Source of the DNA: Rodentibacter caecimuris
GTDB taxonomy: Bacteria > Pseudomonadota > Gammaproteobacteria > Enterobacterales > Pasteurellaceae
Length of the DNA: 64,000 bases
Direction: 5' to 3'
Assembly (NCBI RefSeq): GCF_001019715.1
Contig: NZ_BBXJ01000001.1
Coordinates: 1,860,001-1,924,000 of the forward strand
Shown in pieces: positions 1-64,000 of this stretch; positions within the stretch are counted from its first letter, which is position 1; every line of letters begins with the position of its first letter. The notes under the pieces were generated by a model, which was not told the origin of the DNA, ran no database searches, and saw only the letters and a program-made list of their open reading frames with translations. The position numbers and the translations under genes were made by a program.

Positions 1-836
1 TTGGCACATAAACGCATAGAGGCCAACATATCCAAGCCCTCAATGTACCCTTTAACGTGATGTTTCGGCCCATTTAGAATCATCCAACCTTGGCGGAAAC
101 CGGCGACACGGTAAGATTTTGATAATCCGTTAAAAGTTACCGTTAATAAATCGGGGGCTAATGCCGCAATATGATGGTGAACCGCATCATCATATAAAAT
201 TTTATCGTAAATTTCATCAGCAAAAATAATCAGATTGTTTTGACGCGCTATCTCCACGATTTCTTCCAACAATGCTTTGCTATATACTGCACCCGTTGGA
301 TTATTCGGGTTGATAATCACGATAGCTTTTGTTTTAGCATTCACTTTTGCCTTAATATCATCGATAGCAGGAAACCAACCGGCGTCTTCGTCACACAAAT
401 AATGCACAGCTTTACCGCCGGAAAGCGTCACCGCCGCCGTCCATAACGGATAATCCGGCATAGGTACCAATACTTCATCACCATCATTTAACAATGCCTG
501 CATAGCCATCGTAATCAGTTCGGAAACACCGTTACCAATATACACATCATTCACTGTCGAGCCTTGAATGCCCTTTGATTGATAATATTGCACAATGGCT
601 TTACGGGCGGAATATAGCCCTTTAGAATCACAATAACCTTGTGCAGAAGGCAAATTACGCAAGACATCCACCAAAATCTCATCCGGCGCTTCAAAACCAA
701 ATGGTGCGGGATTACCAATATTTAATTTTAAAATTTTATTGCCTTCCTCTTCTAAACGGAGCGCCTCTTTGTGTACCGGTCCGCGAATATCATAACAAAC
801 CTGTTCCAATTTATCGGATTTGGGGAATAATCGCAT
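1..836 (-). CDS. alaA: Alanine aminotransferase AlaA, 3'-truncated by window edge
   Basis: A pyridoxal-phosphate aminotransferase that interconverts alanine/2-oxoglutarate and pyruvate/glutamate in the cytoplasm. The minus strand is open from an ATG at 836 to the window edge (278 codons), beginning MRLFPKSDKLEQVCYDIRGP. The class I/II fold is clear: a substrate segment with NIGNPAPFGF, the NPNNPTGAVYS loop, FADEIYDKILYD, and the cofactor lysine in NGLSKSYRVAGFRQGWM. The pattern fits the AlaA (YfbQ) branch rather than AspC. It is divergent from menF, with about 145 bases between them holding an uptake signal. The C-terminal third lies outside the window. Confidence 0.9.
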   Translation of the reverse strand, partial: MRLFPKSDKLEQVCYDIRGPVHKEALRLEEEGNKILKLNIGNPAPFGFEAPDEILVDVLRNLPSAQGYCDSKGLYSARKAIVQYYQSKGIQGSTVNDVYIGNGVSELITMAMQALLNDGDEVLVPMPDYPLWTAAVTLSGGKAVHYLCDEDAGWFPAIDDIKAKVNAKTKAIVIINPNNPTGAVYSKALLEEIVEIARQNNLIIFADEIYDKILYDDAVHHHIAALAPDLLTVTFNGLSKSYRVAGFRQGWMILNGPKHHVKGYIEGLDMLASMRLCA

Positions 837-860
837 ACAAATTCCTTTTATTTTTGTGAT

Positions 861-869
861 AAGTGCGGT
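861..869 (+). repeat. Uptake signal sequence (first of 39 seen)
   Basis: AAGTGCGGT is the core of the Haemophilus-type uptake signal recognised during natural transformation. Exact cores on either strand start near 861, 1180, 1398, 4557, 12890, 15378, 15477, 16230, 16800, 17038, 17216, 20867, 31530, 31633, 32822, 33064, 35933, 37919, 37936, 39150, 39502, 40978, 42824, 44182, 44864, 46917, 49747, 50084, 50605, 51173, 51186, 52622, 56819, 57996, 58540, 60934, 60951, 61827 and 63072. Several sit inside coding regions. Counted by eye, so one or two may be missed. Wide gaps occur at 4.6-12.9 kb and 20.9-31.5 kb. Confidence 0.95.
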
Positions 870-980
870 TAATTTACGCTGAATTTTCAATCTTGAAAAG
901 ATTTTGTAAAAAAATTTTTTGTAACAAACAAACTGCGGTAAAATAACCAGCAATTTTTACTATAAATTTAACAATATCTA

Positions 981-2273
981 ATGGATAGTTTAGAGCAAGC
1001 GACAAGCCAATTAAGTCGGCAGATTGAGGATTATTTGCGACAAAAACAAAGTGATATTGTGTGTTTCCAAACGGATATCACCAATGTCAATTTATTGGCG
1101 TGGCTGAAAGCCCAAAGTATTTATCCACAATTTTATTTGCATTTTCGTGACGAAAACAAAAGCCTTGCTGCTGTCGGTCAAGTGCGGTCATTTTCCCAGC
1201 TGAATTTAGCCCAAACATTCATTGAGGAATATAATTTTCCCATTATCGGCGGTTTACAATTTCAGGGAAGCGGGCAATTTATTTTGCCTCAGCTTTTATT
1301 GGAAGAAAATGGGAATGGCACGACAATTAGCTGTTTCGTTGAAGGTAAAACCTCAGCGCAAAACGCATTAACAATATTAAAAACCTTGCCTAAAACGACC
1401 GCACTTTGTGTATTGACAAAACAGCCCCCATTACATACCGAACAACGGGCAAATAAACGAATTTGGTGCGATTGGGTAAACCAAGCCCTGTATGAAATTA
1501 AGCAAGGCGGGCTGATAAAACTGGTGTTAGCCAACGAAACCGTTTTTCATTTAAAACAAGCTATCAACCCCTATGACTTTTTAGCAGAAAGCCAAAATCA
1601 AAATCAAGGTTGTTATCATTTTTTATGGGCGGAAAAACCCTATTCGACATTTGTCGGTTCAACGCCGGAACGTTTATTTGCCCGTGAATACAATCTGTTT
1701 TTAACTGAAGCTCTTGCCGGCACCGCACCGATTACGGCTGATCCAAAAGAAAATCAGCAGCAAGCAGAATGGTTATTAAATGATGAAAAAAATTTGAACG
1801 AAAACTGGCTTGTAGTGCAAGATATTTCACAAAATATTCACCCTATGGTGGAATCTTTTGATATCAGCGAAGTAGAGCTCAAACCTTTGCGCAAAGTCCA
1901 GCATTTACTGCGAAAAATTCGGGCAAATTTGACCGCACATTATCGGGATTCAGTATTACTTCAAGCCATTCATCCTACAGCGGCAGTTTCCGGTTTGCCC
2001 CAACAACAAGCGAAGATGATTTTATCGGAAATTGAAACCTTTGAACGAGGCTGGTATGCCGGCACTTTAGGATTGATGAGTAAAGCATACTCTGAATTTT
2101 GTGTTGCGATCCGATCCGCATTTATTGAAGGTAATCAAATTCGAGTCTTTGCCGGTGCGGGTATTGTTGAAGGCTCCGAACCTTTAACGGAATGGCAAGA
2201 AATTGAACGTAAGGCAGAGGGACTAATTTCCCTTTTTGCAGAAAATAATAATGGAGAGAAAGAATGTCTATAA
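981..2273 (+). CDS. menF: Isochorismate synthase MenF
   Basis: Converts chorismate to isochorismate, the first committed step of menaquinone synthesis. At 430 residues it matches the family length. The N-terminal half is variable. The C-terminal chorismate-binding domain (roughly residues 165-420) shows STPERLFAREYN, LAGTAPITAD, the HPTAAVSGLP motif and a closing IRVFAGAGIVEGSEP. The ATG at 981 is the only reasonable start, although no strong ribosome site precedes it. The 3' end overlaps menD by 10 bases, so the two are probably translationally coupled. Two uptake signals lie inside the gene (1180 and 1398). Confidence 0.95.
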   Translation: MDSLEQATSQLSRQIEDYLRQKQSDIVCFQTDITNVNLLAWLKAQSIYPQFYLHFRDENKSLAAVGQVRSFSQLNLAQTFIEEYNFPIIGGLQFQGSGQFILPQLLLEENGNGTTISCFVEGKTSAQNALTILKTLPKTTALCVLTKQPPLHTEQRANKRIWCDWVNQALYEIKQGGLIKLVLANETVFHLKQAINPYDFLAESQNQNQGCYHFLWAEKPYSTFVGSTPERLFAREYNLFLTEALAGTAPITADPKENQQQAEWLLNDEKNLNENWLVVQDISQNIHPMVESFDISEVELKPLRKVQHLLRKIRANLTAHYRDSVLLQAIHPTAAVSGLPQQQAKMILSEIETFERGWYAGTLGLMSKAYSEFCVAIRSAFIEGNQIRVFAGAGIVEGSEPLTEWQEIERKAEGLISLFAENNNGEKECL

Positions 2274-3970
2274 GCGTGTTTAATCGTTGTTGGTCAAAAG
2301 TGATTTTAGAAACCTTGGTGCGCCAAGGCGTTTCTCATTTCTGTATTGCGCCCGGCTCACGCTCGACTCCTTTAACCCTTGAAGCCGTACGATTACAAAA
2401 TAACGGTCGTGCGACTTGTTATAGCCATTTTGATGAGCGTGGTTTAGGCTTTTTTGCGCTTGGTATTGCCAAATCCACCCAAGCTCCTGTAGCAATTATT
2501 GTCACTTCCGGTACGGCTACGGCAAATCTTTATCCGGCAATTATTGAAGCGCGTCAAAGCGGAGTGGATCTCGTTGTATTAACGGCAGACCGTCCCCCTG
2601 AACTATGGGAATGCGGAGCAAATCAAGCCATCTTGCAACAAAATATGTTTGCTGACTACCCTGTTGCCAATGTGAATTTACCTAAACCGAATACTGACTA
2701 TTCCGCAAACTGGTTAATCTCCCTGCTTGAGCAAGCGGTATTTCAGCAAACACAACAAGGCGGTGTTGTACATATTAACGTGCCTTTCGCCGAACCGCTT
2801 TACGAAGCAACCGAAGAAGCGATAGACAGCCATCCTTGGTTACAATCATTACGGCATTGGTTAGCACAAAGTAAGCCATGGATAACCCATGAAGCCCAAC
2901 AACAAGAAGTGCTTATGCATGAAAATTGGGATCATTGGCGTACCAAACGTGGTGTCATTGTCGTAGGGCAACTACCGGCGGAACAAGCTATGGGCATTAA
3001 TGCTTGGGCAACCACAATGGGTTGGATTTTATTGACGGACATTCAATCCGGGGTCGAGCCCACCAGCCCTTATGCCGATATTTGGCTTGCTAATCAAACC
3101 GTTCGTGAAAAATTGTTACAAGCGGATATTGTTATTCAGTTTGGCTCTCGTTTTATCAGCAAACGGATTAATCAATTTTTACAAGCTTTTAAAGGCGAAT
3201 TCTGGATTGTAGAACAAAGCTCAAAGGCGGTTGATCCTTATCATCACACACATACTCGTTTTAATGCGAAGGTACATCATTGGCTACGAGCCCATCCGCC
3301 GCTTCGTCAAAAACCTTGGCTATTAGAACCTCTCGCCTTGTCAAAATTCTGTGCCGGTTTTATTGAACAGCAGGTGGGAGGCAACTTAAACGAGGCCTCT
3401 CTTGCCCATCATATTGAACGGGTATTACCTTACAATGGGATTTTATTCCTTGGCAATAGCTTATTTGTGCGCCTTGCGGATGCCCTCACCAAACTCCCTG
3501 AAGGCTATCCAATTTATACAAATCGTGGCGCAAGCGGAATTGACGGTTTACTGGCAACGGCTGCCGGTATTGGCGTAGGAACAAATCAACCCGTTGTAGC
3601 AATGATTGGCGATACCTCGACACTCTACGATCTTAATTCTCTTGCACTTTTCAAAAACGTTACGCAACCAACCATTATTTTTGTGATTAACAATAACGGC
3701 GGCGCCATTTTTGATATGTTACCGGTAGATGAAGCAGTCAAAGATCGTTTTTATCGCTTACCGCATAACGGCGATTTCTCACAAATTGCAGCGATGTTTG
3801 ATATTAAATACGCCCATCCTTACACTTGGGCGGATTTAAGCAGCATATTAAAACAAGCCTACACCCGTCGTAAAACGACGCTTATTGAAATTAAAACGAA
3901 CCCGAATGATGGTAGCAACATCTACAAACGTTTAATTGAACAAATCAGTTATGCCGTGATTGGCGAATAA
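2264..3970 (+). CDS. menD: SEPHCHC synthase MenD
   Basis: A thiamine-diphosphate enzyme that joins isochorismate and 2-oxoglutarate to give SEPHCHC in menaquinone synthesis. It has 568 residues, near the usual size. The cofactor-activating glutamate lies in FDERGLGFFALG (E58). The diphosphate/Mg motif runs from GDTSTLYDLNSLALF to the NNNGG box (about residues 447-486). The N-terminal IAPGSRSTPLTL motif is typical of MenD. The start overlaps the end of menF and follows GGAGAG. A GC-rich hairpin with a T-rich tail separates it from menH. Confidence 0.97.
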   Translation: MSISVFNRCWSKVILETLVRQGVSHFCIAPGSRSTPLTLEAVRLQNNGRATCYSHFDERGLGFFALGIAKSTQAPVAIIVTSGTATANLYPAIIEARQSGVDLVVLTADRPPELWECGANQAILQQNMFADYPVANVNLPKPNTDYSANWLISLLEQAVFQQTQQGGVVHINVPFAEPLYEATEEAIDSHPWLQSLRHWLAQSKPWITHEAQQQEVLMHENWDHWRTKRGVIVVGQLPAEQAMGINAWATTMGWILLTDIQSGVEPTSPYADIWLANQTVREKLLQADIVIQFGSRFISKRINQFLQAFKGEFWIVEQSSKAVDPYHHTHTRFNAKVHHWLRAHPPLRQKPWLLEPLALSKFCAGFIEQQVGGNLNEASLAHHIERVLPYNGILFLGNSLFVRLADALTKLPEGYPIYTNRGASGIDGLLATAAGIGVGTNQPVVAMIGDTSTLYDLNSLALFKNVTQPTIIFVINNNGGAIFDMLPVDEAVKDRFYRLPHNGDFSQIAAMFDIKYAHPYTWADLSSILKQAYTRRKTTLIEIKTNPNDGSNIYKRLIEQISYAVIGE

Positions 3971-3975
3971 AGGCT

Positions 3976-4003
3976 AGGGCGTGTCGCAACGCCCTTTAAT
4001 TTT
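3976..4003 (+). terminator. Hairpin with T-rich tail between menD and menH
   Basis: AGGGCGT (3976-3982) pairs with ACGCCCT (3989-3995) around loop GTCGCA, followed by TTAATTTT. The menH ATG starts at the end of this tail. It could be an attenuator or partial terminator, or simply shape the menH leader. The T-run is interrupted, so strength is uncertain. Confidence 0.5.
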
Positions 4004-4747
4004 ATGACGAATATTATTTTTCTCCACGGATTGCTCGGTACTTCATCGGATTGGCAAAAAGTCATCGAAAATCTACCGCACTTTCACTGCGTTTCCCTTA
4101 ATTTGCCTTTTCATGGAAAAGCAAAAAAGATTGAAGTCACGGACTTTGAAGATACTGCCCAATATGTGGCGAAACAGATCCGTTTAGCGATTCCGAATGA
4201 GCCTTATTTCCTCGTGGGTTATTCCCTCGGAGGACGCATAGCCTTACATTATGCATTACAAGCTAAAATCGAAAAAAATCATTTACAAGGCGTGATTTTA
4301 GAAGGCGCCAATTTAGGCTTAAAAACGGAAGAAGAAAAACAGGCACGTTGGCAAAATGATACACAGTGGGCGATGCGCTTTACTGCCGAATCCCCTGAAA
4401 ATGTGTTAGAAGATTGGTATAAACAGCCTGTATTTTCCCATTTAACCGATCACGAACGGGCAATACTCATTGAAAAACGAAAAGCAAATTGTGGTGCTAA
4501 CATTGGAAAGATGTTACTTGCCACCAGTCTCGCCAAACAACCTGATTTTCGTGAAAAAGTGCGGTCAAGTTCGTTACCTTTTTTTTACTTTTGTGGTGAA
4601 CGGGATGTCAAATTTCAAACCCTTGCACATTCTGAACAACTCAATTTAACCACAATTCCCAATGCGGGCCACAATGCCCATTCAGAAAACCCTCTCCTAT
4701 TTGCTAAAAAACTTGAGAATCTTATTTTAGAAATTGCTCAATGTTAA
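4004..4747 (+). CDS. menH: SHCHC synthase MenH (alpha/beta hydrolase)
   Basis: Eliminates pyruvate from SEPHCHC to give SHCHC, the step after MenD. The alpha/beta-hydrolase fold of 247 residues opens with the oxyanion loop IIFLHGLLGTSSDW, carries the nucleophile in VGYSLGGRIAL (S74) and ends with the catalytic histidine in NAGHNAHSENP (about H223). It follows menD on the same strand, which supports MenH rather than a generic hydrolase. No obvious ribosome site lies just upstream; the space is taken by a hairpin. An uptake signal is embedded at 4557. Confidence 0.93.
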   Translation: MTNIIFLHGLLGTSSDWQKVIENLPHFHCVSLNLPFHGKAKKIEVTDFEDTAQYVAKQIRLAIPNEPYFLVGYSLGGRIALHYALQAKIEKNHLQGVILEGANLGLKTEEEKQARWQNDTQWAMRFTAESPENVLEDWYKQPVFSHLTDHERAILIEKRKANCGANIGKMLLATSLAKQPDFREKVRSSSLPFFYFCGERDVKFQTLAHSEQLNLTTIPNAGHNAHSENPLLFAKKLENLILEIAQC

Positions 4748-4815
4748 AGGAAATGCTAGGATTTAAGCCTTTGTATTTATAGAGTTTTTCTCTTACATTT
4801 TTTAAGGAAAGCAAT

Positions 4816-6132
4816 ATGACGGCACAACTTCGCAATAATCCGATGAAAGTGGCGCTTGCCTCGATGGTCGGTACGGCAATTGAATTTTTTGATTATTATA
4901 TCTATGCGGCAGCTGCCGTACTCGTGTTCAATACCCAGTTTTTCCATAGCGATGATCCCCTTTCAAATGATCTTCTTTCCCTTTCCACTTTAGCCTTGGC
5001 ATTTTTTGCCCGCCCTATCGGCTCGGCATTGTTTGGACACTTTGGAGATAAAATCGGGCGTAAAAAAACCCTTGTCGCCTCCCTCTTGCTCATGGGCGGA
5101 TCCACCGTGCTTATCGGTTTATTACCCAGCTATTCCCAAATCGGTATTTGGGCACCGATCTTGCTTTGTATTTGTCGCGTAGGACAGGGTATCGGTCTTG
5201 GTGGAGAATGGGGTGGCGCGGCTTTAGTTGCAACAGAAAATGCTCCGGAAGGCAAACGTGCATGGTACGGTACGTTTCCACAATTAGGCGCACCTATTGG
5301 TTTATTTGTTGCCAATGGAACCTTCTTCTTAGTGAGCTATTTTTGGGGACAAGAAGCGCTCGTTGAATGGGCTTGGCGAATTCCCTTTATCTCTTCCGTA
5401 TTATTGGTATTTGTTGGCTTATACGTCCGTTTAACCTTACACGAAAGCCATGTTTTCATTGAGGCGGAACAAAAAGGCAAAAAATTAAATGCGCCGGTGA
5501 GTGTCGTATTTACCAAACACTTAAAACCTATGGTAATTGGCACATTCATTATGGTGGCAACCTATTCCCTTTTCTACATTATGACCGCCTTTGCGCAGGC
5601 GTATTCACGTACCGCACCGAATCTTTCCGAAGCCGGTCATCCTATCGGATTAGGCATTCCGGCAAATACGTTTACAGGTTTATTATTAATCAGCGCCATT
5701 GTTTTCGGTATTTTTATCAGTATTTCCGGTATCTATGCAGATAAAATCGGGCGTCGTAAATGGTTGATTTGGGTGACTATTGCCATTGGCGTACTCGGGT
5801 TATCTATGCCGCTATTCTTACAAAACGGTACGCCAACCAGCGTATTCGCCTTCCTTATCATTGGTATGGCAATTATGGGAATGACTTTTGGACCAATGGC
5901 GGCACTGTTGCCTGAATTATTTCCAACCGAAGTGCGCTATTCCGGCGCCTCTCTTGCTTATAACTTAGCCTCTATTATCGGCGCAACGGTTGCGGCAATG
6001 ATTTCATTAAAAATCAATGCATTATTTGGTGTTATGGGCGTAGGCATTTATTTAGCAATTAACGCATTAATGACATTGTTGGCATTGTTTGCCTCAAAAG
6101 AAACAAAAAACATCGATTTAACCCAGATCTAA
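4816..6132 (+). CDS. MFS transporter, metabolite:H+ symporter (MHS) family
   Basis: A 438-residue inner-membrane protein with about 12 hydrophobic segments. The first helix has TAIEFFDYYIYAAAAVLVF, typical of the MHS group (ProP, ShiA, KgtP and YhjE relatives). The loop 2-3 signature GHFGDKIGRKKTL and the second-half DKIGRRKWL copy are both present, as is GLGGEWGGAALVATENAP in helix 4-5. The closest known type by eye is YhjE/ShiA-like; the substrate cannot be read from sequence. The ATG follows AAGGAAAG. It stands alone between menH and a terminator. Confidence 0.85.
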   Translation: MTAQLRNNPMKVALASMVGTAIEFFDYYIYAAAAVLVFNTQFFHSDDPLSNDLLSLSTLALAFFARPIGSALFGHFGDKIGRKKTLVASLLLMGGSTVLIGLLPSYSQIGIWAPILLCICRVGQGIGLGGEWGGAALVATENAPEGKRAWYGTFPQLGAPIGLFVANGTFFLVSYFWGQEALVEWAWRIPFISSVLLVFVGLYVRLTLHESHVFIEAEQKGKKLNAPVSVVFTKHLKPMVIGTFIMVATYSLFYIMTAFAQAYSRTAPNLSEAGHPIGLGIPANTFTGLLLISAIVFGIFISISGIYADKIGRRKWLIWVTIAIGVLGLSMPLFLQNGTPTSVFAFLIIGMAIMGMTFGPMAALLPELFPTEVRYSGASLAYNLASIIGATVAAMISLKINALFGVMGVGIYLAINALMTLLALFASKETKNIDLTQI

Positions 6133-6148
6133 TATCTTATAAACAAAC

Positions 6149-6180
6149 ATGCCAAGGTTCTTACCTCGGCATTTTGTTTT
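6149..6180 (+). terminator. Rho-independent terminator after the MHS transporter
   Basis: ATGCCAAGG (6149-6157) pairs with CCTCGGCAT (6164-6172) with one mismatch, around loop TTCTTA, followed by TTTGTTTT. It lies 16 bases beyond the transporter stop codon. Confidence 0.8.
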
Positions 6181-6210
6181 AGAAAACGTCATTTAAAATG
6201 ACCGCTCTTT

Positions 6211-6531
6211 CTAATCAAAAGAATCTTTTAAACGTTCATCCGCTCGGCGGGATTCCCCTTTATGCTGCAATTTATTTAGCTGACGTTCCAATTTTTCCTC
6301 CACTTCATTAATTGCTTTGTACATATCATCAGCTGTCGCAGTAGCAATTAAATTGCCAAGCGGTGTTCCAATGGAGGCTTCGACTGAAAAACCATTCGGT
6401 ACTTTATTCAACACAAAATGGGGATTGATTAATTGTGTATGCCATTTTTCCAATTTTGCTAAACGGTTTTCCACATGTTCACGAATGGCAGGAGTGATTT
6501 CCATTTGTTTGCTGGTGATATTTAATGTCAT
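6211..6531 (-). CDS. raiA: Ribosome-associated translation inhibitor RaiA
   Basis: A 106-residue cold-shock/stationary-phase ribosome factor of the HPF/RaiA (YfiA) family, which binds the 30S decoding site and blocks initiation. The family beta-alpha-beta-beta-beta-alpha pattern is visible: [20 protein letters not shown], then [20 protein letters not shown], then [20 protein letters not shown]. The short length rules out a long-form HPF; the acidic/basic tail points to RaiA. It is convergent with the MHS transporter. The upstream region carries a promoter and a CRP-like palindrome. Confidence 0.9.
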
Positions 6532-6586
6532 AACATTTACCTCTTTGCATTGTTAAGAACCTTTCGGTTCGGTTTGATTTAATATC

Positions 6587-6615
6587 AAAATAGCCCTCTC
6601 AACGGGCTTTTTCAA
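6587..6615 (-). promoter_or_regulatory. Predicted sigma70 promoter of raiA
   Basis: Read on the minus strand: -35 TTGAAA (6615-6610), a 17-base spacer, and -10 TATTTT (6592-6587). The start point would fall near 6580, about 50 bases before the raiA ATG. The spacer contains a short GC-rich inverted repeat (6592-6608). Confidence 0.45.
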
Positions 6616-6649
6616 GTCATTTCTGCCTGCAAGAAATAAGAATATTAAA

Positions 6650-6671
6650 AAATATGATCTAGATCTCATTT
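6650..6671. promoter_or_regulatory. CRP-like palindrome upstream of raiA
   Basis: A 22-base near-palindrome, AAATATGATCT followed by AGATCTCATTT. It resembles the CRP site TGTGA-N6-TCACA with one change in each half-site (TATGA and TCTCA). Its centre (6660.5) lies about 80 bases upstream of the predicted raiA start point. It could also act on the divergent regulator. Confidence 0.45.
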
Positions 6672-6969
6672 GCCAATATTACTGGTTTTCTTTTCATAAA
6701 AAATTGTTACCATGAAAGGCTAAAAGGGAAAACGATCACAAAGCGTCTTTATTTATTATGATTGTCTTGTTAGGTTAAAATTGTTCGACATATATCTTCA
6801 AGCTTGGAGATTTTCTTTTATTTTTACTTTTATCGGAATAATTGATTAAACCTATTGCAGGATAACATTAAGTTTGGAACTAGCTTTGATGAGCGATAGC
6901 CAAAACTAGAAAAAATAAGAATGTGTTTAAACCAAAAATCCGGTATGACAATACGAACAAGGAAAAATC

Positions 6970-7668
6970 ATGGCCAAAACTCAACGGCTACTCAGTTTAC
7001 TGCAACTACTTAGCAATTATCGTTATCCGGTTAAAGCTGAGATATTAGCGGAAAGGCTTAATGTTAGCATACGTACAATTTATAGAGATATTGATATGCT
7101 ATGTTGCCAAGGGGCGATGATTGAAGGAGCGAGAGGGATAGGTTATCAGTTAAGAAAAGAGTTCTCCCTCCCCATAAGTTTATTATCAAAAGAAGAAGTT
7201 GAAGCATTAATTCTAGGAATTCGCTGGGTAACTAAGCACACTGACACTTCTTTATCGAATTCAGCCCTATCCGCACTAATGAAAATCTCATCAATGATCC
7301 CCTCGCAACAAAAAAATGATTTACATAACACACCGTTGTGGGTTATTAGCCAAAAGAAAATCCCACAACAAAATCAATTTTTAATGACTATTCGAAAAGC
7401 AATACGCTTAGAAACGCAAATATTAGTACATTACCAAAATAAACATAATATCTTTTCCGAAAGAATTATTTCACCTATTGCAGTTGGATTTTTTGATCAG
7501 AATGTTGTTATTGCGGCTTGGTGTGAATTAAAACAAGATTTTCGTCATTTTCGCTTAGATAGAATCTTACAGATGTCATTACTAGAAAAAAACTATCCTC
7601 AAAGCCATGCCAGCCTACTGTCTAACTGGAGACGGCACGAAGGAATAGTGCCGGAAAAACACTACTGA
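6970..7668 (+). CDS. YafY-type HTH/WYL transcriptional regulator
   Basis: A 232-residue regulator. The N-terminus is a DeoR-like winged helix (HTH_11): QRLLSLLQLLSNYRYPVKA, with recognition helix LNVSIRTIYRDIDML, then GARGIGYQLRKEF. The C-terminal part (about residues 140-210) is a WYL-type ligand-sensing domain with RIISPIAVGFFDQNVVIAAW and FRHFRLDRIL. It stands about 100 bases upstream of a glutathione transferase gene on the same strand, so it may control that gene. The effector is unknown. Start chosen at ATG 6970 after ACAAGGAAAAATC. Confidence 0.85.
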   Translation: MAKTQRLLSLLQLLSNYRYPVKAEILAERLNVSIRTIYRDIDMLCCQGAMIEGARGIGYQLRKEFSLPISLLSKEEVEALILGIRWVTKHTDTSLSNSALSALMKISSMIPSQQKNDLHNTPLWVISQKKIPQQNQFLMTIRKAIRLETQILVHYQNKHNIFSERIISPIAVGFFDQNVVIAAWCELKQDFRHFRLDRILQMSLLEKNYPQSHASLLSNWRRHEGIVPEKHY

Positions 7669-7771
7669 CAGTATATGACACAAAATGTATTTACCCTGTC
7701 TTCATCAAATCTCAAATGCTTTTTTGATTTGTATTTAAACCTATGTAATACAACCTTCAACGCTAGGAGTC

Positions 7772-8392
7772 ATGATGAAAAATTTAACTTTCTATACTAA
7801 TCCACTTTCTAGAGGACGTGTTGTCCGCTGGGCACTAGAAGAGTGTGGGGCTAATTATGAAACTGTTTTATTGGATTTTTCGACAATTAAAAATCCAAGC
7901 TATCTGGCAGTTAATCCTATGGGGAAAATTCCGTCATTAAAACATGGCGATACGGTTATCACTGAAGCCGCAGCAATTTGTATGTATTTAGCAGATATAT
8001 TTCCGGAAAAATCGCTCTCGCCATCAATAAACTCTATCTATCGCGGAGAATACTATCGTTGGTTATTTTTTACCGCCGCTACATTTGAAGCTGCGGTTAT
8101 GGAAAAATACACACAGGTGAGCTTAAAAGATGAATATAGAAAAGCCCTCGGATATGGGGATTTAGATACGGTGCTAAATACCCTAAGAAATCATCTGTCA
8201 GATAGAAAATATATTTGTGCAGAACAGTTTAGTATTGCGGATATTGTACTAACAAAATTGCTGGAACATGGCATTTATCGTGCAAAAGTAATTGAACCGG
8301 AGCCTGTTTTTCAGCATTATCTTGATACCATGCAACAACGTCCTGCGTATCAAAAAGCGAAGTATCTGGATGATCTCTTAGTCGAAAATTAA
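7772..8392 (+). CDS. Glutathione S-transferase family protein
   Basis: A 206-residue cytosolic glutathione transferase. The thioredoxin-like N-domain runs LTFYTNPLSRGRVVRWALEE, then VNPMGKIPSLKHGDTVITEAAAICMYLAD. That includes the NPMGKIP cis-proline loop and the EAAAI glutathione-binding pair. The helical C-domain ends QRPAYQKAKYLDD. The likely active-site residue is S12 or S16 near the N-terminus. An ATG-ATG pair follows AGGAGTC; the start at 7775 is equally possible. It lies downstream of the YafY-like regulator, which may control it. Substrate unknown. Confidence 0.85.
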   Translation: MMKNLTFYTNPLSRGRVVRWALEECGANYETVLLDFSTIKNPSYLAVNPMGKIPSLKHGDTVITEAAAICMYLADIFPEKSLSPSINSIYRGEYYRWLFFTAATFEAAVMEKYTQVSLKDEYRKALGYGDLDTVLNTLRNHLSDRKYICAEQFSIADIVLTKLLEHGIYRAKVIEPEPVFQHYLDTMQQRPAYQKAKYLDDLLVEN

Positions 8393-8393
8393 A

Positions 8394-8590
8394 GGGCTAT
8401 AGCAGACAACTAGATCAAACATTCCTTAATCAATTGCTTTAAAATGAAAATTTGAGATTTTATTTTACTATTATTAAAACGCCATTCGCATTCCTTTAAA
8501 TACCATTCAAAATGGGCTTTAGAGATACCGTTAAATTTACGCAAATGGCGTTTTGCTTGATTCTAAAAATGCTCAATGCCAGTATAGAAA
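8394..8590 (-). mobile_element. 3' remnant of an IS1595-family (IS1016-like) transposase
   Basis: The minus strand from 8589 to 8410 encodes FYTGIEHF, an amber codon, then NQAKRHLRKFNGISKAHF and KECEWRFNNS, ending at a stop near 8410. This is the recognisable C-terminus of IS1016/ISXO2-type transposases, where a tryptophan normally follows the first phenylalanine (TGG changed to TAG). The first three quarters of the gene and the left end are gone. GGGCTATAGCAGACAACT (8394-8411) may be the surviving terminal repeat. The remnant starts directly at the stop codon of the symporter gene. Family assignment is from memory of the protein pattern. Confidence 0.75.
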
Positions 8591-9958
8591 CTAAGTTGCC
8601 TCATCTTGATCCTGTTGATGAATCTTCAAACGTGCAAAATAATCTTTTGTTTCTTCAATTACCACTTTACGTAATCCGATTAGGGCAATTAAGTTAGGAA
8701 ATGCCATTAAGCCATTTACAATGTCTGCTAAAATCCAGATCAAATCTAATTTTAAGAATGAACCGGCTCCAACCAAAATAATAAATATTAATCGATACAA
8801 ACGGATACTACGGGTTCCGACCAAATACACGAAACAGCGTTCACCGTAATAACACCAACCTAAAATTGTCGTAAACGCAAAGAATAATAGTCCAATAGTC
8901 ACAACCGTTGCGCCAATCGAAGAACCCAGCCCTTGAGAAAATGCCGCATTAGTCACCATTGCTCCGGCAAATTCAGGATTACTCCAAGCACCGGTGAGAA
9001 CCAATACAATTCCCGTCATGGAACACACAATAATGGTATCTAAAAAAGTTCCGGTCATTGAAATGAGACCTTGACGAACCGGCTCTCGTGTTTGTGCGGC
9101 AGCGGCAGCAATAGGGGCACTTCCCAATCCTGATTCATTCGAAAAAATACCTCGTGCTACGCCCGATTGAATGGCTTTCATCACGGTGAAACCTAATGCT
9201 CCGCCCAATGCAGATTGTGGGTTAAATGCGCTATGAACGATCAGCAACACGGCATCCGGTACCCGCTCCCAATTTAATAAAATAATAATGAGAGATGCCA
9301 CAACATAAGAAATCGCCATAAAGGGAACAATAATCGCTGATGTCGTTGCGATACGTTTTACTCCGCCTAAAATAATCATTGCCACTAAAACGGTAACGAC
9401 AGCCGCAGTGACAATCACCGGAATATGAAAGGTATCTTGCATCGCATGAGTGATCGCATTCACCTGTGGAAAAGTGCCGATACCGAAAAATGCCACTAAG
9501 ACGCCGAACACCGCAAACATCTTGGCTAACCATTTAATCCCAAGACCATGTTCAATGTAATACATCGGACCGCCGGACATAAATCCGCGGCGATCTTTCA
9601 CCCGATATTTGACCGCAAGCAAACATTCCGCATACTTAGTCGCCATGCCAAGCAATGCCACTAACCACATCCAAAAAATCGCGCCGGGTCCGCCTGCCTG
9701 TACCGCCGTAGCAACACCGACGATATTTCCCGTTCCAATGGTTGCCGCTAAGGCAGTGCTCAACGCAGCAAAAGAAGACACATCCCCTTTTCCGCCACGT
9801 TCTTTTTTAAATAAATAACCAATCGCAAGCGGTAAATAACGAATTTGAATAAAACCTAAACGTAAAGTGAGATAAAGCCCCGTACCGGATAATAAAATTA
9901 ATAAGGGTGGTCCCCAAATAAAGCTATCAATCGTAGATAAAATTGTCGTAAATGACAT
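8591..9958 (-). CDS. Alanine/glycine:cation symporter (AGCS family)
   Basis: A 455-residue Na+-coupled amino-acid carrier of the inner membrane. It shows the AGCS signatures FAALSTALAATIGTGNIVG (about residues 64-82) and the GVARGIFSNESGLGSAPIAA block, with roughly 10 hydrophobic segments. A longer frame reaches 10012, but the ATG at 9958 is preferred. It follows GAGGAATCACA, and the extra 18 codons fall in the leader. The leader carries a tandem glycine riboswitch, so glycine is the likely substrate or signal. The stop codon abuts a transposase remnant. Confidence 0.92.
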   Translation of the reverse strand: MSFTTILSTIDSFIWGPPLLILLSGTGLYLTLRLGFIQIRYLPLAIGYLFKKERGGKGDVSSFAALSTALAATIGTGNIVGVATAVQAGGPGAIFWMWLVALLGMATKYAECLLAVKYRVKDRRGFMSGGPMYYIEHGLGIKWLAKMFAVFGVLVAFFGIGTFPQVNAITHAMQDTFHIPVIVTAAVVTVLVAMIILGGVKRIATTSAIIVPFMAISYVVASLIIILLNWERVPDAVLLIVHSAFNPQSALGGALGFTVMKAIQSGVARGIFSNESGLGSAPIAAAAAQTREPVRQGLISMTGTFLDTIIVCSMTGIVLVLTGAWSNPEFAGAMVTNAAFSQGLGSSIGATVVTIGLLFFAFTTILGWCYYGERCFVYLVGTRSIRLYRLIFIILVGAGSFLKLDLIWILADIVNGLMAFPNLIALIGLRKVVIEETKDYFARLKIHQQDQDEAT

Positions 9959-10044
9959 TGTGATTCCTCGTCGTCTAAAAACCAATAAACGCGACAAGGA
10001 GACGAAAAGCATCCGTGAGAAGAAAGAAAAATACAGATTGTCTT

Positions 10045-10245
10045 TTAGCCCCTGTCCTTTTGCCTGAGCGTTTGAAAAACGGTGTTAAAAACAACCGCTC
10101 TTTTGCGCCTTCGGCGTCCATTTACAGCATTGTGCAATGGATCTCTCCAAGGGTTCGTCCAGTAACAGTCCCTGCACTTACGTGCGCCTGAAAGATTTTA
10201 CATCGTCGGCGTAGGGTTAATTCCCTACTCTCCAGCTACCTTCAT
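10045..10245 (-). promoter_or_regulatory. Tandem glycine riboswitch
   Basis: Two consecutive gcvT-type aptamers read leftward. The first starts at GGAGAG (10233-10228) and includes ACGCCGACGATGTAAAATC, CAGGCGCA and a closing GGGACTGTTACTGGACGAA. The second starts at GGAGAG (10148-10143) and includes GGACGCCGAAGG, a long variable arm, and CAGGCAAAAGGACAG (10066-10052). The short linker between aptamers and the paired core blocks are characteristic of cooperative glycine sensors. It lies about 90 bases before the AGCS symporter ATG, so it senses glycine to set transporter expression. Confidence 0.93.
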
Positions 10246-10285
10246 CCGAACTCATTTTCCCTGACTTATCAGAAAAACGGGGCGG

Positions 10286-10314
10286 ATTTTAGCAAAATCA
10301 AGAAAATTGATCAA
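10286..10314 (-). promoter_or_regulatory. Predicted promoter of the riboswitch-symporter transcript
   Basis: On the minus strand: -35 TTGATC (10314-10309), a 17-base spacer, and -10 TAAAAT (10291-10286). The start point would be near 10279, some 35 bases ahead of the first aptamer. Confidence 0.55.
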
Positions 10315-10479
10315 TGTAATACCACGATTTTAACAGAGCCAGCTCACACAATATTTGAGATTCACAATGACATTTCTTTTGATTATTTTTTAACCTAAAA
10401 AGTCTCTATGATTTTTAACGCTAATAAAACAATTACATAGTAGAATAAAAAGAGTGATTAGTTTTTCAGGAAATCTAAA

Positions 10480-11046
10480 ATGTGGTTGCTATTTGATCTT
10501 AATAAAAATAATCGGAAGGAAATAAAAGAAGAAATTTTAAATTACTTAGATAAAAATAAGGTTATTCCGCTAAAAAATATTGAAGATGTAAAAAAACAAG
10601 GAGAAAGTTTACCCAATTTAGATAAAGATTTTAATGCTGAAATTAGAATTTGGCTACCAAATATTCTCTATCAATATATTTCTGAAAATAGTTACTCCGT
10701 TGCAAATAGCATCCGAGAAGTATTAATTGAACATTGTTATGGAAAGATTGCGGTGCGGCAAATGCGTAGGAAATATGTTGACAAAACTTATGAGAGAAAA
10801 ATTAAATTTTCTATTTCAGAAAAGAAGGTAAATTTAGAAATGCTCATTTTAGGAAAGAAAAATACGCCTTCTAAAATTGCCTGCAATAAAAAACTAAAAA
10901 ATGATTTAGAAAAATTAGCCAACCTAAATAATTGCACCTTATCAGAGTATATTCGTGATGTTTTATATAAACATTATTTTGGTAATGGGTTTGTAACAAA
11001 TCTTGATTTGGTTGAAGAAGATGACTTTAGCGAGGAAAACAAATGA
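10480..11046 (+). CDS. Hypothetical protein with two ribbon-helix-helix-like repeats
   Basis: A 188-residue, lysine-rich soluble protein of unknown function, strongly AT-rich in its codons. Two internal segments resemble each other and the ribbon-helix-helix fold. Residues about 52-89 (AEIRIWLPNILYQYI, then SVANSIREVLIEHCYGK) and 131-169 (KIACNKKLKNDLEKLA, then TLSEYIRDVLYKHYFGN) share the ending IR-x-VL-x-x-H-x-x-G. That suggests a duplicated DNA-binding module, perhaps a regulator. ATG follows AGGAAATCTAAA. The stop overlaps the next gene start by 4 bases, so it heads an operon with the broken Sel1 gene. Confidence 0.6.
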   Translation: MWLLFDLNKNNRKEIKEEILNYLDKNKVIPLKNIEDVKKQGESLPNLDKDFNAEIRIWLPNILYQYISENSYSVANSIREVLIEHCYGKIAVRQMRRKYVDKTYERKIKFSISEKKVNLEMLILGKKNTPSKIACNKKLKNDLEKLANLNNCTLSEYIRDVLYKHYFGNGFVTNLDLVEEDDFSEENK

Positions 11047-11779
11047 AAAAAATTTTATTTTTATCAATCTTAGTGCTTTCTGCCTGTTCATCAAATGTGG
11101 ACAATTATGTAGTAAAAGATGAAGTTACTCTCAGTATGTCTGATTATATCCAAAAAGCACTTAAGATGTATGGTGGTGCAGAACCAGTAAAAATAAATGC
11201 ACTAGGTATAATGTATGATTCTGGTTTTGGCGTACCTAAAAATCCACAAAAAGCGAGAGAGTTATATTTAAAAGCTGGGAAATTAGGCTACGGTTCAGGA
11301 TACTGTAATCTTGCTGCTAGCTACCAAGATGATAATAACGTTAAAGATTATAAAAAGATAGAGAGTATTATTTTCACGCTATGATGGCGAAGAAAAAAAA
11401 TATTTGTGGTTATAAAGGTTTAGGTGATACCTATCATTATGGCTATGGTGTCAAACCTAATATCAAAAAAGCTAAAGAACACTATTTAATGGCTATTGAA
11501 TCAATTGAGAGCAGAGGGAGATTCTTAGATATACTTTTTAAATCTTTTGAAATGATTGACAAGACTGGAAAGGAAAAAGATGAAAGTTATATAAAGAGTG
11601 AAACTGGAGATGATGGTTATGCTGAATATCAGCTTTCTGAAATAGCTAAAAAAGAGGGAAATCATAGTGAGGCACAGCAATAGTCTAATAAAGCAAATGA
11701 AAAAGGTTTCTACCAAAAACAAAAAATGTCTCAAACGGATTACTTAATTCAAACACTTAAATTGAAGGAACTAAAATGA
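11043..11779 (+). pseudogene. Sel1-repeat lipoprotein gene broken by frameshift and nonsense codon
   Basis: The frame from 11043 encodes a lipoprotein signal (MKKILFLSILVLSACSS, lipobox cysteine 15) and one Sel1 repeat (ALGIMYDSGFGVPKNPQKAR). It runs out of frame at 11384. The -1 frame continues the same protein: REYYFHAMMAKKK, then KGLGDTYHYGYGVKPNIKKAK, a second Sel1 repeat. It stops at an amber codon (11681-11683). Reading on gives SNKANEKGFYQKQKMSQTDY and a TGA that overlaps the next ATG (ATGA). A lost A in the A5 run at 11352-11356 would explain the shift. Sel1 proteins are solvent-exposed helical scaffolds. Confidence 0.75.
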
Positions 11780-12156
11780 AAAAAATCTTATTCCTATTAG
11801 TTATTTCTCTCTCTTTTTCTACCTACGCCGCATTACCCAATAAATATGTAAAACTAGGAGAATCAGAAAACTTTATTTACTATGGAAATACAGAAGATGG
11901 ATATGGGAACGGTGAAGCGTGGATAGCTTTCAATAATAAAAGTGGCAGATCCTCTAAAATTGAACGATGGTCTGCAAGCTGTGGAAGAAATACTATTTCT
12001 AGTAATAATTACATTCTTTATGAGAAAAAAGATCTAACAGGTAAAGTATTAGAATCATCGTCTTATAAAAGATCTGGCTTATCTATGGGTAAAACTGTTT
12101 TCCCAGATACAGTAGGAGAAGATGTCTATAATTTTATTTGTTATGGTATCTATTAA
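11776..12156 (+). CDS. Secreted protein resembling surface-adhesin E family
   Basis: A 126-residue protein with a clear signal peptide (MKKILFLLVISLSFSTYAAL, cleavage after about residue 18). The mature part carries the spaced pattern of the Haemophilus adhesin-E-like family: K-x-G-x-x-x-x-x-x-Y near the start, W-x-x-x-C (WSASC), a Y-x-x-x-D-x-x-G-K-V-L strand (YEKKDLTGKVLES), and a closing DTVGEDVYNFIC. Two cysteines could form a disulfide. The ATG overlaps the stop of the broken Sel1 gene. Family call is by pattern only; function is not established. Confidence 0.6.
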   Translation: MKKILFLLVISLSFSTYAALPNKYVKLGESENFIYYGNTEDGYGNGEAWIAFNNKSGRSSKIERWSASCGRNTISSNNYILYEKKDLTGKVLESSSYKRSGLSMGKTVFPDTVGEDVYNFICYGIY

Positions 12157-12173
12157 TTACTCTAGGAATAATC

Positions 12174-12398
12174 ATGAAATTTAAAATACTCATATTAGTA
12201 AGTACTTTATTTTTAGTAATGTCATCTTCCTATTCTTTTGCCAAAGCAAGATGTTCAGATTTTTCCACTCAAGAGGAAGCTCAAGCCTATATGGTAAGAT
12301 ACGGCGCAACTTATTTAGACAGGGATCGAGATGGAGAAGCCTGTGAATGTTTACCCGGTGGAAGCAAATATGGTTCGAGTGTATGTAAACGCCGTTAA
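12174..12398 (+). CDS. Small secreted excalibur-domain protein
   Basis: A 74-residue protein with a signal peptide (about residues 1-24, ending SYSFAKA) and an excalibur calcium-binding motif, YLDRDRDGEACECL, that matches DxDxDGxxCE. Four cysteines remain in the mature chain. A longer frame starts at 12138, but ATG 12174 follows TCTAGGAATAATC and gives a proper signal peptide. It is the last gene of the AT-rich cassette. Excalibur domains occur in extracellular proteins and nucleases; no catalytic domain is present here. Confidence 0.75.
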   Translation: MKFKILILVSTLFLVMSSSYSFAKARCSDFSTQEEAQAYMVRYGATYLDRDRDGEACECLPGGSKYGSSVCKRR

Positions 12399-12448
12399 TT
12401 AGCACCGCATTCTAAAGTGCTAGAACAATCATCAAAATCTAACGTAAC

Positions 12449-12477
12449 AAAAAGGGTGGATATCTTCCCCCCTTTTT
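12449..12477. terminator. Bidirectional terminator between excalibur gene and tktA
   Basis: AAAAAGGG (12449-12456) pairs with CCCTTTTT (12470-12477), with further GG/CC pairing inside. A-rich and T-rich flanks let it serve both the rightward cassette and the leftward transketolase gene. Confidence 0.75.
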
Positions 12478-12485
12478 CAGTTTCA

Positions 12486-14483
12486 TTACAAAATTTCTTT
12501 CGCTGTCGCCACTACGTTATCCACAGTGAAGCCAAACAATTTGAATAATTGATCGGCAGGGGCGGATTCACCGAATGAACTCATGCCGACAATACGACCA
12601 CCAAAGCCCACGTATTTGTACCAAAAATCGGAAATACCCGCTTCAATCGCTACACGTTTAGTCACAGAAGAAGGCAAGACACTTTCACGGTATGCTTCAT
12701 CTTGTTTATCAAAACGGTTGGTACTTGGCATAGAAACCACACGCACGTTTTTGCCTTCCGCCGTAAGCACTTCAGCTGCCTTGATTGCAAGTTCAACTTC
12801 AGAACCTGTAGCAATTAAAATTAAATCCGGTGTGCCATTACTGTCTTTTAAGATATAAGCACCGCGCGCAACATTGACTAATTGCTCGGAAGTGCGGTCG
12901 ATTTGCGCAAGGTTTTGACGGGTGAAGATTAATGCACTCGGGCCGTCTTGACGTTCTACCGCTTGCTGCCACGCTACTGCCGATTCAACTTGATCGCAAG
13001 GTCTCCAGGTTTCAAGATTTGGAATTAAGCGTAATGAAGCGGTTTGCTCAACAGGTTGATGGGTTGGACCGTCTTCGCCTAAGCCGATAGAATCGTGGGT
13101 GTAAACAAACAATGCGCGTTGTTTCATTAATGCCGCCATACGCACTGCGTTATGGGCGTATTCATAGAACATTAAGAAAGTTGCGCCATAAGGAATGAAT
13201 CCGCCGTGTAAAGCAATACCGTTCATGATGGCAGACATACCAAATTCACGCACACCATAGTTGATATAGTTGCCATCAATATTTTTATGTGCACGAATTG
13301 GTTTTGAGCCGCTCCATAAGGTTAGGTTAGAACTTGCTAAGTCAGCCGAACCGCCTAAAAATTCAGGTAATACCTGCGCATAGGCTTCAATCGCATTTTG
13401 TGAGGCTTTACGGCTTGCAATGCTCGCCGGATTTGCTTGTAATTTTTCAATAAAGGCTTGAGAGTATGTTGACCAATCTTTCGGTAATTCTCCGCTCATA
13501 CGGCGTTTAAATTCTGCTGCCAATTCAGGATAGGCTTTTTCGTATGCGGCAAATTTTTCTTCCCAAGATTTTTCCGCTGCCGCACCTTTTGCTTTTGCAT
13601 CCCACTCGGCATAATATTCCGCCGGAATTTCAAACGGGGCATAATTCCAATTTAACGCTTGACGGGTTAGTGCAATTTCTTCATCACCCAACGGTGCGCC
13701 GTGGCTATCATGAGAGCCGGATTTATTCGGTGAACCAAAACCAATCACAGTTTTACAAATAATTAAGGTCGGTTTCTCTTTTTCTGCTTGGGCGAGAATG
13801 GTAGTCGCACGAATTTGTTCCGCGTCATGACCATCCACATTGCGAATAACCTGCCAACCGTAAGCTTCAAAACGGGCTGCCGTATCATCGCTAAACCAAC
13901 CGTCAACATGACCGTCAATGGAGATATTATTGTCATCATAAAAAGCAATTAATTTGCCCAAACCGAGCGTACCGGCTAAAGAACACGCCTCGTGAGAAAT
14001 GCCTTCCATTAAACAACCGTCGCCTAAAAATACATAAGTGTAGTGATCGACAATATCATGGCCTTCACGGTTAAATTGACCGCCTAACGTTTTTTCTGCA
14101 ATCGCCATACCCACCGCATTGGTAATCCCTTGACCTAGCGGGCCGGTTGTAGTTTCAACGCCCGGTGCATAGCCGTATTCCGGATGGCCCGGTGTTTTAG
14201 AATGTAATTGACGGAATTGTTTCAAATCTTCAATCGAAAGATCATAACCGGTTAAATGCAACAAGCTATAAATCAACATTGAACCATGCCCGTTGGACAA
14301 AACAAAACGGTCGCGATCCGCCCACTTAGGATTAGTCGGATTATGTTTTAAAAAATCACGCCATAACACTTCGGCAATATCTGCCATTCCCATCGGGGCT
14401 CCCGGATGACCTGATTTTGCTTTTTGTACCGCATCCATAGATAAGAAACGGATTGCATTGGCTAATTGTCTGCGAGTTGCCAT
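12486..14483 (-). CDS. tktA: Transketolase
   Basis: A thiamine-diphosphate enzyme of the pentose phosphate pathway that moves two-carbon units between sugar phosphates. It has 665 residues, the normal size. It shows [20 protein letters not shown], the GPLGQG loop, the cofactor motif [18 protein letters not shown] (about residues 154-171), and the pyrimidine-domain [18 protein letters not shown]. The start at 14483 follows CAGGAGAATAAT. It is a single-gene unit with a bidirectional terminator after the stop. One uptake signal lies inside (12890). Confidence 0.97.
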
Positions 14484-14589
14484 ATTATTCTCCTGTACTA
14501 AAGTAAATTGTTGCCTATTCTACCCTATTTATTTCGTGATTTAGGCAAAATAATTGAAATTTTATGCAATATCTATGATCTATCGTAAA

Positions 14590-15258
14590 TTATGTTCTAC
14601 GCCGTCTTTGACGATACCGTTGAATATTAGATTTAACCGGTAAATTGAGTGTTTTTTTAGGTTCATTCGCTTTGCGATAAGCACGACGATAATGGCTTAA
14701 AAAATAGTGAATAGAACTCGCTAATACTACGCCTAATAAAAATACGACAATCAGCTCACCGTAAAGTTGACGAAAAATTTGATTAATTTTACTTTGGGAG
14801 GTTTGCGCATATTGCCCGTCAAAGGTGACACGTAAAAAACCTTGAATACCCATATTAGAATAAATCGGTTCAACAATTTGCTGGTTAGTATTTTCTTCCT
14901 CATTGGTTTCAAGCCCTAAACGCAAACGTAAACTTTCCGAGCCCGTACTTTGTGCTAATAATTTGCCCTGTGCATTATAAATTGAAGCGTCCAACACAAA
15001 ATGCTCTTGCACAAAATTATCTAAATTTTCCGTCAGTTTTTCAGATTGCGCATTATTAACTAGCAGTACAGAAAACAAATTTGCTTGTTGGCGTACGAGA
15101 ATATGAGATAGATTAAACACCTGATTCACATTGGCAAACTGCGAACCTATTTTAAATTGCTGAATACCAAATAAAATTATCGCCAACGCAGCAAAGCAAA
15201 AAATCACGATCAGCACCAGCATCACGGATTTTGTTAATTTTTCTTTGATTAAATGCAA
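14590..15258 (-). CDS. YtjB (Smp/AhpA) family membrane protein
   Basis: A 222-residue protein with an N-terminal membrane anchor (about residues 12-34), a periplasmic segment (to about 165), a second membrane helix (LIVVFLLGVVLASSIHYFL, about 168-186) and a very basic cytoplasmic tail ending RRRRT. This architecture and its position divergent from serB match the YtjB/Smp family. The molecular role of the family is poorly known. The divergent spacer to serB is only about 68 bases. Confidence 0.8.
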   Translation of the reverse strand: MHLIKEKLTKSVMLVLIVIFCFAALAIILFGIQQFKIGSQFANVNQVFNLSHILVRQQANLFSVLLVNNAQSEKLTENLDNFVQEHFVLDASIYNAQGKLLAQSTGSESLRLRLGLETNEEENTNQQIVEPIYSNMGIQGFLRVTFDGQYAQTSQSKINQIFRQLYGELIVVFLLGVVLASSIHYFLSHYRRAYRKANEPKKTLNLPVKSNIQRYRQRRRRT

Positions 15259-15326
15259 GTTATTTTCCCCAATTCGCCCTTAAATCAGCTAGAATAGTTT
15301 TGATTTTATAATTTACAGGATTTTCT

Positions 15327-16271
15327 ATGCAAATTCAAAACCTTGCAAGTATTACACAAAAATACCCAATATTGCCGACCGCACTTTGGCCCGAATCTCC
15401 CCTTGCCTTATTAACCGATAATTTCATTCTCTACAGCACACAATTAAACCTTTCCGCACTGACTCTGTTTCAGCAAAAGTGCGGTCAAAATTTTCAGTGT
15501 TTTGATGCTTGGAATGTCGCGAAAAATACGGTTGTGTTACTTCAAGGGGAATGGCAAGACGCTTTCCTTTCTATCGCTCACGAGCTAGGTTTAGATATTG
15601 CCCGCCTCAACTTCGAAACGAAATTGTCAGAGCCGGGGTTATTAGTGATGGATATGGACTCCACCGCCATCCAAATTGAATGTATTGATGAAATCGCCAA
15701 GCTTGCCGGCACGGGGGAATTAGTGTCCGCAATTACCGAAAGTGCAATGCGGGGCGAGCTGGATTTTGAACAGAGTTTACGCCGCAGGGTCAGCACATTA
15801 AAAGACGCACCGGAAAGCATTTTACAAGAAGTTCGGGCAAATTTACCCTTAATGCCCGGTTTGCAAGAAACTCTTAAAATCCTACAAAAACACGGGTGGA
15901 AAACAGCCATTGCTTCAGGCGGTTTTACTTACTTCGCAGATTATTTGAAAGATTTATTAAAGTTAGACTATGCCGTATCCAATCAATTTGACATTGTAGA
16001 TGGCAAACTGACAGGCTTAGTCAAAGGCGATGTTGTCGATGCACAACATAAAGCCTACACACTTCAGCGTTTACGCGATGAATACAGTATTAGTGCTGAA
16101 AATACCCTTGCTATTGGTGACGGTGCTAATGATTTAGCTATGATGAAGGTAGCCGGATTAGGTGTTGCTTTCCATGCCAAACCCAAAGTGCAACAACAAG
16201 CACAAATTGTGGTAAACTTCGCCGACTTAACCGCACTTTTGTGTCTTTTAAGTGCGAAAGATAGAATTTAA
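15327..16271 (+). CDS. serB: Phosphoserine phosphatase SerB
   Basis: Hydrolyses phosphoserine to serine, the last step of serine synthesis. It has 314 residues, with an N-terminal extension as in Haemophilus SerB and a HAD-type catalytic domain. The nucleophile motif is MDMDSTAIQIECIDEIA (D109 and D111). The second motif is IASGGFTYFADYL and the metal motif AIGDGANDLAMM. An uptake signal pair (15378, 15477) lies inside the 5' region and a third near the 3' end. It is probably co-transcribed with yajQ, which follows after 18 bases. Confidence 0.95.
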   Translation: MQIQNLASITQKYPILPTALWPESPLALLTDNFILYSTQLNLSALTLFQQKCGQNFQCFDAWNVAKNTVVLLQGEWQDAFLSIAHELGLDIARLNFETKLSEPGLLVMDMDSTAIQIECIDEIAKLAGTGELVSAITESAMRGELDFEQSLRRRVSTLKDAPESILQEVRANLPLMPGLQETLKILQKHGWKTAIASGGFTYFADYLKDLLKLDYAVSNQFDIVDGKLTGLVKGDVVDAQHKAYTLQRLRDEYSISAENTLAIGDGANDLAMMKVAGLGVAFHAKPKVQQQAQIVVNFADLTALLCLLSAKDRI

Positions 16272-16280
16272 CGTTAATAG

Positions 16281-16781
<501 letters not shown>

Positions 16782-16875
16782 TTCTTTTTGCCCAAGCAAA
16801 AGTGCGGTTAGAAATTCCGGTATTATGTAATACAACCCCTAAAACGAAATAAAACTACAACCGTAACTAATTATA

Positions 16876-16914
16876 ATGCCTTTCCGATCTCAAATCGCGA
16901 AAGGCATTTCTTTT
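16876..16914 (+). terminator. Terminator after serB-yajQ
   Basis: ATGCCTTTC plus CGAT pairs with ATCG plus GAAAGGCAT around a short loop, followed by TTCTTTT. A long stem suggests an efficient terminator. Confidence 0.8.
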
Positions 16915-17014
16915 CCCTCAAATTTTTCACGCTTGTACGGCATTATGTAGCAAATGCACAATTTAAAGAAAATGTAGGGACACTAGCATGGCATCCCTAC
17001 CTATGAGATAAAAT

Positions 17015-17164
17015 TTAAGTTTGCACTGCTACATAGAAAGTGCGGTCATTTTCGGCGGTGTTTTTTTGTAACAGGTCAATTTGCCATATCTTCACTAACG
17101 GGGCCCCTGTATTTGGTATGTACAAACGATAGAGGCTGTACTTAGTATCTGCGCCTATCTGCAT
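17015..17164 (-). CDS. Possible 49-codon orphan frame or gene fragment
   Basis: A leftward frame from ATG 17164 to TAA 17015 encodes MQIGADTKYSLYRLYIPNTG, then a hydrophobic APLVKIWQIDLLQ stretch, and ends in an uptake signal-derived DRTFYVAVQT. It has no strong ribosome site and no recognised family. It may be the remnant of a larger gene or chance. Codon content looks protein-like, but evidence is weak. Confidence 0.2.
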   Translation of the reverse strand: MQIGADTKYSLYRLYIPNTGAPLVKIWQIDLLQKNTAENDRTFYVAVQT

Positions 17165-17223
17165 TCGGTCGGAATCCCATCAGGAATGGAAATTAATCAT
17201 TTACCGAAAAAATCTACCGCACT

Positions 17224-18447
17224 TTATCTTTCCTGGAGCGCCTGCTTCATCCTTGTAATCGGCTTAATCAGGTATTGAAACACCGTTTTTTCGCCGGTCT
17301 TAATATCCACGGTAGCGGTCATTCCCGGCGTAATATTTAAGCGGTTGCCGTTACGGTCGGTAATATGATTGCCATCGGTTTTCACTAAAATTCGATAGTA
17401 TGCCTGATCCGGATTCAAATTCAGCTCACTACGGCGACGTTCATCCTGCAATGTATCCGGACTGATTAATTCCACTTTACCTTCCAGCCCGCCGTAAATC
17501 GCATAATCATAGGCGCTTATTTTAACTAATGCCGGTTGTTCGGGGCGGATAAAGGCAACATCTTTCGGGCTAATATAGGCCTGCACTAACAAGGCTTCAT
17601 CCAAGGGCACGATCTCCAAAATATCCTGCCCTGCCTGCACAACACCACCTACCGTATTAATCCGGATATTTTTTACCACTCCGCGCAACGGCGCTTTAAT
17701 TTGCGAACGTTCTACCGGATCGGCACGCATTGCCATATTCTCACGTGCCTGAGCCAGCTCAGACTCGGTCTGCACCAATTCATTACTGGCATCCGCTACA
17801 TATTTATTATGGCGTTCGGAAAGCTGTTGGGCTAAATCGGAAGATTGGCGCATCATTCTCAGTAATTCTACTTCCGACATTACGCCTTTTTTCACCATAG
17901 GCTGAGTAATACTGATTTCACGGTCGAGTAATTCTTTACTCTGGCTTAATCCGCTAATCGCATCCTGCATAGCCTTATGCCGTGCGTTATAGGCCGCCGT
18001 TTCACGATCTTTGATTTCTTGCGGAATGTCTTGCGGAAATGTTAACGGCTCGCCCGAACTTTCGGCTTTCAAGCGGGCAACGATCCCCCTTAAACTCTGT
18101 ACTTTGGCTTCGCTCTCACGCAAAATCGCCGAACTTCGGGTATCATCAAGTAGTAAAAGAACCTGCCCTTTTTCAACCACATCCCCTTCTTTCACTTTCA
18201 TTTCCTGAATAATACCGGGATCTAAACTTTGTACGATCTGCTCACGGCTGCTTGGAATCACGCTACCTTGCCCACGTGTGACTTCCTCTAGCGGGCTAAA
18301 ATACGCCCAAATAACAAATGTCACCAGAAATAAAGCAAACAAGATAATTACCGAGAAAATACCTCGATGTTTTTCCGTTTGTAATGCGGCATTTAAATCA
18401 TTAATCAATGCTAAATCCGCTTTTTTTACTTCATCATTATTATGCAT
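17224..18447 (-). CDS. HlyD/LapC-type periplasmic adaptor of type I secretion
   Basis: A 407-residue membrane-fusion protein that bridges the ABC exporter and the outer-membrane channel. It has an N-terminal cytoplasmic part, one membrane helix (about residues 30-50), a biotinyl-lipoyl half-motif (VKEGDVVEKGQVLLLLDDT), a long periplasmic coiled coil (about 110-240), the second lipoyl half (PLRGVVKNIRINTVGGVVQAG) and the family ending YYRILVKT ... ITPGMTATVDIKTGEKTV. The start overlaps the exporter stop by 8 bases. It is the last gene of the leftward adhesin operon. Confidence 0.93.
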   Translation of the reverse strand: MHNNDEVKKADLALINDLNAALQTEKHRGIFSVIILFALFLVTFVIWAYFSPLEEVTRGQGSVIPSSREQIVQSLDPGIIQEMKVKEGDVVEKGQVLLLLDDTRSSAILRESEAKVQSLRGIVARLKAESSGEPLTFPQDIPQEIKDRETAAYNARHKAMQDAISGLSQSKELLDREISITQPMVKKGVMSEVELLRMMRQSSDLAQQLSERHNKYVADASNELVQTESELAQARENMAMRADPVERSQIKAPLRGVVKNIRINTVGGVVQAGQDILEIVPLDEALLVQAYISPKDVAFIRPEQPALVKISAYDYAIYGGLEGKVELISPDTLQDERRRSELNLNPDQAYYRILVKTDGNHITDRNGNRLNITPGMTATVDIKTGEKTVFQYLIKPITRMKQALQER

Positions 18448-20665
18448 TTTCTGTTCCCTGTTCAGTCGCTTGCCCGTTTACTTTTTCCGAGGAACCGTTT
18501 TCCTGTTCGGTATGTTCAGTACTTTGGTTCCGATTTAGCGTTTTTGGCTGTTCATTTTTCTGTAAATGTGCCAAGACGGCATCCCGTGGGCCATCGATCA
18601 CGACTTTTCCGTTTTCCATTACAATCACACGACTCACTAGTTTCAACACTTGCATGCGATGTGTTACAACAACCATTGTTCGATTACGCATCCAGTGTGC
18701 TAAGGCTTGTAATACCATTTCTTCCGATCCCTGATCCAAATCGCTGGTCGGTTCATCCAACAAAACAACTTGCGGATCTTTAATGGTTAAACGGGCTAAT
18801 GCCACCAACTGTTTTTGCCCGCCTGACAAGCCCTGACCGTTTTCACCCAGAGGCATATCCAATCCGCGTGGATGGCTGTTAACCAAGGTTTCTAAACCGA
18901 AACGGCGTAATGCGTTGACCAGTTCCTGATCACTGGAGAAATTATCCGTACGGGCAATATCCAGATTCTCACGCAATGTTCCTAAAAATAAACGGGGCGC
19001 CTGCCCCAACAATGAAATCTGATTACGCACATAATTCGGATCAATTTGGCGAAGATCCACATTATCCAACGTAACACCGCCGCTTTGCGGTTCATAAAGC
19101 CCCGATGCCAACTTTAACAAGGTACTCTTACCACTGCCGACCCGCCCTAAAATAGCCACTTTTTCACCAGGCTGAATCGTAATATTCACTTTATTCAGCG
19201 CATTGGCACTTTCTTTATTGTATTGGAAATTGACATTGTTAAAATTCAGTTTGCCTTGTACCTGTTTTAAGGTGATATATTTCCGTTCTGCATCACGCTC
19301 AATCGGGCGATTGATAATATCATCAACACCTTTTAAGGCTAAACGCGCCTGCTGAAAACGCGTAGCAAGACCGGCGATTTGTGACAATGGAGCCAAAGCC
19401 CGACCGGATAAAATCACTGAAGCGATTAATGCCCCCATAGTAATACGACTGGCTTCGTCCTGACTATGAATTAAATATGTCCCTAAAATCACCAAAAACA
19501 CTGTATTCAACTGTTGCAAAGCAACCGAGAAATTCACCACAAAATTACTTAAATCTTTCACTTTTATCTGCGATGCCGAGGTTTTTGCCGTGTACATATC
19601 CCACCGCTGTTGCGCCCAGTTAGTCGCATTATTGGCTTTTAAGGTTTCGATTCCGTCCAATGCTTCAACAATCAATCCCTGACGTTGTGATCCCTCCCGC
19701 ATGGATTCATTAATTTTTGCCGCTAATTTCGGTTGTATCGCAATGCCGACAATAATAACGGTCGGAATAATCACAAGTGGCACAAGCGCCAATTTCCCAC
19801 CGACTAAATAAATGACGAAAACAAATAACAGTAAGAACGGTAAATCGACCAATACTAACAAACTGGCACTAGTCATAAACTCACGCACCGATTCAAAATC
19901 CCGCAGGTTATTCGCATAGGATCCCGAGGAAGCCGGTTTATCAATCAGACGTAATGCCATCACTCGTCTAAATAATGCCGCACTAATAATCAAATCGGCT
20001 TTTTTACCGGCAATATCGGTTAAATGTCCCCTAATCATTTTTGCCATAAATTCAAAACTAATGGCAAGCACAACCCCAATACTCAATGCCCATAAGGTCT
20101 CATAGGTTTTATTCGGAATAACCCGATCATACACATTCATCACGTATAACGAACTAACCAACGCCAAAAAGTTAATAATAAAAGTCGCCAACACAACTTG
20201 ACCATAATAGGCTTTAAAACGCCAAATTACTTTCCAGAACCAGGCTTTCGGCATATGGTATTCCGGCAGTTCGGAACGAATATCGGACACGACTTTAGGC
20301 TTTACAAACCAGCAATAACCTAAATAAAGTCGGCTTAATTCCTCGTAACTCAACACTTTTTCCACTGCATCGGATTGACGCACGGTAAACTCACGCATTC
20401 TGCCGCTACCGGCAATTTTGGTAATCACCAGTGCTTCTTCATTATGCAAAATAGCCATCACCGGTACGGCAAGGCTTGGTATATCTTCCAGTTTGCGTTC
20501 GGAAACTCGGTTATCAAACCCGTAAGTTCTTAACACTTCGCTTAATGAAGCGAAATTAATGTTTAAATCCCGATCCCGTACAACCTGTGCTGTTAAGGCT
20601 TCCTGCGCAACGGGATTACCATGCAATTGCGTGACCAATGCCAAATGTTCAATAATAGATTTCAT
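18440..20665 (-). CDS. LapB-type type I secretion ABC exporter
   Basis: A 741-residue permease/ATPase. The first 125 residues form a C39-peptidase-like domain with no catalytic cysteine, as in LapB/HlyB exporters that do not cleave their cargo. Six membrane helices follow (about 150-430). The ATPase domain has Walker A GRVGSGKST (about 506-514), signature LSGGQKQ (about 610) and Walker B VVLLDEPTSDLD (about 630). An unusual polar, Glu/Asn/Gln-rich tail of about 40 residues ends the protein. It lies between the TolC-like and HlyD-like genes; the cargo is surely the adjacent giant adhesin. Confidence 0.95.
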   Translation of the reverse strand: MKSIIEHLALVTQLHGNPVAQEALTAQVVRDRDLNINFASLSEVLRTYGFDNRVSERKLEDIPSLAVPVMAILHNEEALVITKIAGSGRMREFTVRQSDAVEKVLSYEELSRLYLGYCWFVKPKVVSDIRSELPEYHMPKAWFWKVIWRFKAYYGQVVLATFIINFLALVSSLYVMNVYDRVIPNKTYETLWALSIGVVLAISFEFMAKMIRGHLTDIAGKKADLIISAALFRRVMALRLIDKPASSGSYANNLRDFESVREFMTSASLLVLVDLPFLLLFVFVIYLVGGKLALVPLVIIPTVIIVGIAIQPKLAAKINESMREGSQRQGLIVEALDGIETLKANNATNWAQQRWDMYTAKTSASQIKVKDLSNFVVNFSVALQQLNTVFLVILGTYLIHSQDEASRITMGALIASVILSGRALAPLSQIAGLATRFQQARLALKGVDDIINRPIERDAERKYITLKQVQGKLNFNNVNFQYNKESANALNKVNITIQPGEKVAILGRVGSGKSTLLKLASGLYEPQSGGVTLDNVDLRQIDPNYVRNQISLLGQAPRLFLGTLRENLDIARTDNFSSDQELVNALRRFGLETLVNSHPRGLDMPLGENGQGLSGGQKQLVALARLTIKDPQVVLLDEPTSDLDQGSEEMVLQALAHWMRNRTMVVVTHRMQVLKLVSRVIVMENGKVVIDGPRDAVLAHLQKNEQPKTLNRNQSTEHTEQENGSSEKVNGQATEQGTENA

Positions 20666-20856
20666 AATGTTAAATTTATTTTAAATACTTTCGATAAGAT
20701 AGTTTTGGAGTAACTCCAACGATTCATAGCTTATTACTATCTTTAAACCGATTTCTGCGATGATATCACCACGGACAAATTAGGATGTTAAATTCAATGT
20801 GGAATGGAGATGCCTACACGATAGTTTTTTATCCCCAATGTTCAGGTCAAAACTTC

Positions 20857-22119
20857 TCAAAATTTGACCGCACTTTTATTGCCCGCCCACTGGCTGATAC
20901 GTGCCTGTGAAGCGAGATATAGCAACGCCGCATCCCTGAAATCATTGCGTGCCGTCACTTCTGTGATTTGTACGCTGGTTAAATCTTGGTAAGAATCTAA
21001 TAAATTAATCAGGCTTCGCGCCGCCACTTCAAACTGTAATTCATTATCTTTCACGACATTACGTTGCAGACCAATTTGCTTCCTCGTTACGGTCATCAAC
21101 TGCTGGTTGCGCAACATATCCGCTTCGGAAGTTAATGCGCGTTCCTGTATGTTCAATTCAATTTCACGTAACTTGGCCTCTGCCGCTTTTTGGGAATAGT
21201 AACTTTGTTGTTCGCTATATTTTGCCGCCGGATTATAAATATCCCACGACATATTAATATACACTTCATGATTATGACGGCTTGCCGTTCCCTCTAGATT
21301 TATTGCCGGTAATTGTCTGGCTTTCGCCGCTTTCACCGCGGCTTTGGCACTTGCCGATTCTTCTTGTTGGGCGAGGTAAGTTGGATTTTGTTCAAGTGCC
21401 GGATTATGGAAACGATTAATAAATGCCGATACATTTATTTTCTCAAAAGGATCGACTAAATCCTTTTCGGTTAATCTCCCTTTGGTATAACGTCTTAACT
21501 GATTTAAGGCGGAATGCATGATACGTTGCTGAATTAAAATACTCGACTCAACTTGATTTTTACGCGACAGTGCCTCATTAACTTCAAAAGCACGTCCTTC
21601 ATCATAACCGGCAATAACCGTTAAATCCTTCAGAATTTTATTATGCCGTCGCAGACTTTCCTGATAGACGGCAATCATATCTTTTGCACGCAATGCGGTT
21701 AAATATAACTGACCGATTTGTTGCCCCATCACTTCTCTGGTTTCGGTTAATTTATGCTGATAATAACCTTCTCTGTGTTTATCCCGTTCAATTTCGGCTT
21801 CAATACCGCCCCAGGCATATAAATTTAAACGGGCATTCGCTCCCGGACCGGAACGGCGGTTACTGGTATCACGATGGTATTGGCTTGCCACCGAGGTATT
21901 CGTAACCGACACTATCGGCAAATGCCCCGCCTCGGAAACCTTAGTCTGACTTTTTGCCATTTCAATATTTGCTTTCGCCTCATCCAAAGTCGGATCCGCC
22001 ACAAAAGCGTGTTGAAGAATTTCATTTAAGGTTGTCTTCGCCAATAATGCGGATGGAAAAAGCATGAGCGAACCGGCAAAAACAACCGATAACCGCTGCT
22101 TAAATAAAAAATTTTTCAT
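20857..22119 (-). CDS. TolC-family outer membrane channel of type I secretion
   Basis: A 420-residue outer-membrane efflux protein of the TolC/AggA/LapE type. A signal peptide (about residues 1-27, ending LLAKT) precedes two repeated helical halves with the pattern LNEILQHAFVADPTLDEAKA and NVVKDNELQFEVAARSLINLLDSYQDLTS. It provides the outer-membrane pore for the adhesin. The last codons (SAVKF) are made by an uptake signal at 20867. About 190 bases, with no gene, separate it from the ABC exporter downstream. Confidence 0.93.
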   Translation of the reverse strand: MKNFLFKQRLSVVFAGSLMLFPSALLAKTTLNEILQHAFVADPTLDEAKANIEMAKSQTKVSEAGHLPIVSVTNTSVASQYHRDTSNRRSGPGANARLNLYAWGGIEAEIERDKHREGYYQHKLTETREVMGQQIGQLYLTALRAKDMIAVYQESLRRHNKILKDLTVIAGYDEGRAFEVNEALSRKNQVESSILIQQRIMHSALNQLRRYTKGRLTEKDLVDPFEKINVSAFINRFHNPALEQNPTYLAQQEESASAKAAVKAAKARQLPAINLEGTASRHNHEVYINMSWDIYNPAAKYSEQQSYYSQKAAEAKLREIELNIQERALTSEADMLRNQQLMTVTRKQIGLQRNVVKDNELQFEVAARSLINLLDSYQDLTSVQITEVTARNDFRDAALLYLASQARISQWAGNKSAVKF

Positions 22120-22269
22120 AGTTTTCTCTGATATCTACACCTGCAAGCAATCAGGCTCAATAAAGTCCTGCCTATTTTGCATTTTTCAAAAAAAAAGTCA
22201 AAAAGTTAGAGTGATAAAATCCGTTGGACTTTACTCTTATATCTCTTAAATCACAAAATAGCACCATAA

Positions 22270-22301
22270 ACAATCCCCCAAACTTTCGTAAGGAGGATTG
22301 T
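22270..22301. terminator. Hairpin after the adhesin gene
   Basis: ACAATCCCCC (22270-22279) pairs with GGAGGATTGT (22292-22301) with one G-U pair. On the minus strand it follows the adhesin stop by about 25 bases, but the T-run is poor. It may lower rather than stop transcription into the tolC-like gene. Confidence 0.5.
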
Positions 22302-22325
22302 TGATTAAATGGGTAAGTAACGTAA

Positions 22326-25300
22326 TTAAATAATGCTTACACCTTGTTGGATATAAACTTCTTCATTATTTACTTGACCTGTTGCTCCATAGTATGTGTA
22401 CTTATCATACACAACACCATCTTTTACAATGTCTGTACCGGTTTTTTGCCATACATTCCAATTATTTTGTAATGCACCACCGCTATCTTTAAACTCAATA
22501 CCGTTGGTACCATTCTTAGCTTGGTTATCTGAACCGTTACCGCCATTGTTACCAAAGTCCACTGTATCGCCAACATCACCTTTGATATAAAGCTGGGTAA
22601 TATTATCTCCTAAGCGTTGCAAGTCAGCTAAGGTTAAAGTGACCTTCTGGTTACCCGTACCACCAGTAATAGCACGCATATCAATGGTATCAAAGTTTAG
22701 TACTTGATTCATATCCAATTTCAAATCTGTACCGTGTAAGAAGATAGTATCATTACCTTCCCCACCGTCAATTGCACCATTACCCGTATTCACTCGGGAA
22801 CCAGTAATTGTTAAAGAGTCATTTCCTGAACCCATGTTGATATGGACATTATCCTCGGCGGACTTAAGAATTGAACCAACCGTCATCACATCATCGCCAC
22901 CAGAGAAATTGAATGTACCTCCTTTCAGAGTATCTTTGATATTAACAGTATCATTCCCATTACCAAACGAGAAGGTACCGTCAGTATCAACGTCTTTACC
23001 TACTTCGATAAAGTTGTCCCCTTCTCCTAGGTTAAAGGTTTGTTTTTGTCCAGCAATGGTACTAATGCTACCTTTCACGGAAATTACATCGTCACCCGAA
23101 CCGGCAGTAAAATCAATTTTCTTAACCAGATCAGTTCCGCCTGCTGCACCATAGCCAACACGTAACTCATTATTGCCTTCACCTAAATCAACCGTTTTAT
23201 TTCCGTCGAAGGTGCCATCAATTTGAATACGATCATTACCTGCACCACTGAAGAACTTGATTTCTGTAGCATTAGCCGTATTTCCACCAACATACAGAAT
23301 ATTGGTATCTCCAGCTTTATCTTCAGCTTGTCCCAGATCAATGGTGTAGTTACCTACAAGTAATCCACCAGCAATCGCAACACGGTCATTACCTGCACCC
23401 ATGGCAATTTTTTGACCATACATGGATTGTGCTGTACCACGGAATTGAACGCTATCATCACCGGCTCCCGCATCAAAGCCACCAAATGTACCCGATCCAG
23501 TAGCTCCAAAAGTACCATTATAAACACCCATATTACCAAAGTGGTTAAAGTCCAAACCAAAGATAACCGTATCATTACCATTAGTCGTTACAAACCCACC
23601 ATTACTTGCATTTGTTAATGGCTGTTTTGGTATTGTTACTGCAGCATCATCCATACTACCATTACCATAAGTAATAGGAGCACCAATAGTCGAACCTGCA
23701 GGTCTTGGATCTGGTCCTTGTTGTAAATTCATTTCTGCCGTTAGATTACGTAATACACTGACTTTTGTTTCAGACACATTACCTGCTGCATCAATAATAC
23801 GAAGTTCAAGCGCACCAGATACTTTACGGTTAAAGTTGTTGAGCGTTAAATGATATTTACCCTCACCATCTGCAGTGACCGGTGCAGACCAATTTGTTTT
23901 TCCTGTGCTTGTGGCATAACGATATTCAATTGTCGCACCAACTTCAGATAACCCAACTGGAGCAAAGATAACCTCACCTGTTGCAATGTCAAATTTTTCA
24001 ACAGACATTTGCTCAACTAAAGTATCAAGTCGGAAATCAAATTTACCTTTATCCCCAGTTGAAAGTGCATCACCATTTTTATCTTCCACCACAACTTCAT
24101 AACGATAATTTTGGCTGTAAGTTTCGCTCAATACATTATTGCCTTTCGGTGTCACCGTATAAGTTAATCCGTCAGTAGAGGCGAGCATATCGGCAGTAAC
24201 ATCCGTTTTACCATGTTCAGTATATGGATTATTCACATCTGAACTTTCAGATAATGTATAGCGATATACTTTAACTGTTTGACCAGCTGTCGGCGCTTTA
24301 TCTAGTGTAAATTCTAATACCGCATCTTTATCATTAGTCAACCCGTTTGCAAGGCTAGTAGCCGTTTGTGGGTTTGTAGCTTTAGCAACATCACCGACAT
24401 ATTTCGGGTTATTCTGGGTATAGTAATCGCTATATTGATAAGTTCCGTCTTCAAGCGGTTCATCATTTAAGTTATCAACTAACTTAATTGCTGTTACCTG
24501 CGGTGTTGATGCGGTGTAATCAATATCTTCTACACTGGTATTATTTGCATCTTTACCGACTGCTTTCACCTCATACTCTTTGGTCGCAGCATAACCGGTG
24601 AGTTCGTTAGCGCCAATATTAACGCTCCAACTACCATCTGCTGCAGGAGTCACGGTTTTTGTTACAATAACTGCGCCACTTTTTTCCCCTATGGTTACAG
24701 TAATGTCACCACTAATATCTTTGCTTGTACCACGAATTAAGAATCCGCCTGCCGCTTCTGCCGGGCTTATCTGAGCATATACATCCCCAGCTGCCGTACC
24801 ATCGTCTTTAACACTTGCAGATTGACTATCTCCGGCAATCTCAGTAATGTCAATTTCCAGTTTAGCCGCATCTATTGAAGTATCATTAACCGTTATTTCA
24901 TTACCTTCAACATTGCCCACTTTCACCTTACCGGTTTCCGCGCCTTCCGTTGAATTATCCTCTTTCGCCGTATGCTCTACTTTTAACTCCGTTACGCCTG
25001 CCGGTACGTTATAAGTACCGTCTGCATTTGGGGCTAAGACTTTTTCTGTATTATCCGTCGGATCCGTATATTTCACGACCGGAGCTTCGAAATCCTCTGC
25101 TGAGACCGGTTTGTTACCTGTACCGACAATTGTGATTGGCAGGTTATCTACGCCATTGTTGTTATCCAACTTAATTGTTGTTGTCACTTTGTTGGCACCT
25201 GTTTCATCAATTGTTGGCGGCTCACTCACTACGCCATCCGGCTTACCATCCCCGTCTTTATCTTCTATGATCGGTTTTGCATTTTTCGCATCCGTATCTG

Positions 25301-28300
25301 TTGTTAACGGTTCACCGGCTTTATCCGTTTTACCGCTTTCTTTACCCGTTGCGTTAACTTGTCCACCATCTTTCACTGCATCCGGTGCAATAGTTACTTT
25401 ACCTGTTGCCGGATCAACTGTTACACCTGCCGGTAGCTGACCTTCCGGTGTCCAAGTACCGTCATCGCCTTTTTCCACAGTAACCGTTTGTTTTTCACCT
25501 TTCTCATTAGGGAACGTTACAAACACCAGGTCATTACTCGGATTCGGAGTAACAATCGCCCCACCTTGGTTAGCCGGATCTTTTGCTAAAGTCGGTGCTT
25601 TTGCTTCATCCGGTAATGGTGTTGTTGAAGTATCATTAACCGTTACTTCATTACCTTCAACATTGCCCACTTTCACCTTACCGGTTTCCGCGCCTTCCGT
25701 TGAATTATCCGCTTTCGCCGTATGCTCTACTTTTAACTCCGTTACGCCTGCCGGTACGTTATAAGTACCGTCTGCATTTGGGGCTAAGACTTTTTCTGTA
25801 TTATCCGTCGGATCCGTATATTTCACGACCGGAGCTTCGAAATCCTCTGCTGAAACCGGTTTACCACCTGTACCGACAATTGTGATTGGCAGGTTATCTA
25901 CACCATTGTTGTTATCCAACTTAATTGTTGTTGTCACTTTGTTGTTATTGCCTGTTTCATCAATTGCTGCCGGCGAACTCACTACGCCATCCGGTGTACC
26001 ATCTCCGTCTTTATCTTCTGTGATCGGTTTTGCATTTTTCGCATCCGCATCTGTTGTTAACGGTTCACCGGCTTTATCCGTTTTACCGCTTTCTTTACCC
26101 GTTGCGTTAACTTGTCCACCATCTTTCACTGCATCCGGTGTAATCGTTACTTTACCTGTTGCCGGATCAAGTGTTACACGTTCCGGTAGCTGACCTTCCG
26201 GTGTCCAAGTGCCGTCATCGCCTTTTTTCACCGTAACAGTTTGTTCTTCACCTTTCTCATTAGGGAAGGTTACAACAACCTGGTCATTACTCGGATCCGG
26301 AGTAACAATCGCCCCACCTTGGTTAGCCGGATCTTTTGCTAAAGTCGGTGCTTTTGCTTCATCCGGTAATGGTGTTGTTGAAGTATCATTAACCGTTACT
26401 TCATTACCTTCAACATTGCCCACTTTCACCTTACCGGTTTCCGCGCCTTCCGTTGAATTATCCGCTTTCGCCGTATGCTCTACTTTTAACTCCGTTACGC
26501 CTGCCGGTACGTTATAAGTACCGTCTGCATTTGGGGCTAAGACTTTTTCGGTATTATCCGTCGGATCCGTATATTTCACGACCGGAGCTTCGAAATCCTC
26601 TGCTGAAACCGGTTTGCCACCTGTACCGACAATTGTGATTGGCAGGTTATCTACACCATTGTTGTTATCCAACTTAATTGTTGTTGTCACTTTGTTGTTA
26701 TTGCCTGTTTCATCAATTGCTGCCGGCGAACTCACTATGCCATCCGGTGTACCATCTCCGTCTTTATCTTCTGTGATCGGTTTTGCATTTTTCGCATCCG
26801 TATCTGTTGTTAACGGTTCACCGGCTTTATCCGTTTTACCGCTTTCTTTACCCGTTGCGTTAACTTGTCCACCATCTTTCACTGCATCCGGTGTAATCGT
26901 TACTTTACCTGTTGCCGGATCAAGTGTTACACGTTCCGGTAGCTGACCTTCCGGTGTCCAAGTGCCGTCATCGCCTTTTTTCACCGTAACAGTTTGTTCT
27001 TCACCTTTCTCATTATGGAAGGTTACAACAACCTGGTCATTACTCGGATCCGGAGTAACAATCGCCCCACCTTGGTTAGCCGGATCTTTTGCTAAAGTCG
27101 GTGCTTTTGCTTCATCCGGTAATGGTGTTGTTGAAGTATCATTAACCGTTACTTCATTACCTTCAACATTGCCCACTTTCACCTTACCGGTTTCCGCGCC
27201 TTCCGTTGAATTATCCGCTTTCGCCGTATGCTCTACTTTTAACTCCGTTACGCCTGCCGGTACGTTATAAGTACCGTCTGCATTTGGGGCTAAGACTTTT
27301 TCAGTATTATCCGTCGGATCCGTATATTTCACGACCGGAGCTTCGAAATCCTCTGCTGAAACCGGTTTACCACCTGTACCGACAATTGTGATTGGCAGGT
27401 TATCTACGCCATTGTTGTTATCCAACTTAATTGTTGTCGTCACCTTGTTGTTATTGCCTGTTTCATCAATTGCTGCCGGTGAACTCACTATGCCATCTGG
27501 TGTACCATCTCCGTCTTTATCTTCTGTGATCGGTTTTGCATTTTTTGGATCCGAGCCTGCATTTACCGGATCTGCATCAGCCCGATTATCGAGATTATCA
27601 CGACCTAATGCATTAACTTCTCCACCATCTTTTAATTTATCCGCAGGAATTTTAACGATGCCAGAATCCTTATCAACTGTCACGTTGTTGTCACCACTAT
27701 CAAAGAATAAGATCCACTCACCATTTTCTTTCTTTATAGCAACAGTTTGGTCTTTATCATTTTCATCTTTGAACTTAACTCCCATTATGACATTATCATC
27801 ACCCGCTTTTACTGTTACAGAACCGTCATTTTCAGCCGTGATAACAGGTTTATCCGCCGTTGTATTCGGATTATTGCCCGCCGTTGCTGCATCAGCATCC
27901 GCCGCATTACCTTTATCATCCGTACCGATTGCCGTTACTTCAGAACCGTCTTTCACTTTATTCTCAGGAATGGTGAATGTACCATCGTTTTTCGGCGTAA
28001 CGTCCGGATTGTCTGAGGTCCAGTTACCGTCAGCGCCTTTAGTTAAGGTTGCGGTTTTTTCCGCACCGTCTTCGTCGGTATATTTCACCACAACTTTAGT
28101 ATTGTCTTCGCCCGGTTTCACACTAACCGAACCATCGGTTTCCGGGGTTAAGGTCGGTTTATCCGCCGTTGTATCCGGATTATTGCCCGCCGTTGCATCA
28201 GCATCCGCCGCATTACCTTTATCATCCGTACCGATTGCCGTTACTTCAGAACCGTCTTTCACTTTATTCTCAGGAATGGTAAATGTGCCATCATTTTTCG

Positions 28301-29915
28301 GCATGACGTCCGGATTATCTGATGTCCAGTTACCGTCAGCGTCTTTAGTTAACGTTGCGGTTTTTTCCGTACCGTCTTCGTCGGTATATTTCACCACAAC
28401 TTTAGTATTGTCTTCGCCCGGTTTCACGCTAACTGAACCGTCGGTTTCAGGGGTTAAGGTCGGTTTATCCGCCGTTGTATCCGGATTATTGCCCGCCGTT
28501 GTTGCATCAGCATCCGCCGTATTACCTTTATCATCCGTACCGATTGCCGTTACTTCAGAGCCGTCTTTCACTTTATCTGCCGGAATGGTAAATGTGCCAT
28601 CATTTTTCGGCGTGACGTCCGGATTGTCTGATGTCCAGTTACCGTCAGCGTCTTTAGTTAACGTTGCGGTTTTTTCCGTACCGTCTTCGTCGGTATATTT
28701 CACCACGACTTTAGTATTGTCTTCGCCCGGTTTCACGCTAACTGAACCGTCGGTTTCCGGGGTTAAGGTCGGTTTATCCGCCGTTGTATCCGGATTATTG
28801 CCCGCCGTTGTTGCATCAGCATCCGCCGCATTCCCTTTATCATCCGTACCGATTGCCGTTACTTCAGAGCCGTCTTTCACTTTATCTGCCGGAATGGTAA
28901 ATGTGCCATCATTTTTCGGCGTGACGTCCGGATTGTCTGATGTCCAGTTACCGTCAGCGTCTTTAATTAACGTTGCGGTTTTTTCCGTACCGTCTTCGTC
29001 GGTATATTTCACCACGACTTTAGTATTGTCTTCGCCCGGTTTCACGCTAACTGAACCGTCGGTTTCCGGGGTTAAGGTCGGTTTATCCGCCGTTGTATCC
29101 GGATTATTGCCCGCCGTTGTTGCATCAGCATCCGCCGCATTCCCTTTATCATCCGTACCGATTGCTGTTACTTTAGAACCGTCTTTTACTTTATCTGCTG
29201 GAATAGTGAATGAGCCGTCACCTTTTGGTGCTACGTCCGGATTGTCTGATGTCCAGTTGCCATTTGCATCTTTCGTCAAGGTTGCTGTTTTTTCATTGCC
29301 GTTTTCATCAGTATATTTCACCACAACTTTCGTGTTGTCTGCGCCAGGTTTTACGGTTACCGAACCATCAGTTTTAGCATCTAACGTTGGTTTATCTGCT
29401 GTATTGTCGGTATTCTCATTACCGCCGCCACTACTTCCGCCATTGCTTGCCGCAATCGCAATACCTGCTGCCAATGGAACTAACGCTAATAACCACCACG
29501 GGTTAAACGCCCAGAAGGCACTCGCTAGATCTTCACCTCCTAACGCTTGTGGTGCAGCCACTTCTTCTGCTAACATACTCACCGCATCCGATTTTAAGCC
29601 GGATTCCGGTACATAGGCATAAATGCCGCCATTTTCATGTTGACCAACAATTAAGTTGCTTACTTCTTCTGAATTTTCATCACCGTAGTAACCTTTAATC
29701 ACTACGTCTGCGCTCATATCGCCGTCTTCCAAAAAGAGTTTTAAATCCTTTCCTTCACGTTTAGCGATGATATTTTGTGGACCAAGACCGGTTTGGTTGT
29801 CAATTAATTGGTAATTTGATTTATCTCTTGCTTCAATAACCAACATTTCACCTTGAGTAATTTGGTGGCTGGCTATCACTTTTTTAGCACTTAATACTTT
29901 TAATGTGGTTGACAT
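22326..29915 (-). CDS. Giant BapA-type repeat adhesin, type I secretion substrate
   Basis: A 2529-residue surface protein. Residues 1-130 form a BapA-prefix-like domain, followed by a hydrophobic Trp/Ala segment (WWLLALVPLAAGIAIAAS, 140-157) and a Gly/Ser linker. Residues 173 to about 690 hold five close copies of a 103-residue repeat (DKPTLTPETDGSVSVKPGED...), then a divergent sixth. Residues about 790-1675 hold three full copies and one partial copy of a 251-residue repeat. Ig-like segments follow. Residues 2145-2390 carry RTX-like GxGNDxxxx motifs. The C-terminus is a type I secretion signal region ending GQVNNEEVYIQQGVSII. Likely roles are adhesion and biofilm. The ATG follows AAGGAG. Confidence 0.93.
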   Translation of the reverse strand: MSTTLKVLSAKKVIASHQITQGEMLVIEARDKSNYQLIDNQTGLGPQNIIAKREGKDLKLFLEDGDMSADVVIKGYYGDENSEEVSNLIVGQHENGGIYAYVPESGLKSDAVSMLAEEVAAPQALGGEDLASAFWAFNPWWLLALVPLAAGIAIAASNGGSSGGGNENTDNTADKPTLDAKTDGSVTVKPGADNTKVVVKYTDENGNEKTATLTKDANGNWTSDNPDVAPKGDGSFTIPADKVKDGSKVTAIGTDDKGNAADADATTAGNNPDTTADKPTLTPETDGSVSVKPGEDNTKVVVKYTDEDGTEKTATLIKDADGNWTSDNPDVTPKNDGTFTIPADKVKDGSEVTAIGTDDKGNAADADATTAGNNPDTTADKPTLTPETDGSVSVKPGEDNTKVVVKYTDEDGTEKTATLTKDADGNWTSDNPDVTPKNDGTFTIPADKVKDGSEVTAIGTDDKGNTADADATTAGNNPDTTADKPTLTPETDGSVSVKPGEDNTKVVVKYTDEDGTEKTATLTKDADGNWTSDNPDVMPKNDGTFTIPENKVKDGSEVTAIGTDDKGNAADADATAGNNPDTTADKPTLTPETDGSVSVKPGEDNTKVVVKYTDEDGAEKTATLTKGADGNWTSDNPDVTPKNDGTFTIPENKVKDGSEVTAIGTDDKGNAADADAATAGNNPNTTADKPVITAENDGSVTVKAGDDNVIMGVKFKDENDKDQTVAIKKENGEWILFFDSGDNNVTVDKDSGIVKIPADKLKDGGEVNALGRDNLDNRADADPVNAGSDPKNAKPITEDKDGDGTPDGIVSSPAAIDETGNNNKVTTTIKLDNNNGVDNLPITIVGTGGKPVSAEDFEAPVVKYTDPTDNTEKVLAPNADGTYNVPAGVTELKVEHTAKADNSTEGAETGKVKVGNVEGNEVTVNDTSTTPLPDEAKAPTLAKDPANQGGAIVTPDPSNDQVVVTFHNEKGEEQTVTVKKGDDGTWTPEGQLPERVTLDPATGKVTITPDAVKDGGQVNATGKESGKTDKAGEPLTTDTDAKNAKPITEDKDGDGTPDGIVSSPAAIDETGNNNKVTTTIKLDNNNGVDNLPITIVGTGGKPVSAEDFEAPVVKYTDPTDNTEKVLAPNADGTYNVPAGVTELKVEHTAKADNSTEGAETGKVKVGNVEGNEVTVNDTSTTPLPDEAKAPTLAKDPANQGGAIVTPDPSNDQVVVTFPNEKGEEQTVTVKKGDDGTWTPEGQLPERVTLDPATGKVTITPDAVKDGGQVNATGKESGKTDKAGEPLTTDADAKNAKPITEDKDGDGTPDGVVSSPAAIDETGNNNKVTTTIKLDNNNGVDNLPITIVGTGGKPVSAEDFEAPVVKYTDPTDNTEKVLAPNADGTYNVPAGVTELKVEHTAKADNSTEGAETGKVKVGNVEGNEVTVNDTSTTPLPDEAKAPTLAKDPANQGGAIVTPNPSNDLVFVTFPNEKGEKQTVTVEKGDDGTWTPEGQLPAGVTVDPATGKVTIAPDAVKDGGQVNATGKESGKTDKAGEPLTTDTDAKNAKPIIEDKDGDGKPDGVVSEPPTIDETGANKVTTTIKLDNNNGVDNLPITIVGTGNKPVSAEDFEAPVVKYTDPTDNTEKVLAPNADGTYNVPAGVTELKVEHTAKEDNSTEGAETGKVKVGNVEGNEITVNDTSIDAAKLEIDITEIAGDSQSASVKDDGTAAGDVYAQISPAEAAGGFLIRGTSKDISGDITVTIGEKSGAVIVTKTVTPAADGSWSVNIGANELTGYAATKEYEVKAVGKDANNTSVEDIDYTASTPQVTAIKLVDNLNDEPLEDGTYQYSDYYTQNNPKYVGDVAKATNPQTATSLANGLTNDKDAVLEFTLDKAPTAGQTVKVYRYTLSESSDVNNPYTEHGKTDVTADMLASTDGLTYTVTPKGNNVLSETYSQNYRYEVVVEDKNGDALSTGDKGKFDFRLDTLVEQMSVEKFDIATGEVIFAPVGLSEVGATIEYRYATSTGKTNWSAPVTADGEGKYHLTLNNFNRKVSGALELRIIDAAGNVSETKVSVLRNLTAEMNLQQGPDPRPAGSTIGAPITYGNGSMDDAAVTIPKQPLTNASNGGFVTTNGNDTVIFGLDFNHFGNMGVYNGTFGATGSGTFGGFDAGAGDDSVQFRGTAQSMYGQKIAMGAGNDRVAIAGGLLVGNYTIDLGQAEDKAGDTNILYVGGNTANATEIKFFSGAGNDRIQIDGTFDGNKTVDLGEGNNELRVGYGAAGGTDLVKKIDFTAGSGDDVISVKGSISTIAGQKQTFNLGEGDNFIEVGKDVDTDGTFSFGNGNDTVNIKDTLKGGTFNFSGGDDVMTVGSILKSAEDNVHINMGSGNDSLTITGSRVNTGNGAIDGGEGNDTIFLHGTDLKLDMNQVLNFDTIDMRAITGGTGNQKVTLTLADLQRLGDNITQLYIKGDVGDTVDFGNNGGNGSDNQAKNGTNGIEFKDSGGALQNNWNVWQKTGTDIVKDGVVYDKYTYYGATGQVNNEEVYIQQGVSII
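24890..27550 (-). repeat. Tandem 753-bp repeats inside the adhesin
   Basis: Landmarks recur at 753-base spacing. The CTTCTGTGAT landmark lies at 27521, 26768 and 26015, with a variant at 25262. The CGTTACTTCA landmark lies at 27147, 26394 and 25641, with a variant at 24891. Each unit encodes 251 residues and the units differ by only scattered bases. The fourth copy is one codon shorter (ETGANK for ETGNNNK) and truncated. Confidence 0.95.
27840..29400 (-). repeat. Tandem 306/309-bp repeats inside the adhesin
   Basis: The TCGGTTTC landmark lies at 29059, 28750, 28441 and 28135, giving spacings of 309, 309 and 306 bases. Each unit encodes 103 (or 102) residues. The copy next to the N-terminus is more diverged, and a further diverged copy follows at the C-terminal side. 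Confidence 0.95.
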
Positions 29916-29931
29916 AAATACTCCTTAATCA

Positions 29932-30804
29932 TTAGTTTCCATAAACTGCGATTTCTACACGGCGATTTGGTTGGTTGCACTGATTACGTTGTGCGCCTTT
30001 ATAGGCATCGCAATTGCTTACCACCAGTTCCGCTTTACCGTAACCCACCGCATTAATCGGCGCGGTTACACCTGCTTTTTGTAATGCTAATTTCACGGTA
30101 TTCGCCCGTTTTTGTGATAACGCTTGGTTATAGCTTGCCGAACCTATCGGGTCTGTATGACCGGAAACGGTTATTTTGCTAATTGATGGCATGGATTTGA
30201 CTTTCTCGGCAAATTCTTCAATTTTTTCTTTGCCGTTCGGCAAAATGTCGTTGTAATTGGATTTGTTAAAATCGAATAATGCGCCCGCTTCCAATGACTC
30301 CACCGCTAATATGCCTGCACCGCAATTCCCTGCGGCAGGAACGCGTGAAAGGGTTTGATTTTCTTTAGCTAATTGAGAAACTTCCTGTTCTCCGACCGCA
30401 CCTTCCACTTGGTTAAACACGAGTTTACCGTTTTGTTGACTTACTTTGATATACATTGTTTGGTTGACCGGTAGTGTATAGTTCACCCCCTGCGTACGAT
30501 TGCCAAATTTGCCGTTACTGCTATAAGAGGCACTGAATAAATGTTTGTCCGCACAAACCACTACCGGTGTGTACGCATTTGGCAGCAATGAGGCTTGATA
30601 ATTGCCGTCAACATACACATTGACCGCCGGGCCTTGTACATCATCCTGACGATAAAATACAGCCAAAGATTGGTTTTCCTCCAACTGCTGAGCATTAATT
30701 TTGCTTTGTTCAAAATTACTCCACGTTTCTAGTGGCTGATTCACATCTCGTGCGCAGCCAGTCAATGCAGCTACCACGCCGAGACAAAGCAATGTTTTGT
30801 TCAT
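29932..30804 (-). CDS. OmpA-family lipoprotein linked to the adhesin
   Basis: A 290-residue lipoprotein: signal MNKTLLCLGVVAALTGC with lipobox cysteine 17-18. A variable periplasmic middle is followed by an OmpA-like peptidoglycan-binding domain in the last 120 residues (ALFDFNKSNYNDILP, VSGHTDPIGSASYNQALSQKRA, AVGYGKAELVVSNC, NRRVEIAVYG). It ends 16 bases before the adhesin start on the same strand, so it is almost surely co-expressed. It may tether the secretion complex or adhesin to the cell wall. That role is inferred from position. Confidence 0.9.
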   Translation of the reverse strand: MNKTLLCLGVVAALTGCARDVNQPLETWSNFEQSKINAQQLEENQSLAVFYRQDDVQGPAVNVYVDGNYQASLLPNAYTPVVVCADKHLFSASYSSNGKFGNRTQGVNYTLPVNQTMYIKVSQQNGKLVFNQVEGAVGEQEVSQLAKENQTLSRVPAAGNCGAGILAVESLEAGALFDFNKSNYNDILPNGKEKIEEFAEKVKSMPSISKITVSGHTDPIGSASYNQALSQKRANTVKLALQKAGVTAPINAVGYGKAELVVSNCDAYKGAQRNQCNQPNRRVEIAVYGN

Positions 30805-31004
30805 ACTTAACCTCTTTAATAGTTAATAAAATTGTTGAGATTCAATAAATAAAATTACTTTTCCTTCACACTACACAACTCCATAGCAGATGGGGCATCC
30901 AATCCAAACAACCGAGGAAAAATAATATTGTCGAAAACGCTCGGGCGATGTTGAAAAATCACGCCTAACGCCATCAACACCTGAATTTTTTGAAGAGACT
31001 AAAA

Positions 31005-31065
31005 TACAAAAAACTCAAGATTGAGGGTTCTTGATACAAGAACCCTCAATCTTGAGTTTTTTGTA
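31005..31065. repeat. Perfect 29-bp inverted repeat with 3-base loop
   Basis: Arm 31005-31033 and arm 31037-31065 are exact reverse complements, with loop ATA. The arms carry A6 at one end and T6 at the other, so it can act as a terminator on both strands. It would stop leftward transcripts that pass the 7-base repeat before they reach the OmpA-like gene. Confidence 0.9.
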
Positions 31066-31130
31066 AATAGAATTCCACCTAACCTTTTCCTGGCGGAAGG
31101 AGAAAGAAAAATTATGCTTTATGCTGTATG

Positions 31131-31207
31131 CTGTCTGCTGTCTGCTGTCTGCTGTCTGCTGTCTGCTGTCTGCTGTCTGCTGTCTGCTGTCTGCTGTCTG
31201 CTGTCTG
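31131..31207. repeat. Heptanucleotide simple repeat, eleven copies
   Basis: Eleven perfect copies of CTGTCTG, preceded by the imperfect unit CTGTATG. Such tracts slip during replication and drive phase variation in Pasteurellaceae. The tract begins about 330 bases upstream of the OmpA-like start. Rightward it lies in a short frame (ATG 31114) preceded by AAGGAG. Confidence 0.95.
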
Positions 31208-31658
31208 CTGTTCATCAGTGTATGTCCTGAATTTGAAATTGGAAGAATCGTGCGCCTACTTTACATATATTTTATTGTAAATGCCAATTTTTTTTAAATG
31301 TTATGGTTTTATTACAGAAACTTGGGCTTTTTAATCTTAAAAGTGTTAATGATAACCTTACTTTAAGCTGTTAGAATGCTCCCTATTGGCTACTGCACCT
31401 ATTGAAACCAAAAAAGCTAACCCATACTTATTAAATAACTTTCAACCGTACTTCCATAAAAAAATTCCCTTAGTTTTTTCGCTATAGAGGATTTTAATTC
31501 ATACATTAGCGTATATTTTTATAAACCAAAGTGCGGTCATTTTTAGCCTGATTATGAATAGCGGTAGTAAACGTACAAAATAATCTTTTGCGCCTCTGCT
31601 GCATAATACCGAGAAATTCAACTATTTTTCCCACCGCACTTTCTATTTATTTTATTGC

Positions 31659-33032
31659 TTAGGCAAATCTTGCTTTCGCTTCTGCAATGGCTTCTGCTAC
31701 TCGTAATGGAGAAACGCCGCCTTTTGCACAACGTTTATCCAAACAGGATTGCAGGGAAAGAATGTTGTACACATCATCTCCCACCATCTCGCTAAACTGA
31801 CGAAATTCCGGAATAGTTAAATCTTCCAAGCTTTTGCCTTTTTTAATCGCATACACCACCGTTTCCCCCACAATATGATGGGAATCACGGAAAGGTACAC
31901 CTTTAGCAACAAGATAATCAGCCAATTCAGTCGCATTTGAATAGCCTTTTAAGGCGGCTTCACGGGTACGTTCAACGTTCACTTTTAACTCATCCAATAC
32001 GAAAGTTGCCATGTCCAAACAATCTTGCCAAGTATCCAAGGCATCGAAAATGCCCTCCTTATCTTCTTGCATATCTTTGTTGTAGGCGAGCGGTAACCCC
32101 TTTAAAGTCATCAACATTCCGGTTAAAGCGCCCATTACACGACCTGCTTTTCCACGAATTAATTCGCAGGCATCCGGATTTTTCTTTTGTGGCATTAAAG
32201 ATGAACCTGAAGTTACACGATCCGATAATTCGACGAAATTTGCTTCTCCACTATTAAAAATAATCATATCTTCCGCAAAACGGGAAAGATGAGCCATACT
32301 CAGGGAGGCTGTAGAAAGTAATTCTACGATATGATCACGATCCGACACGCTGTCCAAACTATTACGGGTTGCAAAATTAAACCCTAAATCTTGAGCAAGT
32401 GCATCGCGATCCACTGCATAAGCCGTACCAGCCAATGCACCACTACCAAGCGGGCAAGTATTCATGCGTTTATAAGCATCGGTCAAACGGGTGTAATCTC
32501 GATCAAACATTTCTACATAAGCCATACACCAGTGGGCAAAAGTGATAGGTTGCGCACGTTGAAGATGGGTGTAACCCGGCATCACGGCTTCTTGGGTATT
32601 TTCAGCGGTTTGCACTAAATGGCGTTGTAAATTCCGAATCGAATCCTGTAATTCGATCACACGTTGTTTACACCACATTTTAATATCGAGTGCGACTTGA
32701 TCGTTACGACTACGTCCGGTATGCAATTTTTTTCCAAGATTACCGACTTTATCAATCAGTTTACTTTCCACCCAACTGTGAATATCCTCTGCTTCATCTT
32801 GTAAAATTGCTTGCGGATTCGACCGCACTTCGATCAATAATTCATTTAATGCCTGCTCTAACCGTTGTTGTTCATCCGTCGTTAAGACATTCACTTTTAC
32901 TAATGCTTTCGACCAACCGATTGATCCTTCGATATCCTGTTCGGCGAGACGATAATCAAAACGTAATGAATCATTAAAATCTTTAAAACGCTTATCTGCC
33001 GCTTGTGTAAAACGCCCACCCCAAAGTGCCAT
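31659..33032 (-). CDS. argH: Argininosuccinate lyase
   Basis: Splits argininosuccinate into arginine and fumarate, the last arginine-synthesis step. The 457 residues match the family. The fumarase/lyase signature [12 protein letters not shown] (about residues 276-287) is present, as are [22 protein letters not shown] at the start and [17 protein letters not shown]. The gene stands alone, with uptake signals on both sides and one inside (32822). The start follows AAAGAGGATATT. Confidence 0.97.
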
Positions 33033-33268
33033 AATATCCTCTTTCTTATCATCAATGACCCCAAAGTGCGGTCAAAATATACGGAATTTTTAAAGGGGGC
33101 ATTTTATCAATTCCCCCTAAATAAGTGAAATATTTTAAAGAAATCGCCGATATCTCCGATGATAAAATGAGACAATTTATGGATAAATTAAGACAAATCG
33201 TCTAATAACGCTGACTTAATTGCCTTAAAATTTAAAGCTGATTTATCATTAATAATTAGGAGTTATCT

Positions 33269-33901
33269 ATGCAAGCTTTGATTGAATTTATTGCTAAAAT
33301 TATCGCCCCTTGGCAACGTCAATTTATTAATTTTATTCGAATTGCCATTTTTATTGTTATGGCTTGGATTGGCGGCTTAAAAGCCTTCCAATACGAAGCG
33401 GACGGGATTGCACATTTCGTATCCAATAGCCCTTTTATGAGCTTTTTTTATAATAACAGCGATAAATACGCACCAAATGAAAAAGGCGAAATGGTTAAGG
33501 AATATGTGTTACACAAGAATCCTGAAGGAAAAATGGTACAAAAAAATATCGAATGGCATAAGCAAAACGGTACTTATACCTTCTCTTACGGATTAGGCAT
33601 GGTGATTGTGAGCATTGGTATTTTAACCCTGATGGGGATTTGGAATGCCAACATCGGGTTGATTGGCGGACTCTTGACCTTCGGTATGTCAATTGTTACG
33701 CTTTCGTTCCTGATTACCACACCGGAAACCTGGGTACCGAATTTAGGCGGTGATTTACCTACACCAAATTATGGCTTCCCTTATTTATCTGCCGCCGGAC
33801 GTTTGATCTTAAAAGACATTATTATGATGGCAGGCGGATTAACTGTAGCGGCAGAATGTGCAAATCGAATTCTGCGCAAAAAGGCGGGTGGCTTGGCTTA
33901 A
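33269..33901 (+). CDS. rclC: RclC/YkgB-like DUF417 membrane protein
   Basis: A 210-residue inner-membrane protein with about four hydrophobic segments. It shares clear blocks with Escherichia coli RclC (YkgB): MAWIGGLKAFQYEADGIA, FVSNSPFMSFFY, TLSFLITTPETWVP, GFPYLSAAGRLILKD. RclC belongs to the reactive chlorine stress operon; its biochemical role is unknown. ATG follows TAGGAGTT. A terminator-like hairpin and an RclR-like regulator gene follow. RclA and RclB partners are not in this window. Confidence 0.85.
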   Translation: MQALIEFIAKIIAPWQRQFINFIRIAIFIVMAWIGGLKAFQYEADGIAHFVSNSPFMSFFYNNSDKYAPNEKGEMVKEYVLHKNPEGKMVQKNIEWHKQNGTYTFSYGLGMVIVSIGILTLMGIWNANIGLIGGLLTFGMSIVTLSFLITTPETWVPNLGGDLPTPNYGFPYLSAAGRLILKDIIMMAGGLTVAAECANRILRKKAGGLA

Positions 33902-33921
33902 TAAAATATATAATGCAAACG

Positions 33922-33952
33922 AAAATAGGGAGCCCGCTCCCTATTTTTATTT
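33922..33952 (+). terminator. Terminator between rclC-like and regulator genes
   Basis: AAAATAGGGAG (33922-33932) pairs with CTCCCTATTTT (33937-33947) around CCCG, then TATTT. This is a strong, perfect 11-bp stem. The regulator start lies 13 bases beyond, so read-through or a separate promoter must supply its expression. Confidence 0.85.
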
Positions 33953-33965
33953 ATAGAGGTAAGTA

Positions 33966-34847
33966 ATGGATATTCTTGATAAACTCATTAAATTTGCTCA
34001 AATCTCCGGTAGCATTAATGTTCAATGTAAATTGCAGGACTCTTGGTATATCCGCCATGAGAGGCAAACCTGTCATGGAATTGTGCATATAGTTTCACAA
34101 GGAGAGGGATATTTACATATTGACGGGATGGTGAATGCAATAAAACTTAAGGCTAACGATGTGGTATTTATCCCCCATTCATTAGGTCACGTCTTAACAC
34201 ACCAGCCTAACTACAAGGGACCGAGTAAAATAAATATTATTTCTAACGGTGCATTTACGTTGAAACAATGCGGCGGTGAATCGCCTGATTTCAGCTTATT
34301 TTGTGCCAATTTTACTTATGATAAACAATCGGAATTATTTAATAACCTACCTGAAGTTATTTTATTAAATTTGCAAGATGCCGCTTTAACCCCCTTACTT
34401 GACATACTGCAACGAGAAGCTGATGAGTATCAAGCCGGTTCCGCAAATATTATTAATGCCTTACTCAGCGTATTGCTAACCTTACTAATTCGTGCCTATT
34501 TACAACAGGATAACGCCCAGCTGAACGGATTACGCGATAAACGTCTTTACAATGTGATATCCAATATTATTGCGAAACCTGAGCAGGGGTGGAAAATTGA
34601 AACCCTTTGTCATATAGCAAATTTATCCAAAGCTCAACTTATACGATTATTTAATCGGCAACTCGGTGTCAGCCCATATAATTTTGTCAATCATATTAGA
34701 TTACAAAAGGCGGCGGAATTACTTAAACACTCCCAACAATCCGTACTCAGCATTGCATTAAATTGCGGTTTTCAGTCGGAAAGTAATTTTGGGAAAGCAT
34801 TTAAAAAATATTATCAATTAACTCCGGGGCAATATCGCAAAAAATAA
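33966..34847 (+). CDS. rclR: RclR-like AraC-family redox regulator
   Basis: A 293-residue activator. The N-terminal cupin domain resembles E. coli RclR, which is switched on by HOCl through cysteine oxidation. C21 in NVQCKLQDSW sits at the same position as the RclR sensor C21. C113 in LFCANF aligns with RclR C89. The C-terminal AraC domain has two helix-turn-helices (WKIETLCHIANLSKAQLIRLF and VLSIALNCGFQSESNFGKAF, ending TPGQYRKK). It sits directly downstream of the rclC-like gene, as expected of an RclR. The start follows TAGAGGTAAGTA. Confidence 0.75.
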   Translation: MDILDKLIKFAQISGSINVQCKLQDSWYIRHERQTCHGIVHIVSQGEGYLHIDGMVNAIKLKANDVVFIPHSLGHVLTHQPNYKGPSKINIISNGAFTLKQCGGESPDFSLFCANFTYDKQSELFNNLPEVILLNLQDAALTPLLDILQREADEYQAGSANIINALLSVLLTLLIRAYLQQDNAQLNGLRDKRLYNVISNIIAKPEQGWKIETLCHIANLSKAQLIRLFNRQLGVSPYNFVNHIRLQKAAELLKHSQQSVLSIALNCGFQSESNFGKAFKKYYQLTPGQYRKK

Positions 34848-34978
34848 AATAAATTTATAAAAGTTTGTGCTGACAACTAGACAGTATGCCGTTTTAGTGA
34901 TACCTTACGCAAAAATTTTAGGATAGTACTCCACCATTCAATTAACTCAACTCTTAACAATCCCAACAATTATTCATT

Positions 34979-36241
34979 ATGCATTTAACAGAACTTAAAA
35001 ATACGCCTGTTTCGGATCTAGTGAAACTTGGCGAAGAGCAAATGGGCTTAGAAAATTTAGCCCGTTTGCGTAAACAAGATATTGTCTTTGCAATCTTAAA
35101 ACAACATGCCAAAAGCGGTGAAGATATCTTTGGCGGCGGCGTGTTAGAAATTTTACCCGATGGTTTCGGTTTTTTACGTTCTGCCGACAGTTCTTATTTA
35201 GCGGGTCCTGACGATATTTATGTTTCACCAAGCCAAATTCGTCGTTTTAACTTACAAACTGGTGACAAAATTGAAGGTAAAATCCGACCGCCTAAAGAAG
35301 GTGAGCGCTATTTTGCCCTACTTAAAGTTGATCAAGTCAATGATGACAAGCCCGAAGTATCCCGTAGTAAAATTCTCTTTGAAAACTTAACACCGCTCCA
35401 TGCCAACTCCCGTCTCAAAATGGAACGGGGTAACGGCTCAACCGAAGATTTAACCGCCCGTATTTTGGATTTAGCCTCACCGATTGGTAAAGGTCAACGG
35501 GGTTTAATTGTTGCGCCTCCAAAAGCCGGTAAAACCATGCTACTGCAAAATATTGCTCAAAGCATTACCCATAATTATCCGGAATGCGAACTCATCGTCC
35601 TGTTAATTGATGAACGCCCGGAAGAGGTAACGGAAATGCAACGCTCGGTAAAAGGTGAAGTGATCGCTTCTACTTTTGATGAACCGGCTGCACGCCATGT
35701 TCAAGTGGCAGAAATGGTGATCGAAAAGGCTAAACGTTCCGTCGAACATAAAAAAGATGTGGTAATTTTACTTGATTCCATTACCCGTTTGGCCCGTGCT
35801 TATAATACGGTTACACCGGCTTCCGGTAAGATTTTATCAGGTGGTGTGGATGCCAACGCATTACACCGTCCTAAACGTTTCTTCGGTGCCGCCCGTAATG
35901 TAGAAGAAGGTGGTAGTTTAACGATTATTGCGACCGCACTTGTCGATACCGGCTCAAAAATGGATGAAGTAATTTTCGAAGAATTTAAAGGAACCGGTAA
36001 TATGGAACTTCATCTTTCCCGTAAAATTGCCGAAAAACGCGTATTCCCAGCTATTGACTTCAATCGCTCGGGAACACGTAAAGAAGATTTACTCACCACA
36101 CCTGACGAACTGCAAAAAATGTGGATTCTACGCAAAATCCTTAACCCAATGGGTGAAGTGGAAGCAATGGAATGGCTCATTGACAAACTCGGTGTTGCAA
36201 AAACCAATGAAGAGTTTTTTGAAATTATGAAACGTTCGTAA
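34979..36241 (+). CDS. rho: Transcription termination factor Rho
   Basis: A hexameric RNA helicase that ends transcription. Its 420 residues match the family. The N-terminal RNA-binding region ([20 protein letters not shown], then the cold-shock-like [20 protein letters not shown]) precedes the ATPase domain with P-loop [12 protein letters not shown] (about residues 179-190), [15 protein letters not shown] (about 262) and the Q-loop [19 protein letters not shown]. About 130 bases of leader precede it. A strong terminator follows. Confidence 0.98.
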
Positions 36242-36274
36242 TGGTCTGATAGAATCACAAAAATTAGATATAAC

Positions 36275-36303
36275 AAAAGGGAAACAAATGTTTCCCTTTT
36301 ATT
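36275..36303. terminator. Terminator between rho and mreD
   Basis: AAAAGGGAAAC (36275-36285) pairs with GTTTCCCTTTT (36290-36300) around AAAT. Its A- and T-rich ends let it serve both the rightward rho gene and the leftward mreD gene. Confidence 0.85.
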
Positions 36304-36347
36304 TCTATCGTTATACAGTCTGCTGAATAAAAACTACTCTTCTGATT

Positions 36348-36833
36348 TCAACTTAGCCCGACTTTTCTGCGCATTTTTCGCATTAATAAAAATATCCATG
36401 GCCACAATATACCCGAGGCAATAGCGCCAAAAATTTCCTGCCAATTAAACACTGCACTGTGTAAAAATAATTCCACAAGAAAAATGGCAAAACGAATAAA
36501 AAACACAAAAATAATCACCAATAGGCTTTGAAACCACAAGGAAAGGTTACGAAGCACCAGATAATTTTTAGCAATAAAGTAAAAAGCGACTGAAAGCACT
36601 AGCGCATGAATACCGAGGGTTGAACCAAGTACAATATCCCAAATCACGCCAAGTAAAAAAGCAATGCCAATGCTGACTTTGTTAGGAATAGCTAATACCC
36701 AATAGGTTAGCACCAAAATTAACCAAGCGGGTTTAAACGCTTGAAAGCCTATTGGCCAAGGTGCAAGTTCCATAACAAGGGCGACAATAAAGAAGGAGAG
36801 TATCGTTACCCATTGCAAAAAGCGCATTTGCAT
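36348..36833 (-). CDS. mreD: Rod shape-determining protein MreD
   Basis: A 161-residue inner-membrane protein with about five hydrophobic segments, part of the Rod complex that guides lateral wall synthesis. The N-terminal MQMRFLQWVTILSFFIVALVMELAPWP and LLGVIWDIVLGSTLGIHALVLS are typical. The start codon overlaps the mreC stop (TGATG), indicating coupled translation. It is the last gene of the mre set. Confidence 0.92.
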   Translation of the reverse strand: MQMRFLQWVTILSFFIVALVMELAPWPIGFQAFKPAWLILVLTYWVLAIPNKVSIGIAFLLGVIWDIVLGSTLGIHALVLSVAFYFIAKNYLVLRNLSLWFQSLLVIIFVFFIRFAIFLVELFLHSAVFNWQEIFGAIASGILWPWIFLLMRKMRRKVGLS

Positions 36834-37885
36834 CAGCCTTCCTCCCGATATTCCCGTTGCTCCGGTGAAACAGGCTCGTCTTGCGGTGTTTCGGTCGGAA
36901 TTTCAGGTTCAATTTCTTCTTTATTATTTTCGATTTTGGGTTCTTGTTCTTCGGTGATTTTCATTTTGCGCACTTTATTGTTCATCTCATTGGCTTGGCT
37001 TTCCAACCGCTTTTGAACCAGCTCGCGTACTTCTTCCGGCGACATTGATTTTACTTTTGATATATCTAGGGTGCTTGGCCAAAGTAAAAGTACGTAGCGT
37101 AAACGTTCTAAAGATGCTAACGGTTTGGCTTTTACCGTTGCGAAATAATTTGTTCCATCACGGGATACACTTTGCACCACTGCTACGGGATAGCCTTCAA
37201 GAAAGCGCCCTCCCAAACCTGATGTCACCAATAAATCGCCTTTTTCAATATCCACTGAACGTGGTACATTATCAAGCGTAAGTTCGTCGGTATGCCCGGT
37301 TCCACTCGCAATCACACGTACATCATTACGCAGCACTTGTACAGGGATAGAATGAGTTACATCCGTCATCAACAATACACGACTGGTATTAGCCCCAACA
37401 GAGATAATTTGCCCAATCACGCCTTTCTCATCAATGACCGGCTGCCCTACATAAGCCCCGTCTTTTTCTCCCTGATTAATAACAACCTGCTGGCGATATA
37501 CATCCGTTTCAGCCGTCAACACTTCCGCAATTTTTTTATATTCATCGGTTCTTAACGGTGAATTGAGTAATAAACGTAAACGCTGATTTTCGACTTTAAT
37601 TTGATCCAACAGCAACAAATCCGCATTTTTTTCACGAAGCTGTTCACGCAATACCTTATTTTCGATTTGTAATTTGTTAGTATCGACAAAATTATCCGAT
37701 ACGCCGTCTAATACGGTACGCGGGCTATTTGCCAAATAATACAAACCGCCAACAGCGGTTTCCATCATACTGCGAACCCTATCCATCGAATCCTGCCCAT
37801 CCGCCAAAATAAGACCGGTAGAAGCAATCACCGCAAGAACCAGACGGAATCCTAAAGGAGGAGATTTAGCAAAAATCGGTTTCAT
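36833..37885 (-). CDS. mreC: Rod shape-determining protein MreC
   Basis: A 350-residue periplasmic scaffold with one N-terminal membrane helix (about residues 13-27), a coiled coil (about 70-110, ENKVLREQLREKNADLLLLDQ), and the two beta-barrel core (VIDEKGVIGQIISVGANTSRVLLMTD, GDLLVTSGLGGRFLEGYPVAVV). The C-terminus is an acidic Glu/Pro-rich tail of about 60 residues, longer than in many species. It lies 74 bases after mreB, separated by a hairpin made of two uptake signals. Confidence 0.95.
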   Translation of the reverse strand: MKPIFAKSPPLGFRLVLAVIASTGLILADGQDSMDRVRSMMETAVGGLYYLANSPRTVLDGVSDNFVDTNKLQIENKVLREQLREKNADLLLLDQIKVENQRLRLLLNSPLRTDEYKKIAEVLTAETDVYRQQVVINQGEKDGAYVGQPVIDEKGVIGQIISVGANTSRVLLMTDVTHSIPVQVLRNDVRVIASGTGHTDELTLDNVPRSVDIEKGDLLVTSGLGGRFLEGYPVAVVQSVSRDGTNYFATVKAKPLASLERLRYVLLLWPSTLDISKVKSMSPEEVRELVQKRLESQANEMNNKVRKMKITEEQEPKIENNKEEIEPEIPTETPQDEPVSPEQREYREEG

Positions 37886-37915
37886 TAAACTACCTAATTC
37901 ATTAATGGCTTAAAA

Positions 37916-37947
37916 CAAAAGTGCGGTCAAAATCAACCGCACTTTTT
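37916..37947. terminator. Terminator from paired uptake signals between mreB and mreC
   Basis: AAAAGTGCGGT (37917-37927) and ACCGCACTTTT (37936-37946) are an inverted uptake signal pair with an 8-base loop and T-run on either strand. On the minus strand it follows mreB, so it should reduce read-through into mreC. Confidence 0.8.
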
Positions 37948-37959
37948 ATTGATGATACA

Positions 37960-39039
<1,080 letters not shown>

Positions 39040-39166
39040 TTAAAAATTTGATCATATTTGAATACACAAAAATTGTGCTAAATGTACCAAAAAATCGCTA
39101 TTGATAACAGTATTTTTATACTACGCAAGAAAAATGCGCTAAAAAAACGACCGCACTTTTACTGAG

Positions 39167-40954
39167 TTATCCATTGAGCTGACTTAACGACCATTCACCT
39201 TTAGACAAAAGATGAAGCTGCTGTTGATGGAAAGCCTTCAATGTAGAACGATGCCCCACGCTAATAATTGTCGTTGTCGGTAATTCATCTTTTAATAAAC
39301 GATACATCTCATATTCCAATCCTTCATCCATACTCGCCGTTGCTTCATCTAAAAAGGCGACTTTCGGTTTATGCAGCAATAGTCGGGCAAAGGCTAGACG
39401 TTGTTGCTCGCCAGGGGAAAGAATACGAGTCCAATCTTGGTCTTGCTCAATACGTTCGAGTAAATGTCCAAGTTGAACTTTATGTAAGATTTGTTCCGCC
39501 AAAGTGCGGTCGATTTCTTCCACATTTTTTGGATATGCCAATGCTGTCAGTAGGCTACCCTGCGGCAAATAAGGTTTTTGTGAGAGAAAAAGTTTCGCTT
39601 TCGGACAATACACTTTTCCTAGAGAATAGGACCAAAGCCCCGCTGCGGTACGTAATAAAGTCGTTTTTCCTGCTCCGGAATCTCCTTGGATCAATAAACT
39701 TGCCCCCTGTGGTAAAACCAAGTTGAGATTCTCAATTAATGTCTGCCCAAAAGGGCTTTTAATGCTTAAATGTTCAAAAATCACATCCTTTTCACTGACT
39801 TGAATATCTGTTTTCGATTCGCGATTTGCCATATCAATGGCATAAGTAAAGCCGGTTAAACGATTAAGTGTCGCTTTATAACCGGCAAAGTTATCATACG
39901 AGCTACGGAAGAAAGATAAATTAGAATGTAATTGACCAAACACTTGTAATGTTTGTATTAAATCACCCAGTTTGATCTGTTTTTCAAAATAGCGACCTAC
40001 TTGGATCAATAAGGGGAATACCACGGAAACTTGGGTCACTACTATATTGAAACCGGAAAATTTTAAGGTTCTAAATACAATATTCCACATATTTTTGATC
40101 ACCGAACGAAATTGGTGATAAAGCTGATTTTGCTCGACCTTTTCTCCGGCATAAAACGCAATGCTCTCTGCGTATTCCTTAATACGGATTAGGGAATACC
40201 GATAGTTTGCATTGAGACGTTCATTAGCAAAATTTAGATCGATGAGCGGACGACCAAGTCTAAATGCGATCAGCGTAGTAAAAATCACATAAGCAAAGAC
40301 CAAGAAAACCATCATATGCGGAATTTCTATACCGAAGAACATCATTGGTCCCGCCAATCCCCATAATAAAATAGTATAAGAAATCATGGAGGTAACCGCA
40401 TCAATAACACCGGTGCTTAATGACAATGTAGTTTTGACATAAGATTGTATATCTTGTTGAATCCGTTGATCAGGGTTATCTAAATTAGCGGACAGATATT
40501 GGGTTTTATAGTAAGCGCGATTTGCCATCCATTTACCAGCTAGCTCATCATTGAGCCAAGTAATCCAATCAATCACAAAACGTTGTTCTACATAATAGCT
40601 TACTAGATAAGTGGAAACTGCACTGGTGGCAATGATACAAAACAGTACCATTTGTTGCCAAAAGACAGGTTCATTAAATTCTTGTAGCGACGTGTACATA
40701 CTATTGTTCCATTCGGAATACACTAAACTGACACGTACACTCACTAGAGTCAGTGCTACAATCAACAAGAAAAATAATAAGGGTTTAATGCTACGCTTTG
40801 GCGAAAGATAACCGCCGGCAAACATCCAAAATTGCTTTCCCCAATGCGTAAAACGCACTAGTAAAAAAATCCCTAAACTAAATACCACTGCTGTAATAGC
40901 AAGCGTTCTTAAAATCCAAAGGAGCGATGTGATCGCTTCTTGTCCGTAATCCAT
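39167..40954 (-). CDS. YddA/SbmA-like ABC transporter (permease-ATPase fusion)
   Basis: A 595-residue protein. The N-terminal SbmA/BacA-like membrane domain (ABC_membrane_2; about residues 10-370, including WITWLNDELAGKWMANRAYY and NPDQRIQQDIQSY) is fused to an ATPase with Walker A GDSGAGKTTLL, signature LSPGEQQRLAFARL and Walker B VAFLDEATASMD. It matches the uncharacterised H. influenzae transporter beside mreBCD. The substrate is unknown; relatives import peptides. It lies 151 bases upstream of mreB on the same strand, with uptake signals at both ends and one inside. Confidence 0.88.
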   Translation of the reverse strand: MDYGQEAITSLLWILRTLAITAVVFSLGIFLLVRFTHWGKQFWMFAGGYLSPKRSIKPLLFFLLIVALTLVSVRVSLVYSEWNNSMYTSLQEFNEPVFWQQMVLFCIIATSAVSTYLVSYYVEQRFVIDWITWLNDELAGKWMANRAYYKTQYLSANLDNPDQRIQQDIQSYVKTTLSLSTGVIDAVTSMISYTILLWGLAGPMMFFGIEIPHMMVFLVFAYVIFTTLIAFRLGRPLIDLNFANERLNANYRYSLIRIKEYAESIAFYAGEKVEQNQLYHQFRSVIKNMWNIVFRTLKFSGFNIVVTQVSVVFPLLIQVGRYFEKQIKLGDLIQTLQVFGQLHSNLSFFRSSYDNFAGYKATLNRLTGFTYAIDMANRESKTDIQVSEKDVIFEHLSIKSPFGQTLIENLNLVLPQGASLLIQGDSGAGKTTLLRTAAGLWSYSLGKVYCPKAKLFLSQKPYLPQGSLLTALAYPKNVEEIDRTLAEQILHKVQLGHLLERIEQDQDWTRILSPGEQQRLAFARLLLHKPKVAFLDEATASMDEGLEYEMYRLLKDELPTTTIISVGHRSTLKAFHQQQLHLLSKGEWSLSQLNG

Positions 40955-41074
40955 AAAAATATACCCGTAAAAAATAAAAGTGCGGTCATTTTAGGCAGAG
41001 TTTATGATTAAGCAAGAAAAATTGTGATGAAGTTATCATTTTTTGAGTTTAGTTACCGTTTTCAAAATTCAAAT

Positions 41075-41083
41075 TGCTATAAT
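41075..41083 (+). promoter_or_regulatory. Extended -10 promoter of the AspT/YidE-type gene
   Basis: TGCTATAAT (41075-41083) is a full extended -10 element. It lies 33 bases before the transporter ATG and no good -35 is present, which suits an extended -10 promoter. Confidence 0.5.
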
Positions 41084-41116
41084 CCATAATAGTTAGATTT
41101 AGTTAATGAGGTTAGC

Positions 41117-42772
41117 ATGAGCGAGATTGCAATCACGATTAGTCTCCTAGCCCTTGCTGCAGTTATCGGGCTATGGATTGGACATTGGAAGATTAAAGGT
41201 GTCGGCTTAGGAATTGGCGGCGTATTATTTGGCGGAATTATTGTTTCGCATTTTACCAGCCAATATGGCTTACAACTGAATGTCGATATTCTGCATTTTG
41301 TGCAGGAATTCGGTTTAATTTTATTTGTTTATGCCATTGGGATTCAGGTGGGGCCAGGCTTTTTTTCCTCACTGAGGGAATCCGGTTTAAAACTCAATAT
41401 ACTCGCAATTTTAATCGTATTCATCGGTTCATTTTTTGTTTTCGTTTTACACAAAATCGCCAATGTGCCGTTGGATATTGTTTTAGGCATTTATTCCGGT
41501 GCAGTAACAAATACCCCTTCTCTAGGGGCGGGTCAGCTGGTTTTGAGCGAATTAGGTATGTCACAAGCTACCGCAACAATGGGTATGGCGTACGCCATGG
41601 CATATCCTTTCGGAATTTGTGGAATCTTGCTTGCTATGTGGTTGATTCGTCTATTCTTTAAAATAAAAATTGAAGACGAAGCAAATCGTTTTAACAAAGA
41701 AAATGGGCACGATAAAGAAAATTTACATACTATTTCGGTGAAAGTAAGCAATCAAAATTTACAGGGTATCACTTTAGTCGAGATTCCGGGATTTGATGAT
41801 GAAGACGTCGTTTGTTCGCGATTAAAACGCGGAGACAGCGTGATCGTTCCCAAAGCCAATACTGAAATTCATCTTGACGATATATTACATTTAGTCGGTG
41901 AAGGAAAAGCACTGAAAAAAATGCGCTTAATTATTGGTGATGAAGTGGATATGCCTCCCCTTTCCAACAGTGGAGAAATTCGTGCCGAGCGTGTCGTTGT
42001 CACCAATGAAAAAGTATTGGGTAAGAAAATCCGCACGCTTCATGTGCACCAAAAATATGGTGTTGTCATTTCACGCTTAAACCGTGCAGGTGTGGAATTG
42101 GTGCCAAGTGGTAACAGCACACTGCAATTTGGCGATGTGCTACATATGGTCGGGCATGCCGATGTGCTAAATCAAGCCATTTCCGTTATCGGCAATGCAC
42201 AACAAAAACTCCAACAAGTACAAATGCTACCCGTATTTATTGGGGTCGGCTTAGGGGTTTTACTCGGCTCTATCCCTTTTTATATCCCCGGTTTCCCTGT
42301 TGCTCTTAAACTCGGTTTGGCGGGAGGGCCGCTTGTTATCGCATTGATTCTTGCCCGAGTCGGTAGCATAGGGAAACTTTACTGGTTTATGCCGCCAAGT
42401 GCGAACCTTGCCTTACGTGAAATCGGTATTGTGCTTTTCCTTGCGGTTGTGGGTTTAAAATCCGGCAGTAATTTTGTCGATACGTTGGTCAATGGAGCTG
42501 GGCTTGAATGGATGGGATATGGCATGTTTATTACCTTCATCCCATTGATGATTGTTGGGATGATAGCTCGCATATATGCCAAACTTAATTATCTCAGTAT
42601 TTGCGGGCTACTTGCCGGTTCGATGACGGATCCACCTGCTCTAGCCTTCGCCAATGAAATCAAAGAAGACAATGGTGCCGCTTCACTTTCTTACGCGACG
42701 GTTTATCCGTTAGTAATGTTCCTGAGGATTATTTCACCGCAGCTACTGGCGGTATTGCTTTGGGTGGCTTAG
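41117..42772 (+). CDS. AspT/YidE-YbjL family transporter with two TrkA-C domains
   Basis: A 551-residue inner-membrane carrier built from two halves of about five helices each (AspT/YidE/YbjL duplication). Between them lie two TrkA-C (RCK_C) domains, visible as [19 protein letters not shown] and [20 protein letters not shown] with repeated GDxLHxVG endings. Conserved helix motifs are [20 protein letters not shown] and [18 protein letters not shown]. It is related to aspartate:alanine exchangers, but its substrate is unknown. Start at ATG 41117 after AATGAGGTTAGC. Confidence 0.9.
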
Positions 42773-42786
42773 ACCGATAAAAAAAT

Positions 42787-42814
42787 GGGTTGCTTTTAAA
42801 AAGCAACCCGTTTT
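42787..42814. terminator. Terminator between AspT-like gene and lipA
   Basis: GGGTTGCTTTT (42787-42797) pairs with AAAAGCAACCC (42799-42809) around a very short loop, followed by GTTTTA. It lies between convergent genes. Its A-rich left flank means it could also serve lipA on the other strand. Confidence 0.75.
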
Positions 42815-42849
42815 ACTCAGTAAAAGTGCGGTCATTTTTGATGCCGTTT

Positions 42850-43812
42850 TTATTTTACTAAACCGCCACTGGCTTGGAGATCCGCATGATAAGAGGAACG
42901 AACAAAAGGGCCGCAAGCCACGTGTTCAAAGCCCATCTCATTAGCTTTGTCTCGGAACTCATCAAATTCTGCCGGCGGTACATAACGTGCAACCGGAAGA
43001 TGATGACGGCTTGGCTGTAAATACTGCCCTAAAGTGAGCATTGTCACACCGTTATCACGTAGATCCTGCATAACCTCTAAAATTTCTTCGTTCGTTTCAC
43101 CCAAACCAACCATCAAACCCGATTTTGTCGGGATATTCGGGAACATATCCTTAAATTCACGAAGTAGTTTTAGCGACCACTCATAATCCGCCCCCGGACG
43201 AATTTCTTTGTACAGACGCGGTACATTTTCTAAATTGTGATTAAATACATCCGGTGGATTCTCTTTCAGTTTTTCTAATGCTTGGGAGATACGACCACGA
43301 AAATCCGGTACTAAAATTTCAATTTTAATTCCCGGATTCAACGCTCTCACTTCTTTTACACAGTCTGCAAAATGCCCAGCACCGCGATCCGGCAAATCAT
43401 CCCGATCCACGGATGTAATCACCACATATTTCAATTTCATATCTTGAATAGTTTCAGCGAGTTTACGCGGTTCTTCCGGATCAGGCGGTAAAGGTTTTCC
43501 GTGTGCAACATCACAAAACGGGCAACGACGGGTACAAATCGCCCCCAAAATCATAAAAGTAGCGGTACCATGATTAAAACACTCATGTAAATTCGGGCAA
43601 GAAGCCTCTTCACAAACCGAGTGCAATCCATGACGACGCATACCATTTTTAATATTTTCGATTTTCAGTGAACTTGCCGGTAATTTGATTTTCATCCATT
43701 CCGGTTTTTTCAGTAACTCTTGATTGGGATCAATATTTTTTACAGGAATAATGGAAGTTTTGGCTGCGTCACGATATTTGACACCCCGTTCCATTTTAAA
43801 TGGCGTTGACAT
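42850..43812 (-). CDS. lipA: Lipoyl synthase LipA
   Basis: A radical SAM enzyme that inserts two sulfurs into octanoyl chains to form lipoyl cofactors. It has 320 residues. The auxiliary cluster cysteines are C67, C72 and C78 ([12 protein letters not shown]) and the radical SAM cysteines C93, C97 and C100 (CTRRCPFC). The C-terminal RSSYHAD serine completes the auxiliary cluster. It follows lipB on the minus strand, with a terminator-like hairpin in the 45-base gap. Confidence 0.98.
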
Positions 43813-43824
43813 GATTCTTTCCTA

Positions 43825-43855
43825 AAGAAAAATGCCTAAATTAGGCATTTTTTAT
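43825..43855 (-). terminator. Hairpin between lipB and lipA
   Basis: AATGCCT (43831-43837) pairs with AGGCATT (43843-43849) and is followed on the minus strand by TTTTTCTTT, then the lipA ribosome site AGGAAAG. It resembles a terminator or attenuator that would separate lipB from lipA expression. Confidence 0.65.
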
Positions 43856-43857
43856 TG

Positions 43858-44499
43858 TTAAAAATTCGTTGCATTATAGCCCAAAAGTTCGGCAAAGTGT
43901 TTAATTAATTTGGGGGAGACGTTATCTAATGTCGCCTCTTCTTTCGCGATAAAATCGGCAAGTTGGCACATTTCTAAACCGGCATAGCCACAAGGGTTTA
44001 TATAATTAAATGGCGTTAAATCCATATTGATATTAAATGCCAATCCGTGAAAAGAACAACCTTTACGAATACGCAATCCTAATGAACAAATTTTCTTACC
44101 GTCAATATAGACACCCGGTGCATCGGGTTTAGGGTATCCTTCAATACCGTAATCCGCTAAAGTTTTTACCACCGCCTGCTCAAGTGCGGTCACTAATTGA
44201 CGAACATTTAGGTCTTGATGGCGACGAATATCAATCAACACATACATAATTTGCTGACCTGACCCATGATACGTAATTTGCCCGCCACGATCGGATTGCA
44301 CAACGGGGATATTAGAACTTTGCAACAAATGTTCCGGTTTTCCCGCTTGCCCTTGGGTAAATACTGAAGGATGTTCTACCAACCAGATCTCATCTGTGGT
44401 TTCAGCATTGCGACTGTCCGTAAAACTTTGCATTTTATGCCAAGTCTCTTGATAATCCTGTAAACCAAGTTGGCGTACGATAAGTGGTAGTGTCGCCAT
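43858..44499 (-). CDS. lipB: Octanoyltransferase LipB
   Basis: Transfers octanoyl groups from acyl carrier protein to lipoyl domains. It has 213 residues. The family motif [20 protein letters not shown], the lysine in [14 protein letters not shown] (K135/K136) and the catalytic cysteine C170 in NPCGYAG are all present. It starts one base after the ybeD stop, so the two are probably coupled. An uptake signal lies inside at 44182. Confidence 0.97.
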
Positions 44500-44500
44500 A

Positions 44501-44779
44501 CTAAATAACCATTTTCACGCCTTCAACTTTAGCGAGTTCTTTATAGAGAGTTTCGACTTGCTCAAAATTCTGTGCAATCACATCAATAGAAACAGAATTG
44601 TATGTTCCTTTACTACTGCGTTTTTCTTTAGGAATATAATCCCCCGGGATATATTTTTGTACGACAGAAATTAAATCCTGTGCTAAATCTTCACGGTTTA
44701 TACCGGCGACTTTAAAAGTCATTGCAGCAGGAAATTCCATTAATTCTTTCAATTTTTCGTAATCTTGTTCCGTTGCCAT
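44501..44779 (-). CDS. ybeD: YbeD family (DUF493) protein
   Basis: A 92-residue cytosolic protein with the ACT-like DUF493 fold ([44 protein letters not shown]). It sits directly between dacA and lipB, as in E. coli and H. influenzae. Function is not established. The start follows GAGAAAAATT. Confidence 0.93.
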
Positions 44780-44807
44780 AATTTTTCTCTATTTTGAGTG
44801 AGATAAA

Positions 44808-44828
44808 GGGCAGATCTTAAATCTGCCC
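44808..44828 (-). terminator. Hairpin between dacA and ybeD
   Basis: GGGCAGAT (44808-44815) pairs with ATCTGCCC (44821-44828) around 5 bases, followed on the minus strand by TTTATCTC. The stem is strong but the T-run is weak; it probably limits read-through from dacA. Confidence 0.6.
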
Positions 44829-44888
44829 GGTTTGAGGTAATAGGGTTCCCTTGTAAAATGGGGAAGTGCGGTTAAAATTCAAGAGATT

Positions 44889-46073
44889 TTAGAAAAGACT
44901 TTTTATCGTTAACACCAACCAATCCCAAGCATTGCCGAAAAATCCGCCTTCTTTAACGTCTTGCATTGCTTGTAAATTAACTACCGCAACATCTTTACCG
45001 TCAAGCTGATAAATCACTTTACCGACCACCTGACCTTTTGCCAAAGGAGCCTGTAAGTATTTATTATCCAACTCGTAACGGGCTTTTAATTCGGCTTGTT
45101 TGCCTTTTGGCACGGTAATAAAACTATCTTGCAACACGCCTAATTTCACGCTGCTTTCATCACCGTAATAAACCGGTTGCTCCGAAATTTCTTTATTCGC
45201 TTCAAGGGTTTTTAACGTTTCAAAATTTGCGAAACCCCATTGCAATAGCTTTCTACTCTCAACTTCACGTCCCTTATAAGTTGAAACGCCCATTACAACT
45301 GAGATCAAACGCATATTACTCGGATTCGTTGCTGAAGCCACGAGGTTATAACCGGCTTGGCTGGTATGGCCAGTTTTCATACCGTCCACCTTCATAGTTT
45401 TATCCCACAATAGACCGTTACGGTTAGGTTGTTTGATCTTATTAAAGGTGAATTCTTTTTCCGCGTAAATTTTATATTCTTCCGGCAGATCTCGAATAAT
45501 ATACGCGCCGATAAGCGCCATATCCCGCGCACTGGAGTATTGGTTTGGATCATCTAAACCGTGCGGTGTCGTGAAATTTGTATTTTTTAACCCGAATTGT
45601 TGGACATATTTATTCATGGTATCCACAAAATTTAATACCGTACCGGAAATATGTTCTGCCAATGCCACACAAGCATCGTTACCGGAAACAATAATCACGC
45701 CTTTATTTAGATCGGCAACGGAAACCTGCTGATTTAAGTTTAAAAACATTTTTGACGAATCAGGAAAATTACGTCCCCAGGCACTTTCACCAATGGTCAC
45801 CATATCGGAATTATGGATTTTGCCCTGTTTTAACGCTTGCCCTACCACATAGCTCGTCATCATTTTCGTTAAGGAGGCGGGATATTGGCGTTGATCGGGA
45901 TTTAACGACGCAAGTACCGCTCCCGAGTGATAATCCATCAAAATATAGGTTTGTGCATTCACTTCCGGTGGGCTAATACCGTATTGCATATCCTGAGCCG
46001 AAACAGCAGAAGATAGCGCTATAATCCCTGAAAAAAATACTGTCTTTGTTAATTTAGTACTTATCTTTAACAT
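44889..46073 (-). CDS. dacA: D-alanyl-D-alanine carboxypeptidase DacA (PBP5)
   Basis: Trims the terminal D-alanine from peptidoglycan stems in the periplasm. It has 394 residues: a signal peptide (about 1-26), the serine active site SLTK (S67, K70), the SGN triad (S130-N132) and KTG (K233-G235), then a C-terminal beta domain and an amphipathic membrane anchor (FFGNAWDWLVLTIKSLF). It lies after rlpA on the same strand, within the wall-synthesis cluster. Confidence 0.97.
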   Translation of the reverse strand: MLKISTKLTKTVFFSGIIALSSAVSAQDMQYGISPPEVNAQTYILMDYHSGAVLASLNPDQRQYPASLTKMMTSYVVGQALKQGKIHNSDMVTIGESAWGRNFPDSSKMFLNLNQQVSVADLNKGVIIVSGNDACVALAEHISGTVLNFVDTMNKYVQQFGLKNTNFTTPHGLDDPNQYSSARDMALIGAYIIRDLPEEYKIYAEKEFTFNKIKQPNRNGLLWDKTMKVDGMKTGHTSQAGYNLVASATNPSNMRLISVVMGVSTYKGREVESRKLLQWGFANFETLKTLEANKEISEQPVYYGDESSVKLGVLQDSFITVPKGKQAELKARYELDNKYLQAPLAKGQVVGKVIYQLDGKDVAVVNLQAMQDVKEGGFFGNAWDWLVLTIKSLF

Positions 46074-46094
46074 TGAATTTCCTTTAGTGACATC

Positions 46095-46952
46095 TTAATT
46101 TTTGTAAGTATAAACGATCAATGGATTTCCACTAGCCATTTTTTGTAATTTCATTTTTAATTGTGTAATCATTTGTTTGTCTTCTATCGGCCCAAAATGA
46201 ATTTCGTACCGACCGTCTCGATGATTTACTTGTGAATTGATATTATCAAGTGCCAAACGATTAACAATAGCGGTGGCTTGATTTTCACTGTGGAAATCCA
46301 ACATTTTTAGTTTATAGCGTTCTTTTGATAGATTTTGCCTATTTACGAGTTTTTTTTCAATATTAGCTATGGCAAGTCGCTCTGAAGCGGCTTGAGTCCT
46401 CGCATGTTTGGCAAGCGTTTTTGTTCCTGCACCAGAAATCTTGCCATTTGCCGCCACATGTAATGCCTCAACCTTCACCTGCCCGACACCACGGGCAATT
46501 AAACCGATTTCCTTCGCCGCAGTATAGGAAAGATCAATAATGCGCTCCCGACTAAAAGGGCCGCGATCGTTAATACGCACAATGGTTTTCCTATTATTGC
46601 GTAAATTAGTAACTAAGGCATAAGAATTGAGTGGCAAGGTTTTATGTGCTGCCGTGTAGAGATTGGCATTATAAGGCTCTCCACTAGAAGTACGGCGCCC
46701 ATGAAATTTACTATGATAATAGCTTGCTATTCCATTTTTTGAATATTCTTTGGCACTATTAGCATTGTGCGTAGTATAAGTTTTCCCGTTCACCGTATAA
46801 CTTTTTGGTGACTTAATCGATGTTGTACGAGTTAGATTTGCCCCTTTAATCCCATATTGTTTCAAGGGATCATTCTGCGCTTGAACCGGTAAAACGGTGA
46901 AAGCCGTAATAAGCATAAGTGCGGTCGCTTTTACAAGCATTTTGAATTTCAT
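46095..46952 (-). CDS. rlpA: Septal ring lytic transglycosylase RlpA family
   Basis: A 285-residue exported protein: signal peptide ending VQAQ (about residue 25), double-psi beta-barrel RlpA domain (GIASYYHSKFHGRRTSSGE, then TLPLNSYALVTNLRNNRKTIVRINDRGPF and IIDLSYTAAKEIGL), and a C-terminal SPOR-like domain (about 210-285) that binds denuded glycan. There is no lipobox cysteine, unlike E. coli RlpA. An uptake signal lies in the signal-peptide codons. Confidence 0.92.
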   Translation of the reverse strand: MKFKMLVKATALMLITAFTVLPVQAQNDPLKQYGIKGANLTRTTSIKSPKSYTVNGKTYTTHNANSAKEYSKNGIASYYHSKFHGRRTSSGEPYNANLYTAAHKTLPLNSYALVTNLRNNRKTIVRINDRGPFSRERIIDLSYTAAKEIGLIARGVGQVKVEALHVAANGKISGAGTKTLAKHARTQAASERLAIANIEKKLVNRQNLSKERYKLKMLDFHSENQATAIVNRLALDNINSQVNHRDGRYEIHFGPIEDKQMITQLKMKLQKMASGNPLIVYTYKN

Positions 46953-47003
46953 AACATGAAGTTTCCAATAAATAAGCTGTATGTAAGAAAACTAAAATGC
47001 CAA

Positions 47004-48119
47004 TTAGTTCCCATTGATAAACCTTGTGCGGTGGGTGTGGATTGACATAATTAATCCAAAACTTGCCATAATCGCCACATAAGAAGTGCCGCCATAACTA
47101 AATAATGGCAATGGCACTCCCACCACCGGCAAAATACCGCTCACCATACCAATATTGACGAATAAATACACGAAAAAAATTAACGTCGTCGCCCCCGCTA
47201 AAATTCTCCCAAAAGAGGTTTGTGCATTAACGGCAATCATTAAACCACGAACGATGATAAACATATAAATCGCAATTAAAATACCAAAACCCACCATGCC
47301 GTGTTCTTCACTCATCACGGCAAAAATAAAATCGGTATGAGGTTCAGGCAGAAATTCAAGTTGGGATTGGGTGCCTTGCATCCAACCTTTTCCCCAGATC
47401 CCCCCCGAACCGATAGCAATTTTCGATTGCAAAATATGATACCCCGCCCCGAGCGGGTCTTTTTCCGGATCGAGCAGGGTTAGAACCCGGGTACGCTGAT
47501 AATCGTGCATTAAGTAAAGCCACATAATCGGAATAAAGCCAGCCAATCCGACGACAGCGGCAAGAATCAACCACCAATTCATCCCCGCAAGAAAAACAAC
47601 GAATAAGCCTGAGGCACTCACTAAAATTGAGGTGCCAAGATCAGGCTGGATTGCTACCAACAACGTCGGCACAATAATCATCGCTATTGCAATAAAGGTT
47701 TCGCTTAATTTTGGCGGAAGCGGGCGGTTGCCTAAATAAACCGCCACCATTAAAGGCACCGCCAGTTTCACAATCTCGGAAGGTTGGAAACGAATAAAAC
47801 CAAGATCCAACCAGCGTTGTGCGCCTTTACTGGTTGTCCCAATCGCATCCACCAAAATTAGCAATATTAAACCGATTAAATAAAGATAAGGCGCTATCCG
47901 CTGATAAAATTTAGGCGGAAGTTGAGCCATCACTAACATCACCGTAAACCCAAGGAAGACCTGAATAATACGATTTCTAAACATGATTTCACTGCCGCCC
48001 GAGGCACTATAAAGCACCAACATACCGTAACCGCTAATAGCAATTAGCCCCAGTAATAACCAAAAATCCAAATGTAACGGCTTCCATAAACGAAGCCAAA
48101 TTGGTGTTTTTTCTTCCAT
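47004..48119 (-). CDS. rodA: Rod-shape SEDS glycosyltransferase RodA
   Basis: A 371-residue polytopic peptidoglycan polymerase that works with PBP2. SEDS hallmarks are present: [28 protein letters not shown] (with short internal [13 protein letters not shown]), [19 protein letters not shown], and [21 protein letters not shown] ending in the [10 protein letters not shown] loop. The start codon overlaps the mrdA stop by one base (TAATG). Confidence 0.97.
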
Positions 48120-50074
48120 TATTCCGCTCCGTTTTCCATTAATGAGGTGTTATTAACCGCTTGAGGCTTATCCGCATTTTCTTTTCGTTCTATTTCCGGT
48201 AAACGTTTATTTAAGTAATAATCCATAATTTTACGCACAACCGGTGCAGCATTACTTGAACCGCCGCCGGCATTTTCTAAAATAATCGCGACTACCATTC
48301 TAGGGTTTTCATAAGGGGCATAAGCGGTAAACCAAGCGTGATCATGAAGCTCTTTTTTTAAATCCGCCGCATTATACTTTTGGTTTTCTTTTAAGCTGAA
48401 TACTTGCGCCGTACCGGATTTTCCGGCAACGTGGTAGTTTGCACCGCTAAAAGCCTTTCGCCCTGTTCCGGCAGCGGAATTCACCACATTAAACATGCCC
48501 CGCTTTGCCGCGTCCCAATAGGCTTGTTTCGGCTCGGTAATATCTTCATAAAGCCGTGGATCTTGATAAGGTTCAACCGTTGCGCCCTCAATAGATTTCA
48601 TTAAATGAGGGGTATTTACTTTGCCGTTATTCACCAAAACAGCGGTCGCTTTTGCCACTTGTAACGGCGTGGATGTCCAATACCCCTGACCAATCCCCAC
48701 AGAAATCGTATCCCCTTGTACCCATTGACGTTTATAGCGTTTTTGTTTCCACTCCCGAGTCGGCATATTGGCTGAGGCCTCTTCGTTTATCTCAATTCCT
48801 GTCGGCATTCCGAAACCAAAACGTTTCATCCACGATGATAAACGATCTATCCCTAGGTTATAAGCCACTTGATAAAAGTAAGTATCGGAAGATTCTGTAA
48901 TCGCCTTATTTAAGTCGGTGTAGCCGTGCCCTGTTTTTTTCCAGTCACGAAAACGTTTTGTCGTATTTGGCAACATCCAATACCCCGGATCAAAAATTGT
49001 AGTGTTTTGATTAACTACATTTTCCGTTTGTGCCGCCACCGCAATAAACGGCTTCACTGTTGAGGCGGGCGGGTAAATTCCTTGTGTCGCACGGCTGTAA
49101 AGCGGGCGAGCGGGATCTTCCAATAACGCTTTATAATTGGCAGTGGAAATTCCGTCCACAAATAAATTATTGTCATAACTCGGCGTAGAAACCATTGCCA
49201 GCACGCTGCTATCTTTCGGATCAAGCACAACCACCGCACCGGTTTGTCCGGCAAGCAAATCCGTAATATAGCGTTGAAAGGCAAGATCGATAGTGAGATG
49301 AATACTTTTACCGGCCACCGCAGGTTGTTCACGTAATTTACGGATCACTTTCCCACGATTATTAATTTCCACTTCTTCAAAGCCTGTTGTGCCGTGTAAT
49401 TGATCTTCGTAATAACGCTCAATGCCTAATTTTCCCATATCATGAGAGCCGGCATAATTGGCAAATTTCTCGTCTTTTTTTAGTTTTTCAACATCTTTAT
49501 CGTTAATTTTACCCACATAACCGAGAATATGCGCCATCATATCGCCATATAAATAATTACGTTTAAAATAAGGGCGTACCTCAAGGCTTGGGAATTGATA
49601 TTGGTTTACCGCAAAACGGGCAATTTGCTCTTCCGTTAAATTAGGTTTGAGCATAACAGATGTATAACGTGTGCCACGGCGGCGTTCTTTTTTGAAATTC
49701 TCAATATCTTCATCGGTTAAACCGACAACATAACGGAGTGCCTCAAAAGTGCGGTCTAAATTTTCAGTTTTTTCCGGCACAATGTATAAACCGAAAAAAG
49801 TCAGATTTTCAGCCAGCAATTCACCGTAGCGATCATAAATTAATCCACGGGTTGGCGGGACAGGCAGGAGTTTAATTCGATTGCCATTAGAGCGTGTTTG
49901 ATAAGTATCAAAATTGATCACTTGAAGATGATAGATATTGGTAAATAGCACACCGGTGAGCGCAAGAATACCAATAAACGCCACCAATGTTCGGCGGGCA
50001 AACAGATTCCGCTCCGCTTTTTTATCACGAATCGGTTCATGTGTCGGGACTGCGAAAAATTTCTTTAAATTCAT
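48119..50074 (-). CDS. mrdA: Penicillin-binding protein 2 (PBP2)
   Basis: The elongation-specific transpeptidase, 651 residues. It has an N-terminal membrane helix (about 29-48), a pedestal domain ([19 protein letters not shown]) and a transpeptidase domain with the active-site motif STVK (S338-K341), SSD (S395-D397) and KSGT (in [12 protein letters not shown]). It is coupled to rodA downstream, forming the core Rod synthase pair. An uptake signal lies inside (49747) and one just before rlmH's end. Confidence 0.98.
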
Positions 50075-50092
50075 CTAAAATTGACCGCACTT

Positions 50093-50560
50093 TTACTCAC
50101 GATGGTAAGGATGATTCGTTGTCAGCGACCAAGCTCGATATAAACTTTCCGCCACCACAATACGTACTAACGGATGGGGCAAAGTGAGAGGCGAAAGCGA
50201 CCAACTCTGCTCTGCTGCGGCTTTACATTCCGATGAAAGTCCTTCCGGCCCGCCAATTAATAAACACACATCCCGTCCGTCATTTTTCCAAGCTTCTAAT
50301 TGCTCGGCGAGTTGCGGTGTCGTCCAAGGTTTACCGGGAATATCAAGGGTAACGATTTTGCTTTTTCCACAAGCCACCAACATTGCCTTTCCCTCTTGCT
50401 CTAAAATACGTTTAATATCCGCATTTTTCCCCCGCTTTCCGGCCGGAATTTCAATTAATTCAAAGGGCATTTCTTTAGGAAAACGGCGTTGGTATTCTTC
50501 AAATCCGTTAATCACCCAAGCGGGCATTTTTGTCCCTACTGCAATTAATGTGATTTTCAC
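50093..50560 (-). CDS. rlmH: 23S rRNA pseudouridine-1915 N3-methyltransferase RlmH
   Basis: A 155-residue SPOUT methyltransferase that modifies 23S rRNA on assembled ribosomes. The trefoil-knot motifs [20 protein letters not shown] and [24 protein letters not shown] are intact, as is the C-terminal NHPYHRE. It lies 18 bases upstream of mrdA and 52 bases after rsfS, in the conserved order. Confidence 0.97.
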
Positions 50561-50612
50561 GAGTACTCCTCTTTATCAAGCAAGATACGTCTCACAGGAA
50601 AATGACCGCACT

Positions 50613-50921
50613 TTACGCCCAAAGTTTCTCTAATTGATACATCTCACGTGCATCGTGTTGCATAATATGAACGATAGTTTGACCTAAATCCACCACGATC
50701 CAATCTGCCGTATTTTTACCCTCTTCACCAAAGGTTTCAACTCCGGCTTTCTTACATTCTGCAATTAAATTATCTGCCATTGCAGAAACCTGACGACTTG
50801 ACGTACCGGTGCAAATTACCATATTTTCTGTGATGGAAGATTTTCCCCGCACATCAAAATGCACAATATCCGTACCTTTTAAATCGTCCAATTTATCCAT
50901 TACAAATTCAACTAACGTCAT
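50613..50921 (-). CDS. rsfS: Ribosomal silencing factor RsfS
   Basis: A 102-residue factor that binds L14 and prevents subunit joining in starvation. The family pattern is visible: [20 protein letters not shown], then [19 protein letters not shown], and [20 protein letters not shown]. It heads the leftward rsfS-rlmH-mrdA-rodA-rlpA-dacA-ybeD-lipB-lipA series. Confidence 0.97.
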
Positions 50922-51225
50922 TATTTTTCCTTACTAATAAAAACGTAAAATTCTACCATTGAATGAGAGGAAGGACTAGGCAGAGGAAAGAAAAAATCGG
51001 ATAAAGATGAAAACGGTATTATCCAACAAACACTTAAAATAAAAAATTAATACAAAATGCAGGTATGTATGGCACACGTCTTAGAGACTATTACATATCT
51101 CCTCCCCCCCCACTAAAATGTCGGTTTTGTGCCACTGCGACATAATGTTGGGTGAAAACACATAAAAAAATAACCGCACTTTACCAAGTGCGGTCATAAA
51201 ATTCGTTATTTTTTAGATAAGAAAG
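50922..51225. other. Gene-free interval between the purine permease and rsfS
   Basis: About 300 bases. A run of eight C (51104-51111) lies in its middle, and the paired-uptake-signal terminator at its right end. No open frame of note. The left end should contain the rsfS promoter. Confidence 0.6.
51160..51194 (-). terminator. Paired uptake-signal terminator after the purine permease
   Basis: ACCGCACTT (51173-51181) and AAGTGCGGT (51186-51194) form a stem with a 4-base loop. On the minus strand it is followed by TATTTTTTTATG, a good T-run, 32 bases after the permease stop. Confidence 0.85.
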
Positions 51226-52542
51226 TTAAATTGCCCATCCGCCGGCATAGAAGACAACCAACGCAATAGCAATAAGTACCGTACCGAGATTTAAACGTTT
51301 AATATCGCCACTTACGATACGACCAATCACTAATGCGGCAAAACCAAGCATAATGCCGGTAACAATGTTGGCAGTGAGTACAATGAATACGGCACAAATT
51401 AACCCGCTCATCGCCCCGACAAAATCATCAAAATCTAATTTGCTTACATTGCTTAGCATTAATAATCCGACATACATTAGTGCCGGAGCGGTGGCATAAG
51501 TGGGAACCAAGAAAGCGAGAGGTTGGAAGAAAAGCATTAATAAAAATAACACCCCGACTACAATAGCGGTGATCCCGGTTTTACCACCTGCTGCGGTACC
51601 GGCTGCCGATTCAATATAGACCGCTGCCGGTGCCGTACCAAATAGCCCTGAGAATAAACTGCTGACGGAATCGGAAGTTAAGGCTTTCCCCCCATTGATG
51701 ATTTGCCCGTCTTTATCTAATAAATCGGCTTGTCCTGCAACAGCACGTATTGTACCGGTCGCATCAAATACAGCGGTCATCACTAAAGCAAAAACAACAG
51801 GTAAAATAGCCGGTTGTAATACCCCCTGTAAATCTAATTGTAAAAATAAAGAATTTTCACCAAAAGTAGGCATTTTGAAGACTTCACCATTAAATTTTAC
51901 GTTTGGGTCAAAAATTAAACCAATGATAGTAATAGCAATGATCACCCATAAGATCCCGCCTTTCACTTGCATTTTTTCTAAGCCAACGATAAATGCCAAA
52001 CCAATTAATGACATCATGACCGGAAATGAGGTGAAATTGCCTAATTTCACCGGTAAACCTGCCTGATTACTCACGACCAATTCTACGCCATTTGCCGCAA
52101 TTAAAAGTAAGAATAAACCGATACCGATCCCTGCACCATGAGCGATACTGGCAGGAAGATTACGTAGAATCCAAGCACGAATCCCCGTCGCTGAAATGAG
52201 AGTAAAGGCTACCCCCATTAGGAATACCGCCCCCAAAGCAACCGGAATAGAAACACCTTGACCAATCACCAAACTAAATGCGGTAAAGGCTGTGAGTGAA
52301 ATAGCACAGCCAATCGCCATTGGTGCATTTGCCCATAAGCCGATTAAAATCGATCCTAAACCCGCCACTAAGCAAGTGGCAATAAATACGGATTCAGCGG
52401 GAAAACCGGCAGCACCGAGCATATTGGGTACCACAATCACAGAATACACCATAGCAAGAAATGTGGTTAAACCCGCAATAATTTCTTGGCGAATAGTTGA
52501 ACCACGTTTTTGTAGTTCAAAGATTTTTTCTAAATTAGACAT
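51226..52542 (-). CDS. NCS2-family purine permease (AdeP/PbuG-like)
   Basis: A 438-residue inner-membrane importer of the AzgA-like NCS2 group. Features include the N-terminal [64 protein letters not shown] with its conserved DATGT, and [21 protein letters not shown]. Likely substrates are adenine, guanine or hypoxanthine. A PurR-type operator covers its -35 region, which supports the purine assignment. It lies divergent from ppa. Confidence 0.9.
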
Positions 52543-52579
52543 GTTGCCTCTAAAAAATAAGTCAGGATGAAAGGGCGCT

Positions 52580-52616
52580 ATTCTACCGAAAGAATATAAT
52601 ATGTAAACGTTTGCGT
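52580..52616 (-). promoter_or_regulatory. Promoter of the purine permease with PurR-type operator
   Basis: On the minus strand: ACGCAAACGTTTACAT (52616-52601), close to the PurR consensus, overlaps -35 TTTACA (52607-52602). After a 16-base spacer comes -10 TAGAAT (52585-52580). A repressor bound here would block the promoter when purines are abundant. Confidence 0.7.
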
Positions 52617-52673
52617 GAGTAAAGTGCGGTCGTTTTTGAATGAAAATTTAGAGCGACAAAATCATCTAAAAAC

Positions 52674-52682
52674 TGCTATACT
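52674..52682 (+). promoter_or_regulatory. Extended -10 promoter of ppa
   Basis: TGCTATACT (52674-52682) fits an extended -10 element 36 bases before the ppa ATG. No convincing -35 box was seen. Confidence 0.45.
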
Positions 52683-52718
52683 TCCGCCGTTTTTAATTCT
52701 ATTAAATAAGGAAAGACA

Positions 52719-53249
52719 ATGGCTGATTTTAATCAAATCTTAACTCCGGGTGATGTTGATGCAGGGATTATCAACGTTGTAAATGAAATTCCAGAAGGCA
52801 GTTGCCACAAAATCGAATGGAACCGTAAAGTCGCGGCATTCCAATTAGATCGTGTCGAACCGGCAATTTTTGCAAAACCGACTAACTATGGTTTTATTCC
52901 ACAAACATTAGATGAAGACGGCGACGAACTGGATGTGTTATTACTGACCCGCCAACCGCTGGCAACCGGTGTATTCCTTGAAGCTAAAGTAATTGGAGTG
53001 ATGAAATTCGTGGATGACGGTGAAGTGGACGATAAAATTGTCTGTGTACCGGCAGATGATCGCGATACCGGCAACGCTTACAATAGCCTTGCGGATGTGC
53101 CGGCTCAATTAATCAAACAAATTGAATTCCATTTCAACAATTATAAAGCGTTGAAAAAACCGGGTAGTACAAAAGTGACACACTGGGGTGATGTTGAAGA
53201 GGCGAAAGAAGTAATTCGCGAATCAATCAAACGTTGGAATGAACGCTAA
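52719..53249 (+). CDS. ppa: Inorganic pyrophosphatase (family I)
   Basis: Hydrolyses pyrophosphate to phosphate and pulls biosynthesis forward. It has 176 residues, standard for bacterial family I. The metal-binding signature DEDGDELDVLLLT, followed by DDGEVDDKIVCVPADDRD, is intact, as are the upstream KIEWNRKVAAFQLDRV and the YGFIPQT segment. ATG follows TAAGGAAAGACA. A terminator lies about 70 bases downstream. Confidence 0.98.
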   Translation: MADFNQILTPGDVDAGIINVVNEIPEGSCHKIEWNRKVAAFQLDRVEPAIFAKPTNYGFIPQTLDEDGDELDVLLLTRQPLATGVFLEAKVIGVMKFVDDGEVDDKIVCVPADDRDTGNAYNSLADVPAQLIKQIEFHFNNYKALKKPGSTKVTHWGDVEEAKEVIRESIKRWNER

Positions 53250-53319
53250 TTTCCCATAGGCATATTAAAGGACTAACGCCAAGAAATTATTGGAATCAGT
53301 CCTAAAATTACTATCTGTT

Positions 53320-53347
53320 GAGGCAGCTTATCGGCTGCCTCTTCTTT
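53320..53347 (+). terminator. Terminator after ppa
   Basis: GAGGCAGC (53320-53327) pairs perfectly with GCTGCCTC (53334-53341) around TTATCG, then TTCTTT. It works in the ppa direction; the opposite strand lacks a T-run. Confidence 0.8.
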
Positions 53348-53354
53348 ATGGCGA

Positions 53355-54833
53355 TTAATACATCCCTTCACGCTCTTCACGCGTGCTGATATAAATATTT
53401 TTTACTTGAGTATAAGCATCAAGCATCATTTTATGGGTTTCTCGACCGATACCGGATTGTTTATATCCCCCGAACGGTGTGCCTGCCGGTAAGCGGTTAT
53501 AACAGTTCACCCAAACCCGTCCTGTTTCAAGTGCACGAGAAACACGCAAACAACGATTGATATTTTGACTCCATATACCGCCACCTAAACCGTATTCGCT
53601 GTCATTTGCCATTTTTATAACCTCTTCTTCGGTTTTAAATTTAATGACGGTTGCAACAGGTCCAAAAATTTCTTCCTGTGCAATTTGCGCTTGATTATTC
53701 GGAGCTTCAATCAATGTTGGGGCTACAAATTCGCCTTTATCTAAACCGGCCTCCTGTAAGCGTTTCCCTCCGGTAATAATGCGGCAGCCTTCCTGTTCTC
53801 CAATTTTGACATAGTTTAAAATCGTCTCTAATTGACCGCCATTGACTTGCGCGCCCATCTGGGTATCGTCTTCCCAAGGCAAACCAACTTTTACTTTTTT
53901 AAATTCTTCGGCTAATTCGGCGACGAACTTATCATAAATGCCTTCTTGAACAAAAATTCTAGAACCGGCACAACAAACTTGGCCTTGATTAAATAAAATA
54001 CCTTTTTGCGCACCCTCTAATGCTTTATCAAACGGCATATCATCAAAGAAAATATTGGCGGATTTACCACCTAACTCAAGAGTTGCAGGGATTAACATTT
54101 CTGCTGCGGCAACAGCAACATTACGTCCAATAGCAGTGGAACCGGTGAACGCTAATTTATTAAATCCTTTGTGATGCAACATATATTCTCCGGATTTACT
54201 GCCTCGTCCGGTAATGATATTTAGCACGCCTTTTGGTAACAAATAATTAATTTTTTGAGCGAGAGATAACAGACTCAATGAAGTCGCACTAGACGGATGA
54301 ATAACGATAGTACAGCCTGCTGCCAATGCAGGTGCGATTTTCCACGCAGCCATTAAAAATGGAAAATTCCACGGAATAATTTGTCCAACCACACCAATCG
54401 GTTCACGTAATACCAACGATAAATCTTCACTATCCAGTTGATTTGCCGAACCTTCTTCCGCACGAATCACACCGGCAAAATAACGAAAATGATCCGCCGC
54501 TAAAGGAATATCTGCAGCTCTCGTTTCTCTAATTGGTTTGCCGTTATCCAAAGTTTCTTGTAAAGCGAATAACTCGGCATTTTCATCAATAACATCGGCA
54601 ATTTTATTTAATATCGCCGCCCGTTCGGTGACCGTCGTGTTTCGCCAAGTTTTAAACGCTTGTTGTGCCGCCATAACGGCCGCATCAACATCTGCATCCG
54701 TAGCATCAACAAATTTCGCAAGCGCTTCCCCGTTTGCAGGATTATAAGAGGCAAGTAGTGTGCCACCCATTTTCCATTCACCGTTAATTAATAAACCATA
54801 TTCTGGATCAAAAACATTTAGATTTTTTGCCAT
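53355..54833 (-). CDS. NAD-dependent aldehyde dehydrogenase (ExaC/AldB-like)
   Basis: A 492-residue aldehyde oxidiser. The catalytic glutamate is in LELGGKSANIFF and the catalytic cysteine in GQVCCAGSRIFV, as a CC pair. The proton-relay asparagine is in PWNFPFL. The usual KPSE cofactor lysine is a histidine here (IHPSS), a substitution also known (as Gln) in related Gram-positive enzymes. Acetaldehyde is a likely substrate but this is not proven. The gene is a single unit, convergent with ppa. Confidence 0.88.
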   Translation of the reverse strand: MAKNLNVFDPEYGLLINGEWKMGGTLLASYNPANGEALAKFVDATDADVDAAVMAAQQAFKTWRNTTVTERAAILNKIADVIDENAELFALQETLDNGKPIRETRAADIPLAADHFRYFAGVIRAEEGSANQLDSEDLSLVLREPIGVVGQIIPWNFPFLMAAWKIAPALAAGCTIVIHPSSATSLSLLSLAQKINYLLPKGVLNIITGRGSKSGEYMLHHKGFNKLAFTGSTAIGRNVAVAAAEMLIPATLELGGKSANIFFDDMPFDKALEGAQKGILFNQGQVCCAGSRIFVQEGIYDKFVAELAEEFKKVKVGLPWEDDTQMGAQVNGGQLETILNYVKIGEQEGCRIITGGKRLQEAGLDKGEFVAPTLIEAPNNQAQIAQEEIFGPVATVIKFKTEEEVIKMANDSEYGLGGGIWSQNINRCLRVSRALETGRVWVNCYNRLPAGTPFGGYKQSGIGRETHKMMLDAYTQVKNIYISTREEREGMY

Positions 54834-55026
54834 ATGCTACTCCTTTAATTGTCATTGCCAACAGGCTGTTTTTCAGCTCCTTTTATAGAGCCGAACGTAT
54901 TACCGATATACACCGATAAAATTGAATAAAAAAGAATAACCCACTGCTAAACATTAAATAGTTATCTAAAACTCCGAAGCCAACATCAGCTCATCGCGTT
55001 TAATATGATAAAACGGAATTAAAATG

Positions 55027-56715
55027 TTATTCAGCCCAATATTTTTTCTTTGAGGTTTGTCCTATGCCCGGATTAAAACTATTGGTAGGATCTAATGCTT
55101 TATAGAATTTACGTAACTCCGGTTTCGCTTCATATAAATGCCCGACATTATGTTCGGCCGGATACTGAGCTCCCCGTTCATCAAGCAATTTCAACATTTC
55201 ATGTTCCAGTTTTACGCAATCAACCCCTTTTTTGACGATGTAGTCTTGATGGAAAACATGACACATAAAGTGCCCGTAATACAGTTTATGGCTGATTTGC
55301 TTATCTATCTCGCCCGGAAGCTGTTCAAACCACGATTGATCATTACGACGTAATGCAACATCAAGGGCGACAATATCTTCAACTTCTTTCTCATGAATTG
55401 CACGATAGCGTACGGCGGCTGAAGCAACGGCAAAACGGTGTAGCATGGCAGCCTGTGTTTCTACCGCATTGCATTCAAAATATCCGCCTTTTTGACTATC
55501 GCGAAAATAATCTTTTAAGAAGATACGGGCTTCATTCACGCCCTGCCCTCCCATTTTAATAATTAAATGATGTTCGTAACGCTCCCGATACTGCCATAAA
55601 CTTTTCGGTAAGTGTTCCGGTAACACTTTTGAAATCAACTGTAAAAATTTATCGCTTAAATGGTGTGGTAAAAATGAAACTTTCTTACTTAGGCGATCAA
55701 CATTCGCTTTTAAGGCAAATAACTTAGGCAGCCAATGCGTGCCAAATTTTTTGATAACCAAAAACGTATCTTTTCCATAACGGGCGGCAACATCAAAGGC
55801 ATCTCTATGAATATATTCACCCGAAATCGGTAACTGTTCAAAATTTGCTAACATTTGACGACGAATATCATTAAGAACATCGGTTTGATTAGTGCCAATG
55901 TAAAAAACCGCTGTTTCACTTTCTAGTGGGAAAGTATCTAGACGGACAGCAAAAATCGCTAATTTACCCGCACTACCGGAGGCTTCATAATGACGGGCAG
56001 GGTCTGCGTTAAAACGGGCCGGTGAGTTTTCATCAATTTGACGAACATGATTACAATAGCGGTGATCATGCCCTTTTCCGCAATCCTGAGTAATATCTTT
56101 TTGTTGATAATGATGCCCTTGCAAATTAGTTAAAATTTCTTCCGGTGTACTACCTAAATCAATGCCAAGATGATTTTTTAGTTCCAATTCGCCCTGTTCA
56201 TTTAACTGAGCGTAAAGTGCCATTTCCGTATAAGCCGGCCCACGTTGAACCAATGCACCGCCCGAATTATTACAAATGCCTCCGATAACGGAAGCGCCAA
56301 TGCAAGAAGAACCAATCACCGAATGAGGCTCACGCCCGTGAGGTTTCAATTTATTTTCTAAGTCATTTAAAGTCGAACCCGGCAAACAAACTACCTGAGA
56401 GGCATTATTAATCAATTGAATACCATCAATTCTCATGGCATTGATGATGACGATTTCACGATCATAATCATTGCCGTTTGGGGTTGAACCGCCGGTTAAT
56501 CCCGTATTGGCAGCTTGGTTAATAATAATCACATCCTGCGCGACACAAACTTTCAACACCTGCCAAAATTCAAGTAAGGTTGCAGGTTTAACGACGGCGA
56601 ATGCATTTCCCGAACCAAAACGGTAGCCGCTACGATAAGCTTCCGTTTTTGAAGGATCGGTGATGATATATTGACTTCCTACAATTTTTGTCAGTTGAGA
56701 AATAAGTTGATTCAT
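55027..56715 (-). CDS. dld: Quinone-dependent D-lactate dehydrogenase Dld
   Basis: A membrane-associated FAD enzyme, about 562 residues, that oxidises D-lactate to pyruvate and feeds electrons to quinone. The FAD-binding PCMH region has NQAANTGLTGGSTPNGNDYDR and GREPHSVIGSSCIGASVIGGICNNSGG; the C-terminal Dld-specific domain ends AEHNVGHLYEAKPELRKFYKALDPTNSFNPGIGQ. A GTG at 56730 would add five residues, but ATG 56715 is preferred; neither has a good ribosome site. It is divergent from galE. Confidence 0.95.
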   Translation of the reverse strand: MNQLISQLTKIVGSQYIITDPSKTEAYRSGYRFGSGNAFAVVKPATLLEFWQVLKVCVAQDVIIINQAANTGLTGGSTPNGNDYDREIVIINAMRIDGIQLINNASQVVCLPGSTLNDLENKLKPHGREPHSVIGSSCIGASVIGGICNNSGGALVQRGPAYTEMALYAQLNEQGELELKNHLGIDLGSTPEEILTNLQGHHYQQKDITQDCGKGHDHRYCNHVRQIDENSPARFNADPARHYEASGSAGKLAIFAVRLDTFPLESETAVFYIGTNQTDVLNDIRRQMLANFEQLPISGEYIHRDAFDVAARYGKDTFLVIKKFGTHWLPKLFALKANVDRLSKKVSFLPHHLSDKFLQLISKVLPEHLPKSLWQYRERYEHHLIIKMGGQGVNEARIFLKDYFRDSQKGGYFECNAVETQAAMLHRFAVASAAVRYRAIHEKEVEDIVALDVALRRNDQSWFEQLPGEIDKQISHKLYYGHFMCHVFHQDYIVKKGVDCVKLEHEMLKLLDERGAQYPAEHNVGHLYEAKPELRKFYKALDPTNSFNPGIGQTSKKKYWAE

Positions 56716-56858
56716 AGCTATTTGTAACACTCATGTTAAAGAATTATTTCTATTTTATATACTTCAACAAGAAATTATGCCAGTGCCAAAAGGTCGTTTT
56801 GTGACAAATATCACATAAAAGTGCGGTCAAAATAGATCCGTTTTTTGAGATGAAATAG

Positions 56859-56867
56859 TGCTATAAT
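56859..56867 (+). promoter_or_regulatory. Extended -10 promoter of galE
   Basis: TGCTATAAT (56859-56867) is a perfect extended -10, 36 bases before the galE ATG. An uptake signal lies just upstream. Confidence 0.55.
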
Positions 56868-56903
56868 CGGCAACAATTCCAAGTCTATGAAAAGGAGTCA
56901 AAG

Positions 56904-57920
56904 ATGGCAATTTTAGTCACCGGCGGTGCCGGCTATATCGGTTCGCATACGGTTGTCGAATTATTAAATGCAGGCAAAGAAGTGGTCGTATTAGACAATC
57001 TTTGTAATTCATCACCTAAATCCCTTGAGCGTGTAAAACAAATCACAGGTAAAACAGCCAAGTTTTATGAAGGCGATATTTTAGATCGAGCATTGCTGCA
57101 AAAAATCTTTGCCGAAAACACCATTCATTCAGTGATTCACTTTGCCGGCTTAAAGGCAGTGGGTGAAAGCGTACAAAAACCGGCAGAGTACTACATGAAC
57201 AATGTGGCCGGTACGGTTGTATTGCTGCAAGAAATGAAAAAAGCGGGAGTATGGAATTTTGTGTTTAGTTCTTCCGCTACCGTGTATGGCGATCCCCAAA
57301 TTATTCCCATTACCGAAGATTGTGAAGTGGGCGGCACAACCAATCCTTACGGCACGTCAAAATATATGGTTGAGCAAATTTTACGTGATGTAGTCAAAGC
57401 AGAACCTCAGTTTAGTATGACGATTTTGCGTTATTTCAATCCCGTAGGGGCACATTCAAGCGGTTTAATCGGCGAAGATCCGAATGGCATTCCAAATAAC
57501 CTATTACCTTATATCAGCCAAGTGGCGATCGGTAAACTCGCACAGCTTTCCGTTTTCGGTAGCGACTACGATACTCACGACGGCACGGGGGTACGTGATT
57601 ACATTCACGTGGTTGATTTAGCGATTGGGCATTTAAAAGCGCTTCAACGCCACGAAGATGATGCAGGTTTACATATTTATAATCTCGGAACGGGGCACGG
57701 CTATTCCGTATTGGATATGGTGAAAGCCTTTGAAAGTGCCAACAATATTAAAATTCCTTACCAATTAGCGGAGCGTCGTCCTGGTGATATTGCCACTTGT
57801 TATTCAGATCCAAATTTAGCGCAGAAAGAATTAGGCTGGACTGCCGAACGTGGGCTTGAACAAATGATGAAAGATACGTGGAATTGGCAGAAAAATAATC
57901 CGCAAGGGTACAAAGACTAA
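56904..57920 (+). CDS. galE: UDP-glucose 4-epimerase
   Basis: Interconverts UDP-glucose and UDP-galactose, needed for galactose use and for lipooligosaccharide sugars. It has 338 residues. The NAD motif [10 protein letters not shown] is at residues 7-16 and the catalytic Ser124, Tyr149 and Lys153 ([16 protein letters not shown]) are present. ATG follows AAAAGGAGTC. A 12-bp hairpin follows the gene, and then ampG on the same strand. Confidence 0.97.
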
Positions 57921-57946
57921 TTTTCCGTTTTTAAATATCATCTTAT

Positions 57947-57976
57947 GGTGACACGGGTAAAGAAACTCGTGTCGCC
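57947..57976. repeat. Hairpin between galE and ampG
   Basis: GGTGACACGGGT (57947-57958) pairs with ACTCGTGTCGCC (57965-57976), with two G-U pairs. No T-run follows, so it may protect the galE mRNA 3' end rather than terminate. Confidence 0.5.
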
Positions 57977-58005
57977 AAAATTATTACTAAAATGAACCGC
58001 ACTTT

Positions 58006-59268
58006 ATGCCGAATTCTCTGCTTTCACAAATTTTTACACGTAAAATGTTAATTTGCGTGTTCACCGGTTTCAGTTCCGGTTTACCTTTATTTGTCTTATT
58101 GCAAATGTTACCCGTATGGCTAACGGACAAGCAGCTTTCTGTCGAATTAATCGGAGCGGTGACCGGTGTCATGCTACCTTATGGGTTAAAATTTTTATGG
58201 GCTCCCTTGTTAGATCGCTATTTCCCAAGTTTTTTAGGCCGCCGCCGCAGTTGGCTTCTTATTTCGCAAGTTATCTTACTTGTCTTACTTTATGCTATCA
58301 GCCTTTTTGATCCTATCTCTCAATTAAGTATTGTTGCCAACATTGCTTTATTAATTGCATTTTTTTCAGCCACACAGGATATCGTGCTTGATGCCTATCG
58401 CCGTGAGATTTTAAGTGATCACGAGCTTGGTTTGGGTAATACCCTTCATATTAACGCCTATCGAATTGCAGGTTTAATTCCCGGTGGGCTTTCCCTTTAT
58501 CTTGCCACTATTTACCCATGGGAAACCGTCTTTTTATGGACCGCACTTTGTATGTTGGCGGGGATTTTTATGACATTATTTATCGCCAAAGAACCCCAAC
58601 AGAACGTCCCTAAAAATAATAACCACCCGTTCTATCAAGCATTTTGGATTCCTCTACAAGAATTTTTCCAACGTAAAGGAATTGCACAAGCCATCGGTTT
58701 TTTACTATTTTTATTTCTATACAAATTTGGCGATTCTTTTGCCACTACACTGCAAACCAAATTTATCTACGATATGGGATTCAGCAAAAAAGATATTGCT
58801 CTAGTGGTTAAAACAACCTCTCTTTGGGCTGGCGTCTTATCGGGGCTTGTCGGCGGTATAATAATGTTGAAACTAGGAATTAATCGGGCATTATGGTTAT
58901 TCGGTTTCGTGCAAATGATCACTATCAGCGGATTTATTTGGTTAGCCAACTTCGGGCATTTTGACTACATCACATCCGCCGAATTATGGAAATTAGGTGT
59001 CGTCATTGCCGCAGAATATGTCGGTGTCGGTCTTGGCACCGCTGCCTTTGTTGCGTTTATGGCTCGTGAAACCAATCCGCTTTATACAGCGACCCAACTT
59101 GCCCTTTTCACTAGTCTTTCAGCCTTACCAAGTAAAGGATTAGGAATGCTTTCGGGCTATGCTGTCAGCGCGGTAGGATATTATCATTATTTTTGGATTT
59201 GCTTATTTTTGGCAATACCGGGCATGATTTGTTTGTTTTGGGTTGCACCTTGGAATGCAAAGCAATAA
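58006..59268 (+). CDS. ampG: AmpG family muropeptide permease
   Basis: A 420-residue MFS transporter with about 12 helices. AmpG imports anhydro-muropeptides for wall recycling. Matching blocks include LICVFTGFSSGLPLFVLLQM, MLPYGLKFLWAPLLDRY, FFSATQDIVLDAYRREIL and FLLFLFLYKFGDSFATTLQT. In H. influenzae it also lies beside galE and adk. There is no good ribosome site; ATG at 58006 directly follows an uptake signal. Confidence 0.92.
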   Translation: MPNSLLSQIFTRKMLICVFTGFSSGLPLFVLLQMLPVWLTDKQLSVELIGAVTGVMLPYGLKFLWAPLLDRYFPSFLGRRRSWLLISQVILLVLLYAISLFDPISQLSIVANIALLIAFFSATQDIVLDAYRREILSDHELGLGNTLHINAYRIAGLIPGGLSLYLATIYPWETVFLWTALCMLAGIFMTLFIAKEPQQNVPKNNNHPFYQAFWIPLQEFFQRKGIAQAIGFLLFLFLYKFGDSFATTLQTKFIYDMGFSKKDIALVVKTTSLWAGVLSGLVGGIIMLKLGINRALWLFGFVQMITISGFIWLANFGHFDYITSAELWKLGVVIAAEYVGVGLGTAAFVAFMARETNPLYTATQLALFTSLSALPSKGLGMLSGYAVSAVGYYHYFWICLFLAIPGMICLFWVAPWNAKQ

Positions 59269-59345
59269 AAAGTTTGTATTGTTTTAAAAAATGTAATTAA
59301 ATCTCTCATCAATACGCATGGCTTTCACCATGCGTAAATTAATTG

Positions 59346-59651
59346 TTAATCAATACCTGCCATTTTCTTATTAAGGGCAGACATTGTTTTTGACACGCCC
59401 CAAATCCCCAAGAAACCAATAGGAATAAAGGGAATAAAACTAATAATTAGGACAATCAACTGCCATTTTTTCTGTGTCATAGTAAATGCGATTGCGCAGA
59501 AAATACCGACTAACCAAGGGATAACGATAAAGGCAATAATTACTTCAATATCAAAATATTGGGAGTATTCATCAATAGTAAGAAGATTTAGAGCAATATT
59601 GATAAAAAGGCTTATCCATACGGCAGCGTGTAATTTAATGGCTGAGTTCAT
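59346..59651 (-). CDS. Small three-helix membrane protein
   Basis: A 101-residue hydrophobic protein with three membrane segments (about 7-26, 36-57 and 64-86) and a short charged end. It has no recognised family. The start overlaps the end of the upstream gene by 17 bases, so the two form a coupled pair. Placed between ampG and adk, on the opposite strand from both. It may assist the PH-like partner, but this is inferred only from position. Confidence 0.65.
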   Translation of the reverse strand: MNSAIKLHAAVWISLFINIALNLLTIDEYSQYFDIEVIIAFIVIPWLVGIFCAIAFTMTQKKWQLIVLIISFIPFIPIGFLGIWGVSKTMSALNKKMAGID

Positions 59652-60069
59652 CTGTTTTTTCCTCTTTAATGTGGTGATTGATTGACATTAACTCTTTTAC
59701 CAGTTCCTCCTGTTGTTCTTTTTGTACCATATTTAGCACCAACCTTTCCTTTTTATTGGTTTTCAGATGAAAGATTAGATTGCCTTTTTTATTTTCAACG
59801 GACTGAATATCATCGTATTTGATGTATTTGGTTGAGCTTAGCGGGGAGGATTTTATTTGAATATGGTTGTTCATTAGTGAAATGATCGGTTTATTGACGA
59901 TACTAAGCTGTAAAATACCCAAAATAGTATTTATCAATCCAAAGAATAAAAACATCGGTTGATTTATCAATCCGAAGAAAATTAACAATATTCCACTAGC
60001 AAATGTTATCCACATATTTAATTTAACTAGTAAAGAACGAGAGAAATGTTTTTCCGATAAATTCTGCAT
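59635..60069 (-). CDS. Membrane protein with PH-like C-terminal domain
   Basis: A 144-residue protein with two adjacent membrane helices (about 17-36 and 40-60) followed by a soluble beta-rich region (IKYDDIQSVENKKGNLIFHL ...) ending in a helix (EQQEELVKELMSINHHIKEE). This layout resembles bacterial PH-domain membrane proteins. The ATG at 60069 follows TTTGGAG and is preferred to an upstream frame from 60141. Function unknown. Pairs with the downstream three-helix protein. Confidence 0.65.
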   Translation of the reverse strand: MQNLSEKHFSRSLLVKLNMWITFASGILLIFFGLINQPMFLFFGLINTILGILQLSIVNKPIISLMNNHIQIKSSPLSSTKYIKYDDIQSVENKKGNLIFHLKTNKKERLVLNMVQKEQQEELVKELMSINHHIKEEKTDELSH

Positions 60070-60173
60070 AAAACTCCAAAGGTGAAAGTGACTTGAATGT
60101 GATGAAGTATAGCACGATAAAATGTAAAAATATTGTATCAAATCAACGGATTAATTCTTGATAATAACTTTAA

Positions 60174-60917
<744 letters not shown>

Positions 60918-60932
60918 AACAAATGCAAAATC

Positions 60933-60966
60933 GACCGCACTTTTTCGACAAAGTGCGGTCTTTTTT
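60933..60966 (+). terminator. Paired uptake-signal terminator after adk
   Basis: GACCGCACTTT (60933-60943) pairs perfectly with AAAGTGCGGTC (60950-60960) around TTCGAC, then TTTTTT. Two inverted uptake signals form a textbook terminator. Confidence 0.92.
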
Positions 60967-61008
60967 AACAATATTTTTGCCTCGTTATTTTTCCGTTTTG
61001 GAGACAAC

Positions 61009-63003
61009 ATGATTAAAAAAACAAAAATTACACTTTCCCTTTCCGCTTTGATTGTGGTATCGGGCATCGGTGCACAGATTTATACTAATCACAAAGTGGA
61101 TCAAGTCTTACAAAACTTTCCCTATTCCCTTGATAATCAAGCGAAATTACTAGTCTCTCAAACAAGTAAAAACATTTTTACCCGCCACTTAACGTTTAGT
61201 CTGCAAAATAACGATAACGAAAAAACCGATCTCATTACCAGCAAACTGACAACGCTGCCTTTTTTCATCACGGCTGAATCGAATTTATCGGAGAAATTCG
61301 TTCGACAATTAAACAAAACTTTAAATATCACCATTGATAAAAATACGATTAACACAAAATTTTCACCGATCGGTGATTATTTTTCGTCTGATATTTTGAC
61401 GGAGTTTCGAGACTTCGCCAATAAATCGCAACAAAGCACGATCTCATTAAATTTCCGAGAAAATAAAGAAATTGATTTAAATGCCAATTTGACCGGTTTT
61501 AACTATGACAACGACAGCAAATTAAAAAAACTTGAGGGGAAATTTCATCTTATTCCTGTAACGCCAAGTCAATATGATTTAACACATATCGAATTAACCG
61601 CTGAAAATGCCGAGCTAGCACTATTAAATGGTGAAAATACACGCTTACAATTAAAAAATACCACCTATAAATTTAATAAAAACAAAGAGAATAATACAGA
61701 AAAACGTGATTTAACCACAAAGCTAAGTAGTGATATTTTACGTATCTCTAATAAAAACCGTACCACAGAAGAAAGCCAAACAACATTTGGGGGTTTAAAT
61801 ATCAGTTTGAATCAACAAGGCGTCCCAAGTGCGGTCAATTTTTATAATGAATTTAAAAAACTTAGTACGGGCGATCAAAATATTAGAAATGGGGTGGATT
61901 TATTAATCGCTATATTAACTAAAAATGATTATTTTGACAGTAAGGTTTCTGTTATTTCAGTTAATGCACCGAAAAAGCAAAAACCTTATTTTAATTTACA
62001 AAATGGTAATATAGCATTGAAATTAGATAATACGGATCTCACTAAAAGCAACGCCAATTTTGAACTCTTAGTGGGGAGTGTTAAACAAACACCGGAAGAT
62101 AATGCCCAAAAATGGGATGCTAAAGATGGAAAACTTAGTGTTCAATTAAAAGACTATAATATTGCAAATGAGTTGAGTCTTATTCCATTCTTTTTGGAAA
62201 CGCTTACTGTAAAGTCTCCGCCATCTAAAGATAATAAAGATTTCCTTCATTTAAAAGACAAATGGGTGAGGGAGTTTAAGGAAAATTCGAACATTGATTT
62301 TTCACTGCATAGTTTAAATCTATTTGAAAATAAAATAACTGCTCTTACATTTAATAATAAATCTAGGTCAGAAAGTGATCAATATAGTACAAGTTTTACA
62401 CTAAATACAAAAAAAATCAGTGTACCGGAACAAAGTATGCAAATTGAGGATTTGTCGATTTCAATTCCACTAAAGCTTAATGACCCTCGTTCGTATTGGT
62501 CTTCAGCATTTTGTTTAGGAGCTTATGAGACGCTTTGTCAGACTTATTTAACAACAGCGACACAAGAAAAATATTTGAATAACGCATGGTCGGATCTAAA
62601 TTTTATTTTAGATCATACCAATGTTACCTTTAATCTCAACACATCGCCCGAAACGAAAGCCTATCCGGTAAAATTTGAAGCCAATGGTATGATGACTAAA
62701 GCACCGGAAGATGCGAAATCATCTCAGGATTGGTCTTTCCTAGATAGAACAGAAGGTTTATTAAGGATTTCCTTTGATAAAAGGTTAGTTGAAATTCAGG
62801 ATGAAAAAACAAGTAAGATTAAAGAACAAAGCTTATTTTGGAATATGATTCAAAGTGAAATTAAACCATATGATACTATTCTTCCTGCTTTTGTAGCAGA
62901 AGGTGAGAATTATGTGGCTAAGTTTGAAAAAAATGACAATGGCTATTTCATTAACGGCAAATCTTTTGAGGAGATAGAAGAAGAAAGTTCATCAGAGAAA
63001 TAA
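61009..63003 (+). CDS. YdgA-like (DUF945) protein
   Basis: A 664-residue protein with an N-terminal signal-anchor helix (about residues 7-24) and a long, mostly beta, hydrophilic region with repeated polar strands. The pattern (NHKVDQVLQNFPYSLDNQAK, FSLQNNDNEKTDLITSKL) fits the DUF945/YdgA family of envelope proteins. It is longer than E. coli YdgA (about 500 residues). Family function is unknown. ATG follows TTTTGGAGACAAC. An uptake signal lies within at 61827. Confidence 0.75.
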   Translation: MIKKTKITLSLSALIVVSGIGAQIYTNHKVDQVLQNFPYSLDNQAKLLVSQTSKNIFTRHLTFSLQNNDNEKTDLITSKLTTLPFFITAESNLSEKFVRQLNKTLNITIDKNTINTKFSPIGDYFSSDILTEFRDFANKSQQSTISLNFRENKEIDLNANLTGFNYDNDSKLKKLEGKFHLIPVTPSQYDLTHIELTAENAELALLNGENTRLQLKNTTYKFNKNKENNTEKRDLTTKLSSDILRISNKNRTTEESQTTFGGLNISLNQQGVPSAVNFYNEFKKLSTGDQNIRNGVDLLIAILTKNDYFDSKVSVISVNAPKKQKPYFNLQNGNIALKLDNTDLTKSNANFELLVGSVKQTPEDNAQKWDAKDGKLSVQLKDYNIANELSLIPFFLETLTVKSPPSKDNKDFLHLKDKWVREFKENSNIDFSLHSLNLFENKITALTFNNKSRSESDQYSTSFTLNTKKISVPEQSMQIEDLSISIPLKLNDPRSYWSSAFCLGAYETLCQTYLTTATQEKYLNNAWSDLNFILDHTNVTFNLNTSPETKAYPVKFEANGMMTKAPEDAKSSQDWSFLDRTEGLLRISFDKRLVEIQDEKTSKIKEQSLFWNMIQSEIKPYDTILPAFVAEGENYVAKFEKNDNGYFINGKSFEEIEEESSSEK

Positions 63004-63010
63004 TAAAAAA

Positions 63011-63042
63011 ATGCCCACGGACGGTATGGTGGGTATTTTTTT
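63011..63042 (+). terminator. Terminator after the YdgA-like gene
   Basis: ATGCCCAC (63011-63018) pairs with GTGGGTAT (63029-63036), one G-U pair, followed by TTTTTTT. It lies about 8 bases past the stop codon. Confidence 0.85.
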
Positions 63043-63178
63043 ATCGTTAATGAAAAACACTCCAAAATCTGACCGCACTTTATCCTTTACAAATAGTGAA
63101 ATAAACCTAAAATACGGGCTTTTAACACGACTTGCCTACGGGTAGGTTACTGACTTGAAATCAGAAAAAGAGTAGATT

Positions 63179-64000
63179 ATGACCACCTCATTTAAGCCCG
63201 AATTACTTTCTCCCGCCGGTTCTCTAAAAAATATGCGCTATGCCTTTGCCTACGGTGCAGATGCCGTCTATGCCGGTCAGCCCCGTTATAGCTTACGAGT
63301 GCGTAACAATGAATTTAATCATGCAAATTTAAAAATCGGTATTGATGAAGCGCACGCCCTTGGTAAAAAATTCTATGTCGTTGTGAATATTGCACCGCAT
63401 AATTCTAAACTCAAAACCTTTATTAAAGATTTACAACCCGTTATAAATATGGGACCGGATGCGTTGATTATGTCCGATCCTGGTTTGATTATGCTGGTGC
63501 GTGAGCATTTCCCCGATATTGATATTCATCTTTCCGTACAAGCCAATGCGGTAAACTGGGCAACGGTGAAATTTTGGAAACAAATGGGGCTAACCCGCGT
63601 GATTTTGTCCCGAGAACTTTCTTTGGATGAAATTGCCGAAATTCGCCAACAGGTGCCGGATATTGAACTTGAGATTTTCGTACATGGCGCATTATGTATG
63701 GCATATTCTGGTCGTTGCTTGCTTTCCGGCTACATTAATAAACGCGATCCAAACCAAGGCACTTGCACTAATGCCTGCCGCTGGGAATATAAAATGGAAG
63801 AAGGTACGGTTGATGAAGTGGGCAATATTGTGCCGAAAATTGATCCGGCACAACAAATCGAAGTCAAAAATGTTGCACCGACACTGGGTGAAGGAACGGT
63901 GACGGACAAAGTATTTCTTTATACGGAATCACAAAAGCCGGATGAACAAATGACCGCCTTTGAGGATGAACACGGCACTTATTTTATGAATTCAAAAGAT
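63179..64000 (+). CDS. trhP: tRNA hydroxylation protein TrhP (YegQ), 3'-truncated
   Basis: A U32-peptidase-like protein needed for 5-hydroxyuridine formation in tRNA wobble positions. The frame runs from ATG 63179 to the window edge (274 codons). It opens with FKPELLSPAGSLKNMRYAFA and GADAVYAGQPRYSLRVRNNE, and carries the U32 signature EIFVHGALCMAYSGRCLLS (about residues 161-179). Further cysteines follow (GTCTNACRWEY). Two small hairpins lie in the 70-base leader. The C-terminal half is outside the window. Confidence 0.93.
   Translation, partial: MTTSFKPELLSPAGSLKNMRYAFAYGADAVYAGQPRYSLRVRNNEFNHANLKIGIDEAHALGKKFYVVVNIAPHNSKLKTFIKDLQPVINMGPDALIMSDPGLIMLVREHFPDIDIHLSVQANAVNWATVKFWKQMGLTRVILSRELSLDEIAEIRQQVPDIELEIFVHGALCMAYSGRCLLSGYINKRDPNQGTCTNACRWEYKMEEGTVDEVGNIVPKIDPAQQIEVKNVAPTLGEGTVTDKVFLYTESQKPDEQMTAFEDEHGTYFMNSKD

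Follow-up and report, generated by a model that had tools for sequence, protein, structure and literature searches.

The heptanucleotide repeat that precedes an OmpA-like gene in Rodentibacter caecimuris is very likely the changeable component of a transcription attenuator that phase-varies an adhesin operon. The tract was found in the window, which is the whole stretch of 64,000 nucleotides that was analyzed. It lies within a leader open reading frame (ORF) that reads leftward through the repeats into a long hairpin. The tract is of the slippage type and probably phase-varies the leftward operon, and a leader-peptide attenuator is the likely device, rather than promoter spacing or a rightward gene.

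The repeat tract and its leader

The tract consists of 11 perfect CTGTCTG copies at 31131-31207, as an earlier, sequence-only reading had reported. That reading placed it about 330 bases before the OmpA-like gene, and the measured distance to the start of this gene at 30804 is 327 nt. Tandem Repeats Finder extends the tract to 31122-31211 (12.9 copies, 98% matches, score 173). It reports four more rows for the window, one for a 309-bp array within the adhesin gene and three for weak arrays (scores 41-44). A search of the 2.72-Mb genome with a 3-copy CTGTCTG pattern gave nine overlapping matches, all of them within 31131-31207, and the reversed control gave none in the same genome. By this search it is the sole tract of its unit. 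Two features had escaped the sequence-only reading: the 29-bp inverted repeat at 31005-31065 and the leftward 66-codon ORF at 31015-31215. The parts of the leader region are as follows.

31659-33032, minus strand: argH, upstream of the leader on the same strand
31258..31298, minus strand: TTTAAA-18-TAAAAT and TTGGCA-18-TAAAGT, putative promoter(s) for the leader transcript (weak evidence)
31225..31228, minus strand: Shine-Dalgarno-like AGGA, 9 nt from the leader ATG, also present in the related leaders L059 and L060
31015..31215, minus strand: leader ORF, 66 codons at 11 copies, with its ATG at 31213-31215 and its stop at 31015-31017 in the 3' arm of the hairpin
31122..31211, minus strand: repeat tract whose heptanucleotide unit reads CAGACAG on the leader strand; 12.9 periods, of which 31131-31207 holds the 11 perfect copies
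31005..31065, minus strand: hairpin with a perfect 29-bp stem, a 3-nt loop and a U-run, predicted to be an intrinsic terminator (attenuator)

The anatomy of an attenuator is strongly marked in this region. The hairpin lies between the tract and the ompA-like gene and has T-runs at its perfect inverted repeat. The 251-nt leader folds with a z-score of -7.15 against 200 shuffles. None of the 15 Rfam matches (E up to 1) at 30700-31800 reaches the gathering score, and 12 of them are microRNA models, a type that long hairpins match. A consensus scan with a threshold found four promoter-like sites around the leader on both strands against a shuffle mean of 3.5, i.e. no excess.

The frame arithmetic is simple. 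Each slippage event shifts the frame past the tract because the unit is 7 nt long. When copy numbers from 3 to 19 are tabulated with all other bases unchanged, every third copy number produces a stop 51 nt into the 61-nt hairpin, and the leaders of the remaining ones end 46 or 53 nt short of it. At 11 copies, as sequenced, the leader is in the hairpin-entering phase. The window is thus predicted from its sequence to be ON at 11 copies and OFF in the other two phases.

The mechanism that we infer from this arrangement concerns the promoter position, translation of the leader, termination, read-through and the effect on adhesin level. Transcription would begin upstream of 31215 and proceed leftward, and ribosomes would initiate at the ATG at 31215 and translate the CAGACAG repeats. 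In the ON state, which should occur in one phase of three, translation would enter the hairpin and block formation of the terminator, so that the polymerase could continue into the ompA, adhesin and type I secretion genes. In the two OFF phases ribosomes would stop 46-53 nt short, the hairpin would form and transcription would end, apart from leakage.

The operon behind the proposed attenuator

All genes of the operon are oriented leftward.

29932..30804, minus strand: OmpA-like gene, the first gene behind the putative attenuator, with a lipobox-like LTGC recognized by eye
22326..29915, minus strand: giant, repetitive, adhesin-like protein of 2529 aa with five 309-bp repeats at 27847-29374; its adhesin role is suggested by context
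20857..22119, minus strand: TolC-type outer membrane protein (TIGR01844, 90 bits, under the cut-off of 225)
18440..20665, minus strand: type I secretion ABC permease/ATPase of the LssB type (TIGR03375, 890 bits, cut-off 693)
17224..18447, minus strand: HlyD-type periplasmic adaptor (TIGR01843, 332 bits, cut-off 209)

The ABC permease, the HlyD adaptor and the TolC-type protein, the last with its score below the cut-off, adjoin a giant repetitive protein, as in a type I secretion adhesin operon. The giant protein itself matched no NCBIfam family. Its Pfam matches (FixH, RodZ_C and others) look like chance matches on repetitive sequence and were discarded. Its five 309-bp repeats match at 93%, and a change in their number could alter the length of the adhesin independently of the switch. 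An RTX surface protein with a type I system, PnxIIIA, has been described in Pasteurella pneumotropica (PMC3075217).

Comparison with known switches

The closest known design is that of the pil1 locus of Streptococcus gallolyticus. According to PMC3894217, the pil1 leader ORF contains GCAGA repeats, and an out-of-frame change in their number results in a longer leader, with a stop in or after the hairpin, and in read-through. Expression is fixed at a high level when the hairpin is lost and stays low when the leader lacks its start. For pil3, matching elements and variants are reported (Danne et al. 2014). The attenuator reading of the window is supported by the fact that mutants established the same design in pil1. 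The window contains a leader ORF, with a start and AGGA, that harbors a tandem repeat whose unit length is not a multiple of 3. It also has an intrinsic terminator predicted from sequence and folding between the leader and the first gene, and frame stops at +51, -46 and -53 relative to the hairpin.

The two systems share short repeats of non-multiple-of-3 length in a leader ORF with a start and a ribosome site, a terminator hairpin before the first gene, a short phase that ends upstream of the hairpin, a long phase that ends in or past it, and a surface adhesin as the target. Leader L074 of genome G054 even has the pil1 unit, GCAGA. The bacteria belong to different phyla, however, and the units here are mostly CAGACAG, AGCAC, AAGACAG, AGCAAAC and GACTACA. 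The hairpins are long (the window's stem has 29 perfect base pairs), one genome, G001, has six such leaders, and the predicted targets are type I secreted and ESPR-type adhesins, whereas those of S. gallolyticus are sortase pili.

As in attenuation of the trp type, a ribosome on a leader ORF would decide whether the terminator forms (PMC3894217), but the input here is DNA slippage and not amino-acid supply. The AGCAC tracts inside coding genes (L143, L145 and L147) have the same pentamer and frame logic as some of the leaders; there the repeat is within the coding gene, whereas here a separate leader would act via a putative terminator. These three tracts, in G001 and G002, are at the coding starts of an FkbM-like methyltransferase and a mod-like gene, labels that were assigned by eye from translations, and look like ordinary in-ORF phase variation. 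Among the entries listed by searches of open-access literature, there was no report of the mechanism outside S. gallolyticus and no Gram-negative case.

Leaders in related genomes

The OmpA-like protein was searched in 140 Pasteurellaceae genomes. All 140 have a match with E of 1e-10 or better, mostly via the common OmpA domain, and 53 matches, the window included, exceed 140 bits; among these, the tandem pairs in G063 and G050 were taken as single stretches, with one gene of each analyzed. Fifteen loci, the window included, have at least 61% identity. A tract of at least 28 nt is present in 13 of the 15, as is a long hairpin. L071 has neither, and L067 has kept its hairpin with a decayed tract of only two to three repeats. 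L070 (G009, contig C14) has an ATG start codon and 20 TGTCAAC copies, but the 114 nt preceding ompA contain no strong hairpin; this locus may use another switch, perhaps involving Rho or translational coupling. Most OmpA matches below 61% identity have no tract and no hairpin. L090 (G112) has a long terminator-like hairpin without a tract at -161 to -104 before an ompA-like gene, perhaps a non-variable attenuator. A CAGACAG tract in G005 leads into the 5' arm of a AAACCCAAGG-type hairpin, at which point the contig ends; locus L078 of this genome is truncated at a contig end and is without an ompA match.

In total, 18 leaders with both tract and hairpin were found in eight genomes (G000, G001, G002, G006, G007, G010, G054 and G131), the six of G001 being L064, L065, L066, L144, L202 and L231. 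Fourteen precede ompA-like genes, two of which (L086 and L102) are partial ompA matches, and four precede ESPR-type adhesin genes. All share one layout: start, repeat, a spacer of 21-65 nt and hairpin. Some of the relatives' leaders have no clear ribosome site, the start codon of L074 is 52 nt before the tract, and that of L102 is TTG.

The ESPR-linked leaders came from two sources. L144 and L146 were found via AGCAC sites. Five such sites in G001 and G002, among the matches listed, were examined: these two are attenuator leaders, and L143, L145 and L147 are the in-ORF tracts mentioned above. AGCAC sites in other genomes were left out except L069 (G007), which was included through its ompA gene. 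L202 and L231 were found among 80 further ESPR upstream stretches from 15 genomes of the genus, two of them shortened by contig ends; of the 90 ESPR matches, the remainder comprised L144 and L146, already analyzed, and eight that were left out. L231 was missed by the hairpin finder, its stem swallowing the U-run, and was found by eye; it stands as tract-only in the co-occurrence table below and is counted among the 18.

Other tracts near ESPR-type adhesin genes are of different kinds. L226 (G000:C1:2519608-2520668), in the window's own genome, and L243 (G006) have ATTT tetranucleotide tracts with no strong hairpin; that of L226 consists of 21 copies at about -234 to -150. These tracts are perhaps of the promoter type of phase variation. 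Tracts of 42 CACG copies (L195, G012) and 13 ACGC copies (L189, G013) are positioned 0.8-1 kb upstream of such genes.

Six repeat units are paired with hairpins: CAGACAG, AGCAAAC, AAGACAG, AGCAC, GCAGA and GACTACA. Their lengths are never multiples of three, and no stop occurs in them on the leader strand. A stop-free unit alone is weak evidence, as about 59-69% of random units are likewise stop-free. GACTACA and the TGTCAAC of L070 have stops on the rightward strand and none on the leader strand. In L065 and L066 the sequence preceding the AGCAC tract, ACATACACTGATGA, is identical to that preceding the CAGACAG tract of the window, so the repeat unit seems to have been replaced while the leader start was kept. 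In the 140 family genomes, four CAGACAG copies occur in five (reversed control, 0), and five AGCAC copies in at least 42 (reversed control, 2); five GCAGA copies are not enriched, with 2 of 140 against 3 for the reversed control.

Copy-number differences are known here from paralogs within one genome. Near-identical flanks enclose 45 and 62 AGCAC copies in G001 and 7, 9 and 9 AAGACAG copies in G054, and copies with the same hairpin in G002 have 23 CACAG units versus two to three.

Frames, co-occurrence and covariation

In 16 of the 18 leaders a single frame enters the hairpin by 15 nt or more and the other two end at its start or earlier, the criterion and the 15-nt limit having been set after the data were seen. 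The exceptions, L060 and L069, have two frames that enter the hairpin. With one representative per hairpin family, seven of seven leaders show the one-frame pattern against 2.83 expected from dinucleotide-shuffled spacers (P 0.0014). Under a stricter requirement, that the frame continue beyond the middle of the hairpin, the pattern is seen in 11 of the 14 ompA-linked leaders.

Tract and hairpin tend to occur together. In 133 upstream regions, 17 have both, nine the tract only, two the hairpin only and 105 neither (Fisher P 4e-13); the test related stop-free tracts to strong terminator-like hairpins, the limit on the hairpin score was set in knowledge of the data, and related loci were counted separately. 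L198 has a hairpin with a score of 49, positioned upstream of a short tract, which the slightly different finder of this test did not detect.

The seven AAACCCAAG-type hairpins vary in a manner that preserves the stem. Six of their 24 pairs are changed on both sides, and 99.4% of cells are paired. Pairing, the number of both-sides-changed cells and the covariation score all exceed 500 of 500 shuffles, whereas two of the five measures, both-sides-changed pairs (21/500) and pair types (111/500), are not clearly above the shuffles. Palindrome correction at the DNA level could be an alternative source of covarying hairpins. The pattern AAACTCAAG...CTTGAG is found in six of the 140 genomes; in five of these every match is a tract-and-hairpin leader, and the match in G132 is non-palindromic. 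The pattern AAACCCAAG...CTTGGG is found in three of the 15 genus genomes, always at such leaders, including L067 with its decayed tract. A further CTCAAG copy is found just past the U-run in L062, L065, L069, L144, L202 and L231; if it paired with the 3' arm in hairpins of the CTTGAG type, an alternative structure might result.

When the frame rule is applied to 19 leaders (the 18 and L067), with leader start codons chosen by the analyst, two are predicted to be ON (the window and L065), one is borderline (L060) and 16 are OFF. Ten of these 16 stop only 13-26 nt before the hairpin. According to PMC3894217, S. gallolyticus isolates are mostly low when their leader ends 28 nt or more ahead of the terminator, and an isolate with a leader ending immediately upstream of it is largely high. 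The OFF state of these ten leaders is therefore less sure. The OFF phases of the window, at 46 and 53 nt, exceed 28 nt and are unaffected by this doubt. Phases that stop at the hairpin edge, as in L060, L074, L144, L146 and L202, may be intermediates.

Alternative explanations

The sequence-only reading had likened the tract to the promoter repeats of the Haemophilus influenzae HMW adhesins. Its proposal that slippage modulates leftward adhesin transcription is probably right, but the HMW mechanism is not supported. Under that mechanism a larger number of 5' repeats would lower leftward transcription through promoter spacing or an effect on the mRNA, and the frame would be irrelevant. The heptameric unit, the adhesin target and the Pasteurellaceae host do resemble hmw1A, and hmw1A mRNA falls with more ATCTTTC copies, the active P2 transcript also carrying the repeat in its 5' UTR (PMC8262952). 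According to that paper, both the -10 box of P2 and the -35 box of P1 are overlapped by the hmw1A repeat, and expression drops as copy number increases. hmw1A and hmw2A share with the window a 7-bp repeat upstream of an adhesin gene, a bacterial family and a place of the repeat in the 5' UTR of one transcript, predicted in the case of the window. The unit on the leader strand differs from ATCTTTC, however, and the tract comes after the leader start codon, with the putative promoter(s), by consensus scan, further upstream, and is followed by the terminator-like hairpin, with stops that fit a switch at every third copy. The adhesin and secretion classes are different as well. Furthermore, a leader start and a terminator-like hairpin flank the tract in all 18 leaders, the placement of stops lets one of three frames enter the hairpin in 16 of them, and tracts of up to 62 copies persist. 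A length effect of the HMW kind is very unlikely.

A purely insulating role for the hairpin is also very unlikely. In that case it would be a common, bidirectional terminator, the operon would be transcribed from a promoter of its own downstream of the hairpin and upstream of ompA, and the tract would vary an unrelated short peptide. The hairpin does score as a terminator on both strands, and about 200 nt separate it from ompA, but the consensus scan detected no minus-strand promoter-like site at threshold in this interval, and the hairpin accompanies the tract before two classes of genes. As to a rightward frame-shifted ORF, which had been suggested from an ATG at 31114 with an upstream AAGGAG, both elements are indeed present on the plus strand and L060 also has an ATG directly before the tract. 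A rightward gene is nevertheless extremely unlikely: L059 and L064 have no such ATG, the GACTACA and TGTCAAC tracts contain stops when read on the strand opposite the leader, and a rightward transcript would be antisense to argH (31659-33032, minus strand).

Implications

Rodentibacter and its neighbors may possess a reusable phase-variable attenuator cassette, of an origin independent of the streptococcal one, although this broader picture is tentative and somewhat less probable than its contrary. In such a cassette the repeat unit and the hairpin would be freely replaced while the logic of start, tract and hairpin is kept, and it would precede type I secreted adhesins as well as autotransporter adhesins, up to six times per genome. 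Some leaders might have three levels, according to whether the stop falls well short of the hairpin, at its edge or within it, and the result would be a combinatorial surface code. If the attenuator reading is true, translation-coupled phase-variable attenuation extends to Gram-negative bacteria, which points to more than one evolutionary origin of the design and to its reuse across adhesin classes. The annotation of intergenic repeats would change, as some supposed promoter repeats may be positioned in leader ORFs before terminators, and for such tracts the ON or OFF state would be predictable from sequence.
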